Assembly: GCF_018139485.1 (NCBI RefSeq)
Contig: NZ_JAGSNF010000001.1
Coordinates: forward strand, 248,001 to 312,000
DNA: 64,000 bases
Source of the DNA: Phycicoccus avicenniae
Lineage (GTDB): Bacteria; Actinomycetota; Actinomycetes; Actinomycetales; Dermatophilaceae
Direction of reading: 5' to 3'
A program made the position numbers and the translations under genes. Below, piece after piece: positions 1 through 64,000 of the stretch. Position 1 is the stretch's first letter. Every line of letters starts with the position of its first letter. The notes below the pieces were generated by a model. The model searched no databases. It was not told the DNA's origin and saw only the letters and a program-made list of their open reading frames with translations.

Positions 1-495
1 TCCGGGCTCGCCGTGCGCGACGGCGAGGGCCCGCAGGGTGTCCCGGTCAACAAGAGCGCCGAGTCCGCGGGGGTCACCGAGACCGCCCGCGACCCGGGCT
101 TCCGGTTCGCCGTCGTGGGCGCGGACCGCACCGTCGAGCTGAGCCGGGCCGAGCTCGAGGCCATGCCGCAGACGAGCGCCACCCTGCCCATCGCGTGCGT
201 CGAGGGCTGGAGCGCCAGCGGGGAGTGGTCGGGCGTGCGCGTGCGCGACCTGCTCGACCTCGCCGGGGTGCCGGCGGGCACCGACGTCGCGGTCCAGAGC
301 CTCCAGCAGGGCGGGGTCTACACCCGCACGACCCTCCAGGGCAGCTTCGCCGACCATCCGGACACCCTCCTCGCGCTCCGGCTGAACGGCGAGGACCTCG
401 ACATCGACCACGGCTTCCCGTGCCGGGTCATCGCCCCGAACCGCCCGGGGGTCCTCCAGACCAAGTGGGTCCGCTCGATCGAGGTGCAGGCCTGA
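1..495 (+). CDS. Molybdopterin-dependent oxidoreductase, C-terminal part (5' end outside window)
   Basis: The reading frame is open from the first base and ends with TGA at 493-495, so only the C-terminal ~164 residues are seen; the GTG at 13 is an internal codon rather than a convincing start. The fragment resembles the sulfite-oxidase-like molybdopterin fold. A Cys in the context LPIACVEGWS is where this fold supplies its molybdenum thiolate ligand, and the WSGVRVRDLL and HGFPCRVIAPN segments are typical of the family. Many actinobacterial relatives carry an N-terminal membrane domain, which would lie upstream and cannot be checked here. The stop overlaps the ATG of the next gene, so the two are probably translated together. 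Substrate unknown. Confidence 0.8.
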   Translation, partial: SGLAVRDGEGPQGVPVNKSAESAGVTETARDPGFRFAVVGADRTVELSRAELEAMPQTSATLPIACVEGWSASGEWSGVRVRDLLDLAGVPAGTDVAVQSLQQGGVYTRTTLQGSFADHPDTLLALRLNGEDLDIDHGFPCRVIAPNRPGVLQTKWVRSIEVQA

Positions 496-941
496 TGGCC
501 GCGCGGCTCGCCCTCGGTGCGCTCGGCGTCCTCGCCGGCCTCTACGGCGCGGTGCGTCTGCTGCAGACCGGCACCGACAACGTGACCGCCGCCCTCTGGT
601 GGGTCGCGGGAGGCGTCGTCGTCCACGACGGTCTCCTCGCCCCGGTCGTCGTCGTCCTCACGGTGCTCGCGCTCCGGGTCCTGCCCGCGGCCGCCCGGCC
701 GTGGACCGCGGCGGCGGCGGTCGTCGTCGGGACCGTCACGGTGACGGCCATCCCGGTCCTCGGCCGGTTCGGCGCCCGCCCGGACAACCCGACACTCCTC
801 CCGAGGGACTACGTGCGCAACTGGCTGATCGTCGTCGCGCTCGTCGTCGTCGGCACGGCGCTGCTCGCGCTCGTGCGCACCGCGCGGGAGCGCAGGGTCA
901 GCCCGGGACCGAGTACTGGGCGTCCACCGCGAGGTCGGTGA
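495..941 (+). CDS. Small multi-spanning membrane protein of unknown function
   Basis: A 148-residue protein whose ATG (495-497) overlaps the TGA of the upstream molybdenum oxidoreductase by one base, implying translational coupling. About four hydrophobic stretches are visible (near residues 3-22, 32-58, 68-90 and 112-130), followed by a short Arg/Pro-rich tail. No catalytic motif is recognisable. Its position suggests a membrane partner of the oxidoreductase, for example an anchor or electron-transfer subunit, but it has no obvious heme-ligand pattern, so this is inference only. Its 3' end overlaps the 3' end of the convergent mshD gene by 44 bases. Confidence 0.65.
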   Translation: MAARLALGALGVLAGLYGAVRLLQTGTDNVTAALWWVAGGVVVHDGLLAPVVVVLTVLALRVLPAAARPWTAAAAVVVGTVTVTAIPVLGRFGARPDNPTLLPRDYVRNWLIVVALVVVGTALLALVRTARERRVSPGPSTGRPPRGR

Positions 942-1821
942 AGCCGATCCGCTCGTAGGTGCGGCGGGCGGCGACGTTGTCCCCGTCGACGTAGAGGCGG
1001 ACCTCGGCGAGCCGCTGCCGGGCGAGGTGGGCCAGGCCGAGCCCGGTGAGGGGTCCGCCGAGCCCCTGCCCCTGCTCCTCCGGGTCGACGCCGACCGCGT
1101 AGACCTCCCCGGAGCCCTGCCGGGTCCCGGTCATCCCGGGGGCGTGGCTCGCGAGGTCGTCCGGCTCGACCTTCGTCCAGTGGAAGGCGACGACGCGGCC
1201 GTCCCGCTCGAGCAGCAGCAGCCCGTCCGGGTCGAACCACGGCTGCTCCATCCGCTCGTGGAGGTCGGCGAGCCGCAGCCGTCCCTGCTCCGGGTGGCCG
1301 ACGAACGCGGCGGCGTTGAGCGCCACCCACGTCTCGTCGTCGCGGCCGGGGTGGAAGCCGCGGACGGTGTACCCGTCCGGCAGGTCCGGGTCGCGCTCGT
1401 CGGCGTCGCCGAGCCGGCGGGACATCTGGTGCAGGCTGCGGGTGCGCTCGAGCCCGGCGGCCCCGGCGAGCGCGCGGGCCGGGTCGAGGTCGCCGTGCGC
1501 CCAGACGCTGCGGGTGCCGTTGGCGAGCGCGGCGTCGAGCAGCGCCCGTCCGTGCCCGGCGCGCCGGTGGGCCGGGTCGACGACGAGCTCGGCGACGGCG
1601 TCGGCGGTCCCGGCCGACGACACCTGCGCGTAGCCGAGCAGACCCGCCTCGTCGTCGGTCCGCAGGAGGTGGACGACCCCCTCGCGGGCGGGCCCGAGCC
1701 CGAGGGCGAAGGCCTCGGACACGGCGCCGACGCCGTCCGCGGCCTCGGCCCGGTCCCAGAGCTCGCGGACCCGGGGGCCGAGCCCCTCGTCGACCCCGGT
1801 GAGCCGTTCCGTGCGTGCCAT
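898..1821 (-). CDS. mshD: Mycothiol synthase MshD (mycothiol acetyltransferase)
   Basis: A 307-residue protein with two tandem GNAT domains (about 1-140 and 150-307), the arrangement of MshD, which acetylates Cys-GlcN-Ins with acetyl-CoA in the last step of mycothiol synthesis. Acetyl-CoA loops are visible as RRAGHGRA (86-93) and EQGQGLG (249-255), and the C-terminal segment YVDGDNVAARRTYERIGF is typical. The ATG at 1821 overlaps the last base of the upstream glnR-like gene, so both are probably one transcript. The same glnR-mshD neighbourhood is known from Mycobacterium tuberculosis (Rv0818-Rv0819). Family assignment is firm; the pathway is completed by mshA at 13968. Confidence 0.93.
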   Translation of the reverse strand: MARTERLTGVDEGLGPRVRELWDRAEAADGVGAVSEAFALGLGPAREGVVHLLRTDDEAGLLGYAQVSSAGTADAVAELVVDPAHRRAGHGRALLDAALANGTRSVWAHGDLDPARALAGAAGLERTRSLHQMSRRLGDADERDPDLPDGYTVRGFHPGRDDETWVALNAAAFVGHPEQGRLRLADLHERMEQPWFDPDGLLLLERDGRVVAFHWTKVEPDDLASHAPGMTGTRQGSGEVYAVGVDPEEQGQGLGGPLTGLGLAHLARQRLAEVRLYVDGDNVAARRTYERIGFTDLAVDAQYSVPG

Positions 1822-2519
1822 CAGCCCTCGACCTCCTCGAGCTCGCCGGCGGCCTCCGGGACGAAGCGGTAGCCGACGTTGCGGACCGTCCCGATGAGCA
1901 GCTCGTGCTCGGTGCCGAGCTTCGCCCGCAGCCGCCGCACGTGGACGTCGACGGTGCGGGTACCGCCGAAGTAGTCGTAGCCCCAGACCTCCTGGAGCAG
2001 CTGGGAGCGGGTGAACACCCGCCCGGGGTGCTGCGCGAGGTACTTCAGCAGCTCGAACTCCTTGTACGTGAGGTCGAGCAGCCGTCCGCGCAGCCGTACC
2101 GAGTACGTCGCCTCGTCGATGACGAGCGCCCCGGCGGTGATGGGCCCGTTCTCGTCGAGCGCCCCCTCCTCGCGCCGACCGACCGCGAGCCGCAGCCGGG
2201 CCTCGACCTCGGCGGGACCGGCGGTGTCGAGGACGACGTCGTCGACCCCCCACTCCGCCGTGAGGCCGGCGAGCCCGCCCTCCGTCACGACGACGAGGAG
2301 CGGCGCGTCGACCCCGGTCGTCGTGAGGACCCGGCACAGCGACTTGGCCATCGCGAGCTCGCGGCGGGCGTCGACGAGGACGGCGTCGGCGTCCGGGCCG
2401 TCGACCAGCGCCGACGCCTCCGCCGGGAGGATGCGAACATGGTGCGAGAGGAGCCCGAGCGCCGGCAGGACCTCGGCACTGGGCGCCAAGGTGTTCGTCA
2501 GCAGCAGCAGGTGGGCCAT
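1821..2519 (-). CDS. glnR: GlnR-type OmpR-family regulator of nitrogen metabolism
   Basis: A 232-residue response-regulator-like protein: an atypical receiver domain at about 1-115 and an OmpR/PhoB winged helix at about 130-220 ([18 protein letters not shown], then [20 protein letters not shown]). The N-terminus [20 protein letters not shown] and the segment [19 protein letters not shown] closely resemble actinobacterial GlnR as I remember it. GlnR controls ammonium assimilation genes as an orphan regulator. Asp50 is kept, but the acidic pocket of a normal receiver is not, as in other GlnR proteins, and no kinase gene is adjacent. The ATG at 2519 lies 8 nt after a TATTCT -10 box. Shares one base with mshD downstream. 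Confidence 0.88.
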
Positions 2520-2527
2520 CGCCCATC

Positions 2528-2533
2528 AGAATA
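2528..2533 (-). promoter_or_regulatory. -10 box of the glnR-mshD transcript
   Basis: Reads TATTCT on the minus strand, 8 nt before the glnR ATG, which predicts a leaderless or nearly leaderless mRNA. The divergent MoaD-like gene starts only 21 bases away, so the two promoters must be very close. Confidence 0.5.
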
Positions 2534-2540
2534 GGGCGTC

Positions 2541-2897
2541 ATGCAGGACCACTCCGCGACCACGGGCGATTCCGGGACGACCTCCGGCACCGCCGCCCCC
2601 ACCGGTGGCCCGACCGGTGCCGCCACCGGCGAGCCGGCCGGCGGCGCCGCCGCGAGCGGTGAGGTCACCGTGCGCTACTGGGCCGGCGCCCGGGCGGCGG
2701 CCGGGGTCGAGAGCGAGACCGTGCCCGGCCTCGCCACCGTCGGGGACCTCGCCGCGGCGCTCGGTGCGGCCCGGCCCGCCCTCGGCCCCGTGCTCGAGGT
2801 CGCCACCCTGCTGCTCGACGGGCGTGCCGCGACCCCCGAGCAGGACCTCCCGGCGGGCTCCGTCGTCGAGGTGCTCCCGCCCTTCGCCGGGGGGTGA
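2541..2897 (+). CDS. MoaD/ThiS family sulfur-carrier protein
   Basis: 118 residues: about 40 residues of low-complexity Gly/Thr/Ala/Pro, then a ubiquitin-like beta-grasp domain (EVTVRYWAGARAAAG ... VVEVLPPFAGG) ending in the Gly-Gly tail that becomes a thiocarboxylate in MoaD and ThiS. As a MoaD-type subunit it would donate sulfur for molybdopterin, consistent with two molybdenum oxidoreductases in this window (1-495 and 49429-50028). The disordered N-terminal extension is unusual, as MoaD proteins are normally about 80-90 residues; the true start could be a codon nearer residue 40, but the ATG at 2541 is the only good candidate seen. Divergent from glnR; the membrane protein at 2905 follows after 7 bases. 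Confidence 0.8.
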   Translation: MQDHSATTGDSGTTSGTAAPTGGPTGAATGEPAGGAAASGEVTVRYWAGARAAAGVESETVPGLATVGDLAAALGAARPALGPVLEVATLLLDGRAATPEQDLPAGSVVEVLPPFAGG

Positions 2898-2904
2898 TGG
2901 GAGG

Positions 2905-3759
2905 ATGCCGGACGTGGACGAGGTGACGACGGAGGCCGTCCCGGAGACCCGGGCCGCCCGCCGGGCGCGCCGCGAGGCGCTGCTGCGCAGCCCGCTCATG
3001 CCCGCGATGGCGACCGTGCCGCGGCCGGTCGTCGTCGCCGTCACCGTCGTGCTCTCCTTCCTCCTCGTCGCCGCGGTCCGCACCGACGCCGTCCTCGTCG
3101 CCGCCGGCCTCGCCTGGATGGGGCTGCTCCTCGCATGGGGCTGGCCCCGGCTGCTCGGCAGCTCGTCCCGGTTCGGCAGCACGCTCGCCGTGGCGGTGGG
3201 CGGCGTGCTGGCGCCCGTGGCGGCCGTCCTGCCCGACGGCCGGCCGACGCTGCGCTTCGTCCCCGTCGCGCTCGCGGTGGGGCTCGGCTTCATGTTCGGG
3301 CACCAGATCGCCCGGCGCGACGGCCGTCCCCGGCTCACCGAGTCCATCGGGGTCTCGTCCTTCGGGCTGGCGCTCGTCGCGCTCGGCACGACGTGGCTGC
3401 CCCTCCTCGAGACCGGGGCGGCCGCCGAGGTCGCCCTCGTGGGGTTCGTCGGCGTCGCCGTCGGGTCGCTCGCCGACCTCGCCGTCGGCGTGACCCGGCT
3501 GCGGCCCTGGCTGCTGCCGGTCGCGATGGTCCTCGGCGGGTCCGGGGCGCTCGTCGCGGCGTCGGTCGTCGGTGGGCCGCCGCCCGCCGTCGCGGCGCTC
3601 ACCGGGCTCCTCGTCGCCGCCGTGTCGCACGCGCTGCGCCGGGTGCTGTCGGTGCTGCCGCCACTCACCGCGATCCGGTGCCAGGTCGCCGCGGCGGCCG
3701 CCGGCGTGCTCCTGCCGGGCGTCGTGGCCTACGGCGTCGGCCTCGTCCTCGTCGGCTGA
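2905..3759 (+). CDS. Conserved multi-spanning membrane protein
   Basis: 284 residues. A charged N-terminal ~30 residues ([20 protein letters not shown]) precedes about eight hydrophobic segments with short loops, e.g. VVVAVTVVLSFLLVAAV near 43-59 and a C-terminal VAYGVGLVLVG. No enzymatic or transport motif is recognised. It follows the MoaD-like gene by 7 bases, so it is probably cotranscribed. ATG at 2905 is preceded by GGGAGG, a plausible ribosome-binding site. Function unknown. Confidence 0.7.
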   Translation: MPDVDEVTTEAVPETRAARRARREALLRSPLMPAMATVPRPVVVAVTVVLSFLLVAAVRTDAVLVAAGLAWMGLLLAWGWPRLLGSSSRFGSTLAVAVGGVLAPVAAVLPDGRPTLRFVPVALAVGLGFMFGHQIARRDGRPRLTESIGVSSFGLALVALGTTWLPLLETGAAAEVALVGFVGVAVGSLADLAVGVTRLRPWLLPVAMVLGGSGALVAASVVGGPPPAVAALTGLLVAAVSHALRRVLSVLPPLTAIRCQVAAAAAGVLLPGVVAYGVGLVLVG

Positions 3760-3779
3760 ACGGGGATGACGGTCGCCGG

Positions 3780-4154
3780 TCAGTAGACGAGCGAGCGGGC
3801 GCCGGGCGCCATGACCTCCTCGACGAACGCCGCCGCCCCACGGACCTGCGCCCCCGGCACGAGGTCGTCGGCGGACAGCTCACGCCGCGCCGCGCACTGT
3901 CCGCACACCGTGACCCGGCCCCCCTCGAGCAGCGCGTCCCGCAGGTCGGCGAACGGGCTCGCGTGCGGCAGCTCGACCGCCTCTGCCCGCCCCGGCACCG
4001 CCATCCACGCCGCGTCACCGGTGAGCCACAGGCTCACCTCGACGCCCGAGGCGAGCGCGGTCGCCGCGACGGTGAGCCCCTGGTTGAGGCGCTCGAGGGC
4101 CTCGGTGCCGCACGTGACCTTGACGACGAGGGTGGGCGTGGCGGAGGAGTCCAT
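3780..4154 (-). CDS. DsrE family protein
   Basis: 124 residues with the DsrE/YchN-like layout: LVVKVTCGTEALERLNQGLTVAA at the N-terminus, ASGVEVSLWLTGDAAW in the middle and a C-terminal CGQC pair (84-87). DsrE-like proteins form small oligomers in sulfur relay or redox chemistry; the CxxC suggests thiol chemistry, although the partner is unknown. It is transcribed away from the nitrobindin gene, with only 12 bases between the two start codons and promoters that interlock (see 4154-4167). I moved the start down from a much longer open frame because the ATG at 4154 sits 7 nt after a TAGGGT -10 box. Confidence 0.8.
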   Translation of the reverse strand: MDSSATPTLVVKVTCGTEALERLNQGLTVAATALASGVEVSLWLTGDAAWMAVPGRAEAVELPHASPFADLRDALLEGGRVTVCGQCAARRELSADDLVPGAQVRGAAAFVEEVMAPGARSLVY

Positions 4155-4167
4155 ACACTCGACCCTA
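4154..4167. promoter_or_regulatory. Interlocked divergent -10 boxes of the DsrE and nitrobindin genes
   Basis: On the plus strand TACACT (4154-4159) is followed by 7 nt and the nitrobindin ATG at 4167. On the minus strand TAGGGT (4167-4162) is followed by 7 nt and the DsrE ATG at 4154. Each -10 box therefore touches the start codon of the opposite gene and both mRNAs would be leaderless. Confidence 0.6.
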
Positions 4168-4676
4168 TGGTCTTCCAGCTCGACACCACCCTCCACGAGG
4201 ATCTCGCCCCGCTCGCCTGGCTCGTCGGCTCCTGGGCCGGCGTCGGCCTCGTCGGCTACCCGACGATCGAGTCCCAGCGCTTCGGCCAGGAGGTCGTCGT
4301 GAGCCACGACGGCCGCCGTTTCCTGCGCTGGGAGTCGCGGACGTGGGCCCTCGACGAGGACGGCAACCAGGTGCGGCCGCTCGCGACCGAGCTCGGGTTC
4401 TGGCGTCCGGTCACCCCGGCCGAGGACGGCACGAACGTCGAGCTCCTGCTCGCCCACCCGACGGGCTTCGTCGAGATGTACGCCGGGAAGGCCGAGCCGG
4501 CGAAGGTCGAGCTGCGCACCGACGGGGTGATGCGCAGCCCCGAGGCCAAGGAGTACGCCGCCGCGCAGCGCCTCTACGGCTACGTCGAGTCCAAGCTCAT
4601 GTGGGTCATGGACATGGCGGCGATGGGGCAGGAGATGCAGTCGCACATCTCCGCCGAGCTCACGCGCACCTCCTGA
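4167..4676 (+). CDS. Nitrobindin family heme-binding beta-barrel protein (FABP-like, DUF1794)
   Basis: 169 residues, normal for the family. The diagnostic N-terminal motif is seen as GSWAGVGLVGYPTI (21-34), and a C-terminal His160 in MQSHISAEL is at the place of the proximal heme ligand of nitrobindins. Nitrobindins bind ferric heme and handle nitric oxide or peroxynitrite; that role is known for the family and inferred here. The gene is followed by a strong bidirectional hairpin terminator and by the convergent LCP gene. The start is fixed by the leaderless promoter TACACT-7 nt-ATG. Confidence 0.88.
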   Translation: MVFQLDTTLHEDLAPLAWLVGSWAGVGLVGYPTIESQRFGQEVVVSHDGRRFLRWESRTWALDEDGNQVRPLATELGFWRPVTPAEDGTNVELLLAHPTGFVEMYAGKAEPAKVELRTDGVMRSPEAKEYAAAQRLYGYVESKLMWVMDMAAMGQEMQSHISAELTRTS

Positions 4677-4707
4677 CGACACCGTCCGGGCCACGCCCCC
4701 GGACGCC

Positions 4708-4744
4708 ACGAGGCCCCGGCCACCCGCGGTGACCGGGGCCTCGT
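4708..4744. terminator. Bidirectional hairpin terminator
   Basis: A perfect 12-bp inverted repeat (ACGAGGCCCCGG / CCGGGGCCTCGT) with a 13-nt loop lies between the convergent nitrobindin and LCP genes. There is no U-tract, as is usual in GC-rich actinobacteria. Confidence 0.75.
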
Positions 4745-4751
4745 CGCCGGG

Positions 4752-5804
4752 TCAGGGGGTGACGAACACGTCGAGGTACTCGTCCATCGTGTCGGTGCGC
4801 AGGGCCTCGCCGAGCGACTCCATGCCCGCCTCGTCGACGACGTCGATCGACCCGGCGACCGGGTCCATCGCGAAGCCCGAGTACGGCGCGGTGGCGAAGA
4901 CGACGTCGCCGCTGCGGATGCCCCGTAGCTCGAGGGCGTAGTCGCGCATGTCGCCGGCCGTGAGGTTCTGGTCGACGACGAGGTTCTCGGTCGCGGCGTC
5001 GGTGAAGCGGGCGACCTTCACGGGGTTCGTGATGGTGTCGCGGCTCGTCGCCTCGAGGAGCAGGGCCTTGATGACGGCGAGCTGGCGGCGGCCGCGGGAG
5101 ATGTCGCCCTCGCTCAGCTCGTAGCGCTCGCGGACGAAGGCGAGCGCCTGCTCGCCGTCGAGCTCGTTCCAGCCCTCGACGATCGCGGCGCCGCCGTTGC
5201 CGCCGGCGCTGTTGCCCTCCTCGGCGTACACCCGGACACCGCCGACGGCGTCGGTCATCCGCTTGAAGCCCTCGAAGTCGGTGCGGGCGACGTGGTCGAT
5301 CCGCACCCCGAGCAGGTTCTGCATCGTCTCGACGAGCAGGGGCGCCCCGCCGAAGGCGTAGGCGGCGTTGATCTTGTTCTTGCCGTGGCCCGGGATGCTC
5401 ACGTAGAGGTCGCGCGGGAAGTGGATCATCTGGACCGACTCGGGGTCCTCGGGGATGTGCACGAGGACGATGACGTCGGATCGGCCGCGGTCCGACCCGC
5501 GGGTGTCGCTGCCGAGGACGAGGAAGTTCGTCCCGGTGCCGGTCTCCGGGACCTCCACCTCGGTGCCGTCCTCCTTGACGATCGGCGCCGGCTCCGGCAG
5601 GAGCTCCTCCTGGGAGACGTTGTTCGAGACGGTGAACCCGAGGAAGCCGATGTAGCCGACGACGGCCGCGAGGACCAGGGCGACCACCGAGAGGATCACG
5701 ACGAGGACGCGGCGACGGCGGCGTCGGCCCGGTCGGGGGCCGTCGTGGTCGGAGTCGTCGTCCCCCGAGCCCACGCCGTCGAGGAGGTCGTGGTGTTGTG
5801 TCAC
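4752..5804 (-). CDS. LytR-CpsA-Psr (LCP) family cell-wall ligase
   Basis: 350 residues. A cytoplasmic N-terminus with a GRRRRRR stretch leads into one membrane helix (about 33-56), and the LCP domain faces outside: FLVLGSDTRG (Asp100, Arg102), GRSDVIVLVH (108-117) and HFPRDLYV (Arg131, Asp132) carry the polyprenyl-phosphate and metal-binding residues of the family. LCP enzymes attach glycopolymers such as teichoic acids or arabinogalactan to peptidoglycan. A longer open frame starts at 5858, but GTG 5804 lies exactly 6 nt after TACACT, so I take the shorter form. Divergent from fur. Confidence 0.87.
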   Translation of the reverse strand: MTQHHDLLDGVGSGDDDSDHDGPRPGRRRRRRVLVVILSVVALVLAAVVGYIGFLGFTVSNNVSQEELLPEPAPIVKEDGTEVEVPETGTGTNFLVLGSDTRGSDRGRSDVIVLVHIPEDPESVQMIHFPRDLYVSIPGHGKNKINAAYAFGGAPLLVETMQNLLGVRIDHVARTDFEGFKRMTDAVGGVRVYAEEGNSAGGNGGAAIVEGWNELDGEQALAFVRERYELSEGDISRGRRQLAVIKALLLEATSRDTITNPVKVARFTDAATENLVVDQNLTAGDMRDYALELRGIRSGDVVFATAPYSGFAMDPVAGSIDVVDEAGMESLGEALRTDTMDEYLDVFVTP

Positions 5805-5810
5805 GCGCAC

Positions 5811-5816
5811 AGTGTA
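5811..5816 (-). promoter_or_regulatory. -10 box of the LCP gene
   Basis: TACACT on the minus strand, 6 nt before GTG at 5804. It lies inside the longer open frame and so argues against any upstream start. Confidence 0.55.
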
Positions 5817-5857
5817 AGGACCGCCTCCCCGTTCGTGAGGCAGGACGCCTGAGCGCA

Positions 5858-5863
5858 TACTGT
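5858..5863 (+). promoter_or_regulatory. -10 box of the Fur-family gene
   Basis: TACTGT followed by 6 nt (GGGGTG) and the ATG at 5870, a leaderless arrangement that fixes the start and rejects the 24-codon upstream extension. Confidence 0.5.
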
Positions 5864-5869
5864 GGGGTG

Positions 5870-6289
5870 ATGAGCGACCTCGGCGCCCGGCTGCGCGCCC
5901 GCGGCAAGCGGCTCACGTCGCAGCGTGAGCGGGTGCTCGCCGCGGTCGGCCGTCTCGGGCACGGGACGCCGGACGAGATCGCCGACGCCGTCGGCTCCGA
6001 CGGGGGCGGCGCGCTGCCGGTCTCGACGGTGTACCGCTCGCTCGACGCGCTCTCCGAGCTCGGTCTCGTGGGGCACACGCACGTCGACCACCGGGCGCCG
6101 AGCTACCACCTCGCCGACCACGCCACCCACGTCCACGTCGTGTGCCGGGGGTGTGGCTGGGTCGGCGAGGTCCCCCTCAGCGCGGCCGACGAGCTCGTCG
6201 CCCGCATCGACGACCGCCTCGGCTTCGCCGCCGACGCCGGGCACGCCGCCGTCCACGGACTGTGCCGAACCTGCCGGGAGGACCCGTGA
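5870..6289 (+). CDS. Fur family metal-responsive transcriptional regulator
   Basis: 139 residues, normal for Fur. The winged helix includes KRLTSQRERVLAAV and the recognition helix PVSTVYRSLDALSELGLV. The metal sites are complete: His-rich ADHATHVHVVC (82-92), a first CxxC (Cys92, Cys95) and a second CxxC (Cys132, Cys135) that bind structural zinc in Fur/Zur/PerR proteins. Which metal or signal it senses cannot be read from sequence; Zur or PerR-like roles are both possible. Its TGA overlaps the GTG of ygfZ, an iron-sulfur-related gene, which suggests a link to iron or redox but does not prove it. Confidence 0.87.
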   Translation: MSDLGARLRARGKRLTSQRERVLAAVGRLGHGTPDEIADAVGSDGGGALPVSTVYRSLDALSELGLVGHTHVDHRAPSYHLADHATHVHVVCRGCGWVGEVPLSAADELVARIDDRLGFAADAGHAAVHGLCRTCREDP

Positions 6290-7314
6290 CCACATCCCTC
6301 ACCACCCCCAGCCCGCTGCTGCGCCGACACGGCGCCGTCGAGGAGGAGGGCCCCGACGCCGGCGTCGCCGCGCACTACGGCGACCCGATGCGCGAGCAGC
6401 GCCTGCTCGCCGAGGGCCTGGCCGTCGTCGACCTCAGCCACCGGGGGGTCGTCACCGTCTCCGGGCCGGACCGGTTGTCCTGGCTGCACTCGATGACGAC
6501 CCAGGACCTCACCGGCCTGCGACCGCGGCAGTCGGTCGAGACCCTCGTCCTCACCCCGAAGGGCCACGTCGAGCACGCCGTCCACCTCGTCGACGACGGT
6601 GAGGTCGCGTGGCTCACGACCGAGCCCGGCGGGGCCCCGGCCCTCGCGGCGTGGCTGGACTCGATGCGGTTCATGCTGCGGGTCGAGGTCGCCGACGTCA
6701 CCGACGGGTGGGCCGTCCTCGGCGAGCCGCTCGGTGGCGAGTCCGCCGACGGTGAGCCGCTCGCGTGGGTCGACCCCTGGCCCGGTCCGGTCGGCGACAC
6801 CGCCGTCTACGGGCCGCTCGAGGGGCACCCCGCTGCGGGCCGCGCCTGGCGCGAGCTCATCGTGCCGCGGGGCGACCTCGAGTCGGCGGTCGGCGACCGC
6901 CCGGTCGCCGGGTCGTGGGCCGCCGAGGCCCTCCGGGTACTCGCCTGGCGCCCGCGGCTGGGCCTCGAGACCGACCACCGGACGATCCCGCACGAGGTCG
7001 ACTGGCTGCGCAGCGCCGTCCACCTGCACAAGGGGTGCTACCGGGGCCAGGAGACCGTCGCCCGGGTCCACAACCTCGGGCGCCCGCCGCGGCGGATCGT
7101 CTTCCTCCACCTCGACGGGTCCGGGCACGTCCTGCCGGACGCCGGCGCCCCCGTCCTCGCGGGGGAGCGCGAGGTCGGCCGCCTGACGTCGGTCGCCCGG
7201 CACTTCGAGGACGGTCCGGTCGCGCTCGCGGTCGTCAAGCGCAACGTCCCCACGGACGCCGATCTTCTCGTCGGCGGGGTCGCGGCCGCGCAGACCGTCG
7301 TCGTCGAGGGCTGA
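6286..7314 (+). CDS. ygfZ: Folate-binding YgfZ-like protein, iron-sulfur cluster repair
   Basis: 342 residues related to the glycine-cleavage T protein (GcvT). The YgfZ signature KGCYxGQE is present at 249-256, with the conserved Cys251 needed in YgfZ proteins that help maintain certain Fe-S enzymes using tetrahydrofolate. It begins with GTG overlapping the fur stop (GTGA), giving a clear two-gene operon. An 11-bp hairpin with a 3-nt loop begins inside its stop region (7313-7337) and probably ends the transcript. Confidence 0.87.
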   Translation: MTTSLTTPSPLLRRHGAVEEEGPDAGVAAHYGDPMREQRLLAEGLAVVDLSHRGVVTVSGPDRLSWLHSMTTQDLTGLRPRQSVETLVLTPKGHVEHAVHLVDDGEVAWLTTEPGGAPALAAWLDSMRFMLRVEVADVTDGWAVLGEPLGGESADGEPLAWVDPWPGPVGDTAVYGPLEGHPAAGRAWRELIVPRGDLESAVGDRPVAGSWAAEALRVLAWRPRLGLETDHRTIPHEVDWLRSAVHLHKGCYRGQETVARVHNLGRPPRRIVFLHLDGSGHVLPDAGAPVLAGEREVGRLTSVARHFEDGPVALAVVKRNVPTDADLLVGGVAAAQTVVVEG

Positions 7315-7337
7315 GCGCCGGAGATCCTCCGGCGCTC
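7313..7337 (+). terminator. Hairpin terminator of the fur-ygfZ operon
   Basis: GAGCGCCGGAG / CTCCGGCGCTC, a perfect 11-bp stem with a 3-nt loop (ATC). It starts at the final TGA of ygfZ. Confidence 0.7.
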
Positions 7338-7365
7338 CGCGGGTGCCGGCTGCCATGATGGCGGC

Positions 7366-8223
7366 ATGACGACGACGCCGGCCGGCTCCTCCGGCACCCT
7401 CATCACGGTCGCGCCCACGGGGGCCGAGCACGCGAAGGCGGACGTCCCGCAGCTGCCGACGACGCTCGAGGAGGTCGTCGACACCGCGCGGCGCTGCGAG
7501 GCCGCCGGCGCCTCGATGATCCACCTCCACGTCCGCGACGCCGAGCACGCCCCCACTCTCGACGGCCGCCGCCTGCGCGAGACGGTGGACGCCGTCCGCG
7601 AGGCGACCGACCTCGTCGTCCAGCTGTCGACGGGCGGCTCGGTCCACGACCCCCTCGAGCAGCGGCTCACCGTCCTCGGCGCCGAGCCGGACTCGTGCTC
7701 GCTCACGTGCGGGACGACGAACTTCGGCGACGACGTCTTCCTCAACCCGTGGCCGTTCATGTCCGAGCTCTACCTCCTCGCCCGGGAGCGCGAGGTCGTC
7801 CCGGAGTTCGAGCTCTTCGACCTCGGGCACGTCCACGCCCTGCGCCGGCTGCTCGACACCCACGGCCTGCCGTTCGGCGGTCGGGTCCACGTCGACTTCG
7901 TCGCCGGCGTACCCGGCGGGATGCCCGCGAGTCCCCAGGCACTGCTCGCCGGGGTCGTGATGCTCCCCCCGGAGGTGACGTCGTGGTCGGCGACCGGCAT
8001 CGGGCGCGGGCACCTGCCGGTCATGGCGGCCGCCCTGTCGGCGGGTGGTCACCTGCGGGTCGGGATGGAGGACAACGTCGTCCTCTCCCGGGGCGTCCCG
8101 GTGCGGCACAACGACGAGCTCGTCGCCCGCGCGGCCGAGGTCGCGACGCTCCTGCAGCGTCCGCCGCTGTCGACGGCCGAGGCGCGGATGATGCTCGGCG
8201 TCCGGGACCGTCGGCGCCGCTGA
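7366..8223 (+). CDS. BKACE family beta-keto acid cleavage enzyme (3-keto-5-aminohexanoate cleavage type, DUF849)
   Basis: 285 residues with a TIM-barrel BKACE pattern. Metal-binding IHLHVRD (His53, His55), the GTTNFGDDVF and FELFDLGH segments, and the catalytic Glu in GMEDN (Glu235) are all seen. BKACE enzymes condense a beta-keto acid with acetyl-CoA to give acetoacetate plus a new CoA ester; the substrate varies and is not predictable from this context, since no lysine-fermentation or carnitine genes are near. A CATGAT box 6 nt before the ATG suggests a leaderless transcript independent of ygfZ. Confidence 0.85.
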   Translation: MTTTPAGSSGTLITVAPTGAEHAKADVPQLPTTLEEVVDTARRCEAAGASMIHLHVRDAEHAPTLDGRRLRETVDAVREATDLVVQLSTGGSVHDPLEQRLTVLGAEPDSCSLTCGTTNFGDDVFLNPWPFMSELYLLAREREVVPEFELFDLGHVHALRRLLDTHGLPFGGRVHVDFVAGVPGGMPASPQALLAGVVMLPPEVTSWSATGIGRGHLPVMAAALSAGGHLRVGMEDNVVLSRGVPVRHNDELVARAAEVATLLQRPPLSTAEARMMLGVRDRRRR

Positions 8224-8593
8224 CACCGACCCGGCGGCGAGGGGCCGGTGTTTCCCGGGGCGCAGGCCGGCGGACTCGCGCCGCCGGGGTGTAGGGGTGG
8301 TGCGAAACCCTCCGCGCGTGGAGGGTCTCGTCCACGCGTGGAGGGTCTCGCGGCGCCACCCTTTCCAGGTGGGTCGCTCGGTGGCTCCGGCTGCGCGTGA
8401 TGACGCCGGCTGCCCGCCCCCACCCGACCGGTGTCCGGGCCGTGCCCGCGACTCGGGCGCGGGCGTCGACGGTCCGCGGCGCCCCCGGCCTCGAGTACGG
8501 CCGCGGCCCGCACCGCTCCTCGCGCCGCTGGGGACGGTCCACCGGGTGGACAGGGTCCATCACGCGGGGAACAGGGACGCATCATCGGTGGTT
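8224..8593. other. 370-base gap without a gene, containing short repeats and palindromes
   Basis: No frame here has convincing coding character. Just after the BKACE stop there is a weak hairpin (ACACCG 8223-8228 / CGGTGT 8246-8251). Around 8304-8350 lie two 20-bp tandem units and a 12-bp palindrome (listed separately). The rest up to the DUF4395 start shows nothing recognisable. Confidence 0.6.
8304..8350. repeat. 20-bp tandem duplication with embedded palindromes
   Basis: Two adjacent 20-bp units (8311-8330 and 8331-8350) differ by one base. The first forms ACCCTCC-GCGCGT-GGAGGGT with the preceding bases; the second contains the perfect 12-bp palindrome TCCACGCGTGGA (8331-8342). It could be an operator or a small mRNA structure; it is over 240 bases from the next start codon. 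Confidence 0.6.
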
Positions 8594-9097
8594 ATGGAGC
8601 GCGTGACCTCACTGCTGCACTTCCCCTCGGCCGTCAACGAGAAGGCGGCCCGCACCGTGGCCGCGGGTGTCGTGGTGCTCACCGCGCTCACGCTCGCCAC
8701 GGGGTGGCTGTGGATGAGCCTCGTCCTCGCCGTCGGCTTCGCCCTGCGAGTGGCTGCCGGCCCCCGGTTCAGCCCGCTCGGCCGCCTCGCGGCGCAGGTC
8801 GTCGCGCCGCGGCTCGGGGAGCCGCGGATGGTGTCGGGCTCGCCGAAGCGGTTCGCCCAGGGGGTCGGCCTCGCCGTCACGGCGGGGGCGTCGGTGGCCT
8901 GGGCGCTCGGTGCGCCGGTCGTCGCGACCGTGCTGCTCGCGGTGCTCCTCGTCTTCGCCGCGCTCGAGGCCGGGCTCGGCTTCTGCGCCGGCTGCTGGGC
9001 CTACGGGCACCTCATCCGTCTCGGTGTCGTCGGTGACGACGCGTGCGTCGAGTGTGCGGACATCTCGCTGCGGCGGCGGGAGCCCAGCAACGTGTGA
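8594..9097 (+). CDS. DUF4395 family membrane protein
   Basis: 167 residues with about four hydrophobic segments. Two cysteine pairs are characteristic of this actinobacterial family: GFCAGCW (Cys131, Cys134) at the end of a membrane segment, and CVEC (Cys151, Cys154) near the C-terminus. Members are often found beside thioredoxin-like or rhodanese genes, which suggests a thiol or sulfur role, but no such gene is adjacent here. Function unknown. Confidence 0.82.
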   Translation: MERVTSLLHFPSAVNEKAARTVAAGVVVLTALTLATGWLWMSLVLAVGFALRVAAGPRFSPLGRLAAQVVAPRLGEPRMVSGSPKRFAQGVGLAVTAGASVAWALGAPVVATVLLAVLLVFAALEAGLGFCAGCWAYGHLIRLGVVGDDACVECADISLRRREPSNV

Positions 9098-9150
9098 CCG
9101 GTGCCGGGCGCCCCGCCGGCACCCGGAGGACACCGTGTGGTCACCGTCAC

Positions 9151-9187
9151 GCTTGCTCCAGTTTGCATCATGCTAACTGGAGCAAGC
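9151..9187. promoter_or_regulatory. 37-bp near-perfect palindrome, likely operator
   Basis: Outer arms GCTTGCTCCAGTT (9151-9163) and AACTGGAGCAAGC (9175-9187) are perfectly complementary over 13 bp, and the inner GCAT-C-ATGC continues the symmetry with a single mismatched pair, giving 18-bp arms around C9169. It covers the predicted -35 and spacer of the HTH gene that starts 12 bases later, so binding would block transcription. Autoregulation by that HTH protein is the simplest reading. Confidence 0.75.
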
Positions 9188-9192
9188 ATACT
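9163..9192 (+). promoter_or_regulatory. Promoter of the HTH gene, inside the palindrome
   Basis: TTGCAT (9163-9168), an 18-bp spacer and CATACT (9187-9192), then 6 nt to the ATG at 9199, so the transcript is probably leaderless. The -35 lies at the centre of the palindrome. Confidence 0.55.
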
Positions 9193-9198
9193 GGGGGC

Positions 9199-9564
9199 AT
9201 GAGCCGGAACCCGCTGAACGACCTGGGCGAGAGCCTCGGCGACTACGTGCGCGAGCAGCGCACGGCCGCCAAGCTCTCGCTCCGTCAGCTGTCCGAGCTC
9301 GCCGGGGTGTCCAACCCCTACCTGTCGCAGATCGAGCGCGGGCTCAAGCGCCCGAGCGCAGAGATCCTCCAGCAGCTCGCGAAGGGCCTCGAGGTCTCGG
9401 CGGAGTCGCTCTACGTCCGGGCCGGCTTCCTCGACGCCGGTGCGGTCAGCAGCGACTCCGGCGTCCCCGACGTCCGCCGGGCCATCGCCGAGGACCCCGT
9501 CCTCACGGCACGCCAGAAGAAGACCCTCCTCGACATCTACGAGTCCTACGTCGAGGTGGCCTGA
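9199..9564 (+). CDS. HTH (XRE-type) transcriptional regulator, Rv0474-like
   Basis: 121 residues. A Cro/C1-type helix-turn-helix occupies about 13-68 (REQRTAAKLSLRQLSELAG, then VSNPYLSQIERGLKRPSAEIL), followed by a short C-terminal region (DPVLTARQKKTLLDIYESYV) that may dimerise. The neighbourhood, regulator followed by an HbhA-like gene, matches Rv0474-hbhA of M. tuberculosis. A 52-codon upstream extension of the frame runs through the palindromic operator and promoter and is rejected. The 37-bp palindrome immediately upstream suggests negative autoregulation. Confidence 0.87.
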   Translation: MSRNPLNDLGESLGDYVREQRTAAKLSLRQLSELAGVSNPYLSQIERGLKRPSAEILQQLAKGLEVSAESLYVRAGFLDAGAVSSDSGVPDVRRAIAEDPVLTARQKKTLLDIYESYVEVA

Positions 9565-9626
9565 CGGCAGCGCCGCCGCCCGGCCCACGAACCACACCCC
9601 TCCCGTCACCCCCGAAGGAGACCGCC

Positions 9627-10310
9627 ATGGCCGTCATCGACGACCTCCGCAAGACCATCGACACCACCCCCCTCTACGCCCTCGCCGGCGTCACCGACCT
9701 CGCCGTCGCCAAGGTCCGCGAGACCCGAGACGACCTCACCAAGCGCGCCGAGGCCGCCCGGACCGACCTCGCGCCGGCCGCCGTCCAGGCCCGCGCCACC
9801 GCGTTCGCCGAGCAGCTCAAGGAGATGCCGGCCCTCGCCATCAACCAGGGCATGGTCGCCTCCGGCAAGGTCGCCGAGCACTACGACGGCCTCGCGACCC
9901 GCGGCAAGGACGTCATGACCCGCGTGCGGACCCAGCAGTCGACGAAGGATCTCGTCGCCCAGGCCGAGACCACCGTCGCCCAGGCCAAGGGCGCCGTGAC
10001 GACGGCCCGGAACGCCGCCTCCGAGATCGAGCGCTCGGCCAAGGCCACGCTGACGACCGGCCGCAAGGAGGCCGTCAAGGTGGCGAACGTCCTCACCGAG
10101 TCCGCCGCCCAGGAGGCCGCGACCGCCCAGACCGAGGTCGCCGCGTCGGCCAAGCGCACCCGCAGCGCCGCCAAGCGCACGACGACGACGACGAAGAAGG
10201 CGACGAAGAAGACGACGTCGGCGACCAAGCGCGCCGGCACGTCCGCGAGGAAGACGGCCAAGACCGCCCCGAAGACCGCCGAGAAGGCGAGCGAGAAGGT
10301 CGGTTCCTGA
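9627..10310 (+). CDS. HbhA-like heparin-binding hemagglutinin homologue, Lys/Ala-rich
   Basis: 227 residues. The first ~165 residues are Ala-rich with long helical and coiled-coil character (AVIDDLRKTIDTTPLYALAG start; VAKVRETRDDLTKRAEAARTD). The C-terminal ~60 residues are a Lys/Thr/Ala repeat tract (TTTTTKKATKKTTSATKR), like the lysine-rich tail of HbhA that binds sulfated glycans. In mycobacteria HbhA is surface-exposed; in a non-pathogen the tail may instead bind nucleic acid or cell-wall polyanions. No signal peptide is seen. Ribosome-binding site GAAGGAG (9614-9620). A strong terminator follows at 10354. Confidence 0.78.
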   Translation: MAVIDDLRKTIDTTPLYALAGVTDLAVAKVRETRDDLTKRAEAARTDLAPAAVQARATAFAEQLKEMPALAINQGMVASGKVAEHYDGLATRGKDVMTRVRTQQSTKDLVAQAETTVAQAKGAVTTARNAASEIERSAKATLTTGRKEAVKVANVLTESAAQEAATAQTEVAASAKRTRSAAKRTTTTTKKATKKTTSATKRAGTSARKTAKTAPKTAEKASEKVGS

Positions 10311-10353
10311 CCCCGTCCGTCCCCGGCGTCCCGGGTCACCCACGAGACGCCCG

Positions 10354-10400
10354 CCGCACCCCGGTCGCCCGGCCCCACCCGGCACGCGACCGGGGTGCGG
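10354..10400 (+). terminator. Strong hairpin terminator after the HbhA-like gene
   Basis: CCGCACCCCGGTCGC and GCGACCGGGGTGCGG pair perfectly over 15 bp around a 17-nt loop, 43 bases after the stop codon. Confidence 0.75.
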
Positions 10401-10420
10401 TGCGTCCGGGGCGGCGCGGC

Positions 10421-10426
10421 TAGGGT
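10421..10426 (+). promoter_or_regulatory. -10 box of the asparaginase gene
   Basis: TAGGGT followed by 7 nt and GTG at 10434. It fixes the start and rejects the 13-codon upstream extension. Confidence 0.55.
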
Positions 10427-10433
10427 CTGGGCC

Positions 10434-11420
10434 GTGCCGCTCTCCACCCCTTCCGCCCTGGCCGACGCCCCCGTCCTCGCCCACGTCGTCCGCGGCGGGG
10501 TCGTCGAGTCCGCCCACCGTGCGAGCGTCGCCGTCACCGCCCCCGACGGCACGGTCCTCGAGGCCTGGGGGGACCCGCACGACCCCGTGTTCCCCCGCTC
10601 GTCGAACAAGCCGATGCAGGCCGTCGCCATGCTGCGCGCCGGGCTCGACCTACCCCCGGAGCACCTGGCGCTCGCCTGCGCCAGCCACAGCGCCGAGCCG
10701 TTCCACCTCGACGGCGTCCGCGCGATGCTCGCCGCGGTCGGCCTCGCCGAGTCCGACCTGCGCAACACCCCGGACCTGCCGTACGACGAGCAGGAGCGCG
10801 ACGCGTGGGTCGCCGCCGGGCACGTCGCCCGGCCCCTCGCGCAGAACTGCTCGGGCAAGCACGCGGCGATGCTCGCGACCTGTCGGGCCGTCGGCTGGGA
10901 CCTGGCGACGTACCTCGACCCCGGCCACCCGCTCCAGCAGGAGATGGCCGACACCCTCGCCGACCTCGCCGGGGAGCCCGTCGCCGCCACGGCCGTCGAC
11001 GGGTGCGGCGCCCCCGTCATGGCTCTCTCCCTCGCGGGCGTCGCCCGGGCCTTCGCGCGGATCGCGACCGCGGACGCCGACACCCCGCAGGGCCGGGTCG
11101 CCGCCGCGATGCGGGCCCACCCCGAGCTCGTCGGCGGCACCCGGCGGGACGTCACCGCACTGATGCGCGGGACCCCCGGCGTCGTCGCCAAGGACGGCGC
11201 CGAGTCGGTGTACGCCGTCGGGCTGCCGGACGGCCGCGGCGTGGCCCTCAAGGTCGTCGACGGGGCCGCCCGGGCCCGACCGGTCGTCCTCGCCGCCGTG
11301 CTGCGCCGGCTCGGGGTCGCGTCCGAGGCCTACGGACGGCTCGAGGACGCGCCGGTGCTCGGCCACGGCGAGCCCGTCGGGTCGGTCGTCGCCGTCGGGA
11401 TCGAGGACGGCCCCGCGTGA
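10434..11420 (+). CDS. L-asparaginase II (Rhizobium etli type)
   Basis: 328 residues of the Asparaginase_II family, unrelated to the classic E. coli enzymes. The serine-lysine site PRSSNKP (Ser56/Ser57, Lys59) and the conserved NCSGKHAAM segment, whose Cys and Lys lie at the metal site of the rhizobial enzyme, are both present. It would hydrolyse asparagine to aspartate and ammonia in the cytoplasm; no signal peptide is seen. Begins with GTG in a leaderless context and overlaps dtd by 4 bases (GTGA), so both genes are cotranscribed. Confidence 0.85.
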
Positions 11421-11842
11421 GGACCGTGCTGCAGCGTGCCTCCCGGGCGTCGGTCACCGTCGACGGCGAGGTCGTCGGCGGCTTCGACGGCCCGGGTCTC
11501 GTCGCCCTCGTCGGCGTGACGCACGACGACGGACCGGAGCAGGTCGCGACGACCGCCCGCAAGATCGCCGACCTGCGGATCCTCGACGGGGAGCGGTCGG
11601 CGTCCGACGTCGGCGCCCCCGTGCTCGTCGTCAGCCAGTTCACCCTGTACGCGGACACCCGCAAGGGCCGCCGGCCGTCGTGGAACGCCGCGGCGCCCGG
11701 GACCGTCGCCGAGCCGGTGCTGGACGCCGTCGTCGCCGACCTGCGGGCCCGCGGGCTCACCGTGACGACCGGGGTGTTCGGGGCTCACATGGACGTCGAG
11801 CTGGTGAACGACGGCCCCGTGACGATCGTCCTCGATGTCTGA
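11417..11842 (+). CDS. dtd: D-aminoacyl-tRNA deacylase
   Basis: 141 residues, close to the usual ~145 of Dtd. It removes D-amino acids, and glycine wrongly attached to tRNA-Ala, as a homodimer. Active-site motifs SQFTLYAD (73-80) and the Gly-Pro motif NDGPVT (131-136) are intact, as is FGAHMDVEL before it. The GTG start overlaps the asparaginase TGA. Normal in every respect. Confidence 0.93.
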
Positions 11843-11881
11843 GACCCGGTGCCGCCGAGCGTCGCCGGGCGGCGGACCGCT

Positions 11882-11887
11882 TAGGCT
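11882..11887 (+). promoter_or_regulatory. -10 box of the DUF2516 gene
   Basis: TAGGCT, 6 nt before the ATG at 11894; predicted leaderless transcript. Confidence 0.5.
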
Positions 11888-11893
11888 TGCCTC

Positions 11894-12226
11894 ATGGGCC
11901 TCCTCTCCGGTGCGCAGTACTGGGTCACCGTCGTGCTGTCCGTCGCCGCGTTCGCCGTCGAGCTCTACGCGCTCGTCGACTGCGTGCGTCGGCGCCCGGA
12001 CGCGTTCACGGCGGCCGGCAAGCGGACGAAGAACTTCTGGCTGCTCGTCACCGGCGTCGCGGCCGTCTTCGGCTTCGTCGTCCTCGGCAGCCCGAACAGC
12101 CTGGGCATCATCGGGATCATCGCGGTCATCGCCGCCGGGGTGTACCTCGCCGACGTCAAGCCCGCGCTCGACCAGGTGATGGGGCGCGGCGGCGGAAGCA
12201 CCCAGGGGCCCTACGGCGCCTGGTGA
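11894..12226 (+). CDS. DUF2516 family small membrane protein
   Basis: 110 residues with three hydrophobic segments (about 8-30, 48-66 and 70-86). The VELYALVDCVRRRPDAF and LADVKPALDQV segments are typical of DUF2516, a family of actinobacterial membrane proteins without known function. Own leaderless promoter just downstream of dtd. Confidence 0.8.
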   Translation: MGLLSGAQYWVTVVLSVAAFAVELYALVDCVRRRPDAFTAAGKRTKNFWLLVTGVAAVFGFVVLGSPNSLGIIGIIAVIAAGVYLADVKPALDQVMGRGGGSTQGPYGAW

Positions 12227-12316
12227 CGCTCGCTCGCCCGTCCCGTGGCGCCGCGGGCCCACCTCGCGTCACGCCCACGGTGCGTCACGCCCACCGCGCT
12301 CCGGGTCCACGGCGGG

Positions 12317-13114
12317 TCACCTCCTCGGCGCCACGGCCGACCAGTCGACGGTGAGCTCGCCCAGCCGCCACCGCGCCGGACCGTCCCGCACCGGCCACCC
12401 GTCGTCCCGCAGCGCGGCCGCCGCCGCGACGAACCGCTGCCGCACCCCGTAGGACGCGAGCGCGGCCCGGCGCTCCCACGCCGCGTCGAGGGCCCCGAGC
12501 AGCGCGTGGACCCGCTCGCCGGGGACGTTGCGGTGGATGAGCACCTTCGGCAGCCGCTCCGCGACCACGCCCGGTCGCTCCAGGCCCCGCAGCCGCCACC
12601 CGAGGCTCAGGCTGTGCGGACCGTCCCGCGTGACGGCCACCCACGCGGCGAGTCGGCCGAGCTCGTCGCACGTGCCGTCGACGAGCAGCCCGTCCGGCGC
12701 GAGCCGGGCCGTCGTCGTCGCCCACGCCGCCGCGACGGCCGACTCGTCGTACTGCCGCAGGACGTTGAACGCCCGGACGAGGACGGGTCGGGCGTCGCCG
12801 GGCAGCGGCACCTCGAACCCGCCGTGGGCGAAGCGCAGGCCCGGCCGTTCCAGGGGCCGGGCCGCCGCCACCCGGGCCCGGTCGATCTCGACCCCGACCA
12901 CCTGCACGTCGGTCCGGACCCGCCGTAGGCGCTCGGCGAGCTCGACGGCGGTGACCGGCGTCGCGCCGTAGCCGAGGTCGACGACGACGGGGGAGGGGCC
13001 CGCCCGGCGCAGCCGCCACGCCTGCGGTCCGGCGAGCCAGCGGTCGCAGCGGCGCAGCCGGTTCGGGTTGGTCGTCCCCCGGGTGACGACCCCCTCGGGT
13101 CCGCGGCCGCTCAC
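12317..13114 (-). CDS. Class I SAM-dependent methyltransferase, substrate unknown
   Basis: 265 residues. Motif I for SAM binding is seen as VVDLGYGATPVTAVELA (around 44-60), followed by VVGVEIDRARV (motif II) and an FNVLRQYDES segment. The N-terminal TRGTTNPNRLRRCDRWL is characteristic of an actinobacterial group of uncharacterised methyltransferases. GTG at 13114 lies 6 nt after TAGCCT (13126-13121 on the minus strand). Between it and the DUF2516 gene is a 90-base gap holding a 13-bp direct repeat (12266-12278 and 12282-12294). Divergent from the 13171 gene. Confidence 0.75.
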   Translation of the reverse strand: MSGRGPEGVVTRGTTNPNRLRRCDRWLAGPQAWRLRRAGPSPVVVDLGYGATPVTAVELAERLRRVRTDVQVVGVEIDRARVAAARPLERPGLRFAHGGFEVPLPGDARPVLVRAFNVLRQYDESAVAAAWATTTARLAPDGLLVDGTCDELGRLAAWVAVTRDGPHSLSLGWRLRGLERPGVVAERLPKVLIHRNVPGERVHALLGALDAAWERRAALASYGVRQRFVAAAAALRDDGWPVRDGPARWRLGELTVDWSAVAPRR

Positions 13115-13120
13115 GGCCCC

Positions 13121-13126
13121 AGGCTA
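13121..13126 (-). promoter_or_regulatory. -10 box of the methyltransferase gene
   Basis: TAGCCT on the minus strand, 6 nt before GTG 13114. Confidence 0.5.
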
Positions 13127-13158
13127 GACGGGGCCGACGGGCTCCCAGCCTGCGGACT

Positions 13159-13164
13159 TACGCT
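13159..13164 (+). promoter_or_regulatory. -10 box of the 13171 gene
   Basis: TACGCT followed by 6 nt and GTG at 13171; leaderless. Confidence 0.5.
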
Positions 13165-13170
13165 GACCGG

Positions 13171-13965
13171 GTGCTGGAGCGGCTTCGGAGGCAGGGACGC
13201 GAGGGGAGGACCAGCCTCTCGATGGTCTCCTTCGTGCTCTCCCTCGTCGCCGCCCTCGTCCTCGGTCTCACGTCGTGGGTCCCGCGGGTCCTGGCGCGGG
13301 ACGTGGGCATCACCGACGTCCAGCCCGGTCTGCTGTCGGTCGCGCAGAACGCCCGAGGGGTGCAGTCGCTCGGGGCGGGACTCACCGTCGGCCTCTACGA
13401 GCGGGGCTTCCGGCTCTCCCGCGGGACGACCGTCCTCGCCGACACCGTGACGCGCGGCGCTCCGGTCGTCGCGATGAAGGGCGGGTTGGTCGAGCACGAG
13501 GGGCACCCGAGCGAGCGGATCACCTCGGCCCTGGTCGACGTGAGCATCGACGCGGTGACCCGGGACGGGGACGCCGTGACCTACAGCGGGGTCGTGTCGG
13601 GGCCGGGGGAGGCGCTGCCGCTGCGGATCAGCTTCGAGCCGCTCGCCGGCCGGATCCGGATGGACGTGCGGGTGCGCGGCGCGGACGCGGTCGCGCTGAG
13701 CCTGGACTGGCGCCCGGCGACGACCGGCATCGCGCCGGCGCTGCCCGAGCGCAACCTCAAGAGCCGGGCCTACTGGGTCGACCCGACCGTCGTCCAGCAG
13801 CCCGCGTTCACGTGGATCCTCGGCACCGACGTCTCGATCGGGCCCGTCAGCGTCCCGCGGGCGGTCGACCTGCGCCAGGACGGGCGGATCGCGCTCCACG
13901 TGTGGTCCCCGCGCGCGGTCGTCACCGTCACCGACACGCCCCGGCAGCCCGTGTCAGACTCGTGA
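13171..13965 (+). CDS. Membrane-anchored protein of unknown function upstream of mshA
   Basis: 264 residues. A basic N-terminus ([12 protein letters not shown]) is followed by a single membrane helix (about 18-40, [16 protein letters not shown]) and a ~220-residue domain, predicted outside the cell, rich in beta-strand patterns (e.g. [20 protein letters not shown]). No family is recognised with confidence. Its TGA is followed 3 bases later by the mshA ATG, so it probably shares a transcript with mshA and YbjN; whether it has any role in mycothiol formation is unknown. Confidence 0.65.
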
Positions 13966-13967
13966 GC

Positions 13968-15284
13968 ATGCCCCTGCCCGACCGCTCCGCCGCGCCCGGC
14001 CGCGTGGCGATGGTGTCGGTGCACACCTCGCCGCTCGACCGTCCGGGCACCGGCGACGCGGGCGGGATGAACGTCTACGTCCTCGAGGTCGCCCGCCGCC
14101 TCGCGCGGGCGGGGACCGCCGTCGACCTCTTCACCCGCACGACGAGCGCCTCCCAGCCGGACGTCGTCGACGTCGAGCCGGGGATCGTCGTGCGGCACGT
14201 CGCCGCCGGGCCGTACGAGGGCCTGTCGAAGGAGGAGCTGCCGGGCCAGCTGTGCGCCTTCGCCGCCGGGATGATGCGCGTCGCGGCGCACGCCCCGCGC
14301 GGGTACTACGACCTCGTCCACTCGCACTACTGGCTCTCGGGCCAGGTCGGCTGGCTCGCCGCGGACCGCTGGAACGTCCCGCTCGTGCACACGATGCACA
14401 CGATGGCGCGGGTGAAGAACCTCCACCTCGCGGCGGGCGACGAGCCGGAGCCGCGCGGTCGGGAGATCGGCGAGGCCCAGGTCGTCGAGGCCGCGGACCG
14501 GCTCGTCGCGAACACCGAGCGGGAGGCCCGCGAGCTCGTCGACCTCTACGGCGCCGACCCCGAGCGTGTCGCCGTCGCGGAGCCGGGCGTCGACCTCGAG
14601 GTCTTCACCCCGGGCGACGGTCGCGCCGCGCGCCGGCGTCTCGCGCTGGGCGAGGACGCCGTGCTGCTGCTCTTCGTCGGCCGGATCCAACCGCTCAAGG
14701 CACCCGACGTCCTCATCCGGGCGGCCGCCGAGCTCGTCCGCCGCGACCCGTCGCTGCGGGACCGGCTCGTCGTCGGCGTCCTTGGGGGCGCGAGCGGGGC
14801 CGGCGTGCGCACCCCGATGGGGCTCGACGCCCTCGCGGAGTCCCTCGGCATCGGCGACGCCCTGCGGGTCGTCCCGCCGGTCGACCGGGCGACGCTCGCC
14901 GACTGGTACCGCGCCGCCGACGTCGTCGCCGTCCCCTCGCACAGCGAGTCCTTCGGCCTCGTCGCCGTCGAGGCCCAGGCGTGCGGGACCCCCGTCGTCG
15001 CCGCCGACGTCGGGGGGCTGCCGACCGCCGTCGGGGACGCGGGGCTGCTCGTCGACGGGCACGGGACCGGACCCTGGGCCGACGCGCTCGGCCGGGTCGT
15101 CACGGACGCCGACCTGCGGGCGAGCCTGTCGGCGCGCGCGGTCGAGCACGCGCGCGGCTTCGGCTGGGACCGCACGGCGGACCGGCTGCTCGAGGTCTAC
15201 CGGGCCGCGACCGACCGGCCGAAGGACGTCTCCATCCACGACGCCGAGCGGCTCTCCGGCATCCCCTGGGCGGTGATCCCGTGA
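13968..15284 (+). CDS. mshA: D-inositol-3-phosphate glycosyltransferase MshA
   Basis: 438 residues, GT4-type GT-B glycosyltransferase catalysing the first step of mycothiol synthesis, UDP-GlcNAc plus inositol-3-phosphate. N-terminal features include [15 protein letters not shown] (substrate loop) and [14 protein letters not shown]; the C-terminal nucleotide-binding half carries [14 protein letters not shown] and the E-x7-E motif in [17 protein letters not shown]. Length and motifs are normal. YbjN starts with a GTG overlapping its stop, and gpmA follows, the same order as Rv0486-Rv0489 in M. tuberculosis. Confidence 0.95.
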
Positions 15285-15859
15285 CCTCCGACGCCTGGCA
15301 GGACGACGACCCGGGGACGCCCGCCGCGCCCGCACCGCTCGCCGGGACCCCGAACGCCCTCCTCGACGTCGTCCGGGACGCCCTCGACGAGGCGGGGGTC
15401 GACCACGAGCCCGGCTCCCGGGTCGAGGAGGTCGTCGCCACCCTGCCCGGCGAGAAGAAGCTGCGAACGGTCGTCTCGCTCGTCTGCGGCGAGGACGCGC
15501 TGTCGGTGTCCGCGTTCGTCGTGCGCAACCCCGACGAGAACCACGCCGACGTCTACCGGTTCCTCCTGCAGCGCAACCTGCGGCTGCCGGGGCTCGCCTA
15601 CGCCATCGACGCCTCCGGGGACGTCTACCTCACGGGTCGGGTGCCCGCGGCGGGCGTCGACGCCGACGTCGTCGACCGGCTGCTCGGCGTCGTCCTCACC
15701 GCCTGCGACGAGCCGTTCAACGAGCTCCTCGTCCTCGGGTTCCTCTCCTCGATGCGCACCGAGTGGGCCTGGCGGGTCGACCGGGGCGAGAGTTTGCGCA
15801 ACCTCGAGGCGTTCCGGCACATCCTCGAGCGCGAGGGCGACCCGCCGCGCGCCGACTGA
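15281..15859 (+). CDS. YbjN domain-containing protein
   Basis: 192 residues. An acidic N-terminus is followed by the YbjN fold, an alpha/beta domain related to type III secretion chaperones; the [17 protein letters not shown] segment and [19 protein letters not shown] are typical of actinobacterial members. Biochemical function is unknown; a chaperone-like role is usually proposed. The GTG start overlaps the mshA TGA (GTGA), so it is translationally coupled to mshA. Confidence 0.82.
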
Positions 15860-15950
15860 CGCCCGCTCGGTGCGACCTCGCGCCGACCCAGCGACCTCGC
15901 ACGGTGGGCCGCTGGGTGGAAGGGGCGGCCGGTCCGGTGCACGGCGTCGC

Positions 15951-15956
15951 TAGGGT
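15951..15956 (+). promoter_or_regulatory. -10 box of gpmA
   Basis: TAGGGT, 6 nt before the ATG at 15963; leaderless. Confidence 0.55.
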
Positions 15957-15962
15957 GGCGAC

Positions 15963-16700
15963 ATGACGGAACACACCCTCGTCCTGCTCCGCCACGGCGA
16001 GTCCGACTGGAACCAGAAGAACCTCTTCACCGGCTGGGTCGACGTCGACCTCACCGAGAAGGGCCGGGAGGAGGCCCGCCGCGGCGGACGCCTCCTCCAG
16101 GAGGCCGGGCTGCTGCCCGACGTCCTGCACACCTCGGTCCTGCGCCGCGCCATCACGACGGCGAACCTCGCCCTCGACGCCTGCGACCGGCACTGGATCC
16201 CCGTCCGTCGCAGCTGGCGGCTCAACGAGCGCCACTACGGCGCCCTCCAGGGCCTGGACAAGGCCGCCACTCGGGAGAAGTACGGCGAGGAGCAGTTCAT
16301 GCTGTGGCGCCGCAGCTTCGACACCCCGCCGCCGCCGATCGAGCCCGGCAGCGAGTTCGACCAGGCGGGCGACCCGCGGTACGCCGGCATCGACGTCCCC
16401 GCCACGGAGTGCCTCGCCGACGTCATCCCGCGCCTCATGCCGTACTGGGAGGGCGAGCTCGCCGACGACCTGCGCGCCGGCCACACCGTCCTCGTCACCG
16501 CGCACGGCAACAGCCTGCGGGCGCTCGTCAAGCACCTCGACGGGATCGGCGACGACGAGATCGCCGGCCTGAACATCCCGACGGGCATGCCGCTCGTCTA
16601 CCGGCTCGGGGACGACCTCATGCCGACCGGGCCGGGCGAGTACCTCGACCCCGACGCCGCCGCCGAGGCCGCCGCGGCGGTCGCCAACCAGGGGCGCTGA
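15963..16700 (+). CDS. gpmA: 2,3-bisphosphoglycerate-dependent phosphoglycerate mutase
   Basis: 245 residues, normal length. It interconverts 3- and 2-phosphoglycerate in glycolysis. The phosphohistidine motif [10 protein letters not shown] (His11), the substrate loop [13 protein letters not shown] and the second catalytic His in [11 protein letters not shown] are all present. Monocistronic with its own leaderless promoter; the following gene lies on the other strand. Confidence 0.95.
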
Positions 16701-16731
16701 GGGCCGCCACCACCGACCCCGACGCCGCCGG

Positions 16732-18663
16732 TCATCCCTCGTCGAGCGAGGTCCCCCGCAGCGGGGGGCCGTCGTGGACGAGCTCGCCGTCCGGGCCACG
16801 CACCTCGAGCAGCACCGACTCCGGGTCGACGGAGCGACCCTCCGACGCCATCGGCAGCACCGCGACGCCGTCCCGGACGACGCCCTCGACCGGGGGCAGG
16901 TCGGCGTCCTCGGGCGCGGTCCACGTGATGCGGACCCGGCCGTCCGGGGTGTCCGGGGTGAGGACGAGGTAGCGGTCGTCGCGGCCGGGCGGGTCGAACC
17001 ACAGGACGAACGGCTCCGCCGCCCGGTCGGCCGGGACGACCTCGGGTGAGGTGAGGAGGCGGACGACGTCGGGGTCGACGCCACGCACCTCGAGCAGGCG
17101 CAGCACGCCCCCGTCCGGTGTCGTGACCGCGGCCAGCCGTACCCGGTACGGCGCCCTCGTCCCGGCCGGGTCGAACGCGGTCTCGCGCCGCCGGGTGTCG
17201 ACGAGCGCCCGGACGTCGAGGTCGTCCTGCGGGATGCCGGTGGCCGCCTCGACGTACGGCAGCGTCCAGCCGTAGTCGGCGGTCGGGGCGGACTCCTGGG
17301 GGTCGGGTCCGGGGCCACCGAGGTCCGGGACCCAGGAGCGCGGCAGCACCGGACGGGTGACGAGGGCGTCGTCGACGAGCACCCGGGACGTCACGGGGAG
17401 CCCGTCGCCCACCGACGCCAAGCCCACGCCGCCCTCGAGGGGGACCGCCTGCGCGTCCCGCACGACGTCGCCCTCCGGGGTGGGGGTCACCGTGCCCGTC
17501 ACCTGCACCTCGGGGAGGTCCGGTCGGGCCAGGACGAGCAGCCTCCCGTCGTCCCGGGTCACGGGCAGCCCGACGGCGAGGACCTCCTCTCCCGCGACGG
17601 CGAAGCCCGACTCGTAGGAGACGGCGGTGAGGCGGTCGGCCGGGGCCCCGGCGGGGCCCACCCACGCCGAGACGACCGACCCGTCGGCGAAGCCCACGGG
17701 GGCACGGACGGCGACGACGACCCGCAGGTCACCGACGTCCCCGGCGAACACCGGCCTGGACTCGGCGGCCCCGACCGCGACGAGGCCCCGGATCGCGGGG
17801 TCGCTCGCCGCGTCCCCGCGGATCGGCCAGCCCCCGAGCGACTCCCACTCCGGCGCCGACGCGGGCAGCGTCCCGACCGGGGTCGCAGCCTCGTCCGCGG
17901 CAGGAGCGTCCGGCCCGAGCACGCCGGCTGCGCCGAGGGCCGCGGCGGCGAGGGCGGCCGTGACCGTGACGGTGGCGGTGAGGGCCCGGCGGCGGCGGCG
18001 TCGGGTGCGGGCGTGGACGAGGTCGGGGAGGTGGGCCGGGTCGGCCTCGGTTGCCAGACGCTGGAGGAGATGGTCGAGGTCGTGGGGGAGCAGGTCGTCG
18101 GCGGGTGCGAGCCCGTCGTCGGCGCGGGCGGTGCGGTGGGCGGTGAGGAGGTGGGTGCGGGCGGTGTCGAGGTCGTCGTCGGTGGGGTGTCCGGGTGGGA
18201 GGAGCCGGGCGAGCTCGTCGTCGTCGAGGTGCCAGAGGTGGGGTGCGGCGAGGACGGCTCGGACGGCGGGGGGCTGGTCGGCGAGGGCGTCGAGCAGGGC
18301 GTGCGGCACGGCGGAGGCGGGGTCTTCGGCGGCGGAGCGGAGCCGCGCGTCGACGGTGTCGGGGCCGGTGGTCGACGCCGGGGCGCGTCGCTCGTGGGTG
18401 AGGCGGCGCAGGAGCTCGCGCCGGGCGGCGGCGGTCGGGGTCGCCTCGTGGGCGGACCAGTCGCGGGTGACGGCGTGGAGGGCGTCGGCGGTGAGCTCTC
18501 GGGCCCGGTCGACGTCGAGGAGGGCGACGGTCGCGGCGGCGAGCAGCTCGGCGCCACGGACGCGGGTGAGCTCGCCCGGCCCGTCGCTCCGGGCGTCCGT
18601 CCCGTCCTGGCCGCTCCCTCCCGTCGGCCCCTCCTCGCCGGAACGGTCCTGTCCCCCCGTCAT
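16732..18663 (-). CDS. Single-pass membrane protein with sigma-like N-terminal region, paralogue of the upstream gene
   Basis: 643 residues. The cytoplasmic ~220 residues hold two helical blocks: LLAAATVALLDVDRARELTADALHAV (about 40-65) followed by an Arg-rich LLRRLTHERR, and VPHALLDALADQPPAVRAVL (about 118-137) with DDDELARLLPPG. These positions and spacing recall regions 2 and 4 of ECF sigma factors, strongly degenerate. RTRRRRRRALTATVTVTAALAAAALG marks the membrane helix near 222-250. The ~390-residue outer part begins with WESLGGWPIRG and is beta-rich, with no known domain. It overlaps its paralogue by 4 bases (ATGA). The sigma relationship is inference; the paralogy is clear. Confidence 0.75.
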   Translation of the reverse strand: MTGGQDRSGEEGPTGGSGQDGTDARSDGPGELTRVRGAELLAAATVALLDVDRARELTADALHAVTRDWSAHEATPTAAARRELLRRLTHERRAPASTTGPDTVDARLRSAAEDPASAVPHALLDALADQPPAVRAVLAAPHLWHLDDDELARLLPPGHPTDDDLDTARTHLLTAHRTARADDGLAPADDLLPHDLDHLLQRLATEADPAHLPDLVHARTRRRRRRALTATVTVTAALAAAALGAAGVLGPDAPAADEAATPVGTLPASAPEWESLGGWPIRGDAASDPAIRGLVAVGAAESRPVFAGDVGDLRVVVAVRAPVGFADGSVVSAWVGPAGAPADRLTAVSYESGFAVAGEEVLAVGLPVTRDDGRLLVLARPDLPEVQVTGTVTPTPEGDVVRDAQAVPLEGGVGLASVGDGLPVTSRVLVDDALVTRPVLPRSWVPDLGGPGPDPQESAPTADYGWTLPYVEAATGIPQDDLDVRALVDTRRRETAFDPAGTRAPYRVRLAAVTTPDGGVLRLLEVRGVDPDVVRLLTSPEVVPADRAAEPFVLWFDPPGRDDRYLVLTPDTPDGRVRITWTAPEDADLPPVEGVVRDGVAVLPMASEGRSVDPESVLLEVRGPDGELVHDGPPLRGTSLDEG

Positions 18664-20735
18664 CCGGCCGGCCCCCGGGTCGTGGGCGTCCCGGACCCGG
18701 CACCGGTGCCCGCCGGTGGACGACCGAACGCGCTACCCTCGCGGCCGGTGGCGACGAGCGGACGGCCGATCGGTGGGACGGCGTCGTAGGTGCGGGTCCC
18801 GTCCGCGGCCGTGACGACGAGCCGGAAGCCGGAGGCGTCGCGGGCGTTGACGACCTCGACGACGGCGGTGTCCTCGCGCATCGGGGTGACCTTCGAGACG
18901 GGGTAGGCCGCCGGGTTCGTCCCGAGGAGCTGGCAGCTCTCGCCGCCGCCGGGGACGACGACGAGGAAGCGCCCGGTGCGCGGGGGCACGTCGCCGAGCG
19001 GGACGACCACCGGGGCGCGGGCCTCCCACGCCGGCAGGGCGAGCGGCACGCTGTCGAGGGACCGCCCGGCGGCCCGGCCGTCGTCCTCGACGTGAACGGT
19101 CCGCACGACGCCTCCGGACGGGGTCGTCACCGACGTGACGCGGGTCCGACCGTCGCCCCCGAGCGGCGAGAGGGCGAACGGGTCGAGGACGCTGCCGTCG
19201 GTCACGGAGTCGACGAGGACGTCCGCCTCGAGCCGGCTCTCGGGCACCCCGGTGGCGGAGGCGACAAGCGCCCTGAGCGTGCGCGGGCCCGACGCCGCGA
19301 CGACGGACGGCAGGTCACCCCAGGCCTCGGGGAAGAGGACGGGTCCGTCGTGCTCGCCGACCCGCACGCGGGCCGCGACCCCCCACGGGTCGTCGCGGCG
19401 CAGGTGGCCGACCCCGTCCTCGAGCAGCACCGAGCGGAACCCCCGCTCGACGGACCCGGCCCGGCTCACCCGCACCTCGGGCGAGAAGTAGGCCGCCCGC
19501 TCCGTCGGCCGGATCAGCACGAGGAGGACCGCGCCGACGGGGTGCGGGACCCCGATCGTCAGGACGTCCTCGGTCTCGGTCCGGTCGTTCCGGTACGGGA
19601 TGGGCGTCAGCTGCGCGGCGGGCGCGCCGACGGTCCCCGCCCACACCCGCACGGACGTGATGCCCGGCCGTGGACCGGGCAGGGCCGCGACGACGACCCG
19701 GGCCCCCTCGACGTCGTCGGCGTAGACGACCCGGGCCGTCGGGCCGGCGGTGCGCGCGAGCCCCTGGACGGCGGCGTCCCCCGCGAGCGTGCCCCGGACC
19801 GGCCACGTCGTCGCGGAGTCCCAGGCGGGGGCGCCGTCCGCGGGCCGCGCCTCCTGGGTGAACGGGGTGCCCGTGGCGTCGTCCCCGACGGCACCTCGTC
19901 CGACGCCCCAGCCGACGCCCGCGAGGCCGATCGCGGCGGCGCCGCCGACGACGAGCGTGCGTCGGCGCGCGCCGGTGCGTCGGGCGGCGACGAGCGCCGC
20001 GGGGTCGACCGGTGGCGGACGGTCGGCCGTGAGGTCGTCGAGGACCCGCTCGACGTCGTCCCGCAGGGCGGGGTCGGAGAACGGGTCGTGGGGGCCGGTG
20101 TCGTCGAGGTGCCTGTCGTGAGGGTGCGTGTCGTGGGGGTCCGCGTGGTCGCCCGCCGTGGGGCCCGGGTCGGTGACGAGCGCCCGCCGCCGGGCCGCCC
20201 GCAGCCGCGACACCCCGGCGCGCAGTTCGTCGGAGCTGAGGGACCCGGACGCCGCGAGGTCGGACACCTCGTCCGGGACGAGGTCCCACCGGACGAGCGC
20301 GACGAGGCCGGCCCGGACCAGGGGTGGCTCGGTTACGAGGGCGTCACGCAGCGCCTCGCGGACGTCGATGTCCTCCGCCGCCGGGGGAGAGGACGCCCCG
20401 GGCGGGACCGGTGCCGGGCCCCCGGGCGACGGATCGCGCGGCGCGGGGGCCCCCGGCGCGGCCGCGGGGAGGGAGGTCGGCGCGCCGTCCGGCGTCCCCG
20501 ACCGTTCCGCCCTGCGCGCCGGTCGGGACAGCCGCGTGAGCAGCGCCCGCCGGGCGGCCGCGGTGGGGGCGCCACCGGTGCTCGTCCAGTCCCGGACGAC
20601 GTCGGCGCACGCCTCGGTCGTCACCCGCCGCGCGGCGACCGGGTCCCGCAGGGCGACGAGGGCCACCGCCTCGAGGTCCGGCCAGCAGGCGTCGACGAAC
20701 GCCGCGGCGTCGTCGTCGAGCGGGCGGGGGGCCAT
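18660..20735 (-). CDS. Single-pass membrane protein with sigma-like N-terminal region, first of a tandem pair
   Basis: 691 residues with the same plan as its neighbour. N-terminal FVDACWPDLEAVALVALRDP...ACADVVRDW (about 13-50) looks like a worn ECF region 2. After a Pro-rich linker, VREALRDALVTEPPLVRAGLVALV...SRLRAARRR (about 123-185) has the layout of region 4. DDLTADRPPPVDPAALVAARR precedes a membrane helix (RTLVVGGAAAIGLAGVGWGVG) near 248-270. The outer domain shares WPVRG, the RVVVAALPG strand and the VGAPAAQLTPI segment with the paralogue. The start at 20735 lies 6 nt after GAGGAT, a possible -10 box. Function unknown. Confidence 0.75.
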   Translation of the reverse strand: MAPRPLDDDAAAFVDACWPDLEAVALVALRDPVAARRVTTEACADVVRDWTSTGGAPTAAARRALLTRLSRPARRAERSGTPDGAPTSLPAAAPGAPAPRDPSPGGPAPVPPGASSPPAAEDIDVREALRDALVTEPPLVRAGLVALVRWDLVPDEVSDLAASGSLSSDELRAGVSRLRAARRRALVTDPGPTAGDHADPHDTHPHDRHLDDTGPHDPFSDPALRDDVERVLDDLTADRPPPVDPAALVAARRTGARRRTLVVGGAAAIGLAGVGWGVGRGAVGDDATGTPFTQEARPADGAPAWDSATTWPVRGTLAGDAAVQGLARTAGPTARVVYADDVEGARVVVAALPGPRPGITSVRVWAGTVGAPAAQLTPIPYRNDRTETEDVLTIGVPHPVGAVLLVLIRPTERAAYFSPEVRVSRAGSVERGFRSVLLEDGVGHLRRDDPWGVAARVRVGEHDGPVLFPEAWGDLPSVVAASGPRTLRALVASATGVPESRLEADVLVDSVTDGSVLDPFALSPLGGDGRTRVTSVTTPSGGVVRTVHVEDDGRAAGRSLDSVPLALPAWEARAPVVVPLGDVPPRTGRFLVVVPGGGESCQLLGTNPAAYPVSKVTPMREDTAVVEVVNARDASGFRLVVTAADGTRTYDAVPPIGRPLVATGREGSAFGRPPAGTGAGSGTPTTRGPAG

Positions 20736-20741
20736 GCCCCC

Positions 20742-20747
20742 ATCCTC
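20742..20747 (-). promoter_or_regulatory. Possible -10 box of the tandem membrane-protein operon
   Basis: GAGGAT on the minus strand, 6 nt (GGGGGC) before the ATG at 20735. The 15 bases up to the ATG are identical to those in front of the unrelated gene starting at 60912. Confidence 0.4.
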
Positions 20748-20835
20748 ACCCCTGGGCCGCGTCCGCTGCGGTGGCCGGTGCCTGTGGGCTCGGGTACGTT
20801 GACGATGCCCTGGCATGCGATCGACGGAGACCGCC

Positions 20836-22563
20836 ATGAACTCGCTCGGCCTCGCCCTCGTCGGGGGGCTGATGATCCTCGCGGGGTACGCGCTGTACTC
20901 GCGCTTCCTCGCCACCCGGATCTTCGCCCTCGACGACTCCCGGCCCACCCCGGCGCACGAGCTCGAGGACGGGGTCGACTTCGTCCCGACGAACAAGTAC
21001 GTCCTCTGGGGCCACCACTTCACCTCGGTCGCGGGTGCCGCGCCGATCGTCGGTCCCGCCATCGCGGTGATCTGGGGCTGGCTGCCGGCCTTCCTCTGGG
21101 TGACGATCGGCACCGTCTTCTTCGCGGGGATGCACGACCTCGGCGCGCTGTGGGCGTCGGTGCGCAACAAGGGCCAGTCGATGGGGGCGCTCTCCGGCCG
21201 CTACATCGGGGGCCGCGGGCGCAACCTCTTCCTCGTCGTCATCTTCCTCCTGCTGCTCATGGTCAACGCGGCCTTCTCGGTCGTCATCGCGGGGCTGCTC
21301 GTCTCCACCCCCACCGCCGTGATCCCCACGTGGGGGGCCCTGGTCGTCGCGCTGGCGGTCGGTCAGGCGATCTACCGGTTCCGGTGGCGGCTGCCGCTCG
21401 TCTCGGTCGTCGGCGTCGTGGCGCTGTACTCCCTCATCTGGGTCGGCGACCAGGTCCCGCTCGCCCTCCCCGAGACGGTCGCCGGGCTGCCGGACACCTC
21501 GGTGTGGATCGTCCTGCTCTTCGTGTACGCGGGCGTGGCATCGCTGCTGCCCGTCTGGGTGCTCCTGCAGCCGCGGGACTACATCAACGGGCTGCAGCTC
21601 TTCATCGCCCTCGGCATCCTCTACGGCGCCGTGCTCGTCGCCCGCCCCGAGGTCGTCGCACCCGCGGTCAACGGCAACGTCCCGGAGGGCACCCCCTCGA
21701 TCGTCCCGCTCCTCTTCGTCACCATCGCGTGCGGTGCCATCTCCGGCTTCCACGGCATGGTGAGCTCGGGCACGAGCTCCAAGCAGCTGGAGAAGGAGAC
21801 CGACGCCCGCTTCGTCGGCTACTTCGGCGCGGTCGGCGAGGGGCTCCTGGCGCTCGGCGCGATCATCGCGGCGACCGCCGGCTTCCGGACGCTCGCCGAC
21901 TGGGAGGAGGTCTACTCAGCCTTCGGCGAGGGCAGCGTCGGCGCGTTCGTCTCCGGCGGCGGTGCGATCGTCGAGAGCGGGCTGGGCCTGCCGCAGTCGC
22001 TGTCGGCCACCATCCTCGCGACGACGGCGATCCTCTTCGCGGCGACGACGATGGACACCGGCGTGCGGCTCCAGCGGTTCGTCGTCCAGGAGATCGGCGA
22101 TCTCGCGGGGGTCCGGCTCGACAAGGGGCTCGCCACGCTCGTCGCGGTGGGCGTCGCGCTCGCGCTGACCTTCGGGGCCGGGGCGGACGGCTCGGGCGGG
22201 ATGCTCATCTGGCCGCTCTTCGGCACGACGAACCAGCTGCTCGCCGGGCTCACCCTGTCCATCGTCGCGATCATGCTGCTGCGGCGTGGACGCACCGCCC
22301 TGCCGGCGCTCGTGCCGCTCGCCTTCGTCGGCGTCATGACGCTCTACGCCCTCTTCATCCAGCTCGGGACGTTCTGGTCCGAGCGCAACTGGCTGCTCCT
22401 CGTCCTCGACCTCGTCATCCTCGTCGCCTCGCTGTGGGTCATGGTCGAGGCTGTCTCGGCGATGCGCGCCGCCCGCCGGGGTGGAGGCGACGAGGACGAG
22501 CCGGCCGAGCGCGAGGTCGCCGCGTCGGGCGGGCCCCGGCCCCCGCGGCGCGACGACGCCTGA
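20836..22563 (+). CDS. cstA: CstA family transporter (carbon starvation protein)
   Basis: 575 residues, the shorter actinobacterial form; E. coli CstA has about 700. At least twelve hydrophobic segments are seen. Family hallmarks include KYVLWGHHFTSVAGAAPIVGPAIA near 60-83, IACGAISGFHGMVSSGTSSKQL in the middle, and PLFGTTNQLLAGL towards the end. CstA-type proteins take up pyruvate or peptides under nutrient limitation. The ATG at 20836 has a GGAGA ribosome-binding site 5 bases upstream, better than the ATG at 20815. It is followed after 6 bases by a Cys-Cys-tail protein and then an ArsA-like ATPase, which look like accessory subunits. Confidence 0.9.
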   Translation: MNSLGLALVGGLMILAGYALYSRFLATRIFALDDSRPTPAHELEDGVDFVPTNKYVLWGHHFTSVAGAAPIVGPAIAVIWGWLPAFLWVTIGTVFFAGMHDLGALWASVRNKGQSMGALSGRYIGGRGRNLFLVVIFLLLLMVNAAFSVVIAGLLVSTPTAVIPTWGALVVALAVGQAIYRFRWRLPLVSVVGVVALYSLIWVGDQVPLALPETVAGLPDTSVWIVLLFVYAGVASLLPVWVLLQPRDYINGLQLFIALGILYGAVLVARPEVVAPAVNGNVPEGTPSIVPLLFVTIACGAISGFHGMVSSGTSSKQLEKETDARFVGYFGAVGEGLLALGAIIAATAGFRTLADWEEVYSAFGEGSVGAFVSGGGAIVESGLGLPQSLSATILATTAILFAATTMDTGVRLQRFVVQEIGDLAGVRLDKGLATLVAVGVALALTFGAGADGSGGMLIWPLFGTTNQLLAGLTLSIVAIMLLRRGRTALPALVPLAFVGVMTLYALFIQLGTFWSERNWLLLVLDLVILVASLWVMVEAVSAMRAARRGGGDEDEPAEREVAASGGPRPPRRDDA

Positions 22564-22569
22564 CCTCCG

Positions 22570-22854
22570 ATGACCGGGGACGCGACGCGCACGGGGACCG
22601 CGGGCCGGCTGCGGGCCGTCGCGGACGTGCTCGGCGACGTCCTCGCCGGGCCGTACGCGCGCACCTTCGCCCGGGCCCGGCAGGACGAGGACGACCTCTT
22701 CATGGTCGTCGTCATGGCCGAGGCGCTCGGCGTGCCCAACCCGGCGAGCTACTACACCGTCGAGCTCCTGCCGGTCGTCTACGACCAGGTGCACGACTGG
22801 CACCGCCGGATGGGCCTGGACCGCAGCCCGTTGGACCACTTCTCGTGCTGCTGA
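22570..22854 (+). CDS. Cory-CC-star type small protein ending in Cys-Cys
   Basis: 94 residues ending FSCC-stop, with the Cys pair as the last two residues. The central helix-rich part (GPYARTFARARQDEDDLFMVVV, then VELLPVVYDQVHDWHRRMGL) matches what I remember of the cory-CC-star family in corynebacteria and relatives. It lies between cstA and an ArsA-like ATPase with almost no spacing. In E. coli the CstA partners YbdD and YjiX are also small proteins ending in Cys-Cys, so an equivalent role as a metal- or thiol-dependent partner of the transporter is attractive, although sequence similarity to YbdD is not evident. Confidence 0.78.
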   Translation: MTGDATRTGTAGRLRAVADVLGDVLAGPYARTFARARQDEDDLFMVVVMAEALGVPNPASYYTVELLPVVYDQVHDWHRRMGLDRSPLDHFSCC

Positions 22855-22898
22855 CCCCGGGCGCGACCGTGCTGACCGGGGCCCGGCGGTGCTGAACG
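22849..22898. repeat. Imperfect ~20-bp triplication at the gene junction
   Basis: TGCTGACC at 22849, TGCTGACC at 22870 and TGCTGAAC at 22890 begin three similar G/C-rich units. The run spans the last codons of the Cys-Cys gene and the GTG start of the ArsA-like gene. Confidence 0.5.
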
Positions 22899-23917
22899 GG
22901 GTCGCCGACGGGCGGGAGGTCGTCTTCGTCGGCGGCAAGGGCGGCGTCGGGAAGACCGCGGTCGCCTCCGCGCTCGGGCTGGCCCTCGCCAGGACGGGGC
23001 GACGGGTGCTCGTCGTCTCGACCGACCCCGCGCACAACCTCGGCCACCTCTGGGGGCGGCCGGTCGGGGACTCCGTCGTCGAGCTCGCGCCGCTGCTCAC
23101 CGGGCTCGAGATCGACCCGGCGCGCACGACCGACGAGCATCTGCGGGCGGTCCGCGAGACGATGCAGCGGCTCATGCCCGAGCAGGTGCACGGCGAGGTC
23201 GCACGGCACCTCGAGCTCGCCCGGGACGCCCCGGGCACCCACGAGGCGGCCGTCCTCGAGCGGATCGCCGAGGTGCTCGAGCGCCGTCAGCCCGACCAGC
23301 TCGTCGTCGTCGACACCGCGCCGTCGGGGCACACCTCGCGGCTCGTCGCGCTGCCGGAGCTCATGCAGGCCTGGACCGAGGGGCTGCTGCGCCGACAGGA
23401 CCGGTCCGCCCGGTTCGGCGCGGCCCTGCGGGGGCTGCAGCGCCGGGGCTCCGGCGGGCGGACCCCGGACGCGGGGGAGCGGGCGGCGGCCGACGTCCTC
23501 GGCAGCCCGCCGCGGCCGGGGGACGGGCCGAGCGACCGGCGGGGGCGACGGGACGCCGAGATCCGGGCGATCCTCGACCGCCGACGGGCGCGCTTCGCGG
23601 ACCTGCGGGGGCTGCTGCAGGACCCCGCTCGCAGCGCCTTCGTCATCGTCCTGGCCGCCGAGCGGCTGCCCGTCCTGGAGTCGGTCGAGCTGCACGGGCA
23701 GCTGACCCGCGCCGGCATGCAGGTGGGGGCGCTCGTCGTCAACAAGCGCTCGCCCGCCGACGCCGGGGACCTCCTCGCCGCCCGCCGGCGGCTCGAGGAG
23801 GGCTACGTGGCGCAGCTCGCGGAGTCGCTGCCGGGTCTGCCGGTCACAGAGGTGCCGCTGCTGCCCGAGGAGATCCTCGGCGCCGAGGGGCTCGGACGGC
23901 TCGCGGCGTACCTCTGA
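22889..23917 (+). CDS. ArsA/Get3-like ATPase linked to CstA
   Basis: 342 residues, a single-domain ArsA-family ATPase. The deviant Walker A GGKGGVGKT (about 15-23), switch I STDPAHNL (45-52) and switch II DTAPSGHTSRL are intact, so it should bind and hydrolyse ATP. The middle (about 190-230) is a long Gly/Arg/Pro-rich linker without hydrophobic pattern, unlike the client-binding helices of Get3. No arsenic genes are near, which argues against arsenite export. In context it probably serves the CstA/Cys-Cys protein unit, much as the GTPase YjiA accompanies YjiY-YjiX in E. coli. GTG 22889 is the only reasonable start. Confidence 0.82.
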   Translation: MLNGVADGREVVFVGGKGGVGKTAVASALGLALARTGRRVLVVSTDPAHNLGHLWGRPVGDSVVELAPLLTGLEIDPARTTDEHLRAVRETMQRLMPEQVHGEVARHLELARDAPGTHEAAVLERIAEVLERRQPDQLVVVDTAPSGHTSRLVALPELMQAWTEGLLRRQDRSARFGAALRGLQRRGSGGRTPDAGERAAADVLGSPPRPGDGPSDRRGRRDAEIRAILDRRRARFADLRGLLQDPARSAFVIVLAAERLPVLESVELHGQLTRAGMQVGALVVNKRSPADAGDLLAARRRLEEGYVAQLAESLPGLPVTEVPLLPEEILGAEGLGRLAAYL

Positions 23918-23947
23918 GGTCGCGCGGGGCGGGAGCCGCCGGGCCGG

Positions 23948-24649
23948 TCAGCGGGCGGTGTCGCCCCCGGAACCGTCCTCGGCGTCCTCGTGGCTGCCGT
24001 TCGCCTCGTGGCCCCACTCGCCGGTGACGATCCACACGACCCGCTCGGCGACCGAGACGGCGTGGTCGGCGAACCGCTCGTAGTACCGGCCGAGCAGCGT
24101 GATGTCGACGGCCGCCTCCGTGCCGTGCTTCCAGTCGCCGCCGGTCACCTTCTCGAAGAGGTGGCGGTGCAGGTCGTCCATCGCGTCGTCGTCGCGCTCG
24201 ATCTCGCGGGCGCCCTGGATGCTGCGGTCGGCGATGACCGAGCCGCACTTCTCGACGATGAGCTCGGCGACCTGGCCCATCTCGCGGAACGTCGAGCGCA
24301 GCTCCGGGGGGACGGCCGAGTCGGGGTAGCGCAGGCGGGCGACCTTGGCGATGTGGCGGGCGAGGTCGCCCATCCGCTCGATGTCGCTGCTCATCCGCAT
24401 GCTCGTCACGACGACGCGCAGGTCGGTCGCGACGGGCTGCTGGAGGGCGAGGAGGTCGAAGGACAGCAGGTCGATCTGCTCGCGCTTGGCGTCGATGTCG
24501 GCGTCGGCGGTGATGACGGAGTCGGCGAGGGCGACATCGGCGTCGAGAAGGGCGGTCGTGGCCCGGGTCATCGCCGAGGCCGCGAGGTGGGTCATGTCCA
24601 CGAGGCTCTCGGCGATCCGGTCGAGCTCGTCGTGGTAGGCCTTGCGCAT
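23948..24649 (-). CDS. phoU: Phosphate signalling protein PhoU
   Basis: 233 residues made of two three-helix repeats. Metal-binding signatures are seen as MSSDIERMGDLARHI in the first repeat and RYYERFADHAVSVAERV in the second. PhoU restrains the PhoR/SenX3 kinase and the Pst transporter when phosphate is plentiful. The start at 24649 (MRKAYHDELDRI) is the family's normal N-terminus; a longer frame upstream crosses the PHO-box-like site and is rejected. It is divergent from senX3-regX3. A short acidic tail (GSHEDAEDGSGGDTAR) ends the protein. Confidence 0.93.
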   Translation of the reverse strand: MRKAYHDELDRIAESLVDMTHLAASAMTRATTALLDADVALADSVITADADIDAKREQIDLLSFDLLALQQPVATDLRVVVTSMRMSSDIERMGDLARHIAKVARLRYPDSAVPPELRSTFREMGQVAELIVEKCGSVIADRSIQGAREIERDDDAMDDLHRHLFEKVTGGDWKHGTEAAVDITLLGRYYERFADHAVSVAERVVWIVTGEWGHEANGSHEDAEDGSGGDTAR

Positions 24650-24735
24650 CACAGGTGGGGGTCCTCCGGTCGTGGTGGGTCGGGCGTCGCCGGGCAGGGG
24701 GCGGCGCGCTCGCGTCGCCGATCGTGCCAGCCCGC

Positions 24736-24764
24736 GGTGAACCCGGCACGCCGTCGAGGTGAAC
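24736..24764. promoter_or_regulatory. PHO-box-like direct repeat between phoU and senX3
   Basis: GGTGAAC occurs at 24736-24742 and 24758-24764, 22 bp apart. Read on the minus strand these are GTTCACC units separated by two turns of 11 bp, as in the PhoP/RegX3 boxes known from Streptomyces and mycobacteria, with a degenerate middle unit. The place between phoU and senX3 suits phosphate control of both transcripts. Confidence 0.65.
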
Positions 24765-24824
24765 ATCGGGCGACCAGGCCGGACGCGGAGCCGCAGATGG
24801 TCGGCCCCCGCTCCCGGCCCACCG

Positions 24825-24830
24825 TACGCT
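24825..24830 (+). promoter_or_regulatory. -10 box of senX3-regX3
   Basis: TACGCT, 7 nt before GTG 24838; leaderless. It lies about 60 bases downstream of the PHO-box-like repeat. Confidence 0.55.
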
Positions 24831-24837
24831 GGCTGTC

Positions 24838-26034
24838 GTGGATGTGACGATCGCCGCGGCGCTGGGTGGTGCCGCGGGCCTCGTCATCGGTGTCGCGGCG
24901 ATGCTCGCGAGCCGGTGGTCCGAGCGCAGCATGAACGAGGCGCCCGAGCCCGAGGAGGCCGAGCTGCCCCGGGGCGTCGGCGACGTCCTGTCGGTGCTGC
25001 GCTCGATCGCGATCGTCGTCGACGCCTCCGACGCCGTCGTCACGAGCTCGGCCTCGGCCGTCACCTACGGCCTCGTGCGGCACGGCGAGCTGGTCCACGA
25101 CGAGGTCCGCCACCTCGCGCGCCAGGCGCGCCGCGACGGGGTGATCCGCGAGGCCGAGCTCGACCTCGCCCGCGGTCCCGTCCCGGACGCCAGCGCCGTC
25201 ATGCGGGTGCGGGTGGCCGCCCTCGGCGTCGCCCACGTCCTCGTCCTCGCCGAGGACCACACCCAGGCCCGGCGGGTCGAGGAGGTCCGGCGGGACTTCG
25301 TCGCCAACGTGAGCCACGAGCTGAAGACGCCGGTCGGCGGGATCGCGCTGCTCGCCGAGGCCGTCCTGGACGCCAAGGACGACCCCGAGGCCGTCGCCCG
25401 CTTCGCGGCCCGCATCCAGGTCGAGTCCACGCGGCTCGGGCGGCTGGTCCAGGAGATCGTCGACCTCTCCCGCCTCCAGGTGGCCGACACCCTGCACGAG
25501 CCCGAGCTCGTCGACGTCGGCTCCGTCCTCACCGAGGCCGGCGACCGGGTCGAGGTCGCCGCCGGGGCCCGGGGCATCGAGGTCCACATCGTGCCCGCCC
25601 CGGACGTGCGGGTCTTCGGCGACGCCGAGCTGCTCGTGACGGCCGTCGCCAACCTGCTCGCCAACGCGGTGAACTACAGCGACGCCGGGACCCGCGTCGG
25701 CGTCGGGGTGCGCCGGGTCGGGGACCGGGTCGAGATCGCGGTGACCGACCAGGGCCAGGGGATCCCGCTCGCGGAGCAGGAGCGGATCTTCGAGCGGTTC
25801 TACCGCGTCGACGCCGCGCGCTCGCGGGCCACCGGGGGCACCGGGCTCGGCCTCGCGATCGTCAAGCACATCTGCGCGAACCACGGTGGCGAGGTCACCG
25901 TGTGGAGCGAGGAGGGCCGGGGGTCCACCTTCACCATCACGCTTCCCGTCGCGGCGCCGGACGCCGTCGACGGGCCAGGGGCCGACCCGCACGCCGGGAT
26001 GGTCACCACCCATCGAGGAGAGAGCATCGCATGA
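24838..26034 (+). CDS. senX3: SenX3/PhoR-type phosphate sensor histidine kinase
   Basis: 398 residues. One membrane helix at the N-terminus (about 3-24), a PAS-like region (about 48-140), then HisKA with phosphoacceptor His160 in NVSHELKTP, and the ATPase domain with NLLANAVNYSD (N box), DQGQGIP (G1) and GGTGLGLAIV (G2). Unlike classic PhoR it has little extracytoplasmic sequence, so it probably senses phosphate through PhoU and Pst. ATGA overlap with regX3 downstream; divergent from phoU. Confidence 0.92.
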   Translation: MDVTIAAALGGAAGLVIGVAAMLASRWSERSMNEAPEPEEAELPRGVGDVLSVLRSIAIVVDASDAVVTSSASAVTYGLVRHGELVHDEVRHLARQARRDGVIREAELDLARGPVPDASAVMRVRVAALGVAHVLVLAEDHTQARRVEEVRRDFVANVSHELKTPVGGIALLAEAVLDAKDDPEAVARFAARIQVESTRLGRLVQEIVDLSRLQVADTLHEPELVDVGSVLTEAGDRVEVAAGARGIEVHIVPAPDVRVFGDAELLVTAVANLLANAVNYSDAGTRVGVGVRRVGDRVEIAVTDQGQGIPLAEQERIFERFYRVDAARSRATGGTGLGLAIVKHICANHGGEVTVWSEEGRGSTFTITLPVAAPDAVDGPGADPHAGMVTTHRGESIA

Positions 26035-26711
26035 CCCGCATCCTGATCGTCGAGGACGAGGAGTCCTTCTCGGACCCCCTGTCCTACCTCCTCGACAAGG
26101 AGGGCTACGACGTCACCGTCGCCGACAACGGCAACGACGCACTGACCGAGTTCGACGCCGACGGGGCCGACCTCGTCCTGCTCGACCTCATGCTCCCGGG
26201 GCTGTCCGGCGTCGACGTGTGCCGCGCGCTGCGGCAGCGATCCAACGTGCCGGTCATCATGCTCACCGCGAAGGACAGCGAGATCGACAAGGTCGTCGGC
26301 CTCGAGCTCGGCGCGGACGACTACGTGACGAAGCCGTACTCCTCCCGCGAGCTGCTCGCCCGGATCAAGGCGGTGCTGCGCCGCGGCACCGAGCCCGAGG
26401 AGCTGCTGCCGACGACGGTCGAGGCCGGCCCGGTGCGGATGGACGTCGAGCGGCACGTCGTCAGCGTGCGGGGCTCGGCGACGTCCTTCCCGCTCAAGGA
26501 GTTCGAGCTGCTCGAGATGCTGCTGCGCAACGCCGGGCGGGTGCTCACACGGGGGCAGCTCATCGACCGGGTGTGGGGCAGCGACTACGTCGGCGACACC
26601 AAGACGCTCGACGTCCACATCAAGCGGCTGCGGGCCAAGGTCGAGGACGACCCGGGCGCGCCGGCGCACATCCTCACCGTGCGGGGGCTCGGCTACAAGT
26701 TCGAGGCCTGA
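26031..26711 (+). CDS. regX3: RegX3/PhoP-type phosphate response regulator
   Basis: 226 residues. The receiver domain has phosphoacceptor Asp52 (VLLDLMLPG), the acidic pair Glu8/Asp9 and Lys in DDYVTKPYSSRELL. The OmpR-type winged helix (about 130-226) reads FPLKEFELLEMLLRNAGRV and VDVH/KRLRAKVEDDP-like. It activates phosphate-starvation genes and probably its own promoter through the PHO-box-like site. ATG 26031 overlaps the senX3 stop; ribosome-binding site GAGGAGAG inside senX3. Convergent with a lipoprotein gene 31 bases away. Confidence 0.93.
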   Translation: MTRILIVEDEESFSDPLSYLLDKEGYDVTVADNGNDALTEFDADGADLVLLDLMLPGLSGVDVCRALRQRSNVPVIMLTAKDSEIDKVVGLELGADDYVTKPYSSRELLARIKAVLRRGTEPEELLPTTVEAGPVRMDVERHVVSVRGSATSFPLKEFELLEMLLRNAGRVLTRGQLIDRVWGSDYVGDTKTLDVHIKRLRAKVEDDPGAPAHILTVRGLGYKFEA

Positions 26712-26742
26712 GGGCCTCGTCCCCCGGGGTCAGCCCTCGGGG

Positions 26743-27306
26743 TCAGCCCTCGGTCGAGGGGGAGGCGCTCGGCTCGGGCGGCGCGTCCGCCCCGGGGGTC
26801 GCCGACGCCTCGGGGGTCGCCGACGGTTCAGGGGTGGGCAGCGGCTCGGGCTCGTACTCGGCGTAGTAGAGGTCCGGCGGCAGGACGGGGACGGAGACGA
26901 CGTTCTGGCCGCCCTCCGCCGTCACGACCGCGAGGGTGACGATGGTCCCGGGGGCCGAGGGCACCGAGTCGAGCCGGATCGTCGCGCCGCCGTCGTTGAG
27001 GGCGTCGCCGGTGAAGGCCGGCACCGACGCGGTGACCGGCGTGGCGCCCTCGAGGCCGAACTGGATCTCGACGGCCTCGGGGCCCTGGTTGACGACCTGT
27101 CCGACGAGCACCCCCGGCTCGCCCTCGCCCTCGCCGACGACGACGAGGTTGCGCAGGTCCAGGCCGGGCATCGTGAGGTCGCTGCCGTCGGCCGGGATGT
27201 ACGGGAGGTCGGTCTGCACGGGGGAGAACACCGCGCATCCGCTCGCGAGGAGGGCGGCCCCGGCGACGGTGCCCAGGCGGAGGGAGGTGGTGGCGCGGTT
27301 CGTCAC
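26743..27306 (-). CDS. Lipoprotein with Pro/Ser/Thr-rich tail
   Basis: 187 residues. A signal peptide with lipobox LLASGC places the lipidated Cys at 24. The mature part is a ~125-residue beta-rich domain (NLVVVGEGEGEPGVLVGQVVNQG, then GATIRLDSVPSAPGTIVTLAVV) that resembles a copper-chaperone-like or DUF461-type fold only loosely. The last ~35 residues are a Glu/Pro/Ser/Ala-rich disordered tail. GTG 27306 lies 6 nt after TATCCT on the minus strand. Function unknown. Confidence 0.75.
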   Translation of the reverse strand: MTNRATTSLRLGTVAGAALLASGCAVFSPVQTDLPYIPADGSDLTMPGLDLRNLVVVGEGEGEPGVLVGQVVNQGPEAVEIQFGLEGATPVTASVPAFTGDALNDGGATIRLDSVPSAPGTIVTLAVVTAEGGQNVVSVPVLPPDLYYAEYEPEPLPTPEPSATPEASATPGADAPPEPSASPSTEG

Positions 27307-27312
27307 GCGGCC

Positions 27313-27318
27313 AGGATA
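27313..27318 (-). promoter_or_regulatory. -10 box of the lipoprotein gene
   Basis: TATCCT on the minus strand followed by 6 nt and GTG 27306. The 276-base gap up to carD also contains a small hairpin (GGGTCT-GTCA-AGACCC, 27449-27464). Confidence 0.5.
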
Positions 27319-27525
27319 GCGGCGGTCCCACCGGTGCCGCAGCGAGGGCCGCGACCGGGGCCCACGAGCCGTCCGGGAGCCGTCCGGGAGTCGTCCACGA
27401 CCTGTCCGCGGGGGGCGCCCGGGCGCCCGCGCGATGCACGCCGGGAGGGGGTCTGTCAAGACCCAGTTTCCTCTCAGACTGCGCTCACACAAGCCTCTGA
27501 CCTGCGAAAACGATGCTCTTCCGCA

Positions 27526-27572
27526 TTGGGTGCGACCGCTCCTGCGTGGTAGACTTCTCGTCGCGAAAGGGG
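27526..27572 (+). promoter_or_regulatory. carD promoter and ribosome-binding site
   Basis: TTGGGT (27526-27531), an 18-bp spacer and TAGACT (27550-27555), then a leader with AAAGGGG (27566-27572) 10 nt before the ATG. Unlike most genes here carD has a true leader and ribosome-binding site. Confidence 0.65.
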
Positions 27573-27582
27573 ACAACACCAC

Positions 27583-28065
27583 ATGGTTTTCAAGGTCGGC
27601 GAAACGGTCGTGTACCCGCACCACGGTGCTGCACGGATCGAGGAGATCAACACCCGCACGATCCGCGGAGAGGAGAAGCTCTACCTCAAGCTCAAGGTCG
27701 CGCAGGGCGACCTCGTCATCGAGGTTCCCGCCGAGAACTGCGACCTCGTCGGCGTCCGCGACGTCGTCGACAAGGCCGGCCTCGACAAGGTCTTCGAGGT
27801 GCTGCGCACCCCGTACGCCGAGGAGCCGACCAACTGGTCGCGCCGCTTCAAGGCCAACCTCGAGAAGCTCGCCTCGGGCGACGTCATCAAGGTCGCCGAG
27901 GTCGTCCGTGACCTGTGGCGCCGCGACAAGGACCGTGGCCTGTCCGCGGGTGAGAAGCGGATGCTGGCCAAGGCCCGCCAGATCCTCGTCTCCGAGCTCG
28001 CGCTCGCCGAGAAGACCGACGAGGAGAAGGCCGAGAGCCGCCTCGACGAGGTCCTCGCGTCCTGA
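27583..28065 (+). CDS. carD: CarD family RNA polymerase-binding transcription factor
   Basis: 160 residues, the normal length. The N-terminal Tudor-like domain ([21 protein letters not shown]) binds the RNA polymerase beta subunit, and the C-terminal helical domain (e.g. [26 protein letters not shown]) contacts promoter DNA to stabilise the open complex. In actinobacteria CarD acts broadly, especially on rRNA promoters. Followed closely by ispD and ispF, the usual order in the phylum (Rv3583c-Rv3581c). Confidence 0.96.
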
Positions 28066-28101
28066 TGCCCCGCGTCCCCGCCGGGGACGGCACCCACTGA
28101 C

Positions 28102-28812
28102 GTGACCGACGACGCCCACGCCGCACCCCGCGGCGTGGGCGTCGTCGTCGTCGCGGCCGGGTCCGGGCAGCGGCTCGGCGCCGACGTCCCCAAGGCGTTC
28201 GTCGACGTCGGGGGGCGCCCGATGCTCGGTCACGCGCTCGCCACCGCCGCCGCGCTGCCCGGTCTGCGCTCGCTCGTCGTCGTCGCCCCCGCGGGCATGG
28301 GGGACCCGGCCGGGGCGGGCTGGCGCGGGGTCGAACCGCCACCGGCGCTGCGGGTCGTCGAGGGGGCCGCGGACCGCAGCGGGTCGGTGGCCGCGGGCCT
28401 CGCCGCCGTCGACGACGGCTGCGACGTCGTCCTCGTCCACGACGCCGCCCGCTGCCTCACCCCGCTGGCGGTCTTCGAGCGCGTCGTCGCGGCCGTGCGG
28501 GCCGGCGCCGACGGGGTCGTCCCGGGGCTCGCCGTCGTCGACACCGTGAAGACCGTGGACGCGGGCGGTTTCGTCACCGGGACGCCCGACCGCGCCGGGC
28601 TGCGGGCCGTACAGACGCCCCAGGGCTTCCCGCTCGCCCTGCTGCGGGCCGCGCACGCGAGCGGGCAGGTCGCCACCGACGACGCCGCGCTCGTGGAGCG
28701 GACAGGTCACCGCGTGCTCGTCGTCGAGGGGGACGCGCTCGCCTTCAAGGTGACGACGCCGGAGGACCTGGAGCGGGCCACCCGGCTCGTCGCGGGACGG
28801 GACCACCCGTGA
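28102..28812 (+). CDS. ispD: 2-C-methyl-D-erythritol 4-phosphate cytidylyltransferase
   Basis: 236 residues. The nucleotide-binding loop [19 protein letters not shown] (about 14-32) with its Arg and Lys, the [10 protein letters not shown] segment and [10 protein letters not shown] are all typical of IspD. It makes CDP-methylerythritol in the MEP isoprenoid pathway. Starts with GTG 36 bases after carD. IspF follows after 61 bases. Confidence 0.94.
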
Positions 28813-28873
28813 CCGGGGCCGGCGGGCACCCGGTCGTGGGCGCCCGGGGTCCGGCCCGTGGTTGGATGCCGAC

Positions 28874-29362
28874 GTGACGGTGCTGCCGAGGGTGGGGGTC
28901 GGGGTCGACGTGCACGCCCTCGCCCCCGAGGGGTCCGTCCGGGAGCTGTGGGTCGCCGGGCTGCACTGGCCGGGGGAGCGCGGCCTCGACGGGCACTCGG
29001 ACGCCGACGTCGCGGCCCACGCCTGCTGCGACGCCCTCTTCTCGGCCGCCGGGATCGGGGACCTCGGGGCGCACTTCGGGACCGGACGACCCGAGCTCGC
29101 CGGGGCGTCCGGGGCGACGCTGCTCGCCGAGGCCGCCCGGCTGGTCCGGGAGGCCGGCTTCGACATCGGCAACGTCGCGGTCCAGGTCGTCGGCAACCGG
29201 CCCACGGTCGGCACCCGGCGCGCCGAGGCGGAGGCGGTGCTCTCGGAGGCCGTCGGGGCGCCGGTGTCGGTGAGCGGCACGACGACCGACGGGCTCGGGC
29301 TCACCGGCCGGGGTGAGGGCGCCGCCGCCGTCGCGACCGCCCTCGTCGTCCCCGTCGCCTGA
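28874..29362 (+). CDS. ispF: 2-C-methyl-D-erythritol 2,4-cyclodiphosphate synthase
   Basis: 162 residues. Zinc ligands Asp12 and His14 (GVDVHAL) and His49 ([11 protein letters not shown]) are present, with the C-terminal [14 protein letters not shown] loop. It closes the cyclic diphosphate of the MEP pathway. A frame from TTG 28862 would add four residues; GTG 28874 fits the family N-terminus better and lies 6 nt after TTGGAT. Normal enzyme. Confidence 0.93.
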
Positions 29363-29446
29363 CGTCGCCCCGCCACCTCGCTCTCGCGGCGGCACGACAC
29401 GCCGGGCCTCGGGCGAGGACCTCGGCGCGTCGCGTCACCTCGGTGG

Positions 29447-29926
29447 TCAGAAGCCCGTGATCCGCACCGGCTCGGGTGGCACGCCATGGGTGTCGAGCTC
29501 GCGGACGAGCCGGGGGAGGTCGCGGGGCGCGAAGACCGCGTCCGAGGTCGCGATCTCCTCGGGGCTCCACCAGCGGACCTCGTGCACGTTCTCGTCCCGC
29601 AGCTGGTCGGCGGTCAGGTCGGGGCACGGGTCGAAGTGGGGCACCTGCACGAGGTGGACATGATCGACCTGCCCGTCCCAGCCGCCCATCGGGAACAGGG
29701 CGGTCTTGGTCCACACCTCCGGGCCCAGCGCGTCGACGGTGAGCCCAACCTCCTCGCGCAGCTCCCGCCGGAGTGCATCCACCCGTGTCTCACCCCGTTC
29801 CACACCGCCGCCGGGGTTGGCCCAGAACCCGCCTGTCGGGCGGAGCCCTGCCCAGTCGAACCGGACGAGCAGGATCCACCCCGCGTCGTCGACGACGAGG
29901 CCCCGGACACCCTCGCGCAGCCGCAT
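29447..29926 (-). CDS. NUDIX hydrolase
   Basis: 159 residues with one complete NUDIX box at 40-62 (G-x5-E-x7-REL-x-EE-x-GL; Glu46, Arg54, Glu55, Glu58, Glu59). NUDIX enzymes hydrolyse nucleoside diphosphates linked to other groups; the exact substrate cannot be told. Its start at 29926 lies 6 nt after TACGCT on the minus strand, so the longer frame upstream is rejected. Convergent with ispF. Confidence 0.87.
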   Translation of the reverse strand: MRLREGVRGLVVDDAGWILLVRFDWAGLRPTGGFWANPGGGVERGETRVDALRRELREEVGLTVDALGPEVWTKTALFPMGGWDGQVDHVHLVQVPHFDPCPDLTADQLRDENVHEVRWWSPEEIATSDAVFAPRDLPRLVRELDTHGVPPEPVRITGF

Positions 29927-29932
29927 CGGTCG

Positions 29933-29938
29933 AGCGTA
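29933..29938 (-). promoter_or_regulatory. -10 box of the NUDIX gene
   Basis: TACGCT on the minus strand, 6 nt before ATG 29926. Confidence 0.5.
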
Positions 29939-30027
29939 CCGAGGGGCCGATCGGCGGGTCCGGCACGACGAGCCGACGTGACGTGCCGGACGTCGGCGCC
30001 TCCGGTCACCTCGCGACAGGGCGGGAG

Positions 30028-30351
30028 TCAGCGGGACCGGGCGGTGGTGCTGCGGCGGTCCGGGCCGACGATCCGGGCCATCCGCTGCAACTCCGCGACG
30101 TGCCCGCACAGGGCCTCACGGCCGGCGGCGGTGAGGACGACGGTCGTCACCTGGTGACCGTCCCGGGGTGCCCGGTCGAGGCGGGTGTACCCGCGGGCGG
30201 TGAGCACCTTGAGGTGCTTGGACAGCGCGGAGTCGGACAGGCCGACCTCGTCGCGGACGACGGCGAACTCGCGACCGGCGGGGACGAGGTAGGCGCAGAT
30301 CTGCAGCCGGTGCGGCTCGTGGATGACGTCGTCGAACACCGCGTGGGGCAT
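30028..30351 (-). CDS. Small winged-helix transcriptional regulator (ArsR/MarR-like, HTH_34 type)
   Basis: 107 residues. [18 protein letters not shown], then [30 protein letters not shown] is a winged helix with a clear recognition helix, followed by the wing ([18 protein letters not shown]). No metal-binding Cys cluster is seen, so it is not a classic metal-sensing ArsR protein. It is divergent from mscR (165-base gap) and may regulate it. The start is fixed by TACCCT-6 nt-ATG. Confidence 0.82.
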
Positions 30352-30357
30352 GTCCCC

Positions 30358-30363
30358 AGGGTA
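30358..30363 (-). promoter_or_regulatory. -10 box of the winged-helix regulator
   Basis: TACCCT on the minus strand, 6 nt before ATG 30351. Confidence 0.5.
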
Positions 30364-30471
30364 CGTCCGTTTTCCTCGGCGGAAAGGGCGCTCGGACGAG
30401 GTACGCCGCGCGGGGCCGGGGCGTGCCGGAGCCGTCGGGGCGGCGCCGGACCGTCGGGCGCGAGCGGCGAC

Positions 30472-30510
30472 TAGCGTTGCGGGGGTCAGCACCGTCGCCT
30501 CGGCAGGAGG
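30472..30510 (+). promoter_or_regulatory. mscR -10 box and ribosome-binding site
   Basis: TAGCGT at 30472-30477 and AGGAGG at 30505-30510, 6 nt before the ATG at 30517. This gene has a leader of about 30 nt and a strong ribosome-binding site. Confidence 0.5.
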
Positions 30511-30516
30511 AGCCCC

Positions 30517-31611
30517 ATGTCCCAGACCGTCAAGGGAGTCGTCGCCCGTTCCAAGGGCGCCCCCGTCGAGCTCGTCGACGTCGTCGTCCCCGACCCCGGG
30601 CCGGGCGAGGCGGTCGTCGCGGTCGAGGCGTGCGGGGTGTGCCACACCGACCTGCACTACCGCGAGGGCGGCATCAACGACGAGTTCCCGTTCCTCCTCG
30701 GCCACGAGGCGGCCGGACGGGTCGAGGCGGTCGGCGAGGGCGTCACGGAGGTCGCGCCCGGCGACTTCGTCATCCTCAACTGGCGTGCGGTGTGCGGCGA
30801 GTGCCGGGCCTGCGCCAAGGGCGAGCCGCAGTACTGCTTCGCGACCCACAACGCGACCCAGAAGATGACGCTCACCGACGGCACGGAGCTCTCCCCGGCG
30901 CTCGGCATCGGGGCCTTCGTCGAGAAGACGCTCGTCGCCGCGGGCCAGTGCACGAAGGTCGAGGACGCCGACGCGGCGGCCGTCGGCCTCCTCGGCTGCG
31001 GCGTCATGGCCGGCTTCGGCGCGGCCGTCAACACCGGCGGCGTCACCCGGGGCGACTCGGTCGCCGTCATCGGCTGCGGCGGGGTGGGCGACGCCGCGAT
31101 CGCGGGCTCCCGGATCGCCGGCGCGACGACGATCATCGCCGTCGACGTCGACGCCAGGAAGCTCGAGACGGCGAAGCAGTTCGGCGCGACGCACACCGTC
31201 GACGCCTCGACCGAGGACCCGATCGAGGCGATCCGCGCCCTCACCGGCGGGTTCGGCGCGGACGTCGTCGTCGAGGCCGTCGGGCGACCCGAGACCTACG
31301 AGCAGGCGTTCTACGCCCGCGACCTCGCCGGCACCGTCGTGCTCGTCGGCGTGCCGACGCCGGACAAGCAGGTCACCCTGCCGATGATCGACATCTTCGG
31401 CCGCGGCGGGGCGCTGAAGTCCAGCTGGTACGGCGACTGCCTGCCCTCGCGCGACTTCCCGATGCTCGTCGACCTCTACCGGCAGGGCCGCTTCGACCTC
31501 GACGCGTTCGTCACCGAGCGCATCGGCATCGCCGACGTCGAGGCCGCGTTCGAGAAGATGCACGGCGGGGACGTCCTGCGCTCCGTCGTCGTCATGGAGG
31601 GGTCGAAGTGA
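30517..31611 (+). CDS. mscR: S-(hydroxymethyl)mycothiol dehydrogenase / mycothiol-dependent formaldehyde dehydrogenase
   Basis: 364 residues, zinc-dependent class III-like alcohol dehydrogenase. Catalytic zinc ligands Cys42 ([13 protein letters not shown]), His63/Glu64 (LGHEAAG) and the structural zinc cysteines 93, 96, 99 and 107 are in place; the NAD site reads [12 protein letters not shown]. It oxidises S-hydroxymethylmycothiol formed from formaldehyde and mycothiol, and reduces S-nitrosomycothiol. It is coupled (GTGA overlap) to an MBL-fold hydrolase, the same pair as Rv2259-Rv2260. The C-terminal [15 protein letters not shown] segment is typical of this class. Confidence 0.92.
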
Positions 31612-32276
31612 GCACGACCGACATCGGCAAGGACGTCCCGACCACCCCCGGAGGCGTCCGGGTCGAGCGGGTCGTCACCTCGGGGACCTTCGAGCTCGAC
31701 GGCGGGTCCTGGGAGGTCGACAACAACGTGTGGCTCGTCGGCGACGACCGGCAGGTGCTCGTCGTCGACGCCGCGCACGACGCGTCCGCGATCCTCGAGG
31801 CGGTCGCGGGGCGCGAGGTCGTCGCCGTCGTGTGCACGCACGGGCACAACGACCACGTCAACGCGGTCGCCGAGCTGTGTGCGGCGACCGGTGCGACGTC
31901 CTACCTCCACCCCGACGACCGGGTGCTGTGGGACATGAGCCAGGACCAGCCGCCCGGGGCCGAGCTGTCCGACGGGCAGACCTTCACCGTCGGCGACGTC
32001 GGCCTCATCACGCTGCACACCCCGGGCCACGCCCCGGGGGCCTGCTGCCTGCACGCGCCGGCGCTCGGCGTGGTGTTCAGCGGCGACACGCTGTTCGACG
32101 GCGGACCCGGGGCCACCGGGCGCAGCCACAGCGACTTCCCGACGATCATCGAGTCCATCCGCACCCGGCTCTTCGAGCTGCCGCCCGAGACGGTGGTCCT
32201 CACCGGGCACGGCGACCCGACGGTCGTCGGCGACGAGACGCCGCACCTTCAGGAGTGGATCGAGCGCGGCAGCTGA
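31608..32276 (+). CDS. MBL-fold hydrolase partner of mscR
   Basis: 222 residues of the metallo-beta-lactamase fold. The metal motif THGHNDHV (His78, His80, Asp82, His83) is complete, followed by [11 protein letters not shown] and [15 protein letters not shown]. Such proteins stand beside mscR in many actinobacteria and are proposed to hydrolyse the S-formylmycothiol product, like glyoxalase II; that step is inference. Translationally coupled to mscR. A palindromic repeat begins just past its stop. Confidence 0.86.
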
Positions 32277-32282
32277 GCCTCG

Positions 32283-32341
32283 GGCCGGGGTTGCTCGCGC
32301 TCGCCGGGGACGTTACCCCGTCCGGCGCGAGCAAGCCCGGC
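32283..32341. repeat. 59-bp palindromic repeat, copy A
   Basis: Strongly self-complementary: outer arms TTGCTCGCGC (32291-32300) and GCGCGAGCAA (32325-32334), inner CGGGG...CCCCG around 32306-32320. It matches copy B (33370-33428) at 51 of 59 positions in the same orientation without gaps. The 3' end of the DUF559 gene runs into it. Confidence 0.8.
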
Positions 32342-33299
32342 CGTCGAGGTCCCCTCGCGCCGAGCGCGGGGCAGCGGGGCGGCCGGCCGCTCTCGCGAGC
32401 GCGGCACGGACGCTCCGCGCGACGTGCCCCGGTCGGTCGAGGTCGGACCACACGACGCGGACCACCTCGTAGCCCAGTGCCCTCAGGGCGTCCTCACGCC
32501 GCTTCTCGGCCGCCAGGGCAGCCCGTCCCTGCGCACCCTCGTACTTCACGAGGCCGTCGAACTCGACGACGACCCGTCCCTCCACGAGGAGGTCGACCCG
32601 TGCTACGACGTGACCGCCCTGGTCGGCCACCCGCACCTGGCTCTCGACGGCCCACCCCTGGTCCCGCAGCAGCAGACGGGTGAGCGTCTCGCCGACGGAC
32701 TCGCTCGCCGGGTCGGCCGTGGCCAGCATCCGGCCGGCGCGCCCCGCGGCGTGGGTGGTCGACGCGAGAGCCGCGACGGCCGCGTGCAGTGCGTCGACGG
32801 ACGTCCCGCGACGGAGTGCGGCGTCCGCCGCGACGATCCCCGGCGTGCGGCCGGACCGCAGCAGCACCTGGGCGACGGCGGTCGCCACGTCGACCGTCGG
32901 GCAGCCGTCGACGTCGACGACGGTCGGGGCCGACGCGAGCGGGTGTAGGCGCAGGCCGGCCTCGGTCCGGTTCCGCGAGACCGGGCCGGTCGCGTCCACG
33001 ACGGTCGTGGGGACGGCGTGGACGGGCAGTGCGTGCACCGCCAGGGCGCTCTGGTGTGTCGCCGCCCCCGGGACACCACGGGCGTGCAGTACCGCCCGGG
33101 TGCGCAGGGCCAGCCGGGCGTCCGGCATCGCGGCGTGCCAGGGGCCGGAGAGCACGTAGGCCCCGCGGCGGACCCGGACGATCCGACCGGTGCGCACGAG
33201 GGAGGCCAGCGTCGACGGATGGACGTCGGCGGCCGCCGCGTCACGGGCGCAGAGCACGCCGTGCCGTCCGGCGGCCGCGTCGAGAAGGTCCTCGGTCAT
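32313..33299 (-). CDS. AbiEi-like winged-helix plus DUF559 (PD-(D/E)XK-like) protein
   Basis: 328 residues. The N-terminal ~60 residues ([33 protein letters not shown], then [15 protein letters not shown]) form the AbiEi-antitoxin-like winged helix. The C-terminal ~110 residues are a DUF559/Vsr-type nuclease-like domain: [18 protein letters not shown] and [19 protein letters not shown] carry the D...E-x-D/E and Arg/Lys pattern of that fold. Such proteins are multicopy in many actinobacterial genomes with no proven role. No AbiEii toxin gene is adjacent. The last ~11 codons lie in repeat copy A. ATG 33299 is preferred to a frame from 33347. Confidence 0.8.
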
Positions 33300-33369
33300 G
33301 GCGGCGATCCTCCCGGACCATCCGCCGCGGCCCGTCGAGTTCTCCACAGGGGCCCGCCGGCCCGCGGAC

Positions 33370-33428
33370 GGCCGGGCTTGCTCGCGCTCGCCGGGGACAT
33401 TTCCCCGTCGACCGCGAGGAACCCCGGC
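33370..33428. repeat. 59-bp palindromic repeat, copy B
   Basis: Same orientation as copy A, with arms TTGCTCGCG / CGCGAGGAA and core GGGGACATTTCCCC. It lies upstream of both the DUF559 gene and cysS, so it cannot serve as a terminator for either one. Confidence 0.8.
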
Positions 33429-33483
33429 AGCCGGCCATCGGGGGTGCGGGGTGCACGGTTCGAGCGCGGCGACGCCCCGCCGG

Positions 33484-33489
33484 TAGCCT
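33484..33489 (+). promoter_or_regulatory. -10 box of cysS
   Basis: TAGCCT, 7 nt before GTG 33497; it decides the start within a frame open for 236 codons upstream. Confidence 0.55.
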
Positions 33490-33496
33490 GTCGCGG

Positions 33497-34930
33497 GTGA
33501 CCCTCAGGCTGTTCGACTCCCTGTCCCGCGAGCTGCGTGACTTCGTCCCCGTCGTGCCCGGCAAGGCGGGGATCTACATCTGCGGGCTCACGACCCAGGC
33601 GCCGCCGCACATCGGGCACGTCCGCTTCGCCGTCGCCTTCGACGTGCTGCGCCGCTGGCTCGAACGGGGGCACGGCTACGACGTCACGCTCATCCGCAAC
33701 GTCACCGACATCGACGACAAGATCCTCACGCGGTCGGCCGACGCCGGCGAGCCGTGGTTCGCGCTGAGCTACCGCAACGAGACCGAGACGGCCGATGCCC
33801 TGGAGTCCCTCGGGGTGTTGCCGCCGACCTACGAACCGCGCGCCACCGGGCACGTCCCGGAGATGGTCGAGCTCATGCAGACCCTCGTCGACGCCGGGCA
33901 CGCCTACCCGGCCGACGACGGGTCGGGCGACGTCTACTTCGACGTCCGCTCCTGGCCCGCGTACGGCGAGCTGACGCACCAGCGCGTCGAGGACATGGCC
34001 GAGGCCGAGGACGCCGACCCGCGGGGCAAGCGCGACCCGCGCGACTTCGCCCTGTGGAAGGGCCGCAAGGCCGAGGAGCCGCTCACCGCGTCCTGGCCGA
34101 CGCCGTACGGACGCGGCCGCCCCGGCTGGCACCTCGAGTGCTCGGCGATGGCCCGCAAGTACCTCGGCGACGCCTTCGACATCCACGGCGGCGGGGTCGA
34201 CCTGCGCTTCCCGCACCACGAGAACGAGGTCGCCCAGTCCCGGGCGGCGGGGCTCGGCTTCGCCGGGTACTGGCTGCACAACGCGTGGGTGACGACCGGC
34301 GGCGAGAAGATGAGCAAGTCGCTCGGCAACTCGCTGCGGGTCAGCGAGGTCGTCAAGGCCCACCGCCCGCTCGCCGTCCGCTACTACCTCACGGCCGCGC
34401 ACTACCGGTCGACGATCGAGTACCACGAGGGCTCGATCGAGGAGGCCGGTACCGCCGTCGAGCGGGTCGAGGGGTTCCTGCGGCGCGCGCTGCCCGGCGT
34501 CGAGTCGCTCCTGCCGGACGGGTCCGCCGACCTGCCCGCGGACTTCCGCGAGGCGATGGACGACGACCTCGGCGTCTCGGACGCGCTCGCCGCGATCCAC
34601 CAGGCCGTGCGCGCGGGAAACACCGCGCTCGACGACGGGGACGTCGAGGACGCCCGCACCGTCGCCCACCAGGTCGTCGCGATGACGGACGTGCTCGGCG
34701 TCAACCCGCTCGACCCGGTGTGGATGGAGGACGAGACCGGCGGGGCCGACGCCGCGACGGCCCTGGACGCCCTCGTCAAGGAGCGGATCACCGCCCGGTC
34801 CGCGGCCCGCGCCGCCCGCGACTACGATACCGCCGACGCCATCCGGGACGAGCTGGCGGCCGCCGGCATCGCCCTCGAGGACACCGCCGCGGGGGCCCGC
34901 TGGACCCTCGCCCGACCGAAGGGCGACTGA
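33497..34930 (+). CDS. cysS: Cysteinyl-tRNA synthetase
   Basis: 477 residues. Zinc ligand Cys29, the HIGH motif (38-41, PPHIGHVRF), second zinc region [13 protein letters not shown] and HHENEVAQS, and KMSKS at 271-275 are present. The residues after Cys29 read CGLTT rather than the commoner CGPTV, a mild variation. It is distinct from the mycothiol enzyme MshC, which shares the fold but is shorter and lacks the C-terminal region seen here ([21 protein letters not shown]). rlmB follows after one base. Confidence 0.95.
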
Positions 34931-34931
34931 C

Positions 34932-35873
34932 GTGGCCGGGAACAGCGCACGCCGTGGAGCGGTCCGCAAGGGCGGCAAGAAGGGCCCGCAGGTCGGCTCG
35001 GGCGGGCAGCGCCGCAAGCAGCTCGAGGGCAAGGGCCCGACGCCCAAGGCCGCCGACCGCCCGAACCACAAGGCGCACCGGTCGGCGAAGTCCGCCGCCA
35101 AGCGCACCCCGTCGCGTTCGGCGAAGAAGCGGGGCGCCACCTCCAGCGAGGTCGTCGCCGGCCGCAACGCCGTCGTCGAGGCGCTGCGCGCCGAGGTGCC
35201 GGTCACGACGATGTACGTCGCCGGACGCATCGACGCCGACGACCGGGTCCGCGAGGCGCTGACGATCGCCACGCAGCGCGGCATCCCCGTCCTCGAGACC
35301 CCCCGCGGCGAGCTCGACCGGCTCACCGACGACGCGGTCCACCAGGGCCTCGCCGTGCAGGTGCCGCCCTACGAGTACGCCCACCCGCGCGACCTGTCGC
35401 ACCAGGAGCTGCCGGGCGTCCCGCTCGTCGTCGCGCTCGACGGGATCACCGACCCCCGCAACCTCGGAGCGATCGTCCGCTCCACGGCGGCGTTCGGGGG
35501 CCACGGCGTCGTCGTGCCCGCCCGTCGCTCGGCCGGGATGACGGCGAGCGCGTGGAAGACGAGCGCCGGGGCCGCCGCCCGCATCCCGGTCGCCCAGGCG
35601 GCCAACCTCACCCGGGCCCTCGAGGACTTCCGTAAGGAGGGCTTCTTCGTCATCGGCCTCGACATGGACGGCGACGTCGACCTGCCCGACCTCGACCTCG
35701 CCTCGGAGCCCCTCGTCGTCGTCGTCGGCTCGGAGGGCAAGGGCCTGTCCCGGCTCGTCCGCGAGACGTGCGACCAGATCGTCTCGGTCCCGATGAGCTC
35801 GGCCGTCGAGTCCCTCAACGCGGGCATCGCGACCGGCGTCACCCTCTACGAGATCGCCCGCCGCCGTCGCTGA
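34932..35873 (+). CDS. rlmB: 23S rRNA (guanosine-2'-O)-methyltransferase RlmB (TrmH family)
   Basis: 313 residues. A ~70-residue Lys/Arg-rich disordered N-terminal extension ([16 protein letters not shown] and similar), then the L30e-like substrate domain (about 75-150) and the SPOUT domain with its three motifs: [34 protein letters not shown] and [13 protein letters not shown]. It methylates G2251 of 23S rRNA. The cysS-rlmB pairing is standard in actinobacteria. Followed by a hairpin terminator. Confidence 0.93.
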
Positions 35874-35888
35874 CGGCGGGTCGCCGCG

Positions 35889-35910
35889 CACCGGGGAGAC
35901 CTCCCCGGTG
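35889..35910 (+). terminator. Hairpin terminator of cysS-rlmB
   Basis: CACCGGGGAG / CTCCCCGGTG, self-complementary over 10 bp with a tight turn, 16 bases after the rlmB stop. Confidence 0.65.
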
Positions 35911-36031
35911 ACCGACCGGCGGAATGTGGCGTGGTCCCGGGACTCCTGAGGGATCGCTGTGGGAGGATCGGCGCCGCCGGGAGGACCCGGCAGGGGGCGT
36001 GAGCCCTCCACCGACGTGAAAGAGGGAGACC

Positions 36032-36397
36032 ATGTCCGACTACGGTTCGACGCCCCCGCCGCCGCCCGGTGGCGGCGACGGCGGCTACGCAGCGCCCCCG
36101 CCCGCCGGCGGCGGGATGGGTGGCGGGGCCACCGACCACCCCAAGGGGATCACGGTGCTCGTGCTCGGCATCCTCTCGATCGTCTGCTGCTCCCCGCTCG
36201 GCATCGTCGCCTTCATCATGGGCAACAACGCCCTCAAGGAGATCGACGCCAACCCCAGCGCGTACAGCAACCGCCAGATCGTCCAGATCGGCCGCATCCT
36301 CGGCATCATCGGCATCGTGCTGCTCGTCCTGAGCCTCATCTGGGTGCTCTTCCTCGGCGGCCTCACCGCGATCTCGGGGTCCACGACCTCCCCGTGA
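36032..36397 (+). CDS. DUF4190 family small membrane protein
   Basis: 121 residues: a Pro/Gly-rich N-terminus (STPPPPPGGGDGG) of about 37 residues, then two membrane helices (ITVLVLGILSIVCCSPLGIVAFIMG and a second near 90-112) separated by a polar loop NALKEIDANPSAYSN. This is the usual DUF4190/interferon-induced-transmembrane-like layout; function unknown. Ribosome-binding site GAGGGAGA. Overlaps the next gene by 4 bases. Confidence 0.82.
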   Translation: MSDYGSTPPPPPGGGDGGYAAPPPAGGGMGGGATDHPKGITVLVLGILSIVCCSPLGIVAFIMGNNALKEIDANPSAYSNRQIVQIGRILGIIGIVLLVLSLIWVLFLGGLTAISGSTTSP

Positions 36398-36843
36398 CGT
36401 CCGTGACGCAGGCGCGGGAGGCGGCGCGCACCGAGGACACCTCGTCCCGGTGGCGCCGCCTCCTGCTGCCCGCGGGGGTCGCGGGCGTCGTCGCCGCCGG
36501 GACGGCCTACGTCGCGGCGGTCGACCCGAACGACCCCGGTCACTACCCGCTGTGCCCGACGTTCGCGCTCGCCGGGATCTACTGCCCCGGGTGCGGGATG
36601 CTGCGGGCCACCCACGAGCTGACCCAGGGGGACCTCGTCGGAGCCACGGCGATGAACCCGCTGGCCGTCCCGATGTACGTCGGTCTCGTCGTGCTCTTCG
36701 TCGCGTGGGTGCTCGCGCGCTGGCGCGGGCGCAGCCTGCGCTGGGACCCCCCGACGTGGATGCCGGCCGCCCTCGCGGTCGCCTTCGTCGCGTTCACGAT
36801 CGCCCGGAACGTGCCGGGCTGGACGCTGCTCGCCCCGGCGTGA
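36394..36843 (+). CDS. DUF2752 family membrane protein
   Basis: 149 residues with three to four hydrophobic segments. The family signature CPTFALAGIYCPGCGMLRA near 60-78 is present with its three Cys. DUF2752 proteins are small membrane proteins found in many phyla with no known function. GTG 36394 overlaps the DUF4190 stop (GTGA); GTG 36403 is an alternative. Probably cotranscribed with the DUF4190 gene. Confidence 0.82.
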   Translation: MTSVTQAREAARTEDTSSRWRRLLLPAGVAGVVAAGTAYVAAVDPNDPGHYPLCPTFALAGIYCPGCGMLRATHELTQGDLVGATAMNPLAVPMYVGLVVLFVAWVLARWRGRSLRWDPPTWMPAALAVAFVAFTIARNVPGWTLLAPA

Positions 36844-36859
36844 GCACCCGGTCGGCTGC

Positions 36860-37510
36860 TCAGCGGCGGACCTCGATGACCGCCGACGTCACCACCTTGT
36901 CGTGCACCGTCTGCCGGTCGGGGTCCCACAGCATCCACAGGCTCGACAGGTAGACGACCTGGTTGACGAGCCCGCTCACGAGCTCGCGCAGGAAGCAGCG
37001 GCCGGGCCCGATGGGTACCCCCGTCACGGCGTCGATGAGCACGATGCCCTGCCACGACTTGCCGACGCTCTGGCCCGTCGAGCCCATCCGGAAGACCCGG
37101 TTCCACAGCAGGATCGCGAACATCGCCGCGTACGACAGCAGGATGACGCCGAAGGCGCCGGAGGCCAGCACCGCGACGACCCCTGCGCCCGAGCCCGGGT
37201 CCGACGCGGACACGGCGCCCGCGACCGACCCCGCCATCATCATCGCGAACCCGGCGAACACGCCGAGGAGCGGCACGAGGACGAGGAGGGTGTCGACGAG
37301 GTAGGCGAGGAAGCGCTTCTCGAAGGTCGCCACCCGGCCGAAGTGCGTCTCGACGTAGCCGATCGTGCCGGGGGCCGCCGACGGGTACCCGGGGGCGGGG
37401 ACGACGGCGTGCCCGCCGTAGGGGTTCGTGGGCGGGCCTGCGGGCGCCGGTCCCGGGGCGGCCGGACCACCCGACGGGTGCTGCGGCGGCGGGTACGGCT
37501 GGTCGGTCAC
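36860..37510 (-). CDS. RDD family membrane protein
   Basis: 216 residues. A Pro-rich cytoplasmic N-terminus (PYPPPQHPSGGPAAPG, about 50 residues) precedes the RDD domain, starting at FEKRFLAYLVDTLLVLVPLLG with the Arg and Asp pair that names the family, then further membrane segments and SVGKSWQGIVLIDAVTG. Role unknown; some members act in sodium or proton exchange. GTG start at 37510. Same strand as the DUF4032 gene. Confidence 0.85.
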   Translation of the reverse strand: MTDQPYPPPQHPSGGPAAPGPAPAGPPTNPYGGHAVVPAPGYPSAAPGTIGYVETHFGRVATFEKRFLAYLVDTLLVLVPLLGVFAGFAMMMAGSVAGAVSASDPGSGAGVVAVLASGAFGVILLSYAAMFAILLWNRVFRMGSTGQSVGKSWQGIVLIDAVTGVPIGPGRCFLRELVSGLVNQVVYLSSLWMLWDPDRQTVHDKVVTSAVIEVRR

Positions 37511-37546
37511 GGGGTCCCCCTGGGCGCTCGTCGGTGCGCTCGCAGC

Positions 37547-38794
37547 CTAGGCGTTCCGGTCGGCGATGACCGGCAGCTCCTCGGTGTCGACCCCGAGGAC
37601 GGCGCGCTCGTCCGGCTTGCCCGGCAGCACCTTCGCGACGTAGTCGGCGAGGGCGTCGGTGATCGGGACGTCGTGCCGGGCGCGCTCGGCCATGTACCAC
37701 CGGTGCTCGAGCACCTCGTGGAAGACCTCGGCCGGCTCGAGCTTGGCGAGCAGCGACGCCGGCACCCCGCGGGTCACCGGCTCGTAGACCCGGGCGAGCC
37801 AGTCGTGGGCGACGATCTCCTCGTCCTCGCCCTGGCGGCCCGTCGCGGCGGAGAAGACCTCGAGGTCGTTGAGCAGCCGCCGCGCCTGGTTCTCGCGCAC
37901 GTCGAGACCGGTGAGCCGCAGCAGCCGCCGGGAGTGGTGCCCGGAGTCGACGACCTTCGGCTGGATCCGGATCGTCGTCCCGTCGAAGTCGGTCGTGATC
38001 TCGAGCTCGTCGACGTCGAAGCCCATCTTGTTCAGCCGTCGGATGCGGTCGTCGACGCGCCAGCGCTCGGTCTCGACGATGTGCTCCTCGGCGGTGAGCT
38101 CGGCCCACAGCTCGCGGTAGCGGGTCATGATCCGCTCGCTCACCTCGATGGGGTCGCGCTCCTCCTGGAGCAGCCCGCCGGCCTCGAGGTCCATCAGCTC
38201 GCCGGCGATGTTGACCCGGGCAATGTCGAGGTCGTGCTCACGCTGGCCGTCGCTGAGCCGGTTGCGCAGCTCGCCGGTCTCGGCGTCGACGAGGTAGGCG
38301 GCGAAGGAGCCGGCGTCGCGTCGGAAGAGGGTGTTCGACAGCGACACGTCGCCCCACCAGAACCCGGTGAGGTGCAGCCGGACGAGGAGGACGGCGAGGG
38401 CGTCGATGAGCCGGGTGGCCGTGCCCTTGCGCAGCGACTGGCTGTACAGGGCCCGGTAGGGGAGGGAGAACTGGAGGTGCCGGGTGACGAGGCAGGCGTC
38501 GAGCGGCTCGCCGTCGACCCCGACGCGTCCGCTGACGACGGCGAACGGCTCGACGGTCGGCAGGTGCAGGCGCCGCAGGTCGCGCAGCATCTCGTACTCG
38601 CGGCGGGCGATGTCGTCCTTGATCTCCTTGATGGCGAGCACCCGTCCGGAGAGGCGGACGAACCGGACGACGTGCCGGGAGATGCCGCGGGGGAGCGCGG
38701 CGAGGATGTCCTCGGGCCAGTCCTCGAGCGGGGTGCGCCAGGGCAGGTCGAGGAGTGCCGGGTCGGGCCGGGCGGCGGTGAGCTCGAGGGCCAT
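37547..38794 (-). CDS. DUF4032 kinase-like protein
   Basis: 415 residues. A kinase-like fold: VLAIKEIKDDIARREYEML has a Lys in beta3 position and a Glu helix, HLTGFWWGDVSLSNTLF is the catalytic-loop equivalent (GD...N) and YLVDAETGEL the metal-binding Asp segment. The C-terminal ~200 residues are DUF4032-specific (IVAHDWLARVYEPV, EVFHEVLEHRWYMAERA). Substrate unknown. An open frame continues 31 codons upstream through a Thr-Pro repeat; I prefer the ATG at 38794 because the conserved sequence starts there. Confidence 0.8.
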   Translation of the reverse strand: MALELTAARPDPALLDLPWRTPLEDWPEDILAALPRGISRHVVRFVRLSGRVLAIKEIKDDIARREYEMLRDLRRLHLPTVEPFAVVSGRVGVDGEPLDACLVTRHLQFSLPYRALYSQSLRKGTATRLIDALAVLLVRLHLTGFWWGDVSLSNTLFRRDAGSFAAYLVDAETGELRNRLSDGQREHDLDIARVNIAGELMDLEAGGLLQEERDPIEVSERIMTRYRELWAELTAEEHIVETERWRVDDRIRRLNKMGFDVDELEITTDFDGTTIRIQPKVVDSGHHSRRLLRLTGLDVRENQARRLLNDLEVFSAATGRQGEDEEIVAHDWLARVYEPVTRGVPASLLAKLEPAEVFHEVLEHRWYMAERARHDVPITDALADYVAKVLPGKPDERAVLGVDTEELPVIADRNA

Positions 38795-38804
38795 CGGTCG
38801 TCCT

Positions 38805-38846
38805 GGGGTCGGGGTCGGGGTCGGGGTGGGAGTGGGGGTCGGGGTC
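38805..38846. repeat. Hexanucleotide tandem repeat (7 units of GGGGTC-type)
   Basis: Seven 6-bp units, five exact GGGGTC and two variants (GGGGTG, GGAGTG), end 10 bases upstream of the DUF4032 start. If translated they encode Thr-Pro repeats. Unit changes would not shift the frame but would change leader length or promoter spacing. Confidence 0.8.
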
Positions 38847-38908
38847 GACGGTGGGGTGGGCGGTGCGGAGCTCTTCGGCGCCCGCACGGGGGCGGGGTGG
38901 TGACAGGG

Positions 38909-38943
38909 CGACGCCCCGGACGAGTGGCTCGTCCGGGGCGTCG
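38909..38943 (-). terminator. Strong hairpin terminator of the sugar ABC ATPase gene
   Basis: A perfect 16-bp stem (CGACGCCCCGGACGAG / CTCGTCCGGGGCGTCG) with a 3-nt loop, 27 bases downstream of the stop at 38970. Confidence 0.8.
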
Positions 38944-38969
38944 TCGCTGCGGGCGAGTCGGCCGACGCG

Positions 38970-40070
<1,101 letters not shown>

Positions 40071-40268
40071 GGGCGTCGTTGCCTTTCCTTCACCGGCAGG
40101 AACGTGCCGGACGATCCGAGTAAAGGTGGTGCTCCCGCGGGCGTCGGTGCCCGTGGTGCCCGCCAGTATGCCAGCCGCAGGGCCCCGGAGGCAGGGTCGT
40201 CCCGCGCCGGCGGCGTCCCGCGCCTGGCGGCGGCCGGCGCATCTCTGGCGTGTCCCGCCGCGGACCCC

Positions 40269-40274
40269 TACCGT
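40269..40274 (+). promoter_or_regulatory. -10 box of the CBS-domain gene
   Basis: TACCGT, 6 nt before ATG 40281; leaderless. Confidence 0.5.
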
Positions 40275-40280
40275 TGGGCC

Positions 40281-40709
40281 ATGAAGATCGCGGACGTGGT
40301 CAAGCGCAAGGGTGGGGACGTCGTCACGGTGCGTCCCGACGCCACCGTCTCCGAGCTGCTGGCACTGCTCGCCGAGCACCGGATCGGCGCCGTCGTCGCG
40401 AGCGAGGACGGCACGGCGGTCGCCGGCATCGTCAGCGAGCGGGACGTCGTGCGGCACCTGCACACCGCCGGGGCGGGCCTGCTCGACGCCCCGGTCGCCG
40501 ACATCATGACGACGTCGGTCCACACGAGCCACCCGGACGAGTCCCTCGAGGACCTCGCGACGCAGATGACCGAGCGCCGCATCCGGCACGTCCCCGTCGT
40601 CGTCGACGGCGCCCTCCAGGCGATCGTGTCGATCGGGGACATCGTGAAGTTCCGGATCGACACCCTCCAGGCCGAGCGCGACCAGCTGCGCGACTACATC
40701 TCCCAGTGA
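40281..40709 (+). CDS. CBS domain pair protein
   Basis: 142 residues consisting of two CBS motifs (about 10-60 and 75-130): VVTVRPDATVSELLALLAEH with GIVSERDVVRHL, then TSHPDESLEDLATQMTERR with AIVSIGDIVKF. Such stand-alone pairs bind adenine nucleotides and regulate partner proteins. The partner is unknown. A hairpin follows before the Ser/Thr kinase gene, so the two are probably separate transcripts. Confidence 0.88.
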   Translation: MKIADVVKRKGGDVVTVRPDATVSELLALLAEHRIGAVVASEDGTAVAGIVSERDVVRHLHTAGAGLLDAPVADIMTTSVHTSHPDESLEDLATQMTERRIRHVPVVVDGALQAIVSIGDIVKFRIDTLQAERDQLRDYISQ

Positions 40710-40740
40710 CGTCCCGCCTTTCCCGATGACTTCCTGAGGA

Positions 40741-40780
40741 CGGGCGCGACACCCCGGGAGCACCGCCCGGGGTCCGCCCG
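40741..40780 (+). terminator. Hairpin terminator after the CBS gene
   Basis: ACCCCGGG / CCCGGGGT (8 bp, 7-nt loop) with an additional outer pairing CGGGC / GCCCG. It ends 7 bases before the -10 box of the kinase gene. Confidence 0.6.
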
Positions 40781-40787
40781 TTGCCCC

Positions 40788-40793
40788 TACCGT
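40788..40793 (+). promoter_or_regulatory. -10 box of the Ser/Thr kinase gene
   Basis: TACCGT, 7 nt before ATG 40801; leaderless. Confidence 0.5.
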
Positions 40794-40800
40794 GGATGTC

Positions 40801-42480
40801 ATGACCGCGGACGCCGTCGACGGGCACCGGCCCGAGACCCCGCCCGGCGCGCAGGATACGCGCCGGCTCGGGCGCTACCGGCTGGTCCAACGGCTCGGCG
40901 AGGGCGGGATGGGCGTGGTCCACCTCGGGCTCGACGACCACGGCCGCGCCGTCGCCGTGAAGATGCTGCGCTCGCACGTCGCCCACGACCCCGACGCCCG
41001 CGCCCGGCTGGCCCGCGAGGTCGACACCCTGAGCCGGATCCGCAGCCCGCGGGTGGCCCCGGTCGTCGACGCCGACGTCGACGGCGAGACCCCGTACGTC
41101 GTGACCCGCTACGTCGACGGCCCGGCCCTGGACGCCCTCGTCGAGGAGCGCGGTCCGCTCGACCCCGGCGCACTGCACCGGGTGTCCGCCGGGCTCGCCG
41201 AGGCCCTCGACGCCATCCACTCGGCGGGCGTCGTCCACCGCGACGTCAAGCCCGGAAACGTCCTCCTCGTGGGCGGCGATCCCGTGCTCATCGACTTCGG
41301 CATCGCCCACGCCGTCGACGACGTCCGGCTCACCTCGGCGGGGCTCGTCATGGGGACGCCGGGCTACCTCGCCCCGGAGGTCGTCTCCGGTGAGGACGTC
41401 ACCCCGGCGACCGACTGGTGGGGGTGGGCGGCGACGACGGCCTTCGCCGCCTCCGGCAGCCCGCCGTTCGGGCGCGGCCAGATGAACGCCGTCCTCGCGC
41501 GGGTCGCCTCCGGCGAGCCCGACCTCGTCGCCGTCGACCCGCGCATCGAGCCCCTGCTCTACGCGGCGCTCTCGCCGTGGCCCGACGAGCGGCCGCACCA
41601 CCACGAGATCGTCCGGGCCCTGGAGACCTACGCCCACGGACAGCCCGTCACCGAGGCCATCGAGGTGCGCCGCTCCCGGGACACGGCCGCCGTCGACGCG
41701 GGTGGCCGGACCGCCGTCATGCCTGCGGCCGCGCCCTCGTCGACGTGGGCCGACGAGCACCCGCCGCCCCCGCCGCGCGAGCAGCCGTCCTCGCCCCGTG
41801 AGCAGCTGCCGCCACCGCCGCCCTCCGACGGACGCGGACCCCACGACGACGTCGTCCGGGTCGCCACCGACCCGCGCATCGGCCAGGCGCACCGCAGCGG
41901 GACCCTGCTCGCCCTCCTGGCCCTGCTCGCCGGGGTCACCGCCGCCGCCCCGCTCGTCGGGCTCGCCGGGCTCCTGCTGTGGATGACCCTCGCCCGCACG
42001 TCGGACCGGTCGGTCACCTCGCTCGTCATGCGGCGGCACTCCCACGGCCCGCGTGGCAGCGACATCCCGATGGCGGTCGCCTCCTCGCCGTGGCACCTCG
42101 TCGTCGGGGCCGTCGGGACGGTCGCGACCGCGGCCCTGCCGGTGCTCGTCGGGGTGTGCGCGATGTTCGCCGGGGCGCTCGTCGTCGGCGAGGCGTCCGG
42201 CGGCGGCACGCGTGCCGACGGCGTCGTCCCGCTCCTCGCCGGGGCCGTCTTCACCGCGCTCACCGCCTGGTGGGGGCCCGGCGGGGCGTCGCTGCGCCGG
42301 GGCAGCCGCAGCCTCGTCCGGGGCGCCACGCGCAACCCGACCGTCCGACAGGTGGTCGTCGTGGCGCTGCTCCTGCTCGCGGCTACGCTTCTGGCCGTGA
42401 CCGCGAGCCGTGGCGCGCCCGTCTGGGCGCCACTCCAGCAGGCGCCGGCGTGGGTCGACCAGGTGGTCCCCCAGCTGTGA
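40801..42480 (+). CDS. Membrane-linked eukaryotic-type Ser/Thr protein kinase
   Basis: 559 residues. Kinase domain about 26-285 with LGEGGMGVV (glycine loop), Lys54 (VAVKML), HRDVKPGN (Asp148), DFGIA (Asp165) and APEVVSG, so it should be active. A Pro-rich linker (SSTWADEHPPPPPREQ and similar, about 310-360) leads to four or more hydrophobic segments, e.g. LLALLALLAGVTAAAPLVGLAGLLL. It lacks PASTA repeats or any sensor domain outside the cell, unlike PknB. Its stop overlaps the GTG of a ThrE-type exporter, hinting that kinase and transporter are functionally linked. Confidence 0.9.
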   Translation: MTADAVDGHRPETPPGAQDTRRLGRYRLVQRLGEGGMGVVHLGLDDHGRAVAVKMLRSHVAHDPDARARLAREVDTLSRIRSPRVAPVVDADVDGETPYVVTRYVDGPALDALVEERGPLDPGALHRVSAGLAEALDAIHSAGVVHRDVKPGNVLLVGGDPVLIDFGIAHAVDDVRLTSAGLVMGTPGYLAPEVVSGEDVTPATDWWGWAATTAFAASGSPPFGRGQMNAVLARVASGEPDLVAVDPRIEPLLYAALSPWPDERPHHHEIVRALETYAHGQPVTEAIEVRRSRDTAAVDAGGRTAVMPAAAPSSTWADEHPPPPPREQPSSPREQLPPPPPSDGRGPHDDVVRVATDPRIGQAHRSGTLLALLALLAGVTAAAPLVGLAGLLLWMTLARTSDRSVTSLVMRRHSHGPRGSDIPMAVASSPWHLVVGAVGTVATAALPVLVGVCAMFAGALVVGEASGGGTRADGVVPLLAGAVFTALTAWWGPGGASLRRGSRSLVRGATRNPTVRQVVVVALLLLAATLLAVTASRGAPVWAPLQQAPAWVDQVVPQL

Positions 42481-44186
42481 ACGCCCCCAAGCAGCGGCGC
42501 TCGCGGATCATCCGCGGGGACATGCCGACCGACCCGATGCCGATGGCGGACCTGCTCCGCCGCACCCCGTACCGGCACGCCCGCATCCCCGACGCCGCTG
42601 CGGAGGAGCGCCAGGTCCGCCGCGGGCTCGAGCTCGCCGTGCGGGTCGGCGAGATCATGCTGCGGAGCGGAGCCGGCGCCCCCCACGTCGAGGGGAGCAT
42701 CGCGGCCGTCGCGGCCGCGGCGGGCGTCGACAAGGTCGACCTCGACATCACGATGCAGTCCGTGCTCGCCCAGGCCCGCAGCAGCGACGGGCGCGCACAC
42801 ACCCTGCTCAAGGTCGTGCGGCGGACCCGCTTCGACTACGCCCGGCTCGTCGCGGTCCACCAGCTCGTGCAGTCCCTCGTCGCGGGCGACATCACCGTCG
42901 AGGAGGCGTCGGACCGGCTGCGCCAGATCGAGCGGCACCGCCGTAACTTCTCGGCGAACGCGCTCGTCGTCGCCAACGCCGTCCTCGCCTCGGCCGTCGC
43001 CGTCCTCATCGGTGCCGGGATCGTCGCCGCGCTCGTCACGGCCGTCGTCGTCCTCGCCGTGCAGGGCGTCAACCGGCTGCACCAGCGCGTCGACCTGCCG
43101 GAGTTCTACGGCAACGCGATCAACGCCGGGACGGCCACCCTCCTCGCCGGCGGGTTCTACGCCCTCGGGGCCGCGGACCTCTTCCCGTTCGGCGGGCCGG
43201 ACTTCGCCTTCGTCGTCGCCGGCGGCATCGTCGCGATGCTGCCCGGACGCACGATGGCCTCGGCGATCGAGGACGTGATCTTCGGCTACCCGCTCACGGG
43301 GGCCGGTCGTCTGCTCGCCGTCTTCCTCTCGCTCACAGGCCTCATCATCGGCATCGCCGCAGGGCTCGGGGTCCTCCTCAACCTCACCCGGATGCTCGAC
43401 GCGTCGTTCGTCTCGCCCGCGGTGCTGGACCTCCGTGTCTCCGAGGCGCCGATCGTCCCCGCGCTGCTCGCCCCGCTCATCGTCGGGCTCGCGGCGGCCG
43501 TCACGGTCCAGAGCCGGTGGCGGCTCATCGTCCCCACCGGTGGCCTCACCCTCCTCGGGGTCGTCGTGGTCTCCCTCCTCGTCCGCGAGCTCGGGTTCGG
43601 CGTCATCACCGGCACCGGTATCGCGGCCGTCGTCGTCGGCCTCGCGGGGCGCTTCGTCGGGCAGCGGATGGGGGCGCCGTCGCTCGTCGTCGTCGTGCCG
43701 GCGCAGTTCGGCCTGCTCCCCGGTCTCACGATCTTCCGCGGTCTCTACGAGATGGTCGCGACGGGCTCCGCGCAGGGGCTGCTGTCGCTCCAGTCAGGTA
43801 TCACGACGCTGCTGAGCGCCGGGGCCGTCCTGCTCGCCATCGCGACCGGCACGGTGCTCGGTGAGTTCCTCGCCTCGCCGTGGGACACGAAGATGCGCGG
43901 CGTCGCCCGGACACCGGACGCCCGACCGGCGGCGGCCGACGCGACGTCGGCGGGGGCGGCGTTCGGCATCCCGACCGGGGCGATCGTGGTCGACCCGGTC
44001 GACGAGGTGCCGGTCCACGTCATCGAGCTCGCGGTGCCCGAGGTGAGAGCGCAGGCCGAGGAGCGGGACCCGGGGGAGCCGGATCCGGAGGGCCCGGAGG
44101 ACGGGCGCCGGGACGACGAGCACGTCGCCGCCGTCGCCGAGGGACCGACGACCTCCCGGCCGCACCGCCCCGACGACCGACGCTGA
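42477..44186 (+). CDS. ThrE-type threonine/serine exporter family protein
   Basis: 569 residues. An N-terminal cytoplasmic ThrE (DUF1212) region (ELAVRVGEIMLRSGAGAPHVE, DKVDLDITMQSVLAQA) plus about ten membrane helices, with the second half (from about 320) matching the ThrE_2/DUF3815 domain (e.g. PSLVVVVPAQFGLLPGLTIFRGLYEM). Both domains in one chain match Corynebacterium ThrE, which exports threonine and serine. A ~75-residue acidic C-terminal tail follows. Coupled by GTGA overlap to the kinase gene. Confidence 0.88.
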   Translation: MNAPKQRRSRIIRGDMPTDPMPMADLLRRTPYRHARIPDAAAEERQVRRGLELAVRVGEIMLRSGAGAPHVEGSIAAVAAAAGVDKVDLDITMQSVLAQARSSDGRAHTLLKVVRRTRFDYARLVAVHQLVQSLVAGDITVEEASDRLRQIERHRRNFSANALVVANAVLASAVAVLIGAGIVAALVTAVVVLAVQGVNRLHQRVDLPEFYGNAINAGTATLLAGGFYALGAADLFPFGGPDFAFVVAGGIVAMLPGRTMASAIEDVIFGYPLTGAGRLLAVFLSLTGLIIGIAAGLGVLLNLTRMLDASFVSPAVLDLRVSEAPIVPALLAPLIVGLAAAVTVQSRWRLIVPTGGLTLLGVVVVSLLVRELGFGVITGTGIAAVVVGLAGRFVGQRMGAPSLVVVVPAQFGLLPGLTIFRGLYEMVATGSAQGLLSLQSGITTLLSAGAVLLAIATGTVLGEFLASPWDTKMRGVARTPDARPAAADATSAGAAFGIPTGAIVVDPVDEVPVHVIELAVPEVRAQAEERDPGEPDPEGPEDGRRDDEHVAAVAEGPTTSRPHRPDDRR

Positions 44187-44230
44187 GGACACGCTGGGCC
44201 CGCGATTCCCGCGGTACTCCCGGCGCCGCC

Positions 44231-44236
44231 TACCCT
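44231..44236 (+). promoter_or_regulatory. -10 box of the LCP lipoprotein gene
   Basis: TACCCT, 8 nt before ATG 44245. Confidence 0.4.
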
Positions 44237-44244
44237 CTGGGGCC

Positions 44245-45330
44245 ATGCGCACCCCTGCCGTCGTGCTCACCACCGCCCTCGTCCTGTCCGTGGCCGCCTG
44301 CTCCGGCGACCCCGAGCCGGCGACGACCGCCGCGCCCACCTCGTCCTCGCCGACCGCGACGCCGACCCCCACGCCCGACGTCGTCGTCGACGGCGCGAAC
44401 GCGCGGCTCACCGCCGCCGTCGCCGAGGTGTACGAGGGCGAGACGGGGATCGAGGCGCAGGCGCACCTCGGGACCTGGAAGAAGCAGCGGGTCGCCGTCG
44501 TCACCCACGACGACGACGTGACGCTCGCCGTCGGCCCGGACTGGGAGGTCGTCGGCGGCTGGTGGCCCTCGCTGGACCGGGGCGCCGACCTCGGCGACGA
44601 GGCGCGGTTCGTCCTCGTCATCGGCTCCGACGCCCGCCCCGGCACGACGCTGAAGGGCACCCGCGCGGACGCCATCCAGGTCATCGGGATCGACGGCGAG
44701 GGCGGGGGCGGCGTCCTGGGGATGGCCCGCGACATCTGGGCGCCGATGCCCGGCGGCGGCAGCGCGAAGCTCAACGCCGCGTTCGCGTTCGACGGGGGCG
44801 AGGGGCAGGTCGAGGCCGTCGAGGACGTCACCGGCCTGCCGATCGAGGGGTACGTCGCGACCGGTTTCGGCGGGTTCGAGGAGATCGTCGACGAGTCCGG
44901 CGGGCTGCCGATGACGATCGCGAAGAAGGTCGTGCTCCAGGACACGGTCACCGTGCCGAAGGGCGAGCAGACCCTCGACGGCGAGAAGGCGCTCGCCTAC
45001 GCGCGGGAGCGCAAGTCGCTGCCGGACGGTGACTTCGGGCGCTCGCGGCACCAGGGGCTCACCCTGCTCGCGGCGGCCGTCGCGGCCCGGCTGTCCGGGC
45101 CGGAGATCATCGCCGAGGAGATGACCCTCGTCGACGCGCACGCCGAGAGCGACCTGTCGGCGGAGGAGGCGCTGACCTTCGTCGCGGCGTTCTTCCGGGT
45201 GAACCCCACGAAGGTCGGCCACCACGTCGCGAAGGGCGGCTTCGGGACGAGCTCGGATGGGCAGTCGATCGTCGTCCTCGACCAGGAGTCGAAGGACGTC
45301 TTCCGCGAGTTCCGCGACGGCCGCCTCTGA
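44245..45330 (+). CDS. LCP-domain lipoprotein
   Basis: 361 residues. A signal peptide with lipobox SVAAC puts the lipid on Cys19, then a Thr/Ser/Pro linker. The LCP core runs from about 125: FVLVIGSDARPGTTLKGTRADAIQVIGID, GMARDIWAPM, LNAAFAFDGGEGQVEAVEDVTG and YARERKSLPDGDFGRSRHQG. The key Asp and Arg residues survive, but the usual SD before the second strand is AD. LCP proteins are normally anchored by a membrane helix rather than a lipid, so this is an unusual form. A second, conventional LCP gene is at 4752. Confidence 0.82.
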   Translation: MRTPAVVLTTALVLSVAACSGDPEPATTAAPTSSSPTATPTPTPDVVVDGANARLTAAVAEVYEGETGIEAQAHLGTWKKQRVAVVTHDDDVTLAVGPDWEVVGGWWPSLDRGADLGDEARFVLVIGSDARPGTTLKGTRADAIQVIGIDGEGGGGVLGMARDIWAPMPGGGSAKLNAAFAFDGGEGQVEAVEDVTGLPIEGYVATGFGGFEEIVDESGGLPMTIAKKVVLQDTVTVPKGEQTLDGEKALAYARERKSLPDGDFGRSRHQGLTLLAAAVAARLSGPEIIAEEMTLVDAHAESDLSAEEALTFVAAFFRVNPTKVGHHVAKGGFGTSSDGQSIVVLDQESKDVFREFRDGRL

Positions 45331-45424
45331 GCCGCGCCGATGGTGGTCCGCGGGTGCCCGACGGCGCGTGAGGTATCGCTCACGGACCGTCGAGCACCCG
45401 GGCAGCGGGGGGTGCCCTCCCGCG

Positions 45425-45430
45425 TAGAGT
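45425..45430 (+). promoter_or_regulatory. Probable -10 box of the tRNA-Thr gene
   Basis: TAGAGT, 30 bases upstream of the mature 5' end. No clear -35 is visible. Confidence 0.4.
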
Positions 45431-45459
45431 GTGGCCCCGCGGCCGGGTGCCGGTCGCGT

Positions 45460-45532
45460 GCTGGCGTGGCGCAACCGGTAGCGCACCTGTCTTGTAAACA
45501 GGGGGTTGGGGGTTCGAGTCCCCCCGCCAGCT
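45460..45532 (+). tRNA. tRNA-Thr (anticodon TGT)
   Basis: A 73-nt cloverleaf: acceptor stem GCTGGCG / CGCCAGC, D stem GCGC / GCGC, anticodon stem CCTGT / ACAGG with loop CTTGTAA (anticodon TGT at 45493-45495), T stem GGGGG / CCCCC with loop TTCGAGT, and discriminator T as in other threonine tRNAs. CCA is not encoded. Reads codon ACA. Confidence 0.95.
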
Positions 45533-45640
45533 CGTCTCCCCGTGTGCCGCACGACCTGGCGGGGTGGCGGCCGCGGTGACCTCCGTCGGCCTCTCGGTCC
45601 GATCGGTGCGGTTCCCCGTCGCAGGAGCGTCCGGGACGGT

Positions 45641-45674
45641 TACGCTCCGCCCGTCCGCATCGAGAAGGGGGAGG
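45641..45674 (+). promoter_or_regulatory. -10 box and ribosome-binding site of the secreted-protein gene
   Basis: TACGCT at 45641-45646 and GAAGGGGGAGG (45664-45674) close to the ATG at 45677. No other feature is seen in the 144 bases after the tRNA. Confidence 0.5.
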
Positions 45675-45676
45675 CC

Positions 45677-47677
45677 ATGTCGGCCGTCGCGCGCCTGTCG
45701 GTCGTCCTGTCCACCGCCGTCGCGCTCGTCGCCGGACCGGCCGTGGTCCCGGGCGCGGCCTCCGAACCCGGCGACCCGCTCGTCGCGCTGCTCGTCGTGA
45801 ACGCCGACAGCGCCACACCCGGGGTCGTCGACGGGCCCTTCGACGTCGTGGCCGAGCTGACCGGCGCCGGCGCCGCCGACGTCTCGCTGGTCCTGCGCCT
45901 GCCGTCGTGGCAGCACAGCACCCCACCCTCTCCGGCTCCGGTCGTCGTCCGGGGTGGGACCTGCACCGCGACGTGCCGCGTCACGTGGCGCGTGGACCCG
46001 GCGGACCGACGGTTCCCGTGGTACCCCGGCGGCGCCCGTCTCGACCTCTCGGCCACCTCCTCGGGTCGGTCCCTCGACACCTACGGCACGTACGTGCGCT
46101 ACGACCCGCCCGTGGCGCCGTCCTGGGTCAAGCGTCTCGAGGCCTTCCCGACGAAGAACACGGCGGGCTACGCGGCGGAGGTCTTCGACACCGGTGGTGT
46201 CGTCCATGTCGCCGGGATGCCGGGCCGAGGCGCGGGGGAGCGGCTCGCCGTCACGCTGGAGCCCCTGGTGCCGGGGCCCGACGACCCACCACCGGCGAGC
46301 GCGACCGGCTCGTGGGGGAGCGATCCCGACACGGGGTACGCGGAGGGCTCCGTCGTCCTCGACACCACGACCGTTCCCGAGGGCCGCTACCGGCTGCGCG
46401 TCCAGGCCCACGACGGAGCAGGGCACTGGTCCTACCCCGGGACGGGCGTCCTCGTCGTCGCGCACCGTCCCGTCGTCTCCGCCCGGGCGGGCGGCAGTGG
46501 GGTCGTCGCGCTGGGGATGCCGACCGGCCTGACGGCGACGGTCCAGGCGCCGCGAGCCTCGACCGATGACCTCGGCGTCCTCCGGGTCACCGTCGGAGGA
46601 CGGACGACGGAGCACCCCGGCGGGCTGCTCTCCTGGTACACCCCGCGGGACCGTACCCAGCCCTCCTCCCGCACGGTCACCCTGCCGACGACGGGTCTCC
46701 CGGCCGGGAGGACGCCGGTCTCGGTCGAGGTGCTCGACGCACGGGGGGTCGTCGTCGGGCGCGCCACGACGAGCGTCGACGTGGTCGACTTCCAGGTCCG
46801 CGTGGAGGCACCGCCTCTCGTCGTGGGTCGGCGGACGACGGCCCGGCTCAGCGCCCGGATCCCCGCGGGGGTGGACGTCCGCGACTGCCGGCTGGTCCTC
46901 CGCGAGGCGAACCTGACGTCCGAGGGGCCCGACCTCTGCCCGGAGACCTCCGTCACCGTGCTCGACGCGACGAGGCCGATCGTGCCGACCGCCGCCGGCA
47001 CTGCGTCACTGGGCGCCTCGATCCTGCTGCACGACGCGGCGGGGCCGGTCACCGAACGACCCGTCACCGTGCACGCACGACGGACCGTGACGCTCCAGGC
47101 GCCGAACCGTTCCCGGTGGGGCTCGGTGCACACGGCCACCGTGACCGTGAGCGACGAGCGGACCCTCGGCACGACGTCCGCGGCCCGGTCCGGTCTGGCG
47201 GTCGCGGTGGAGCGGCGCGCCGCCGGCTCGGACCGGTGGGTGACGGTCGCCCGCGGCGAGACCGGGTCCGGCGGGGTGGCGCGGCTGCGGTACTCGCAAC
47301 GCGCGACGGGTCGCCTGCGGGCCGTCGTCGTGGGCACCGTGCCCGGCACCTCGGTCCGGTCGCCGTCCCGGCCGACGACGTCGGTGGCGTCGGTCCGCTG
47401 GACCGGCCTCCCGTCGTCGTCGCGGGTCGGCGCGGCCGTCCGGGCGACCGTCGTGGCCACGCCCTACGAGTCGGGCGCCCGCGTGCGGTTCCAGGCCCGC
47501 AAGGTGGGGGCGAGGACCTGGCGGACCCTCGCCTCCGGTGCCGTGACCTCCAGCGGGTCGGCCTCCGTCCGCGCCCGGTTCGCCTCGCGAGGGACGTGGG
47601 AGGTCCGGGTCGAGCGGGTCGCGACGCCCCGGCAGGTCGCCGGGTACAGCAGCGTGCGACGCGTCGTCGTCGGCTGA
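45677..47677 (+). CDS. Large secreted beta-rich protein of unknown function
   Basis: 666 residues. A signal peptide (about 1-28, ending near VVPGAASEP) and no later membrane helix or sorting signal, so it is probably released. The rest is beta-strand patterned and looks like four to six Ig-like modules, e.g. FDVVAELTGAGAADVSLVLR, YRLRVQAHDGAGHWSYPGTG and, at the end, VRFQARKVGARTWRTLASG and GTWEVRVERVATPRQVAGYS, the last like modules of actinobacterial exported proteins. Four Cys are in the mature protein. No enzyme motif. It sits directly after tRNA-Thr, a common insertion spot, but no integrase or att repeat is visible. Confidence 0.72.
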   Translation: MSAVARLSVVLSTAVALVAGPAVVPGAASEPGDPLVALLVVNADSATPGVVDGPFDVVAELTGAGAADVSLVLRLPSWQHSTPPSPAPVVVRGGTCTATCRVTWRVDPADRRFPWYPGGARLDLSATSSGRSLDTYGTYVRYDPPVAPSWVKRLEAFPTKNTAGYAAEVFDTGGVVHVAGMPGRGAGERLAVTLEPLVPGPDDPPPASATGSWGSDPDTGYAEGSVVLDTTTVPEGRYRLRVQAHDGAGHWSYPGTGVLVVAHRPVVSARAGGSGVVALGMPTGLTATVQAPRASTDDLGVLRVTVGGRTTEHPGGLLSWYTPRDRTQPSSRTVTLPTTGLPAGRTPVSVEVLDARGVVVGRATTSVDVVDFQVRVEAPPLVVGRRTTARLSARIPAGVDVRDCRLVLREANLTSEGPDLCPETSVTVLDATRPIVPTAAGTASLGASILLHDAAGPVTERPVTVHARRTVTLQAPNRSRWGSVHTATVTVSDERTLGTTSAARSGLAVAVERRAAGSDRWVTVARGETGSGGVARLRYSQRATGRLRAVVVGTVPGTSVRSPSRPTTSVASVRWTGLPSSSRVGAAVRATVVATPYESGARVRFQARKVGARTWRTLASGAVTSSGSASVRARFASRGTWEVRVERVATPRQVAGYSSVRRVVVG

Positions 47678-47710
47678 GCAACACGGAGGGACCCACCGGG
47701 CCGGTGCCCG

Positions 47711-47716
47711 TACGGT
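47711..47716 (+). promoter_or_regulatory. -10 box of the DUF3253 gene
   Basis: TACGGT followed by GAGGAG and the ATG at 47723. The six bases could act either as the start of a leaderless spacer or as a ribosome-binding site for a longer transcript. Confidence 0.4.
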
Positions 47717-47722
47717 GAGGAG

Positions 47723-48229
47723 ATGGGCGCGGACGAGCCGGAACGGACCGCCGACGGCAGGTACGTCGTCGTCGACGGACGGCGCTGGCGGGCGAGCGAC
47801 CCCGGTATCCCCGACCGGCTCCGGGCCGAGCTCGTCGCCGAGCTCATGGCCGCCCGTCGTGCCGTCCGCTCCGACGGCGACGCCGCGCGGCACCGGGTCC
47901 AGGACGCCAAGGTCGCCCTCGGGGAGCGGGGCGAGCCGTGGTGGGAGGAGCCGTCCGACGAGGGCCGGGCCACCCGGATGACCGCGGCACTGCGCACCCT
48001 GCTGCGGCACCGGCCGGACGGGACGGTGTGCCCGAGCGAGGTCGCCCGGGTCGTCGGCGGCGAGGACTGGAAGCCCTGGTCGAGGCCCGCACGCGACCTG
48101 GCGTTCGACCTCGCGGACGGAGGAGTCGTCCGGGTGCTGCAGAAGGGCGAGCCTGTCGGGCGCGACGTGCGGGGGCCGGTGCGGATCGGCCGCGGGGGGT
48201 CGTTCGACGACGGGTCCGCTGCCGGGTGA
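47723..48229 (+). CDS. DUF3253 domain-containing protein
   Basis: 168 residues. The N-terminal half (RYVVVDGRRWRASDPGIPDRL, LVAELMAARRAVRSDGDAA) matches a small helical domain seen with DUF3253 in actinobacteria, and the C-terminal DUF3253 (RTLLRHRPDGTVCPSEVARVVGGEDWKPWSRPARDLAFDLADGG) has a winged-helix look. Possibly DNA-binding; function unknown. It ends one base before the convergent zinc-ribbon gene ends. Confidence 0.82.
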   Translation: MGADEPERTADGRYVVVDGRRWRASDPGIPDRLRAELVAELMAARRAVRSDGDAARHRVQDAKVALGERGEPWWEEPSDEGRATRMTAALRTLLRHRPDGTVCPSEVARVVGGEDWKPWSRPARDLAFDLADGGVVRVLQKGEPVGRDVRGPVRIGRGGSFDDGSAAG

Positions 48230-48230
48230 T

Positions 48231-49307
48231 CTACCCCTCGTCGGGGCGCTCGACGTACACGACCGCGTCGTCGCCCCCGCGGCACACGACGGGCGCGGTG
48301 TCCTCGCACTCCATGGCGTACTCCTCGTCGGTGACCGGCGAGGTCGCGGTGACGGTCGCCGGGAGGTCCGGCGAGTCCTCGAGCAGGGCCCGCGTCACGG
48401 AGACCGCGAAGGGGCAGCTCGTCACGTCGTTGCCGCGGTAGGCCGTCGCGCCGCCGACCTCCTCGCACTGCTCGGCGGACGCGGGGATCTCGACCGCCTC
48501 GGGCTCGTCGGCGGACTCCTCGGCGGACGGCGACTGCGACGGGGACTCCGACGGCTCGCCCTCCGAGGACGCGGAGTCCTCGGGGCTCGGGGAGACGCTG
48601 CCGGTGGACGACGGACTCGGGGCCGCGGTCTGCGAGTCGTCGCCGTCCGGGCCGAGCAGCAGCCAGCCGGCGGCGGCGAGCAGGACGACGAGGAGGACGA
48701 CGAGCGCCGGGAAGAGCACCCCGCCGCCGCGGCTCCTGCGGTCCCCGTCGACCGGGACGCCCCGGTCGTCGTAGGCGTCGGGGCCGTAGGGGTCGTGGGC
48801 GTCGTCGGCTTCGGCCCGAGGGGCGGGGGCGCCGTACGCCGCACGGACGGGCGCCGGGCCGTCGTACCTCGGCTCGTCGTACCCGTCGCCGGCGTCGTAC
48901 GGGTCGTAGTGTGCGGGACCGGATCCCTGCGGCTCGGCGTCGCGCGGGTCCGGGCCGGCGGAACCGGGGTGGGCCGCCGTCGGCTGCTCGACTGCGTGGT
49001 CCTCGGGGCGGTGGACGGGTTGCTCGTCGGTCGGGGCGAGGTCCTCGTCGTACGTGCGCTCGTCGTGCCCGTGGTCGTCGTCGCCGTGGTCGCGGTCGTC
49101 CGCCGCGGCCGTCCCCACCGCGGCCGCACCCGCCCCGGGCATGATCTCGTCGTAGAGCGACGTGCTCTGCTGCGGGTAGCCGCCCTCGCCCGGCTCCGCC
49201 GTCCCGGCGAACAGGTCCAGCCCGCACTCGGAGCAGAAGCGGTCGTCCGCGCGCACGCCCGCCCCGCACTCGGGGCACGAGGCGGTCTTCCGTCCGAAAG
49301 CGCTCAT
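48231..49307 (-). CDS. Zinc-ribbon single-pass membrane protein with acidic linkers
   Basis: 358 residues. An N-terminal zinc ribbon (Cys11, Cys14, Cys25, Cys28), about 160 residues rich in Asp, Pro, His and Tyr without order, one membrane helix near 198-220 (VLFPALVVLLVVLLAAAGWLLL), an outer Ser/Glu/Pro-rich stalk and a ~75-residue C-terminal domain with four Cys (SAEQCEEVGG, VTSCPFAVSVTRALL, AMECEDTAPVVC). The last domain is probably disulfide-bonded. Function unknown. Start fixed by TACAGT-6 nt-ATG. Confidence 0.75.
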   Translation of the reverse strand: MSAFGRKTASCPECGAGVRADDRFCSECGLDLFAGTAEPGEGGYPQQSTSLYDEIMPGAGAAAVGTAAADDRDHGDDDHGHDERTYDEDLAPTDEQPVHRPEDHAVEQPTAAHPGSAGPDPRDAEPQGSGPAHYDPYDAGDGYDEPRYDGPAPVRAAYGAPAPRAEADDAHDPYGPDAYDDRGVPVDGDRRSRGGGVLFPALVVLLVVLLAAAGWLLLGPDGDDSQTAAPSPSSTGSVSPSPEDSASSEGEPSESPSQSPSAEESADEPEAVEIPASAEQCEEVGGATAYRGNDVTSCPFAVSVTRALLEDSPDLPATVTATSPVTDEEYAMECEDTAPVVCRGGDDAVVYVERPDEG

Positions 49308-49313
49308 CCGGTC

Positions 49314-49319
49314 ACTGTA
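49314..49319 (-). promoter_or_regulatory. -10 box of the zinc-ribbon protein gene
   Basis: TACAGT on the minus strand, 6 nt before ATG 49307. Confidence 0.5.
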
Positions 49320-49428
49320 ACGAGCCGCGGGCCGCCGGCTCCACGAGCGATCCGGGCCGCGGACGCCGTCACCGCGCGCTGCGGTCCCTGTGGCACCCTG
49401 GCCCCGTCGAGAGGGAGAGGTGGTCCGG

Positions 49429-50028
49429 ATGGCCGTCGTGACCCGGGGCTTCCACGGCCGTCGCCGGGAGCCCGACCCGCGCATCCCGCCCGGTCAGTAC
49501 CTCGAGACCGACTTCCCCGTCCTCGCCATCGGACCGACGCCGCGGGTGTCCACCGACGACTGGACGCTCACCGTCACCGACGTCGACGGGTCGAGGTCCA
49601 CGCTCGACTGGCGAGGACTGCGCGCCCTGCCGGCCGAGGACGTCGAGACCGACCTGCACTGCGTCACGACGTGGAGCAAGCTCGACACCCGCTGGCGCGG
49701 CGTGCCCGTCGGCGCCGTCCTGGGGGACGCGGGGGCCGGCGCCCACCACGTCCTCGCGCACTCCGCGGACGGGTACACGACGAACCTCCCGCTCGCCGAC
49801 CTCGTCGACGGCCGGGCCTGGGTGGCCTTCGAGTACGACGGCCGGCCGCTCGAGCCGTGGCACGGCGGCCCGGTCCGCCTCCTCGTCCCGCACCTGTACC
49901 TGTGGAAGTCGGCGAAGTGGCTCACGGGCCTGGAGCTGCTCCGAGAGGACAGCCCCGGCTTCTGGGAGCGGCTCGGCTACCACTCCTACGGCGACCCGTG
50001 GCGCGAGCAGCGCTACGTCGGCGACTGA
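49429..50028 (+). CDS. Sulfite-oxidase-like molybdopterin oxidoreductase, cytoplasmic single-domain form
   Basis: 199 residues of the molybdopterin-dependent (SUOX/YedY) fold. The molybdenum thiolate ligand is Cys78 in DLHCVTTWSKLD, followed by the TRWRGVPVGAVL segment and the C-terminal LYLWKSAKWLTGLELL. No Tat or other signal peptide is seen, so it probably works in the cytoplasm. ATG 49429 has a good ribosome-binding site (GAGGGAGAGG); a frame 13 codons longer is less likely. The flavin reductase gene 21 bases downstream is the obvious electron-transfer partner. Confidence 0.85.
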   Translation: MAVVTRGFHGRRREPDPRIPPGQYLETDFPVLAIGPTPRVSTDDWTLTVTDVDGSRSTLDWRGLRALPAEDVETDLHCVTTWSKLDTRWRGVPVGAVLGDAGAGAHHVLAHSADGYTTNLPLADLVDGRAWVAFEYDGRPLEPWHGGPVRLLVPHLYLWKSAKWLTGLELLREDSPGFWERLGYHSYGDPWREQRYVGD

Positions 50029-50049
50029 CCAGGTGACGGAGCAGCGCTG

Positions 50050-50778
50050 ATGGCGGGGCCCCTGCCCTGGCTGCGGGCGCGGATGGACGACGGGTGGCTC
50101 GAGACCCGGACGGCCCGCACGCTGACCTTCGACGTCCCCGGCTGGCCCGGCCACGACCCCGGCCAGCACGTCGACGTCCGGCTCACCGCCGAGGACGGGT
50201 ACACCGCCCAGCGCACGTACTCGCTCGCCTCCGCACCGGAGGAGGGGCGGCTCGTCCTCACCGTCCAGGCCGTCACCGAGGGCGAGGTATCGCCCCACCT
50301 CGTCGCGCAGATGCGCGCCGGCGACGAGTGCGAGGTGCGCGGGCCGGTCGGCGGCTGGTTCCGCTGGACCGCCGGGACGCCGGGCCCGGTCCTGCTCGTC
50401 GCGGGCGGCTCGGGCATCGTGCCCCTCATGTCGATGGTCCGCGAGAAGGCCCGCACGGGCGACCCGGCGCCCTTCCACCTCGTCTACTCGGTGCGCACGC
50501 CCGACCACGTCGTCTACACGAACGAGCTCTTCGCGCTGTCCCGGACGACGCCGGGACTCGTCGTCGACCGGCTGTACAGCCGGGGCGGGCTGCCCGACGA
50601 CACCCGCGCCCCCGGCCGGCTGCGGGCCGCCGACCTGCCGGGCCCGGACGCGACCGACGTCCCGCCGGTCGTCTACGTCTGCGGGCCGACCGGGTTCGTC
50701 GAGAGCGCGACGGAGCACCTGCTGGACCTCGGGCACCGGCCGTCGGCGATCCGGACCGAGCGCTTCGGCCCCACCTGA
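50050..50778 (+). CDS. Ferredoxin-reductase-like FAD/NAD(P)-binding protein without iron-sulfur domain
   Basis: 242 residues: an FAD-binding barrel (GQHVDVRL, then QRTYSLASAPEEGRLVL with the RxYS motif at about 58-61) and an NAD(P)-binding half (LLVAGGSGIVPLMSM, then VVYVCGPTGFVES). The C-terminal 2Fe-2S domain found in related oxygenase reductases is absent. Paired with the molybdenum protein at 49429, it may deliver electrons from NAD(P)H to the molybdenum centre, making a reductase system; inference from pairing. Confidence 0.86.
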   Translation: MAGPLPWLRARMDDGWLETRTARTLTFDVPGWPGHDPGQHVDVRLTAEDGYTAQRTYSLASAPEEGRLVLTVQAVTEGEVSPHLVAQMRAGDECEVRGPVGGWFRWTAGTPGPVLLVAGGSGIVPLMSMVREKARTGDPAPFHLVYSVRTPDHVVYTNELFALSRTTPGLVVDRLYSRGGLPDDTRAPGRLRAADLPGPDATDVPPVVYVCGPTGFVESATEHLLDLGHRPSAIRTERFGPT

Positions 50779-50800
50779 GTCGCCGCCGGAGCGGGCGAGG

Positions 50801-53155
50801 TCAGGGGCCGACGTAGGCCGCGAGATGGCGGCCGGTGAGCGTCGAGGCGTCCGCGACGAGCTGTGCCGGCGTCCCCTCGAAGACGACCCGCCCGCCGTCG
50901 TGCCCCGCCCCCGGGCCGAGGTCGATGACGTGGTCGGCGTGCGCCATGACGGCCTGGTGGTGCTCGATGACGACGACGGACGTGCCGCCGTCCACGAGCC
51001 GGTCGAGCAGCCCGAGCAGCTGGTCGACGTCGGCGAGGTGCAGCCCGGTCGTCGGCTCGTCGAGGACGTAGACCCGCGCCCGCTCGCCCATCCGCACCGC
51101 GAGCTTGAGCCGCTGGCGCTCGCCGCCGGACAGCGTCGTCAGCGGCTGACCGAGCGTCACGTACCCGAGCCCGACGTCGACGAGCCGGTCGAGCACCGCG
51201 ACCGCGGCCGGGACCCGGGTCTCCCCGGCACCGAACAGCGCCCGCGCCCGCTCGACGGACATCGCGAGGACGTCGGCGATGGAGTGCCCGCCGAAGGTGT
51301 GCTCGAGCACCGACGGCTGGAACCCGCGGGCGCCGCAGTCCTCGCACGGCGACTCGACCGTCGCCATCATCCCGAGGTCGGTGACGACGACCCCGGACCC
51401 CTTGCACGTCGGGCACGCGCCCTCGGAGTTCGCCGAGAACAGCGCCGGCTTCACCCCGTTCGCCTTCGCGAACGCCTTGCGGACCGGCTCGAGCAGCCCG
51501 GTGTACGTCGCGGGACTGCTGCGCCGCGACCCCTTGATCGCACTCTGGTCGACGACGACGACGCCCTCGCGCCCGGCGACCGACCCGTGGACGAGCGAGC
51601 TCTTCCCCGACCCCGCGACCCCGGTGACGACGCACAGCACCCCGAGCGGGACGTCGACGTCGACCCCCCGCAGGTTGTGCGTCGAGGCCCCACGGACCTC
51701 GAGGACCCCCGTCGGCTCGCGGACCGCGTCCTTGAGCCGGGCCCGGTCGTCCAGGTGGCGCCCCGTCACGGTGTCGCTGCGCCGCAGGTCCTCGACGGTC
51801 CCCTCGAAGCACACCGTCCCGCCGTCGGTCCCGGCGCCCGGACCGAGGTCGACGACGTGGTCGGCGATCGCGATGGTCTCCGGCTTGTGCTCGACGACGA
51901 GGACGGTGTTGCCCTTGTCACGCAGGGCGAGGAGCAGGGCGTTCATCCGCTCGATGTCGTGCGGGTGGAGCCCGACCGTCGGCTCGTCGAAGACGTACGT
52001 GACGTCGGTGAGCGAGGAGCCGAGGTGGCGGATCATCTTCGTGCGCTGCGCCTCTCCGCCGGACAGGGTCCCGGAGGGCCGGTCGAGGGAGAGGTAGCCG
52101 AGGCCGATCGCGACGAAGGAGTCCAGGAGCGCGCCCAGGGCCCGCACGAGCGGGGCGACCGTGGGCTCGTCGAGGTCGTGGACCCACGCGGCGAGGTCGC
52201 TGATCTGCATCGCGCACAGGTCGGCGATGGAGCGCCCGCCGACGAGCGAGGACCGGGCCGCGGCGGTGAGCCGGGTCCCCTCGCACTCCGGGCACGGCTG
52301 GAAGGTCACGGCCCGCTCGACGAAGGCCCGCACGTGCGGCTGCATCGCGTCGACGTCCTTGGACAGCATGGACTTACGGACCTTCGGGACGAGCCCCTCG
52401 TACGTCATCGAGATGCCGGCGACCTTGACCTTGCGCTGCTCGCCGAACAGGAAGACCTCCCGCTGCTCGGCGGTGAGGTCGCGGACCAGGACGTCGGCGG
52501 GCACGAGCCCGGACTCGGTGTACACCCGCACGAGCCACCCGTCCGGGGTGTACCCCGGGACGGTGATCGCGCCCTCGGCGAGGGTCCGCGACTCGTCGAC
52601 GAGCTGCGCGAGGTCGATGTCGCTGACCCGCCCCATGCCCTCGCACCGGGGGCACATCCCGCCGAGGTAGGTCTCGCCCTCGACGACGACGGTCTCCCCG
52701 GTGGAGGTCGTCCGGGTGCCGCTCGTCGTCGACGTCGGGACGTTGAATGAGAACGCGTTGGGCGGCCCGATGGCCGGCTCGCCGCGGCGGCTGAACAGGG
52801 TGCGGAGCAGCGCGTTGGCGTCGGTCGCCGTGCCGACGGTGGAGCGCGAGTTGGCGCCCATCCGCTCCTGGTCGACGATGATCGCCGTCGTGAGCCCGTC
52901 GAGGTGGTCGACCTCGGGGCGGGCGAGGGCCGGCATGAACCCCTGGACGAACGCGCTGTAGGTCTCGTTGATCATCCGCTGCGACTCGGCGGCGACGGTC
53001 GCGAAGACGAGCGAGCTCTTGCCCGACCCGGACACCCCGGTGAAGACGGTGAGCCGGCGCTTCGGCAGGTCGACGTCGACCCCGCGCAGGGTGTTCTCGC
53101 GGGCGCCGCGCACCCGGATGAGGTCGTGCCCGTCGGCCGGGTGCGTGCTCGCCAT
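50801..53155 (-). CDS. UvrA paralogue lacking the UvrB-binding region
   Basis: 784 residues; housekeeping UvrA is about 950. Two ABC modules are complete: GVSGSGKSSL and GVAGSGKSSL (Walker A), SGTLSGGEAQR and LTTLSGGERQR (signatures), FDEPTVGLHPHD and LDEPTTGLHLAD (Walker B). Zinc modules CPRCEGMG, CPECEGTR and CPTCKGSG are present. The sequence between the first Walker A and the first zinc module is short, as in UvrA2/DrrC-type proteins linked to DNA-binding drug resistance. No uvrB or drug biosynthesis genes are near. TACGCT-6 nt-ATG fixes the start. Confidence 0.9.
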   Translation of the reverse strand: MASTHPADGHDLIRVRGARENTLRGVDVDLPKRRLTVFTGVSGSGKSSLVFATVAAESQRMINETYSAFVQGFMPALARPEVDHLDGLTTAIIVDQERMGANSRSTVGTATDANALLRTLFSRRGEPAIGPPNAFSFNVPTSTTSGTRTTSTGETVVVEGETYLGGMCPRCEGMGRVSDIDLAQLVDESRTLAEGAITVPGYTPDGWLVRVYTESGLVPADVLVRDLTAEQREVFLFGEQRKVKVAGISMTYEGLVPKVRKSMLSKDVDAMQPHVRAFVERAVTFQPCPECEGTRLTAAARSSLVGGRSIADLCAMQISDLAAWVHDLDEPTVAPLVRALGALLDSFVAIGLGYLSLDRPSGTLSGGEAQRTKMIRHLGSSLTDVTYVFDEPTVGLHPHDIERMNALLLALRDKGNTVLVVEHKPETIAIADHVVDLGPGAGTDGGTVCFEGTVEDLRRSDTVTGRHLDDRARLKDAVREPTGVLEVRGASTHNLRGVDVDVPLGVLCVVTGVAGSGKSSLVHGSVAGREGVVVVDQSAIKGSRRSSPATYTGLLEPVRKAFAKANGVKPALFSANSEGACPTCKGSGVVVTDLGMMATVESPCEDCGARGFQPSVLEHTFGGHSIADVLAMSVERARALFGAGETRVPAAVAVLDRLVDVGLGYVTLGQPLTTLSGGERQRLKLAVRMGERARVYVLDEPTTGLHLADVDQLLGLLDRLVDGGTSVVVIEHHQAVMAHADHVIDLGPGAGHDGGRVVFEGTPAQLVADASTLTGRHLAAYVGP

Positions 53156-53161
53156 CGCCGC

Positions 53162-53167
53162 AGCGTA
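53162..53167 (-). promoter_or_regulatory. -10 box of the UvrA-like gene
   Basis: TACGCT on the minus strand, 6 nt before ATG 53155. Confidence 0.5.
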
Positions 53168-53259
53168 GCGACGCGCACCGACGGTCCTCCCGTCCGAGGA
53201 CCGGTGGCATGGTGAGGAGGTCCGCGGGCGCGGACGCCACGTCGTGGAAGGAGACGTCG

Positions 53260-54105
53260 ATGCAGGTCGCGGTGCTGGGCACGGGGATCATGGGGTCGGG
53301 GATGGCGCGGTCGCTGCTGCGCGAGGGGCACGAGGTCCGGGCCTGGAACCGGTCGGCGGACCGGGCGGCCCCGCTGGCGGACGACGGTGCCGTCGTCGCG
53401 GCCTCCGTCGGGGAGGCCGTCGCGGGTTCGGACGTCGTCCTCACGATGCTGTTCGACGCGGACGCGGCGGTGGACGTCGGCCGCGAGGTCGTCGAGACCC
53501 TCGCCCCGGAGGGGGTCTGGCTGCAGTGCGGGACCGTCGGCGTCGACGGGGCGCGCCGGGTGGCCGAGGTCGGCGGTGACCGGGTGCTCGACGCGCCCGT
53601 CCTCGGGACGCGGGGGCCCGCCGAGGACGGCGCCCTCGTCGTGCTCCTCTCGGGTCCCGCGGCGCTGCGCGAGCGGGTCGCGCCCGTCCTCGGGGCCGTC
53701 GGCTCCCGGACCGTCGTCGCGGGCGACGCCGTCGGGGCGGCGAGCGCGCTCAAGCTCGCGTGCAACGCGTGGGTCGCCCTCCTCACGGCCGGGACCGGGC
53801 AGTCGCTCGCCCTCGCGGAGTCGCTCGGCGTCGACCCGCGGCTCTTCCTCGAGGCGATCGAGGGTGGTCCCGTCGACTCGCCGTACGCACGGCTCAAGGG
53901 CGGGGCGATGCTCGAGGAGGACTGGGCGACGCCGTCCTTCGCGCTCGACGGGGTCCGCAAGGACCTCGGGCTCATGGTCGAGGCCGCCGGCCCCGCGGGC
54001 GTGCCGACCGTGCTGCTCGACGCCGTCCGGGCCACGTTCGACGCGGCGTCGGAGCGGGGGCACGGGGGCGAGGACATGGCCGCCGTCCGGGCCGCCTTCG
54101 ACTGA
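53260..54105 (+). CDS. NAD(P)-dependent beta-hydroxyacid dehydrogenase family protein
   Basis: 281 residues. The Rossmann motif GTGIMGSGMA (7-16) is followed by a C-terminal helical domain with the catalytic-Lys segment ALKLACNAWV. It belongs with 3-hydroxyisobutyrate, tartronate-semialdehyde and GLYR1-type reductases; substrate not predictable. Ribosome-binding site GGAAGGAG, 6 nt upstream of ATG 53260; a frame starting at 53209 lacks one. Followed after 25 bases by a sensor kinase gene with its own promoter. Confidence 0.84.
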   Translation: MQVAVLGTGIMGSGMARSLLREGHEVRAWNRSADRAAPLADDGAVVAASVGEAVAGSDVVLTMLFDADAAVDVGREVVETLAPEGVWLQCGTVGVDGARRVAEVGGDRVLDAPVLGTRGPAEDGALVVLLSGPAALRERVAPVLGAVGSRTVVAGDAVGAASALKLACNAWVALLTAGTGQSLALAESLGVDPRLFLEAIEGGPVDSPYARLKGGAMLEEDWATPSFALDGVRKDLGLMVEAAGPAGVPTVLLDAVRATFDAASERGHGGEDMAAVRAAFD

Positions 54106-54118
54106 CGCCCCCGCGACC

Positions 54119-54124
54119 TAGACT
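54119..54124 (+). promoter_or_regulatory. -10 box of the sensor kinase gene
   Basis: TAGACT, 6 nt before ATG 54131; leaderless. Confidence 0.55.
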
Positions 54125-54130
54125 CGCCCC

Positions 54131-55507
54131 ATGCGTGGACGGCTGGGACTGCGGAGCCGGATCCTCGTGCTCACCCTGCCCGTCGTCGTCCTCGTGAGCG
54201 CCGCGCTCGCCGGGATCGTCTACTACTCCCTCGGCCAGGTGCTGCGGGCCAGCGCCGAGGACGTGGCGCGGGCAGAGGCGGCCGAGCTGCGCAGCGAGCT
54301 CGCGGACCAGGACGTCGAGGAGGCGATGCGCAGCCACCGGGTCATCGGGGGCAACCGCATCGTCCAGGTGGTCGACCCCGCGACCGAGGAGGTCCTCGGG
54401 GCGAGCCAGGGGGCGCCCGACGTGCCCGTCGCCCTGCCCCGGCTGCGCGACGGCCAGCTGCGCGTCGGCAGCCTCGACGAGGTCCCCGGCGAGGAGAACG
54501 GGACGTGGGTCGTCGCCGCCGCCGACGCCGTCGCCTCGGACGGGGTCACCGACCTCCTCGTCCTCGTCGCCGTGCCCACCCGGGTCGAGTCGACGGCCCT
54601 CGGCCGGTCGGCGGAGTTCGCGACGATCGGCGCCATCGGGCTCGTCGCCGTGCTCGGGGCCGTGACGACCTTCGCCGTCGGCCAGGCGCTGCGGCCCGTC
54701 GAGCGGATGCGCGACCAGGTCGAGGCGGTCGCCGCCACCGGCGGAGCGGCCGGGCCCGCGCTGTCGGTGCCCGCCGGCCGGGACGAGCTGACCCGGCTCG
54801 CGGAGACGATGAACCACCTGCTCGACCGGATGAAGCGCGCCGACGCCTCGCGCCGGGCCTTCGTCGCCGACGCCGGCCACGAGCTGCGCTCCCCGCTCGC
54901 GACGATCCGGGTGCTCCTCGACCGGCTCGCCGAGGACCGTCCCGCCGCCGAGCGGCAGGCCGTCGCCGCCCGGGCCACCGCCGAGGTCGACCGGCTCACC
55001 GTCCTCGTCGGTGACCTCCTGACCCTCGCGTCCGCCGACGAGCACGCGATGGTGCTGCACCGGGCGGAGGTCGACCTCGACGACGTCGTGCTGTCCGAGA
55101 CGGCCGCGCTGCGCTCGCGGGGGCTCCAGGCGGCCGTCACCGTCGAGCCCGTCCGGGTCGACGGCGACCAGGCCCGCCTCGGCCGGGTCGTGCGCAACCT
55201 GCTCGAGAACGCCGAGCGGCACCGGGACACCTCGGTCCGGGTGTCGCTGACCCGGGACGGGGAGCACGCCCGGCTCACCGTCGACAACGACGGCCCGCCG
55301 ATCGCCGAGGAGGACCGGGAGCGGGTCTTCGGCCGGTTCGTGCGGCTCGACGACTCGCGCACCCGAGGGACCGGCGGCACCGGGCTGGGCCTGGCGATCG
55401 TGTCCGAGATCGCGGCGGCCCACGACGGCACGGTGCGGGCCACGGAGAGCCCGGACGGCTGGTGCCGCTTCGTCGTCAGGATTCCTGCGACCCCGGAACC
55501 GGGTTGA
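54131..55507 (+). CDS. Sensor histidine kinase, convergent with its likely response regulator
   Basis: 458 residues. Two membrane helices (about 9-35 and 160-183) flank a ~120-residue outer sensor region; then HAMP (VGQALRPVERMRDQVEAVA), HisKA with His250 (DAGHELRSPLATIR), and the ATPase domain with NLLENAERH (N box) and GTGGTGLGLAIV (G2). It resembles MtrB/PrrB-like actinobacterial kinases only in general. Its last 32 bases overlap the 3' end of the oppositely oriented response regulator gene, so the two mRNAs are antisense at their ends. Confidence 0.9.
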   Translation: MRGRLGLRSRILVLTLPVVVLVSAALAGIVYYSLGQVLRASAEDVARAEAAELRSELADQDVEEAMRSHRVIGGNRIVQVVDPATEEVLGASQGAPDVPVALPRLRDGQLRVGSLDEVPGEENGTWVVAAADAVASDGVTDLLVLVAVPTRVESTALGRSAEFATIGAIGLVAVLGAVTTFAVGQALRPVERMRDQVEAVAATGGAAGPALSVPAGRDELTRLAETMNHLLDRMKRADASRRAFVADAGHELRSPLATIRVLLDRLAEDRPAAERQAVAARATAEVDRLTVLVGDLLTLASADEHAMVLHRAEVDLDDVVLSETAALRSRGLQAAVTVEPVRVDGDQARLGRVVRNLLENAERHRDTSVRVSLTRDGEHARLTVDNDGPPIAEEDRERVFGRFVRLDDSRTRGTGGTGLGLAIVSEIAAAHDGTVRATESPDGWCRFVVRIPATPEPG

Positions 55508-56165
55508 GCCGGTAGCCCATCCCGCGCACGGTCTCGATGATGCGGGCGTCGAAGGGGGTGTCGATCTTGCGCCGCAGGTAGCCGATGTAGACCTCGACGA
55601 CGTTGTCGGCACCGGGGTAGTCCGAGTCCCAGACGTTCTCGAGGATCTCGGCCTTGCTCTGGACCTGGCCGGAGCGGCGCATCAGGTGGTGGAGCAGCGC
55701 GAACTCGCGGGCGGTGAGCTGCACCTCGCGCCCCTCGCGGGTGACCCGGCGGGTCGTCGGGTCGAGGGTGAGCCCGGCGGCCGACATCGCGACCGGCTTC
55801 TCGGGGGTGCCGCGCCGGGCGAGGGCCTGGAGCCGGGCGAGCAGGACGGGGGTGCTGAACGGCTTCGTCACGTAGTCGTCGGCGCCGAGCTCGAAGGCGT
55901 CGGTCTGGTCGAACTCGCCGTCCTTGGCCGTGAGCATGAGGACCGGCGCCCAGACCTCGTGCTCCCGCAGGTGCTTGAGGACGTCGTAGCCGTTCATCCC
56001 CGGGACCATGATGTCGAGCACGATGACGTCGTAATGTCCGGCGACGCCGCGGCGCAGCCCGTCCCGTCCGTCCTCGGCGTGGTCGACCACCCAGCCGGCC
56101 TCGCGCAGCGCCTCGCACACCGCCGAGGCGAGGGCGCGCTCGTCCTCCACGAGCAGCAGCCTCAT
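55476..56165 (-). CDS. OmpR-family response regulator
   Basis: 229 residues. Receiver with Asp51 (VIVLDIMVPGMNG), acidic Glu7/Asp8 and DDYVTKPFSTPVLL; winged-helix output with VQLTAREFALLHHLMRRSGQV and VVEVYIGYLRRKID. Together with the adjacent kinase it forms a two-component system of unknown stimulus. Unusually the two genes face each other and overlap at their 3' ends rather than forming an operon. Strong AGGAGG ribosome-binding site upstream of ATG 56165. Confidence 0.92.
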   Translation of the reverse strand: MRLLLVEDERALASAVCEALREAGWVVDHAEDGRDGLRRGVAGHYDVIVLDIMVPGMNGYDVLKHLREHEVWAPVLMLTAKDGEFDQTDAFELGADDYVTKPFSTPVLLARLQALARRGTPEKPVAMSAAGLTLDPTTRRVTREGREVQLTAREFALLHHLMRRSGQVQSKAEILENVWDSDYPGADNVVEVYIGYLRRKIDTPFDARIIETVRGMGYRLNPVPGSQES

Positions 56166-56280
56166 GCCGTCCTCCTGAGACACCGCACAGCCGAGGGCCG
56201 GGACGGTGCGTCGGTCGGGGTCAGTGCGGTGTACATTACTCGCGTCCGTCCGCGCCCGTCGCGGGTCGGGCCCCCGAGCC

Positions 56281-56325
56281 GGCGCCCGGGAGACTCGAAC
56301 CCCCTGCACGCGTCTCCCGGGCGCC
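56281..56325 (-). terminator. 14-bp hairpin downstream of the Rho-N-domain gene
   Basis: GGCGCCCGGGAGAC (56281-56294) and GTCTCCCGGGCGCC (56312-56325) pair perfectly around a 17-nt loop. On the minus strand it lies 35 bases past the stop of the 56361-56633 gene. The minus-strand right half contains GGTTCGAGTCTCCCGGGCGCC-like sequence resembling a tRNA 3' end, but no cloverleaf can be formed. Confidence 0.65.
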
Positions 56326-56360
56326 TTCGCGTCGGCGGGGGAAGGACGGACGGCGGGGGG

Positions 56361-56633
56361 TCACCGGGACCGCAGCGCCTCGACGAGCTCGGCCTTGCGC
56401 ATCGAGGAGCGTCCCTCGACGTCGAGCTCGCGGGCCCGCTGCCGGAGGTCGGCCACCGACCACTCCTCGTACGACGGGGCCTTGCCGCCCCGCTTCCCGA
56501 CCGAGCGCCGAGAGGTCCGGGCCGCCGAGTTGGCGATCCGGGCCGCCTTCTCCTTGCTCGCGCCGTCCTCGCGCAGCGACTCGTAGAGCTCGTCGTCCTT
56601 CACGGACGGGCCGGGGTCCTTGCGACCGGGCAT
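56361..56633 (-). CDS. Small basic protein with Rho-termination-factor N-terminal-like (SAP-like) domain
   Basis: 90 residues. The N-terminal half (VKDDELYESLREDGASKEKAARIANSAA) is typical of the short DUF7218-type proteins, and the C-terminal half (WSVADLRQRARELDVEGRSSMRKAELVEAL) is a Rho-N/SAP helix-extended-loop-helix motif that binds nucleic acid. Likely a small DNA- or RNA-binding protein; role unknown. AGGAGG ribosome-binding site upstream. Confidence 0.82.
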   Translation of the reverse strand: MPGRKDPGPSVKDDELYESLREDGASKEKAARIANSAARTSRRSVGKRGGKAPSYEEWSVADLRQRARELDVEGRSSMRKAELVEALRSR

Positions 56634-56719
56634 CGTTACCTCCTGGGATCGGTGGTGCTCCGTCTATCCTGACCCCGATGCGGCGGGGACGCGACCCCCG
56701 CCCCGTCGGTGGTCGGTCG

Positions 56720-56725
56720 TAGAGT
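56720..56725 (+). promoter_or_regulatory. -10 box of the ABC exporter operon
   Basis: TAGAGT, 8 nt before ATG 56734. Confidence 0.4.
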
Positions 56726-56733
56726 CGAGAACG

Positions 56734-58539
56734 ATGTCATCCTCCGCTGACCAGGGACGCACCCCCCTGGGGCCGGACCCCGACGCCACCCCACCCGCCG
56801 ACGTGCGGTCGCTGTGGCGCCTGCGCGGGTACCTGCGCCCCTACGTCGGGGCGCTCGTCGTCATGCTCTCGACCGCGCTCGCCGGGGTCGGTCTCGCGAT
56901 CGGCATCCCGCTCGTCATCCGCGAGATCATCGACGGCCCGGTCACCGGCGGTGACGTCGGGGCCCTCGTGCCGCTCGCCGGCCTCGCCCTCGCCCTCGGC
57001 GTCCTCGAGGCCGTGCTCACGTGGTGGCGCCGCTGGGTGCAGTCCTCGGCGGTGCTCGGGCTCGAGACGACGATCCGGCACGACCTCTACGCCCACCTCC
57101 AGCGCCTGCCGATGGCCTTCCACTCGCGGTGGCAGTCCGGCCAGCTGCTGAGCCGCGCCACGACCGACCTGTCCTCGATCCGCCGGTTCAGCGGGTTCGG
57201 GATGCTCTTCCTCCTCACCAACGTCGTCCAGGTGCTCGTGACGACCGGGGTGCTGCTCCACATGTACTGGCCGCTCGGGCTCGTCGTCGGGGCGACCGCC
57301 GTCCCCGTCGTGTGGCTCTCGATGCGTTTCGAGAAGCAGTACGTCGTCGTGTCCCGGCAGGTGCAGGACGAGCAGGGCGACCTCGCGACCCTGTCCGAGG
57401 AGGGCGCGGTCGGCATCCGCACGGTGAAGTCCTTCGGGCGCGCCGAGCACGTGTCCCGGCAGTACGAGGCGGCCGCGACGACCCTGCTCGGCACCAGCCT
57501 GCGCAAGGTGTCGCTCTCGGCCCGGTTCTGGACCTTCCTCGCGGCCATCCCGAACCTGGCCGTCGTGCTCGTCCTCGGGCTCGGGGCGGTCGGCGTCGGA
57601 CGGGGCGAGCTGTCCGCGGGCGACCTCGTCGCCTTCATCACCCTGATGCTCAGCCTCGTGTGGCCGGTCAGCTCGCTCGGCGTCATCCTCGCGATGGCCC
57701 AGGAGGCGATGACCTCCTCCGCGCGGATCCTCGAGATCTTCGACACCGAGCCGACCGTCGTCGGCGGCGACCGGGTCATCGCCCACCCGCGGGGCGCGGT
57801 GCGTTTCGAGGGGGTCTCGTTCGCCTTCCCGGACGCGCCGGACGAGCCGGTGCTGCGCGGCCTCGACCTCACCCTCGAGCCGGGGGAGACCGTCGCGCTC
57901 GTCGGGGCGACCGGGTCCGGCAAGACGGCTCTGACCGCGCTGCTGCCGCGGCTCTGGGACGTCTCCGGCGGACGCGTGACGATCGACGGCGTCGACGTGC
58001 GCGACCTGCCGCTGGAGCACCTGCGCTCGCTCGTCGCGACCGCCTTCGAGGAGCCCACGCTGTTCTCGATGAGCGCCCGCGAGAACCTCACCCTCGGCCG
58101 GGCCGACGCGAGCGACGTGGAGATCGAGGAGGCGCTCGACGTGGCCCAGGCGCACTTCGTCCACGACCTGCCGTTCGGGCTCGACACCCGGATCGGCGAG
58201 CAGGGGATGGCCCTGTCCGGCGGCCAGCGGCAGCGGCTCGCCCTCGCCCGGGCCGTCCTCGCCCGTCCGAGCGTCCTCGTCCTCGACGACACCCTGTCGG
58301 CGCTCGACGTCCACACGGAGCGGCTCGTCGAGGACGCCCTGCGGCGGGTCCTCGCCGACACGACGGCGCTCGTCGTCGCCCATCGCGCCTCGACCGTCCT
58401 GCTCGCCGACCGGGTGGCCCTCCTCCAGGACGGCACGGTGACCCACGTCGGCGACCACCGGCACCTCCTCGCGACCGTCCCGGCCTACCGCGACCTGCTC
58501 GCCGCGGACGCCGACGACGACGCGGAGGTCCCCGCGTGA
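56734..58539 (+). CDS. ABC exporter half-transporter with degenerate Walker B
   Basis: 601 residues: six-helix membrane domain (about 25-320) and ATPase domain with Walker A GATGSGKTALTA, signature LSGGQRQRLALARA and H loop VVAHRAST. Walker B reads VLVLDDTLSALD: the catalytic Glu after the Asp is replaced by Asp. Together with the partner gene this matches heterodimeric exporters (TM287/288, BmrCD type) that have one degenerate and one active ATP site. GTGA overlap with the partner. Substrate unknown, commonly drugs or lipids. Confidence 0.9.
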   Translation: MSSSADQGRTPLGPDPDATPPADVRSLWRLRGYLRPYVGALVVMLSTALAGVGLAIGIPLVIREIIDGPVTGGDVGALVPLAGLALALGVLEAVLTWWRRWVQSSAVLGLETTIRHDLYAHLQRLPMAFHSRWQSGQLLSRATTDLSSIRRFSGFGMLFLLTNVVQVLVTTGVLLHMYWPLGLVVGATAVPVVWLSMRFEKQYVVVSRQVQDEQGDLATLSEEGAVGIRTVKSFGRAEHVSRQYEAAATTLLGTSLRKVSLSARFWTFLAAIPNLAVVLVLGLGAVGVGRGELSAGDLVAFITLMLSLVWPVSSLGVILAMAQEAMTSSARILEIFDTEPTVVGGDRVIAHPRGAVRFEGVSFAFPDAPDEPVLRGLDLTLEPGETVALVGATGSGKTALTALLPRLWDVSGGRVTIDGVDVRDLPLEHLRSLVATAFEEPTLFSMSARENLTLGRADASDVEIEEALDVAQAHFVHDLPFGLDTRIGEQGMALSGGQRQRLALARAVLARPSVLVLDDTLSALDVHTERLVEDALRRVLADTTALVVAHRASTVLLADRVALLQDGTVTHVGDHRHLLATVPAYRDLLAADADDDAEVPA

Positions 58540-60416
58540 GCGTCCAGGACCGCCCCGCGCCCGAGGAGGTCGAGCAGGACGCGGCCGAGGAGCGCGCCGA
58601 CCGGTGGCGGTGGCGCGGGTCGCTCGCCGACGTGTCCGAGGACGCGGCGGAGAACCTCACCTCCGGCAGCGGCGACGCCGCCCGCCGCCTGCTGCGCGAG
58701 CTGCTGCGGCCGTGGCACAAGGCGCTCGGGGTGCTCGTCGCGGTCGTCCTCGTCGAGAACGTCGCCCGGCTCTCGATCCCCTACCTCGTCAAGGAGGGCA
58801 TCGACGTCGGCATCCCGCCGATCCGCGAGGACGACGACCTCGGTCCGCTCCTGCTCGTCGTCGGGCTCGTCCTCGTCGCCACGCTGAGCCAGGCGCTGGC
58901 CAGGCACCGCTTCCTCCTCATGCAGGGCCGGATCGGCCAGCAGGTGCTCTACCAGGTGCGCCGCCGGGTCTTCCGGCACTTCCAGGCGCTCAGCCCGGCC
59001 TTCCACGACACGTACACCTCCGGGCGGGTCATCTCCCGGCAGACCTCCGACGTCGACGCGATCTACGAGATGCTCGAGACCGGTTTCGACGGCCTCGTCA
59101 CGGCGGCGCTCACCCTCGTCGGGACCGCGGGCATCCTCCTGTTCCTCGACGTCGAGCTCGGGCTCGTCGCGCTGCTCTGCGGCCCGTTCCTCGCGCTCGT
59201 GACGAACTGGTTCCGCACGGCCTCGGCCCGCAGCTACCGGGTGACCCGGGAGAAGGTCGCGCTCGTCATCGTCCACTTCGTCGAGACGATGGGCGGGGTG
59301 CGCGCCGTCCAGGCCTTCCGCCGCGAGCCGCGCAACCAGGAGATCTTCGACGACGTGGGCGACCAGTACCGCGGGGCCAGCCTCGTCGCGTTCCGGCTCG
59401 TCGCGCTCTTCATGCCGGGCATCCGGCTCATCGGCAACGTGACGATCGCCGTCGTCCTGCTCTACGGCGGCTACCGCGCGACGCAGGGCGAGGTGACGGT
59501 CGGCGTCCTCGCGGCATTCCTGCTGTACCTGCGGCAGTTCTTCGAGCCGATGATGGAGATCAGCCAGTTCTACAACACGTTCCAGTCGGCGTGCGCCGCC
59601 CTCGACAAGCTCGCCGGGGTGCTCGAGCAGCGGCCCGGGGTCCCCGAGCCCGAGGACCCCGAGGAGGTCGACGGCATCCGGGGCGAGCTGCGCTTCGAGC
59701 ACGTCGGCTTCCACTACGTCGAGGGCCGTCCGGTGCTGCCCGACCTCGACCTCACGATCCCCGCGGGGCAGACGGTCGCCGTCGTCGGCACGACCGGTGC
59801 CGGGAAGACGACGCTCGCCAAGCTCGCGACCCGCTTCTACGACCCCACCGCCGGGCGGGTGCTCCTCGACGGGCACGACGTCCGGCGCCTCGCCGGCGAC
59901 ACCCTGCGCGCGGACGTCGTCATGGTGACCCAGGAGAACTACCTCTTCTCCGGCACGGTCGCCGACAACATCCGCTTCGGCCGTCCCGACGCCTCCATGG
60001 ACGACGTCGTCGCCGCCGCGCGGGCGCTCGGCGCCCACGAGTTCATCAGCGCGATGCCCGACGGGTACGACACCGTCGTCGCGAACCAGGGCGGCCGGCT
60101 GTCCGCCGGCCAGCGGCAGCTCGTCGCGTTCGCCCGCGCGTTCCTCGCGGACCCCGCCGTCCTCATCCTCGACGAGGCGACGTCCTCGCTCGACGTGCCG
60201 TCCGAGCGGCTGGTCCAGCGGGCGCTGCGCACCGTCCTCGCGGGGCGGACGGCCGTCATCATCGCCCACCGGCTCTCGACCGTCGAGATCGCCGACCGGG
60301 TGCTGGTCATGGAGCACGGGCGGGTCGTCGAGGACGGACCGCCGGCCGTCCTCGCCGCCCGGTCCGGAGGCCGGTACGCCGACCTGCACCGGGCCTGGGA
60401 GGACTCGCTCGCCTGA
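58536..60416 (+). CDS. ABC exporter half-transporter, catalytic partner
   Basis: 626 residues: an acidic ~60-residue N-terminal extension, six membrane helices, and an ATPase domain with Walker A GTTGAGKTTLAKL, Walker B VLILDEATSSLD (intact Glu) and H loop IIAHRLSTV. Its signature motif reads LSAGQRQLVAFARA with Ala in place of the first Gly. In the heterodimer this intact Walker B pairs with the standard LSGGQ of the partner to make the active site. Starts with GTG inside the previous stop. Confidence 0.91.
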   Translation: MSVQDRPAPEEVEQDAAEERADRWRWRGSLADVSEDAAENLTSGSGDAARRLLRELLRPWHKALGVLVAVVLVENVARLSIPYLVKEGIDVGIPPIREDDDLGPLLLVVGLVLVATLSQALARHRFLLMQGRIGQQVLYQVRRRVFRHFQALSPAFHDTYTSGRVISRQTSDVDAIYEMLETGFDGLVTAALTLVGTAGILLFLDVELGLVALLCGPFLALVTNWFRTASARSYRVTREKVALVIVHFVETMGGVRAVQAFRREPRNQEIFDDVGDQYRGASLVAFRLVALFMPGIRLIGNVTIAVVLLYGGYRATQGEVTVGVLAAFLLYLRQFFEPMMEISQFYNTFQSACAALDKLAGVLEQRPGVPEPEDPEEVDGIRGELRFEHVGFHYVEGRPVLPDLDLTIPAGQTVAVVGTTGAGKTTLAKLATRFYDPTAGRVLLDGHDVRRLAGDTLRADVVMVTQENYLFSGTVADNIRFGRPDASMDDVVAAARALGAHEFISAMPDGYDTVVANQGGRLSAGQRQLVAFARAFLADPAVLILDEATSSLDVPSERLVQRALRTVLAGRTAVIIAHRLSTVEIADRVLVMEHGRVVEDGPPAVLAARSGGRYADLHRAWEDSLA

Positions 60417-60435
60417 GCCGGGCGTCCGGGCCGTC

Positions 60436-60912
60436 TCAGGCGGGGAAGTCGGCGCCGGCCGCGCGCCGGAGGTCCAGGAGCGTCCCGAGGTCGACCGAGT
60501 CACCGTCCCGGCCGCCCGCGCCGACGGTGAGCGGCGCCGACGAGGGCTCGAGGTGGATCCCGAGGAGGCGCCCGCGCAGGCTCGGCGGGACGACGAGGAC
60601 GTACCAGAGGCCGTCGGTGCCCACCCCGATCGAGCGGTCCCGCCGCACGTACCAGCCCTCGACGTCCGTGCGCAGCGTCCCCCGCCCGCTGTAGGGACGT
60701 GCCTTCAGCGGCGTCGACGGCACCCCGGCGGCGCGGAGGTCCTCGGCGAAGGCGGCGACGACCGGGGCCGTCGTGCGCGCCTCGGCCTCCTTGGCCCGCC
60801 GGGCGGCGGCGTGGTGGTACTCCGCCGCCTCGGTGGCCTGCCGGCGGCGTTCGGCGCGCAGGTCCTCGGGGGACCGCGGCTGCGGCGGTCCGTGGTCGCG
60901 CTCGCTGCTCAT
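60436..60912 (-). CDS. Hypothetical protein with Arg/Ala-rich N-terminal helix
   Basis: 158 residues. A charged, probably coiled N-terminal ~60 residues (EDLRAERRRQATEAAEYHHAAARRAKEAEAR) precedes a compact alpha/beta domain (FAEDLRAAGVPSTPL, GWYVRRDRSIGVGTDGLWYVLVV). No family recognised and no signal peptide. Start at 60912, 6 nt after GAGGAT on the minus strand. Divergent from the MFS gene. Confidence 0.65.
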   Translation of the reverse strand: MSSERDHGPPQPRSPEDLRAERRRQATEAAEYHHAAARRAKEAEARTTAPVVAAFAEDLRAAGVPSTPLKARPYSGRGTLRTDVEGWYVRRDRSIGVGTDGLWYVLVVPPSLRGRLLGIHLEPSSAPLTVGAGGRDGDSVDLGTLLDLRRAAGADFPA

Positions 60913-60918
60913 GCCCCC

Positions 60919-60924
60919 ATCCTC
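60919..60924 (-). promoter_or_regulatory. Possible -10 box of the 60912 gene
   Basis: GAGGAT on the minus strand, 6 nt before the ATG; identical leader to the gene starting at 20735. Confidence 0.4.
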
Positions 60925-60968
60925 GCAACCGCGCGGCGGACACCGTCGCGAGCGTCGGGGCGGGTTCC

Positions 60969-60974
60969 TAGAAT
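60969..60974 (+). promoter_or_regulatory. -10 box of the MFS gene
   Basis: TAGAAT, 6 nt before GTG 60981; leaderless. Confidence 0.6.
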
Positions 60975-60980
60975 CGGCGG

Positions 60981-62327
60981 GTGACCCAGCCCGTCCTGCG
61001 CCAGGTGCACTCGATCGGGCGTCGGCGCGCCTGGGCGATCTGGGTCGTCGGCCTCTCGGTCTACGTCCTCGCGGTCTTCCACCGCACCTCGCTCGGCGTC
61101 GCCGGCCTGCTCGCCGCCGAGCGCTTCGACATCTCCGCCGCCCAGCTGTCGACGTTCACCGTCGTCCAGCTGCTCGTCTACGCCGGCATGCAGGTGCCGG
61201 TCGGGGTGCTCCTGGACCGCTTCGGCTCCAAGCGCCTCATGCTCGTCGGGCTGCTCCTGATGTCCGGGGGGCAGGCGGTGTTCGCGGTCGCCGGGTCCTT
61301 CGAGGTGGGTATCGTCGCGCGTGTCCTCATCGGCGCGGGCGACGCGATGGTCTTCACCTCGCTGCTGCGGCTCGTGGCGCTGTGGTTCCGGGTCAAGCAG
61401 GCCCCGTTCGTCACGCAGGTCACCGGGGTCACCGGCCAGCTCGGCGCCGTGGTCGCCGCGACCCCGCTCGCCGCCGCGCTCTCGGTGTGGGGCTGGACCA
61501 GGGCGTACGCCGTCGCCGCGGGCGCCGGCGTCGTGCTGTCCGTAGCGCTGCTACTCGTCGTGCGGGACTCGCCGTACCGCGGCGAGGCCGTCGAGCGGAT
61601 CAAGGTGCGAGCGCTCGCCCGCACCCTCGCCGAGGTCTGGGGGAACCCGGGGACCCGGCTCGGGCTCTGGGTGCACTTCACCTCGCAGTTCAGCACGACC
61701 GTCTTCACGCTGCTGTGGGGCTTCCCGTTCCTCGTGAGCGAGGGAATGTCGACCCGTACGGCGTCGGTCGTCCTCGTCGTCATGACCGTGACGGCGATGG
61801 TCGCGGGGCCCGTCATCGCGGCGGTGACGGCCCGCTCGCCCTTCCGCCGCTCGCAGCTCGTCCTCGGCATCGTCCTGGCCATCGCGGCGTCGTGGGCGGT
61901 CGTCCTGCTGTGGCCCGGCCCCGCCCCGACGGGGCTGCTCGTCGCCCTCGCCGTCGTCACCGCCGTCGGGGGGCCCAGCTCGCTCGTGGGGTTCGACCTC
62001 GCGCGCACGTTCCACCGCTCGAGCCACCTCGGCCGGGCGAGCGGGGTCGTCAACAGCGGGGGGTTCGTCGCCTCCCTCCTGTGCATCGCCCTCATCGGCG
62101 TCGTCCTCGACGTCCGGGCGCCGGGCGGTCCGTCGGAGTACACCCTCACCGACATGCGGGTGGCGATGTCGGTCCAGTACCTCTTCTGGGCCCTCGGGGC
62201 CGTCCAGCTCGTGCGCTACCGCCGCAAGGGGCTGCGGTACGTCGAGCAGGTGAGCCCGGACGCCCTGGCGGCGCTGCGCAGCGGCGACACCCTGCTCCCG
62301 GGGATCTCGCGCGACCCCGACCGCTGA
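60981..62327 (+). CDS. MFS transporter
   Basis: 448 residues with about twelve membrane helices in two halves. The loop 2-3 motif appears as GVLLDRFGSKRLMLVG (around 75-90), typical of the major facilitator superfamily. The HRTSLGVAGLLAAERF segment after helix 1 is characteristic of a group of actinobacterial MFS proteins without known substrate. Ends near a strong bidirectional terminator. Confidence 0.88.
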   Translation: MTQPVLRQVHSIGRRRAWAIWVVGLSVYVLAVFHRTSLGVAGLLAAERFDISAAQLSTFTVVQLLVYAGMQVPVGVLLDRFGSKRLMLVGLLLMSGGQAVFAVAGSFEVGIVARVLIGAGDAMVFTSLLRLVALWFRVKQAPFVTQVTGVTGQLGAVVAATPLAAALSVWGWTRAYAVAAGAGVVLSVALLLVVRDSPYRGEAVERIKVRALARTLAEVWGNPGTRLGLWVHFTSQFSTTVFTLLWGFPFLVSEGMSTRTASVVLVVMTVTAMVAGPVIAAVTARSPFRRSQLVLGIVLAIAASWAVVLLWPGPAPTGLLVALAVVTAVGGPSSLVGFDLARTFHRSSHLGRASGVVNSGGFVASLLCIALIGVVLDVRAPGGPSEYTLTDMRVAMSVQYLFWALGAVQLVRYRRKGLRYVEQVSPDALAALRSGDTLLPGISRDPDR

Positions 62328-62392
62328 CGGCGGTGACCGTGGCGCCGCGTGTCGTGCACGGCACCGTCGCCGGGTCTCCCTAGCCTGTCCGT

Positions 62393-62425
62393 GGGACCGG
62401 GCCGGGTACGAGACGGCCCGGTCCC
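62393..62425. terminator. Bidirectional hairpin terminator
   Basis: GGGACCGGGCC / GGCCCGGTCCC, a perfect 11-bp stem with an 11-nt loop between the convergent MFS and lipoprotein genes. Confidence 0.75.
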
Positions 62426-62473
62426 GCCACGTGCGGGCGCCGGTCGGCCCGAGGGTGAGGGGGCCGGGGCGGG

Positions 62474-62980
62474 TCAGCCCGGGCGGACCGTGTAGCCGTC
62501 GGTGGGCTCGGCGCAGTACGTGAAGGACCCGTCGTCGCCCGCGTGGTAGGACAGCAGCTCGTCGTCGACGCTGAGCAGCAGCAGCTCGCCCTCGACCTGC
62601 ATCGCGATGTAGGACTCGTCGGGCTGCGGGCAGCCGAGCGAGCCGTCGTTCCACGTCACCGGGGTGAAGGCCGCGACGACGACCCGGGGTTCCGCGACGT
62701 TCGAGCGTTTCGCGGCGTCGGCGACGGCCCGCTCGACGGCCGGGCGCTCGCGCAGCCCGGGCGGCGGGTCCGCGTCGACCGGCGGGGGGACGGTGGGGCT
62801 GGAGGACGGCTTCGGCAGCTCGCTCGGGGTGCCGGGGACGGTGTCCGGGGTCGGGGGTGTCCCGCTCGGCTGGGTGCCCGACGCGCCGTCCTGGGCCGTC
62901 CCCTCCTCGGAGGTGGCGCTGCCGCAGGCGGTGAGGCTCGCCGCGAGCAGGGCGGTGGCGATGAGGGCGGGGGCATGCAT
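62474..62980 (-). CDS. Small lipoprotein
   Basis: 168 residues. Lipobox SLTAC gives the lipidated Cys19, followed by a ~55-residue Ser/Thr/Pro-rich linker and a ~95-residue domain (VERAVADAAKRSNVAEPRVVVAAFTPVTWNDGSLGCPQPDESY...YCAEPTDGY) with two Cys that probably form a disulfide. The WNDGSLGCP motif is seen in other uncharacterised actinobacterial lipoproteins. Function unknown. Confidence 0.8.
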   Translation of the reverse strand: MHAPALIATALLAASLTACGSATSEEGTAQDGASGTQPSGTPPTPDTVPGTPSELPKPSSSPTVPPPVDADPPPGLRERPAVERAVADAAKRSNVAEPRVVVAAFTPVTWNDGSLGCPQPDESYIAMQVEGELLLLSVDDELLSYHAGDDGSFTYCAEPTDGYTVRPG

Positions 62981-63042
62981 CAGGGGTCCTTCCGCTGGGG
63001 TGCTCGTCCCGGTGGGACGACGGCGGGCCGTCCGCGGTTCCG

Positions 63043-64000
63043 TCAGCGGGTGAGGTGCCGACCGATGACGAGGCGCTGGATCTGGTTCGTGCCCTCGAAG
63101 ATCTGGGTGACCTTCGCCTCGCGCATGTACCGCTCGGCGGCGAAGTCCTGGGTGTACCCGGCGCCGCCGAGCACCTGGACGGCGTCCGTCGTCACCCGCA
63201 TCGCCGTGTCGGTGGCGACGAGCTTGGCGACCGCCGCCTCCTTGCCGAAGGTGCGCCCGGCGTCCTTGAGCCGGGCGGCGTGCAGGTAGGTGGCACGGGC
63301 GCTCGTCACCGCCGCCTCCATGTCGGCGAGGAGGAACTGCAGCCCCTGGAACTGCGCGACTGGGCGGCCGAACTGCTCGCGCTCGCCGGCGTAGCCGACG
63401 GCGAGGTCGAGCGCGCCCTGGGCCAGGCCCGTCGCGGCGGCGGCGATGCCGAGCCGGCCGGCGTCGAGGGCGGACAGCGCGATCGCCATCCCCTGGCCCT
63501 CGTCCCCGATGCGGCGCTCGACGGGGACGCGGACGTCGTCGTACACGACCTCCCGGACGGTGTCGCAGTGCAGCCCCATCTTCCGCTCCGGGGTGCCGAA
63601 CGACAGGCCCTCGGCGTCGGCGGGGACGACGAGGCAGGAGAGCCCCTTCCCGCCGTCGTCGGAGGTCCGGGCGAAGGTCGTGTACCAGTCGGCGTGCCCG
63701 GCGTGGCTGATCCAGGCCTTCCGTCCGCGCAGGACGTAGTGGTCGCCGTCGCGGACCGCCCGCGTCGTCATCGAGGCGATGTCGGAGCCGGCGAGCGGCT
63801 CGGAGAGGCAGTAGGCGCCGAGGGTGTCGCCGGACAGCATCGCCGGCAGCATCGCGGCCCGCTGCTCGTCGGTGCCGTACGTCGTCACGGGGAAGGCGGT
63901 GAGCGAGTGGACCGAGACGCCGACGGCGACCGACATCCACGCGCTCGCGATCTCCTCGACGACCTGGAGGTAGACCTCGTAGGGCTGGGCGTACCCGCCG
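63043..64000 (-). CDS. Acyl-CoA dehydrogenase, partial (N-terminal part outside window)
   Basis: The frame is open to the right edge; 318 residues of the C-terminal portion are seen and the ATG at 63936 is internal. Typical segments: YCLSEPLAGSDIASMTTRA (FAD and substrate strand), ALSALDAGRLGIAAAATGLAQGALD, FGRPVAQFQGLQFLLADM and VLGGAGYTQDFAAERYMREAKVTQIFEGTNQIQRLVIGRHL, the last holding the catalytic Glu (EGTNQ) of butyryl/medium-chain type enzymes. It introduces the alpha-beta double bond of acyl-CoA, passing electrons to ETF. Substrate chain length not predictable. Confidence 0.92.
   Translation of the reverse strand, partial: GGYAQPYEVYLQVVEEIASAWMSVAVGVSVHSLTAFPVTTYGTDEQRAAMLPAMLSGDTLGAYCLSEPLAGSDIASMTTRAVRDGDHYVLRGRKAWISHAGHADWYTTFARTSDDGGKGLSCLVVPADAEGLSFGTPERKMGLHCDTVREVVYDDVRVPVERRIGDEGQGMAIALSALDAGRLGIAAAATGLAQGALDLAVGYAGEREQFGRPVAQFQGLQFLLADMEAAVTSARATYLHAARLKDAGRTFGKEAAVAKLVATDTAMRVTTDAVQVLGGAGYTQDFAAERYMREAKVTQIFEGTNQIQRLVIGRHLTR

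Follow-up and report, generated by a model that had tools for sequence, protein, structure and literature searches.

A CstA–CstX–ArsA operon in Phycicoccus avicenniae and the cysteine pairs that recur beside CstA carriers

A three-gene operon of Phycicoccus avicenniae, encoding a CstA-family transporter, a small protein ending in Cys-Cys (CstX) and a single-domain ArsA/Get3-like ATPase, is, judged by gene order and co-occurrence, one unit. The companion that recurs beside CstA more widely is a cysteine pair, carried by unrelated proteins, which hints at thiol redox chemistry. The operon (Table 1) lies in the 64,000-nucleotide stretch of DNA analysed here, referred to below as the window. The trio itself is already in print, and the window operon adds a member.

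Table 1. The operon and its downstream neighbour in the window
Feature	Position	Strand or orientation	Basis
CstA-family transporter, short type, 575 aa	20836-22563	+	PF02554
CstX / cory-CC-star protein, 94 aa, C-terminal Cys93-Cys94	22570-22854	+	NF041419
Single-domain ArsA/Get3-like ATPase, 342 aa, GTG start	22889-23917	+	TIGR00345 and motifs
PhoU gene, after the ATPase gene	23948-24766	convergent to operon	

The operon and its published precedent

The genes are separated by 6 bp (CstA–CstX) and 34 bp (CstX–ATPase), and the tight spacing, Cys-Cys tail and intact ATPase motifs described in the original prediction are all present. CstA starts at the ATG at 20836, with GGAGA ending 5 nt upstream, within a longest open reading frame from 20815. 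The protein belongs to PF02554 (E 2.6e-132, 442.8 bits against a gathering score of 27) and falls below the cut-off of the E. coli CstA equivalog NF011590 (226.5 bits against 1188), placing it with the short CstA type. CstX, whose only cysteines are the terminal two, followed by a TGA stop codon, belongs to cory-CC-star, NCBIfam NF041419 (120.4 bits, cut-off 80, with the CC end present), and matched no family in a Pfam scan. The ATPase belongs to TIGR00345 (GET3/ArsA/TRC40; 193.9 bits against 135) and has its P-loop and both switches intact (GKGGVGKT at 16, STDP at 44 and DTAP at 142). With one domain, no cysteine and 122.1 bits against 650, it falls outside the arsenical pump ATPase model TIGR04291.

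The grouping of the trio as one functional unit, proposed from the sequence of this one locus, holds in other genomes and goes beyond a chance arrangement. In a phylum sample of 149 genomes, 14 of which hold CstX or a relative, ArsA adjoins the small protein in all 14 and CstA does so in 13, so that the accessory genes do not occur mostly away from cstA; in the exception, G108, CstA is on a separate contig and the small protein lies 541 bp from a contig end. CstX adjoins CstA in 9/9 genomes of a class sample, and CC-tailed CstX has ArsA adjacent in 22/22 loci. Copy numbers of CstX and ArsA tend to match, with one of each in all 20 CC loci holding CstA, and two of each in 51 of 63 non-CC loci, the numbers differing in the other 12. 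Co-occurrence of this kind carries no information on biochemistry.

Such operons were described by Castillo and Saier in 2010, a publication overlooked in the original prediction. In the available part of that paper, they have the same three genes, with CstX of about 90 aa and a single-domain ArsA of about 330 aa, and ArsA is proposed to energise CstA through CstX (PMC2963123). It is also stated there that CstX never occurs without CstA, that CstX is duplicated in two species and that adjacent ArsA pairs occur in two (PMC2963123). The window operon has this layout, and from size, place and co-occurrence we infer that their CstX is NF041419. No mention of the Cys-Cys end of CstX or of a thioredoxin-like member was found in the part available, and YbdD and YjiX have no occurrences in the text (PMC2963123). 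The ArsA–ArsB arsenite pump is similar in joining a membrane carrier to an ArsA-fold ATPase, but the E. coli ArsA is a two-domain protein in which three cysteines are essential, as far as the same source goes (PMC2963123), in contrast to the single-domain, cysteine-free window ATPase. No ars gene was found among the three window neighbours scanned.

CstX and the ATPase

CstX is modelled, at low confidence, as a helical hairpin (pLDDT 73, pTM 0.36), and this weak model found no match in the PDB. The solved structural relatives of the ATPase include Get3 proteins as well as ArsA, and a Get3-like assembly factor, which would capture the CstX hairpin or segments of CstA and aid their insertion or assembly while taking no part in transport, is a reading that we consider unlikely. 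It would suit a CstX that is all-helical by prediction, and CstX of one archaeal cluster is described, in the part of the account available, as a single-TMS protein (PMC2963123). In the window CstX, however, the best hydropathy window reaches only 1.25, at residues 43-61 and thus outside the tail. The zinc site of Get3 is a CxxC motif, and CxxC occurs in none of 179 related ATPase sequences. The matching copy numbers also argue against an assembly factor, since they suggest a standing subunit.

In other phyla a paired form of CstX occurs without Cys-Cys and with its ATPases kept, so that Cys-Cys is not a requirement for every CstX. The paired ATPases differ in their motifs, the first copy having SVDP in 77/77 and DLVP in 76/77, and the second STNP in 77/77 and DTAP in 75/77, an asymmetry that would fit a heterodimer with one altered site.

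Other partners of CstA and their cysteine pairs

The E. coli systems CstA–YbdD and BtsT–YjiX–YjiA resemble the window operon in that a CstA-family carrier is followed by a small protein ending in Cys-Cys, and in the second by a P-loop GTPase after yjiX. They differ in having the long CstA type and a small protein unrelated in sequence to CstX. Profile comparison of CstX with YbdD (hhalign) gives a probability of about 1%, on which a distant homology suggested by a GM-x-x-D likeness seen by eye was dropped. The YbdD/YjiX family PF04328 matches neither CstX nor any other protein of the window genome, and a sequence search of the PDB found no YbdD relative. In the class sample (197 genomes), all 47 YbdD genes have CstA or a CstA fragment no more than 500 bp away, and the YbdD tail is usually Cys-Cys. 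Of the general scheme first envisaged, a CstA transporter with a Cys-Cys protein and a P-loop NTPase, the unrelated Cys-Cys protein in the same place survives, with the reservation that the paired CstX form lacks Cys-Cys. The NTPase as a general third part was rejected: a YjiA-type GTPase, of another family than the window ATPase, adjoins YbdD/YjiX at 2/50 loci, E. coli btsT-yjiX-yjiA and one in Rahnella, and ArsA does so at none of the 50, in a count of these two NTPase families, and no P-loop NTPase adjoins E. coli cstA-ybdD. At one YbdD locus an annotated AAA ATPase lies 0.8 kb downstream.

CstX and YbdD were found together in none of the 149 phylum genomes, and YbdD was found in none of 198 genomes of another phylum and none of five CstX genomes from other phyla. 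Exclusion at the level of the genome was nonetheless given up, as the class-sample genome G428 has both, with two CstA that each have their own partner. Among viral contigs, a search for both small proteins found YbdD on a single contig.

In the original prediction, the Cys-Cys tail might also receive a metal or a thiol-bound factor from the ATPase. Soft metals can be bound by Cys-Cys, and the gene after yjiX in E. coli encodes YjiA, of COG0523, a family studied for metal binding. Loading through thiols of the window ATPase is unlikely because it is cysteine-free, and neither this nor the lack of CxxC in its relatives lends that route support; the rarity of YjiA beside YbdD/YjiX and the retention of ATPases by paired CstX without CC also speak against metal loading. 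Some YbdD relatives end in Cys-selenocysteine, for which the available part of the source proposes a redox role (PMC4607533), favouring redox over metal. Altogether we regard metal loading as very unlikely. A Rab-like lipid anchor was set aside as well: C-terminal CC is such an anchor in Rab proteins, but we know of no machinery of this type in bacteria, and selenocysteine would not fit.

A further CstA neighbour, encoded outside the window in both of its forms and at loci with or without CstX, is a thioredoxin-like protein of no curated family. CxxC is present in 36/45 members, and actinobacterial kin have a vicinal CC instead. The CxxC form is predicted to be a thioredoxin-like fold (pLDDT 83.6), the first 27 Foldseek rows all being thioredoxins (best E 1.1e-3, probability 1.00), with all Pfam and NCBIfam matches below cut-off. 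The vicinal-CC form aligns to it with an hhalign probability of 89% (P 2.3e-6; 67% with the first 7 rows only) over a part that excludes the cysteines; searched as a profile against the PDB, it hit no thioredoxin (best E 0.34), and no match to it was found in a plasmid collection.

In the CstA clade that includes the window, all 24 rows have at least one of two partners, CC-tailed CstX and the vicinal-CC protein. Some of these rows carry CstX by construction because they were found through it; the independent part of this result is 16/16 short CstA of the class sample. Mutual exclusion of the CC tail and the thioredoxin-like protein was rejected when a second profile showed that 8 CC-type loci also contain the vicinal-CC gene. 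What survives is the weaker statement that at least one of the two is present, and for the window clade only. Among non-CC CstX loci the thioredoxin-like gene went undetected in 22/63. Most of these cases cannot be put down to contig ends, since in 16 of 21 such loci from the scan the contig extends 800 bp or more on either side of CstA.

CstA itself has a sole cysteine in the window protein, Cys299 (within TIACGAISGFH), and its alignment column is Cys in 122/122 rows. Partner-free CstA keeps it too (16/16 rows), so it is conserved irrespective of the CstX tail. Such carriers, beside which none of YbdD, CstX, a thioredoxin-like protein or a CC-ending protein was seen, occur in 9/56 long-CstA genomes of the class sample and, in the phylum sample, in 7 genomes with a distant CstA. 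Their existence, like that of paired CstX without CC, would be accommodated if the tail were only a structural or regulatory tether, the small protein a passive stabiliser of CstA and the ATPase a regulator that does not energise it. This too seems improbable to us, given an exact CC end in 19 of the 21 genomes that two samples yielded with the CstX family model (the other two having the paired form) and in 3/3 plasmid CstX loci opened, counts biased by the CC within the model itself, and selenocysteine as last residue in some YbdD relatives, as the accessible part of the report has it (PMC4607533).

A possible mechanism and its significance

We favour, at slightly less than an even chance, a CstA carrier with a dithiol redox helper and an optional ATPase docked through CstX; gene order, co-occurrence, alternative partners and motif conservation are what support it here. 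The operon would encode one transport complex. CstA would be the carrier, transport having been demonstrated only for E. coli CstA, with YbdD needed for pyruvate import. CstX would be a small helical adaptor, two copies of which may dock a dimer of the ArsA-type ATPase onto the carrier; the binding and hydrolysis of ATP would open or energise CstA as ArsA does for ArsB, as Castillo and Saier (2010) first suggested. The Cys-Cys tail would be a redox-active dithiol and not a metal site, its oxidation state gating or protecting CstA, perhaps through exchange with that protein's invariant cysteine. The dithiol role would fall to YbdD in the long CstA type and to the thioredoxin-like protein in other short CstA operons. 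Against this reading stand the partner-free carriers, the non-CC loci that lack a thioredoxin-like gene, the persistence of the CstA cysteine in partner-free rows and the weak CstX model.

Somewhat more tentatively, most CstA transporters may use a dithiol or selenol-thiol helper that comes in three or more unrelated forms (the tail of YbdD, the tail of CstX and a dedicated thioredoxin-like protein), CstX systems being ArsA-coupled, in some cases through a heterodimer with one half inactive. On this view the CstA family would be redox-gated, and its helper may exchange disulfides with the invariant cysteine.

In E. coli the starvation and pyruvate carrier CstA requires a small partner, YbdD, whose role is unexplained; without ybdD, pyruvate uptake falls to 20%, according to the part of the study available (PMC5847655). 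A cysteine pair that recurs in unrelated partners, with selenocysteine in some, poses the direct question of whether transport by CstA varies with the redox state of a helper's dithiol, and CstA may prove to be a second transporter family driven by an ArsA-type ATPase.

The CstA–CstX–ArsA operon

The three genes of the operon are separated by gaps of only 6 bp (cstA to the small-protein gene) and 34 bp (small-protein gene to ATPase gene), and a convergent PhoU gene lies downstream.

Genes of the CstA operon in the window
Feature	Position	Strand	Description
cstA	20836-22563	+	CstA transporter gene
cstX	22570-22854	+	94-residue protein, C-terminal Cys-Cys (CstX)
ArsA-type ATPase gene	22889-23917	+	single-domain ArsA/Get3-type ATPase

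Upstream of cstA, two adjoining hypothetical proteins are encoded on the minus strand (16732 to ~20734); they resemble diverged copies by eye, and the one nearer to cstA has no Pfam match.

The trio belongs to an already published kind of operon. Castillo and Saier (2010, PMC2963123) listed 26 CstA–ArsA associations, 24 of them with CstX, the small protein encoded beside the short type of CstA; CstX was never seen without CstA, trees largely match, two CstX occur in two species and adjacent ArsA pairs in two species. This was the only paper on CstX together with CstA found by literature search. An NCBI model for the small protein also exists already, cory-CC-star, a name for which the search found no paper.

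Our phylum sample of 149 genomes contained CstX in 14 (11 above cut-off), CstA in 36 and YbdD, the small protein beside the long E. coli-type CstA, in 13, with no genome holding both CstX and YbdD. ArsA lay beside CstX in 14/14 cases and CstA was adjacent in 13/14, while the remaining nine CstA genomes comprised seven with a distant CstA and no partner seen, one with a long CstA without YbdD and one with a fragment only. CC-tailed CstX was found at 22 loci (the window, 11 from the phylum sample, seven from the class sample described below, and plasmids of Pseudochrobactrum, Paracoccus and Cytobacillus, the three examined of six plasmid records), each with one ArsA beside it. Matches to the CstX family model came from 21 distinct genomes, 19 with the CC-tailed form and two with a paired form without CC. 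It is close to certain that CstA, CstX and the ArsA ATPase form one unit, as the original prediction had it.

Partners of CstA and the YbdD parallel

In a class sample of 197 genomes, overlapping the phylum sample, 72 CstA genes above cut-off were spread over 71 genomes. The neighbour was YbdD for 47 (within 500 bp in 47/47, from gene coordinates), CstX for nine, a vicinal-CC protein for seven and none of these for nine. When short and long CstA were assigned from the shape of the Pfam match, all 16 short proteins had CstX or the vicinal-CC protein as neighbour, and the 56 long ones (two of them fragments) had YbdD or none of the three partner types. The sole class-sample genome with both CstX and YbdD (G428) has two CstA genes: CstX adjoins the short one, YbdD the long one.

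In E. coli, ybdD lies after cstA, and yjiX and yjiA lie after btsT. CstA-dependent pyruvate uptake in E. coli is reported to need YbdD, reaching 13% of wild type without cstA and 20% without ybdD (PMC5847655). YbdD and YjiX form the DUF466 family, some members of which are described as ending in Cys–selenocysteine, for which a redox role on the model of thioredoxin reductase was suggested (PMC4607533); these are tabulated as KCU-star (PMC9312934, PMC13188914). E. coli YbdD scores 70 bits against the KCU-star model, under its cut-off of 85, and 13 actinobacterial YbdD sequences end in CC (11) or RCP (two). Comparison of CstX with YbdD gave no sequence relation, in line with what had been expected. 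The idea that a P-loop NTPase is a general third part did not hold for the forms named, since among 50 distinct YbdD/YjiX loci (38 actinobacterial) a YjiA-type GTPase adjoins two and ArsA none.

Two observations stand apart. A YjiA-like COG0523 GTPase gene is convergent to ArsA of a CstX-CC operon in genome G026 (L025:4245-5156), the sole YjiA-like match among CstX loci. The 10.5 kb record NZ_CP120994.1, named Streptomyces laculatispora, encodes a YjiX that shares 90% identity with the E. coli protein and is perhaps contaminated.

Paired loci in other phyla

Two CstX relatives from the phylum sample, used as queries in a genome scan, gave 139 confirmed places, the best 80 of which were taken; these were mostly from Chloroflexota, with Acidobacteria, Desulfobacterales, Methylomirabilota, Bacteroidetes and others, and 61 of the 80 had CstA within the examined stretch. 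The usual form here is two CstX with two ArsA. Of the 63 non-CC loci that contain CstA, among which one genome is counted twice (L022 and L034), 51 have exactly these numbers and the other 12 deviate, some being truncated by contig ends. No CstX from these best 80 of 139 places ended in CC, and 22 of 149 non-CC CstX had a lone Cys near the C-terminus (DLCDQ and similar). CC and non-CC CstX are related (hhalign 90%, P 1.7e-6). The first ATPase of a pair carries SVDP (77/77) and DLVP (76/77), the second STNP (77/77) and DTAP (75/77). In switch I of the second, Asp is changed to Asn, which hints at a heterodimer with a single altered ATP site.

A CstX relative below cut-off in Haloferax volcanii, a control genome, extends the family to archaea, as in Castillo and Saier (PMC2963123). 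Separately, a conserved ~250-aa protein with one hydrophobic N-terminal segment and no Pfam match is encoded antisense between CstA and CstX (L040:4864-5619, minus strand), and occupies the same gap in 12/12 compared loci from one group of paired loci.

Putative dithiol helpers and the possible role of the cysteines

In the class sample, a ~140–160-aa protein with an invariant vicinal Cys-Cys near the N-terminus is encoded directly after each of the seven short CstA genes that lack CstX. Its profile matched those seven of the 197 class genomes, plus one weak match away from CstA, and had no match in the window genome, in whose lineage CstX and ArsA are the only partners of CstA. The family also lies between CstA and CstX in seven CC-type loci (those with CC-tailed CstX); at an eighth, the gene is upstream of CstX at the contig start with its cysteine part cut off, and the Cytobacillus locus has a shorter version that lacks CC. 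The CC-type and vicinal-CC loci group as a single clade of 24 (support 100/99) in a CstA tree of 46 rows; nested within it, together with three CstX loci (98/96), are the seven vicinal-CC-only loci. The simplest account is that separate branches independently lost either CstX with ArsA or the vicinal-CC protein. At least one dithiol protein is encoded at 24/24 rows of this clade, although rows retrieved via CstX carry it by construction, a bias that does not touch the 16 short CstA from the class sample.

A CxxC protein is found beside CstA in 41 of 63 non-CC loci (40 of 61 scan loci), the motif being present in 36 of 45 members, and in 0/20 CC-type loci. Among 151 Chloroflexota genomes it had 14 matches under E 1e-10, of which 11 adjoin CstA, two adjoin ArsA and CstX and one is near a contig end, with two weaker partial matches elsewhere. 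Neither helper reaches the cut-off of any Pfam or NCBIfam model. The predicted structure of the CxxC helper has a thioredoxin fold (pLDDT 83.6, pTM 0.75), and its first 27 PDB matches are all thioredoxins, none under E 1e-3. The vicinal-CC family aligns with it (hhalign 89%, P 2.3e-6; 67% with the first seven rows alone) over a part that excludes the cysteines, whereas a PDB search with the vicinal-CC profile brought up no thioredoxin. On these grounds a thioredoxin fold has good support in the case of the CxxC helper and is likely for the vicinal-CC helper.

The three window proteins together have three cysteines, Cys299 of CstA and Cys93–Cys94 of CstX, the former column being Cys in 122/122 CstA rows (121 different), known partner or not. 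Metal loading through thiols of the ATPase itself, one way in which it might have acted on the Cys-Cys tail, finds no support, as the window ATPase has no cysteines. The cysteine pair of CstA partners may instead be a redox dithiol, a reading favoured by selenocysteine in YbdD kin, the thioredoxin fold of the alternative helper and the dithiol protein in each operon of one clade. Against it stand the CstA genes that have no partner and the non-CC loci where no dithiol protein is visible. No report of this dithiol-partner pattern was found in the literature searched, mostly open-access papers. Overall, CstX likely couples the ATPase to the CstA carrier, in keeping with the earlier proposal of Castillo and Saier (PMC2963123) that CstA is energised by ArsA via CstX.
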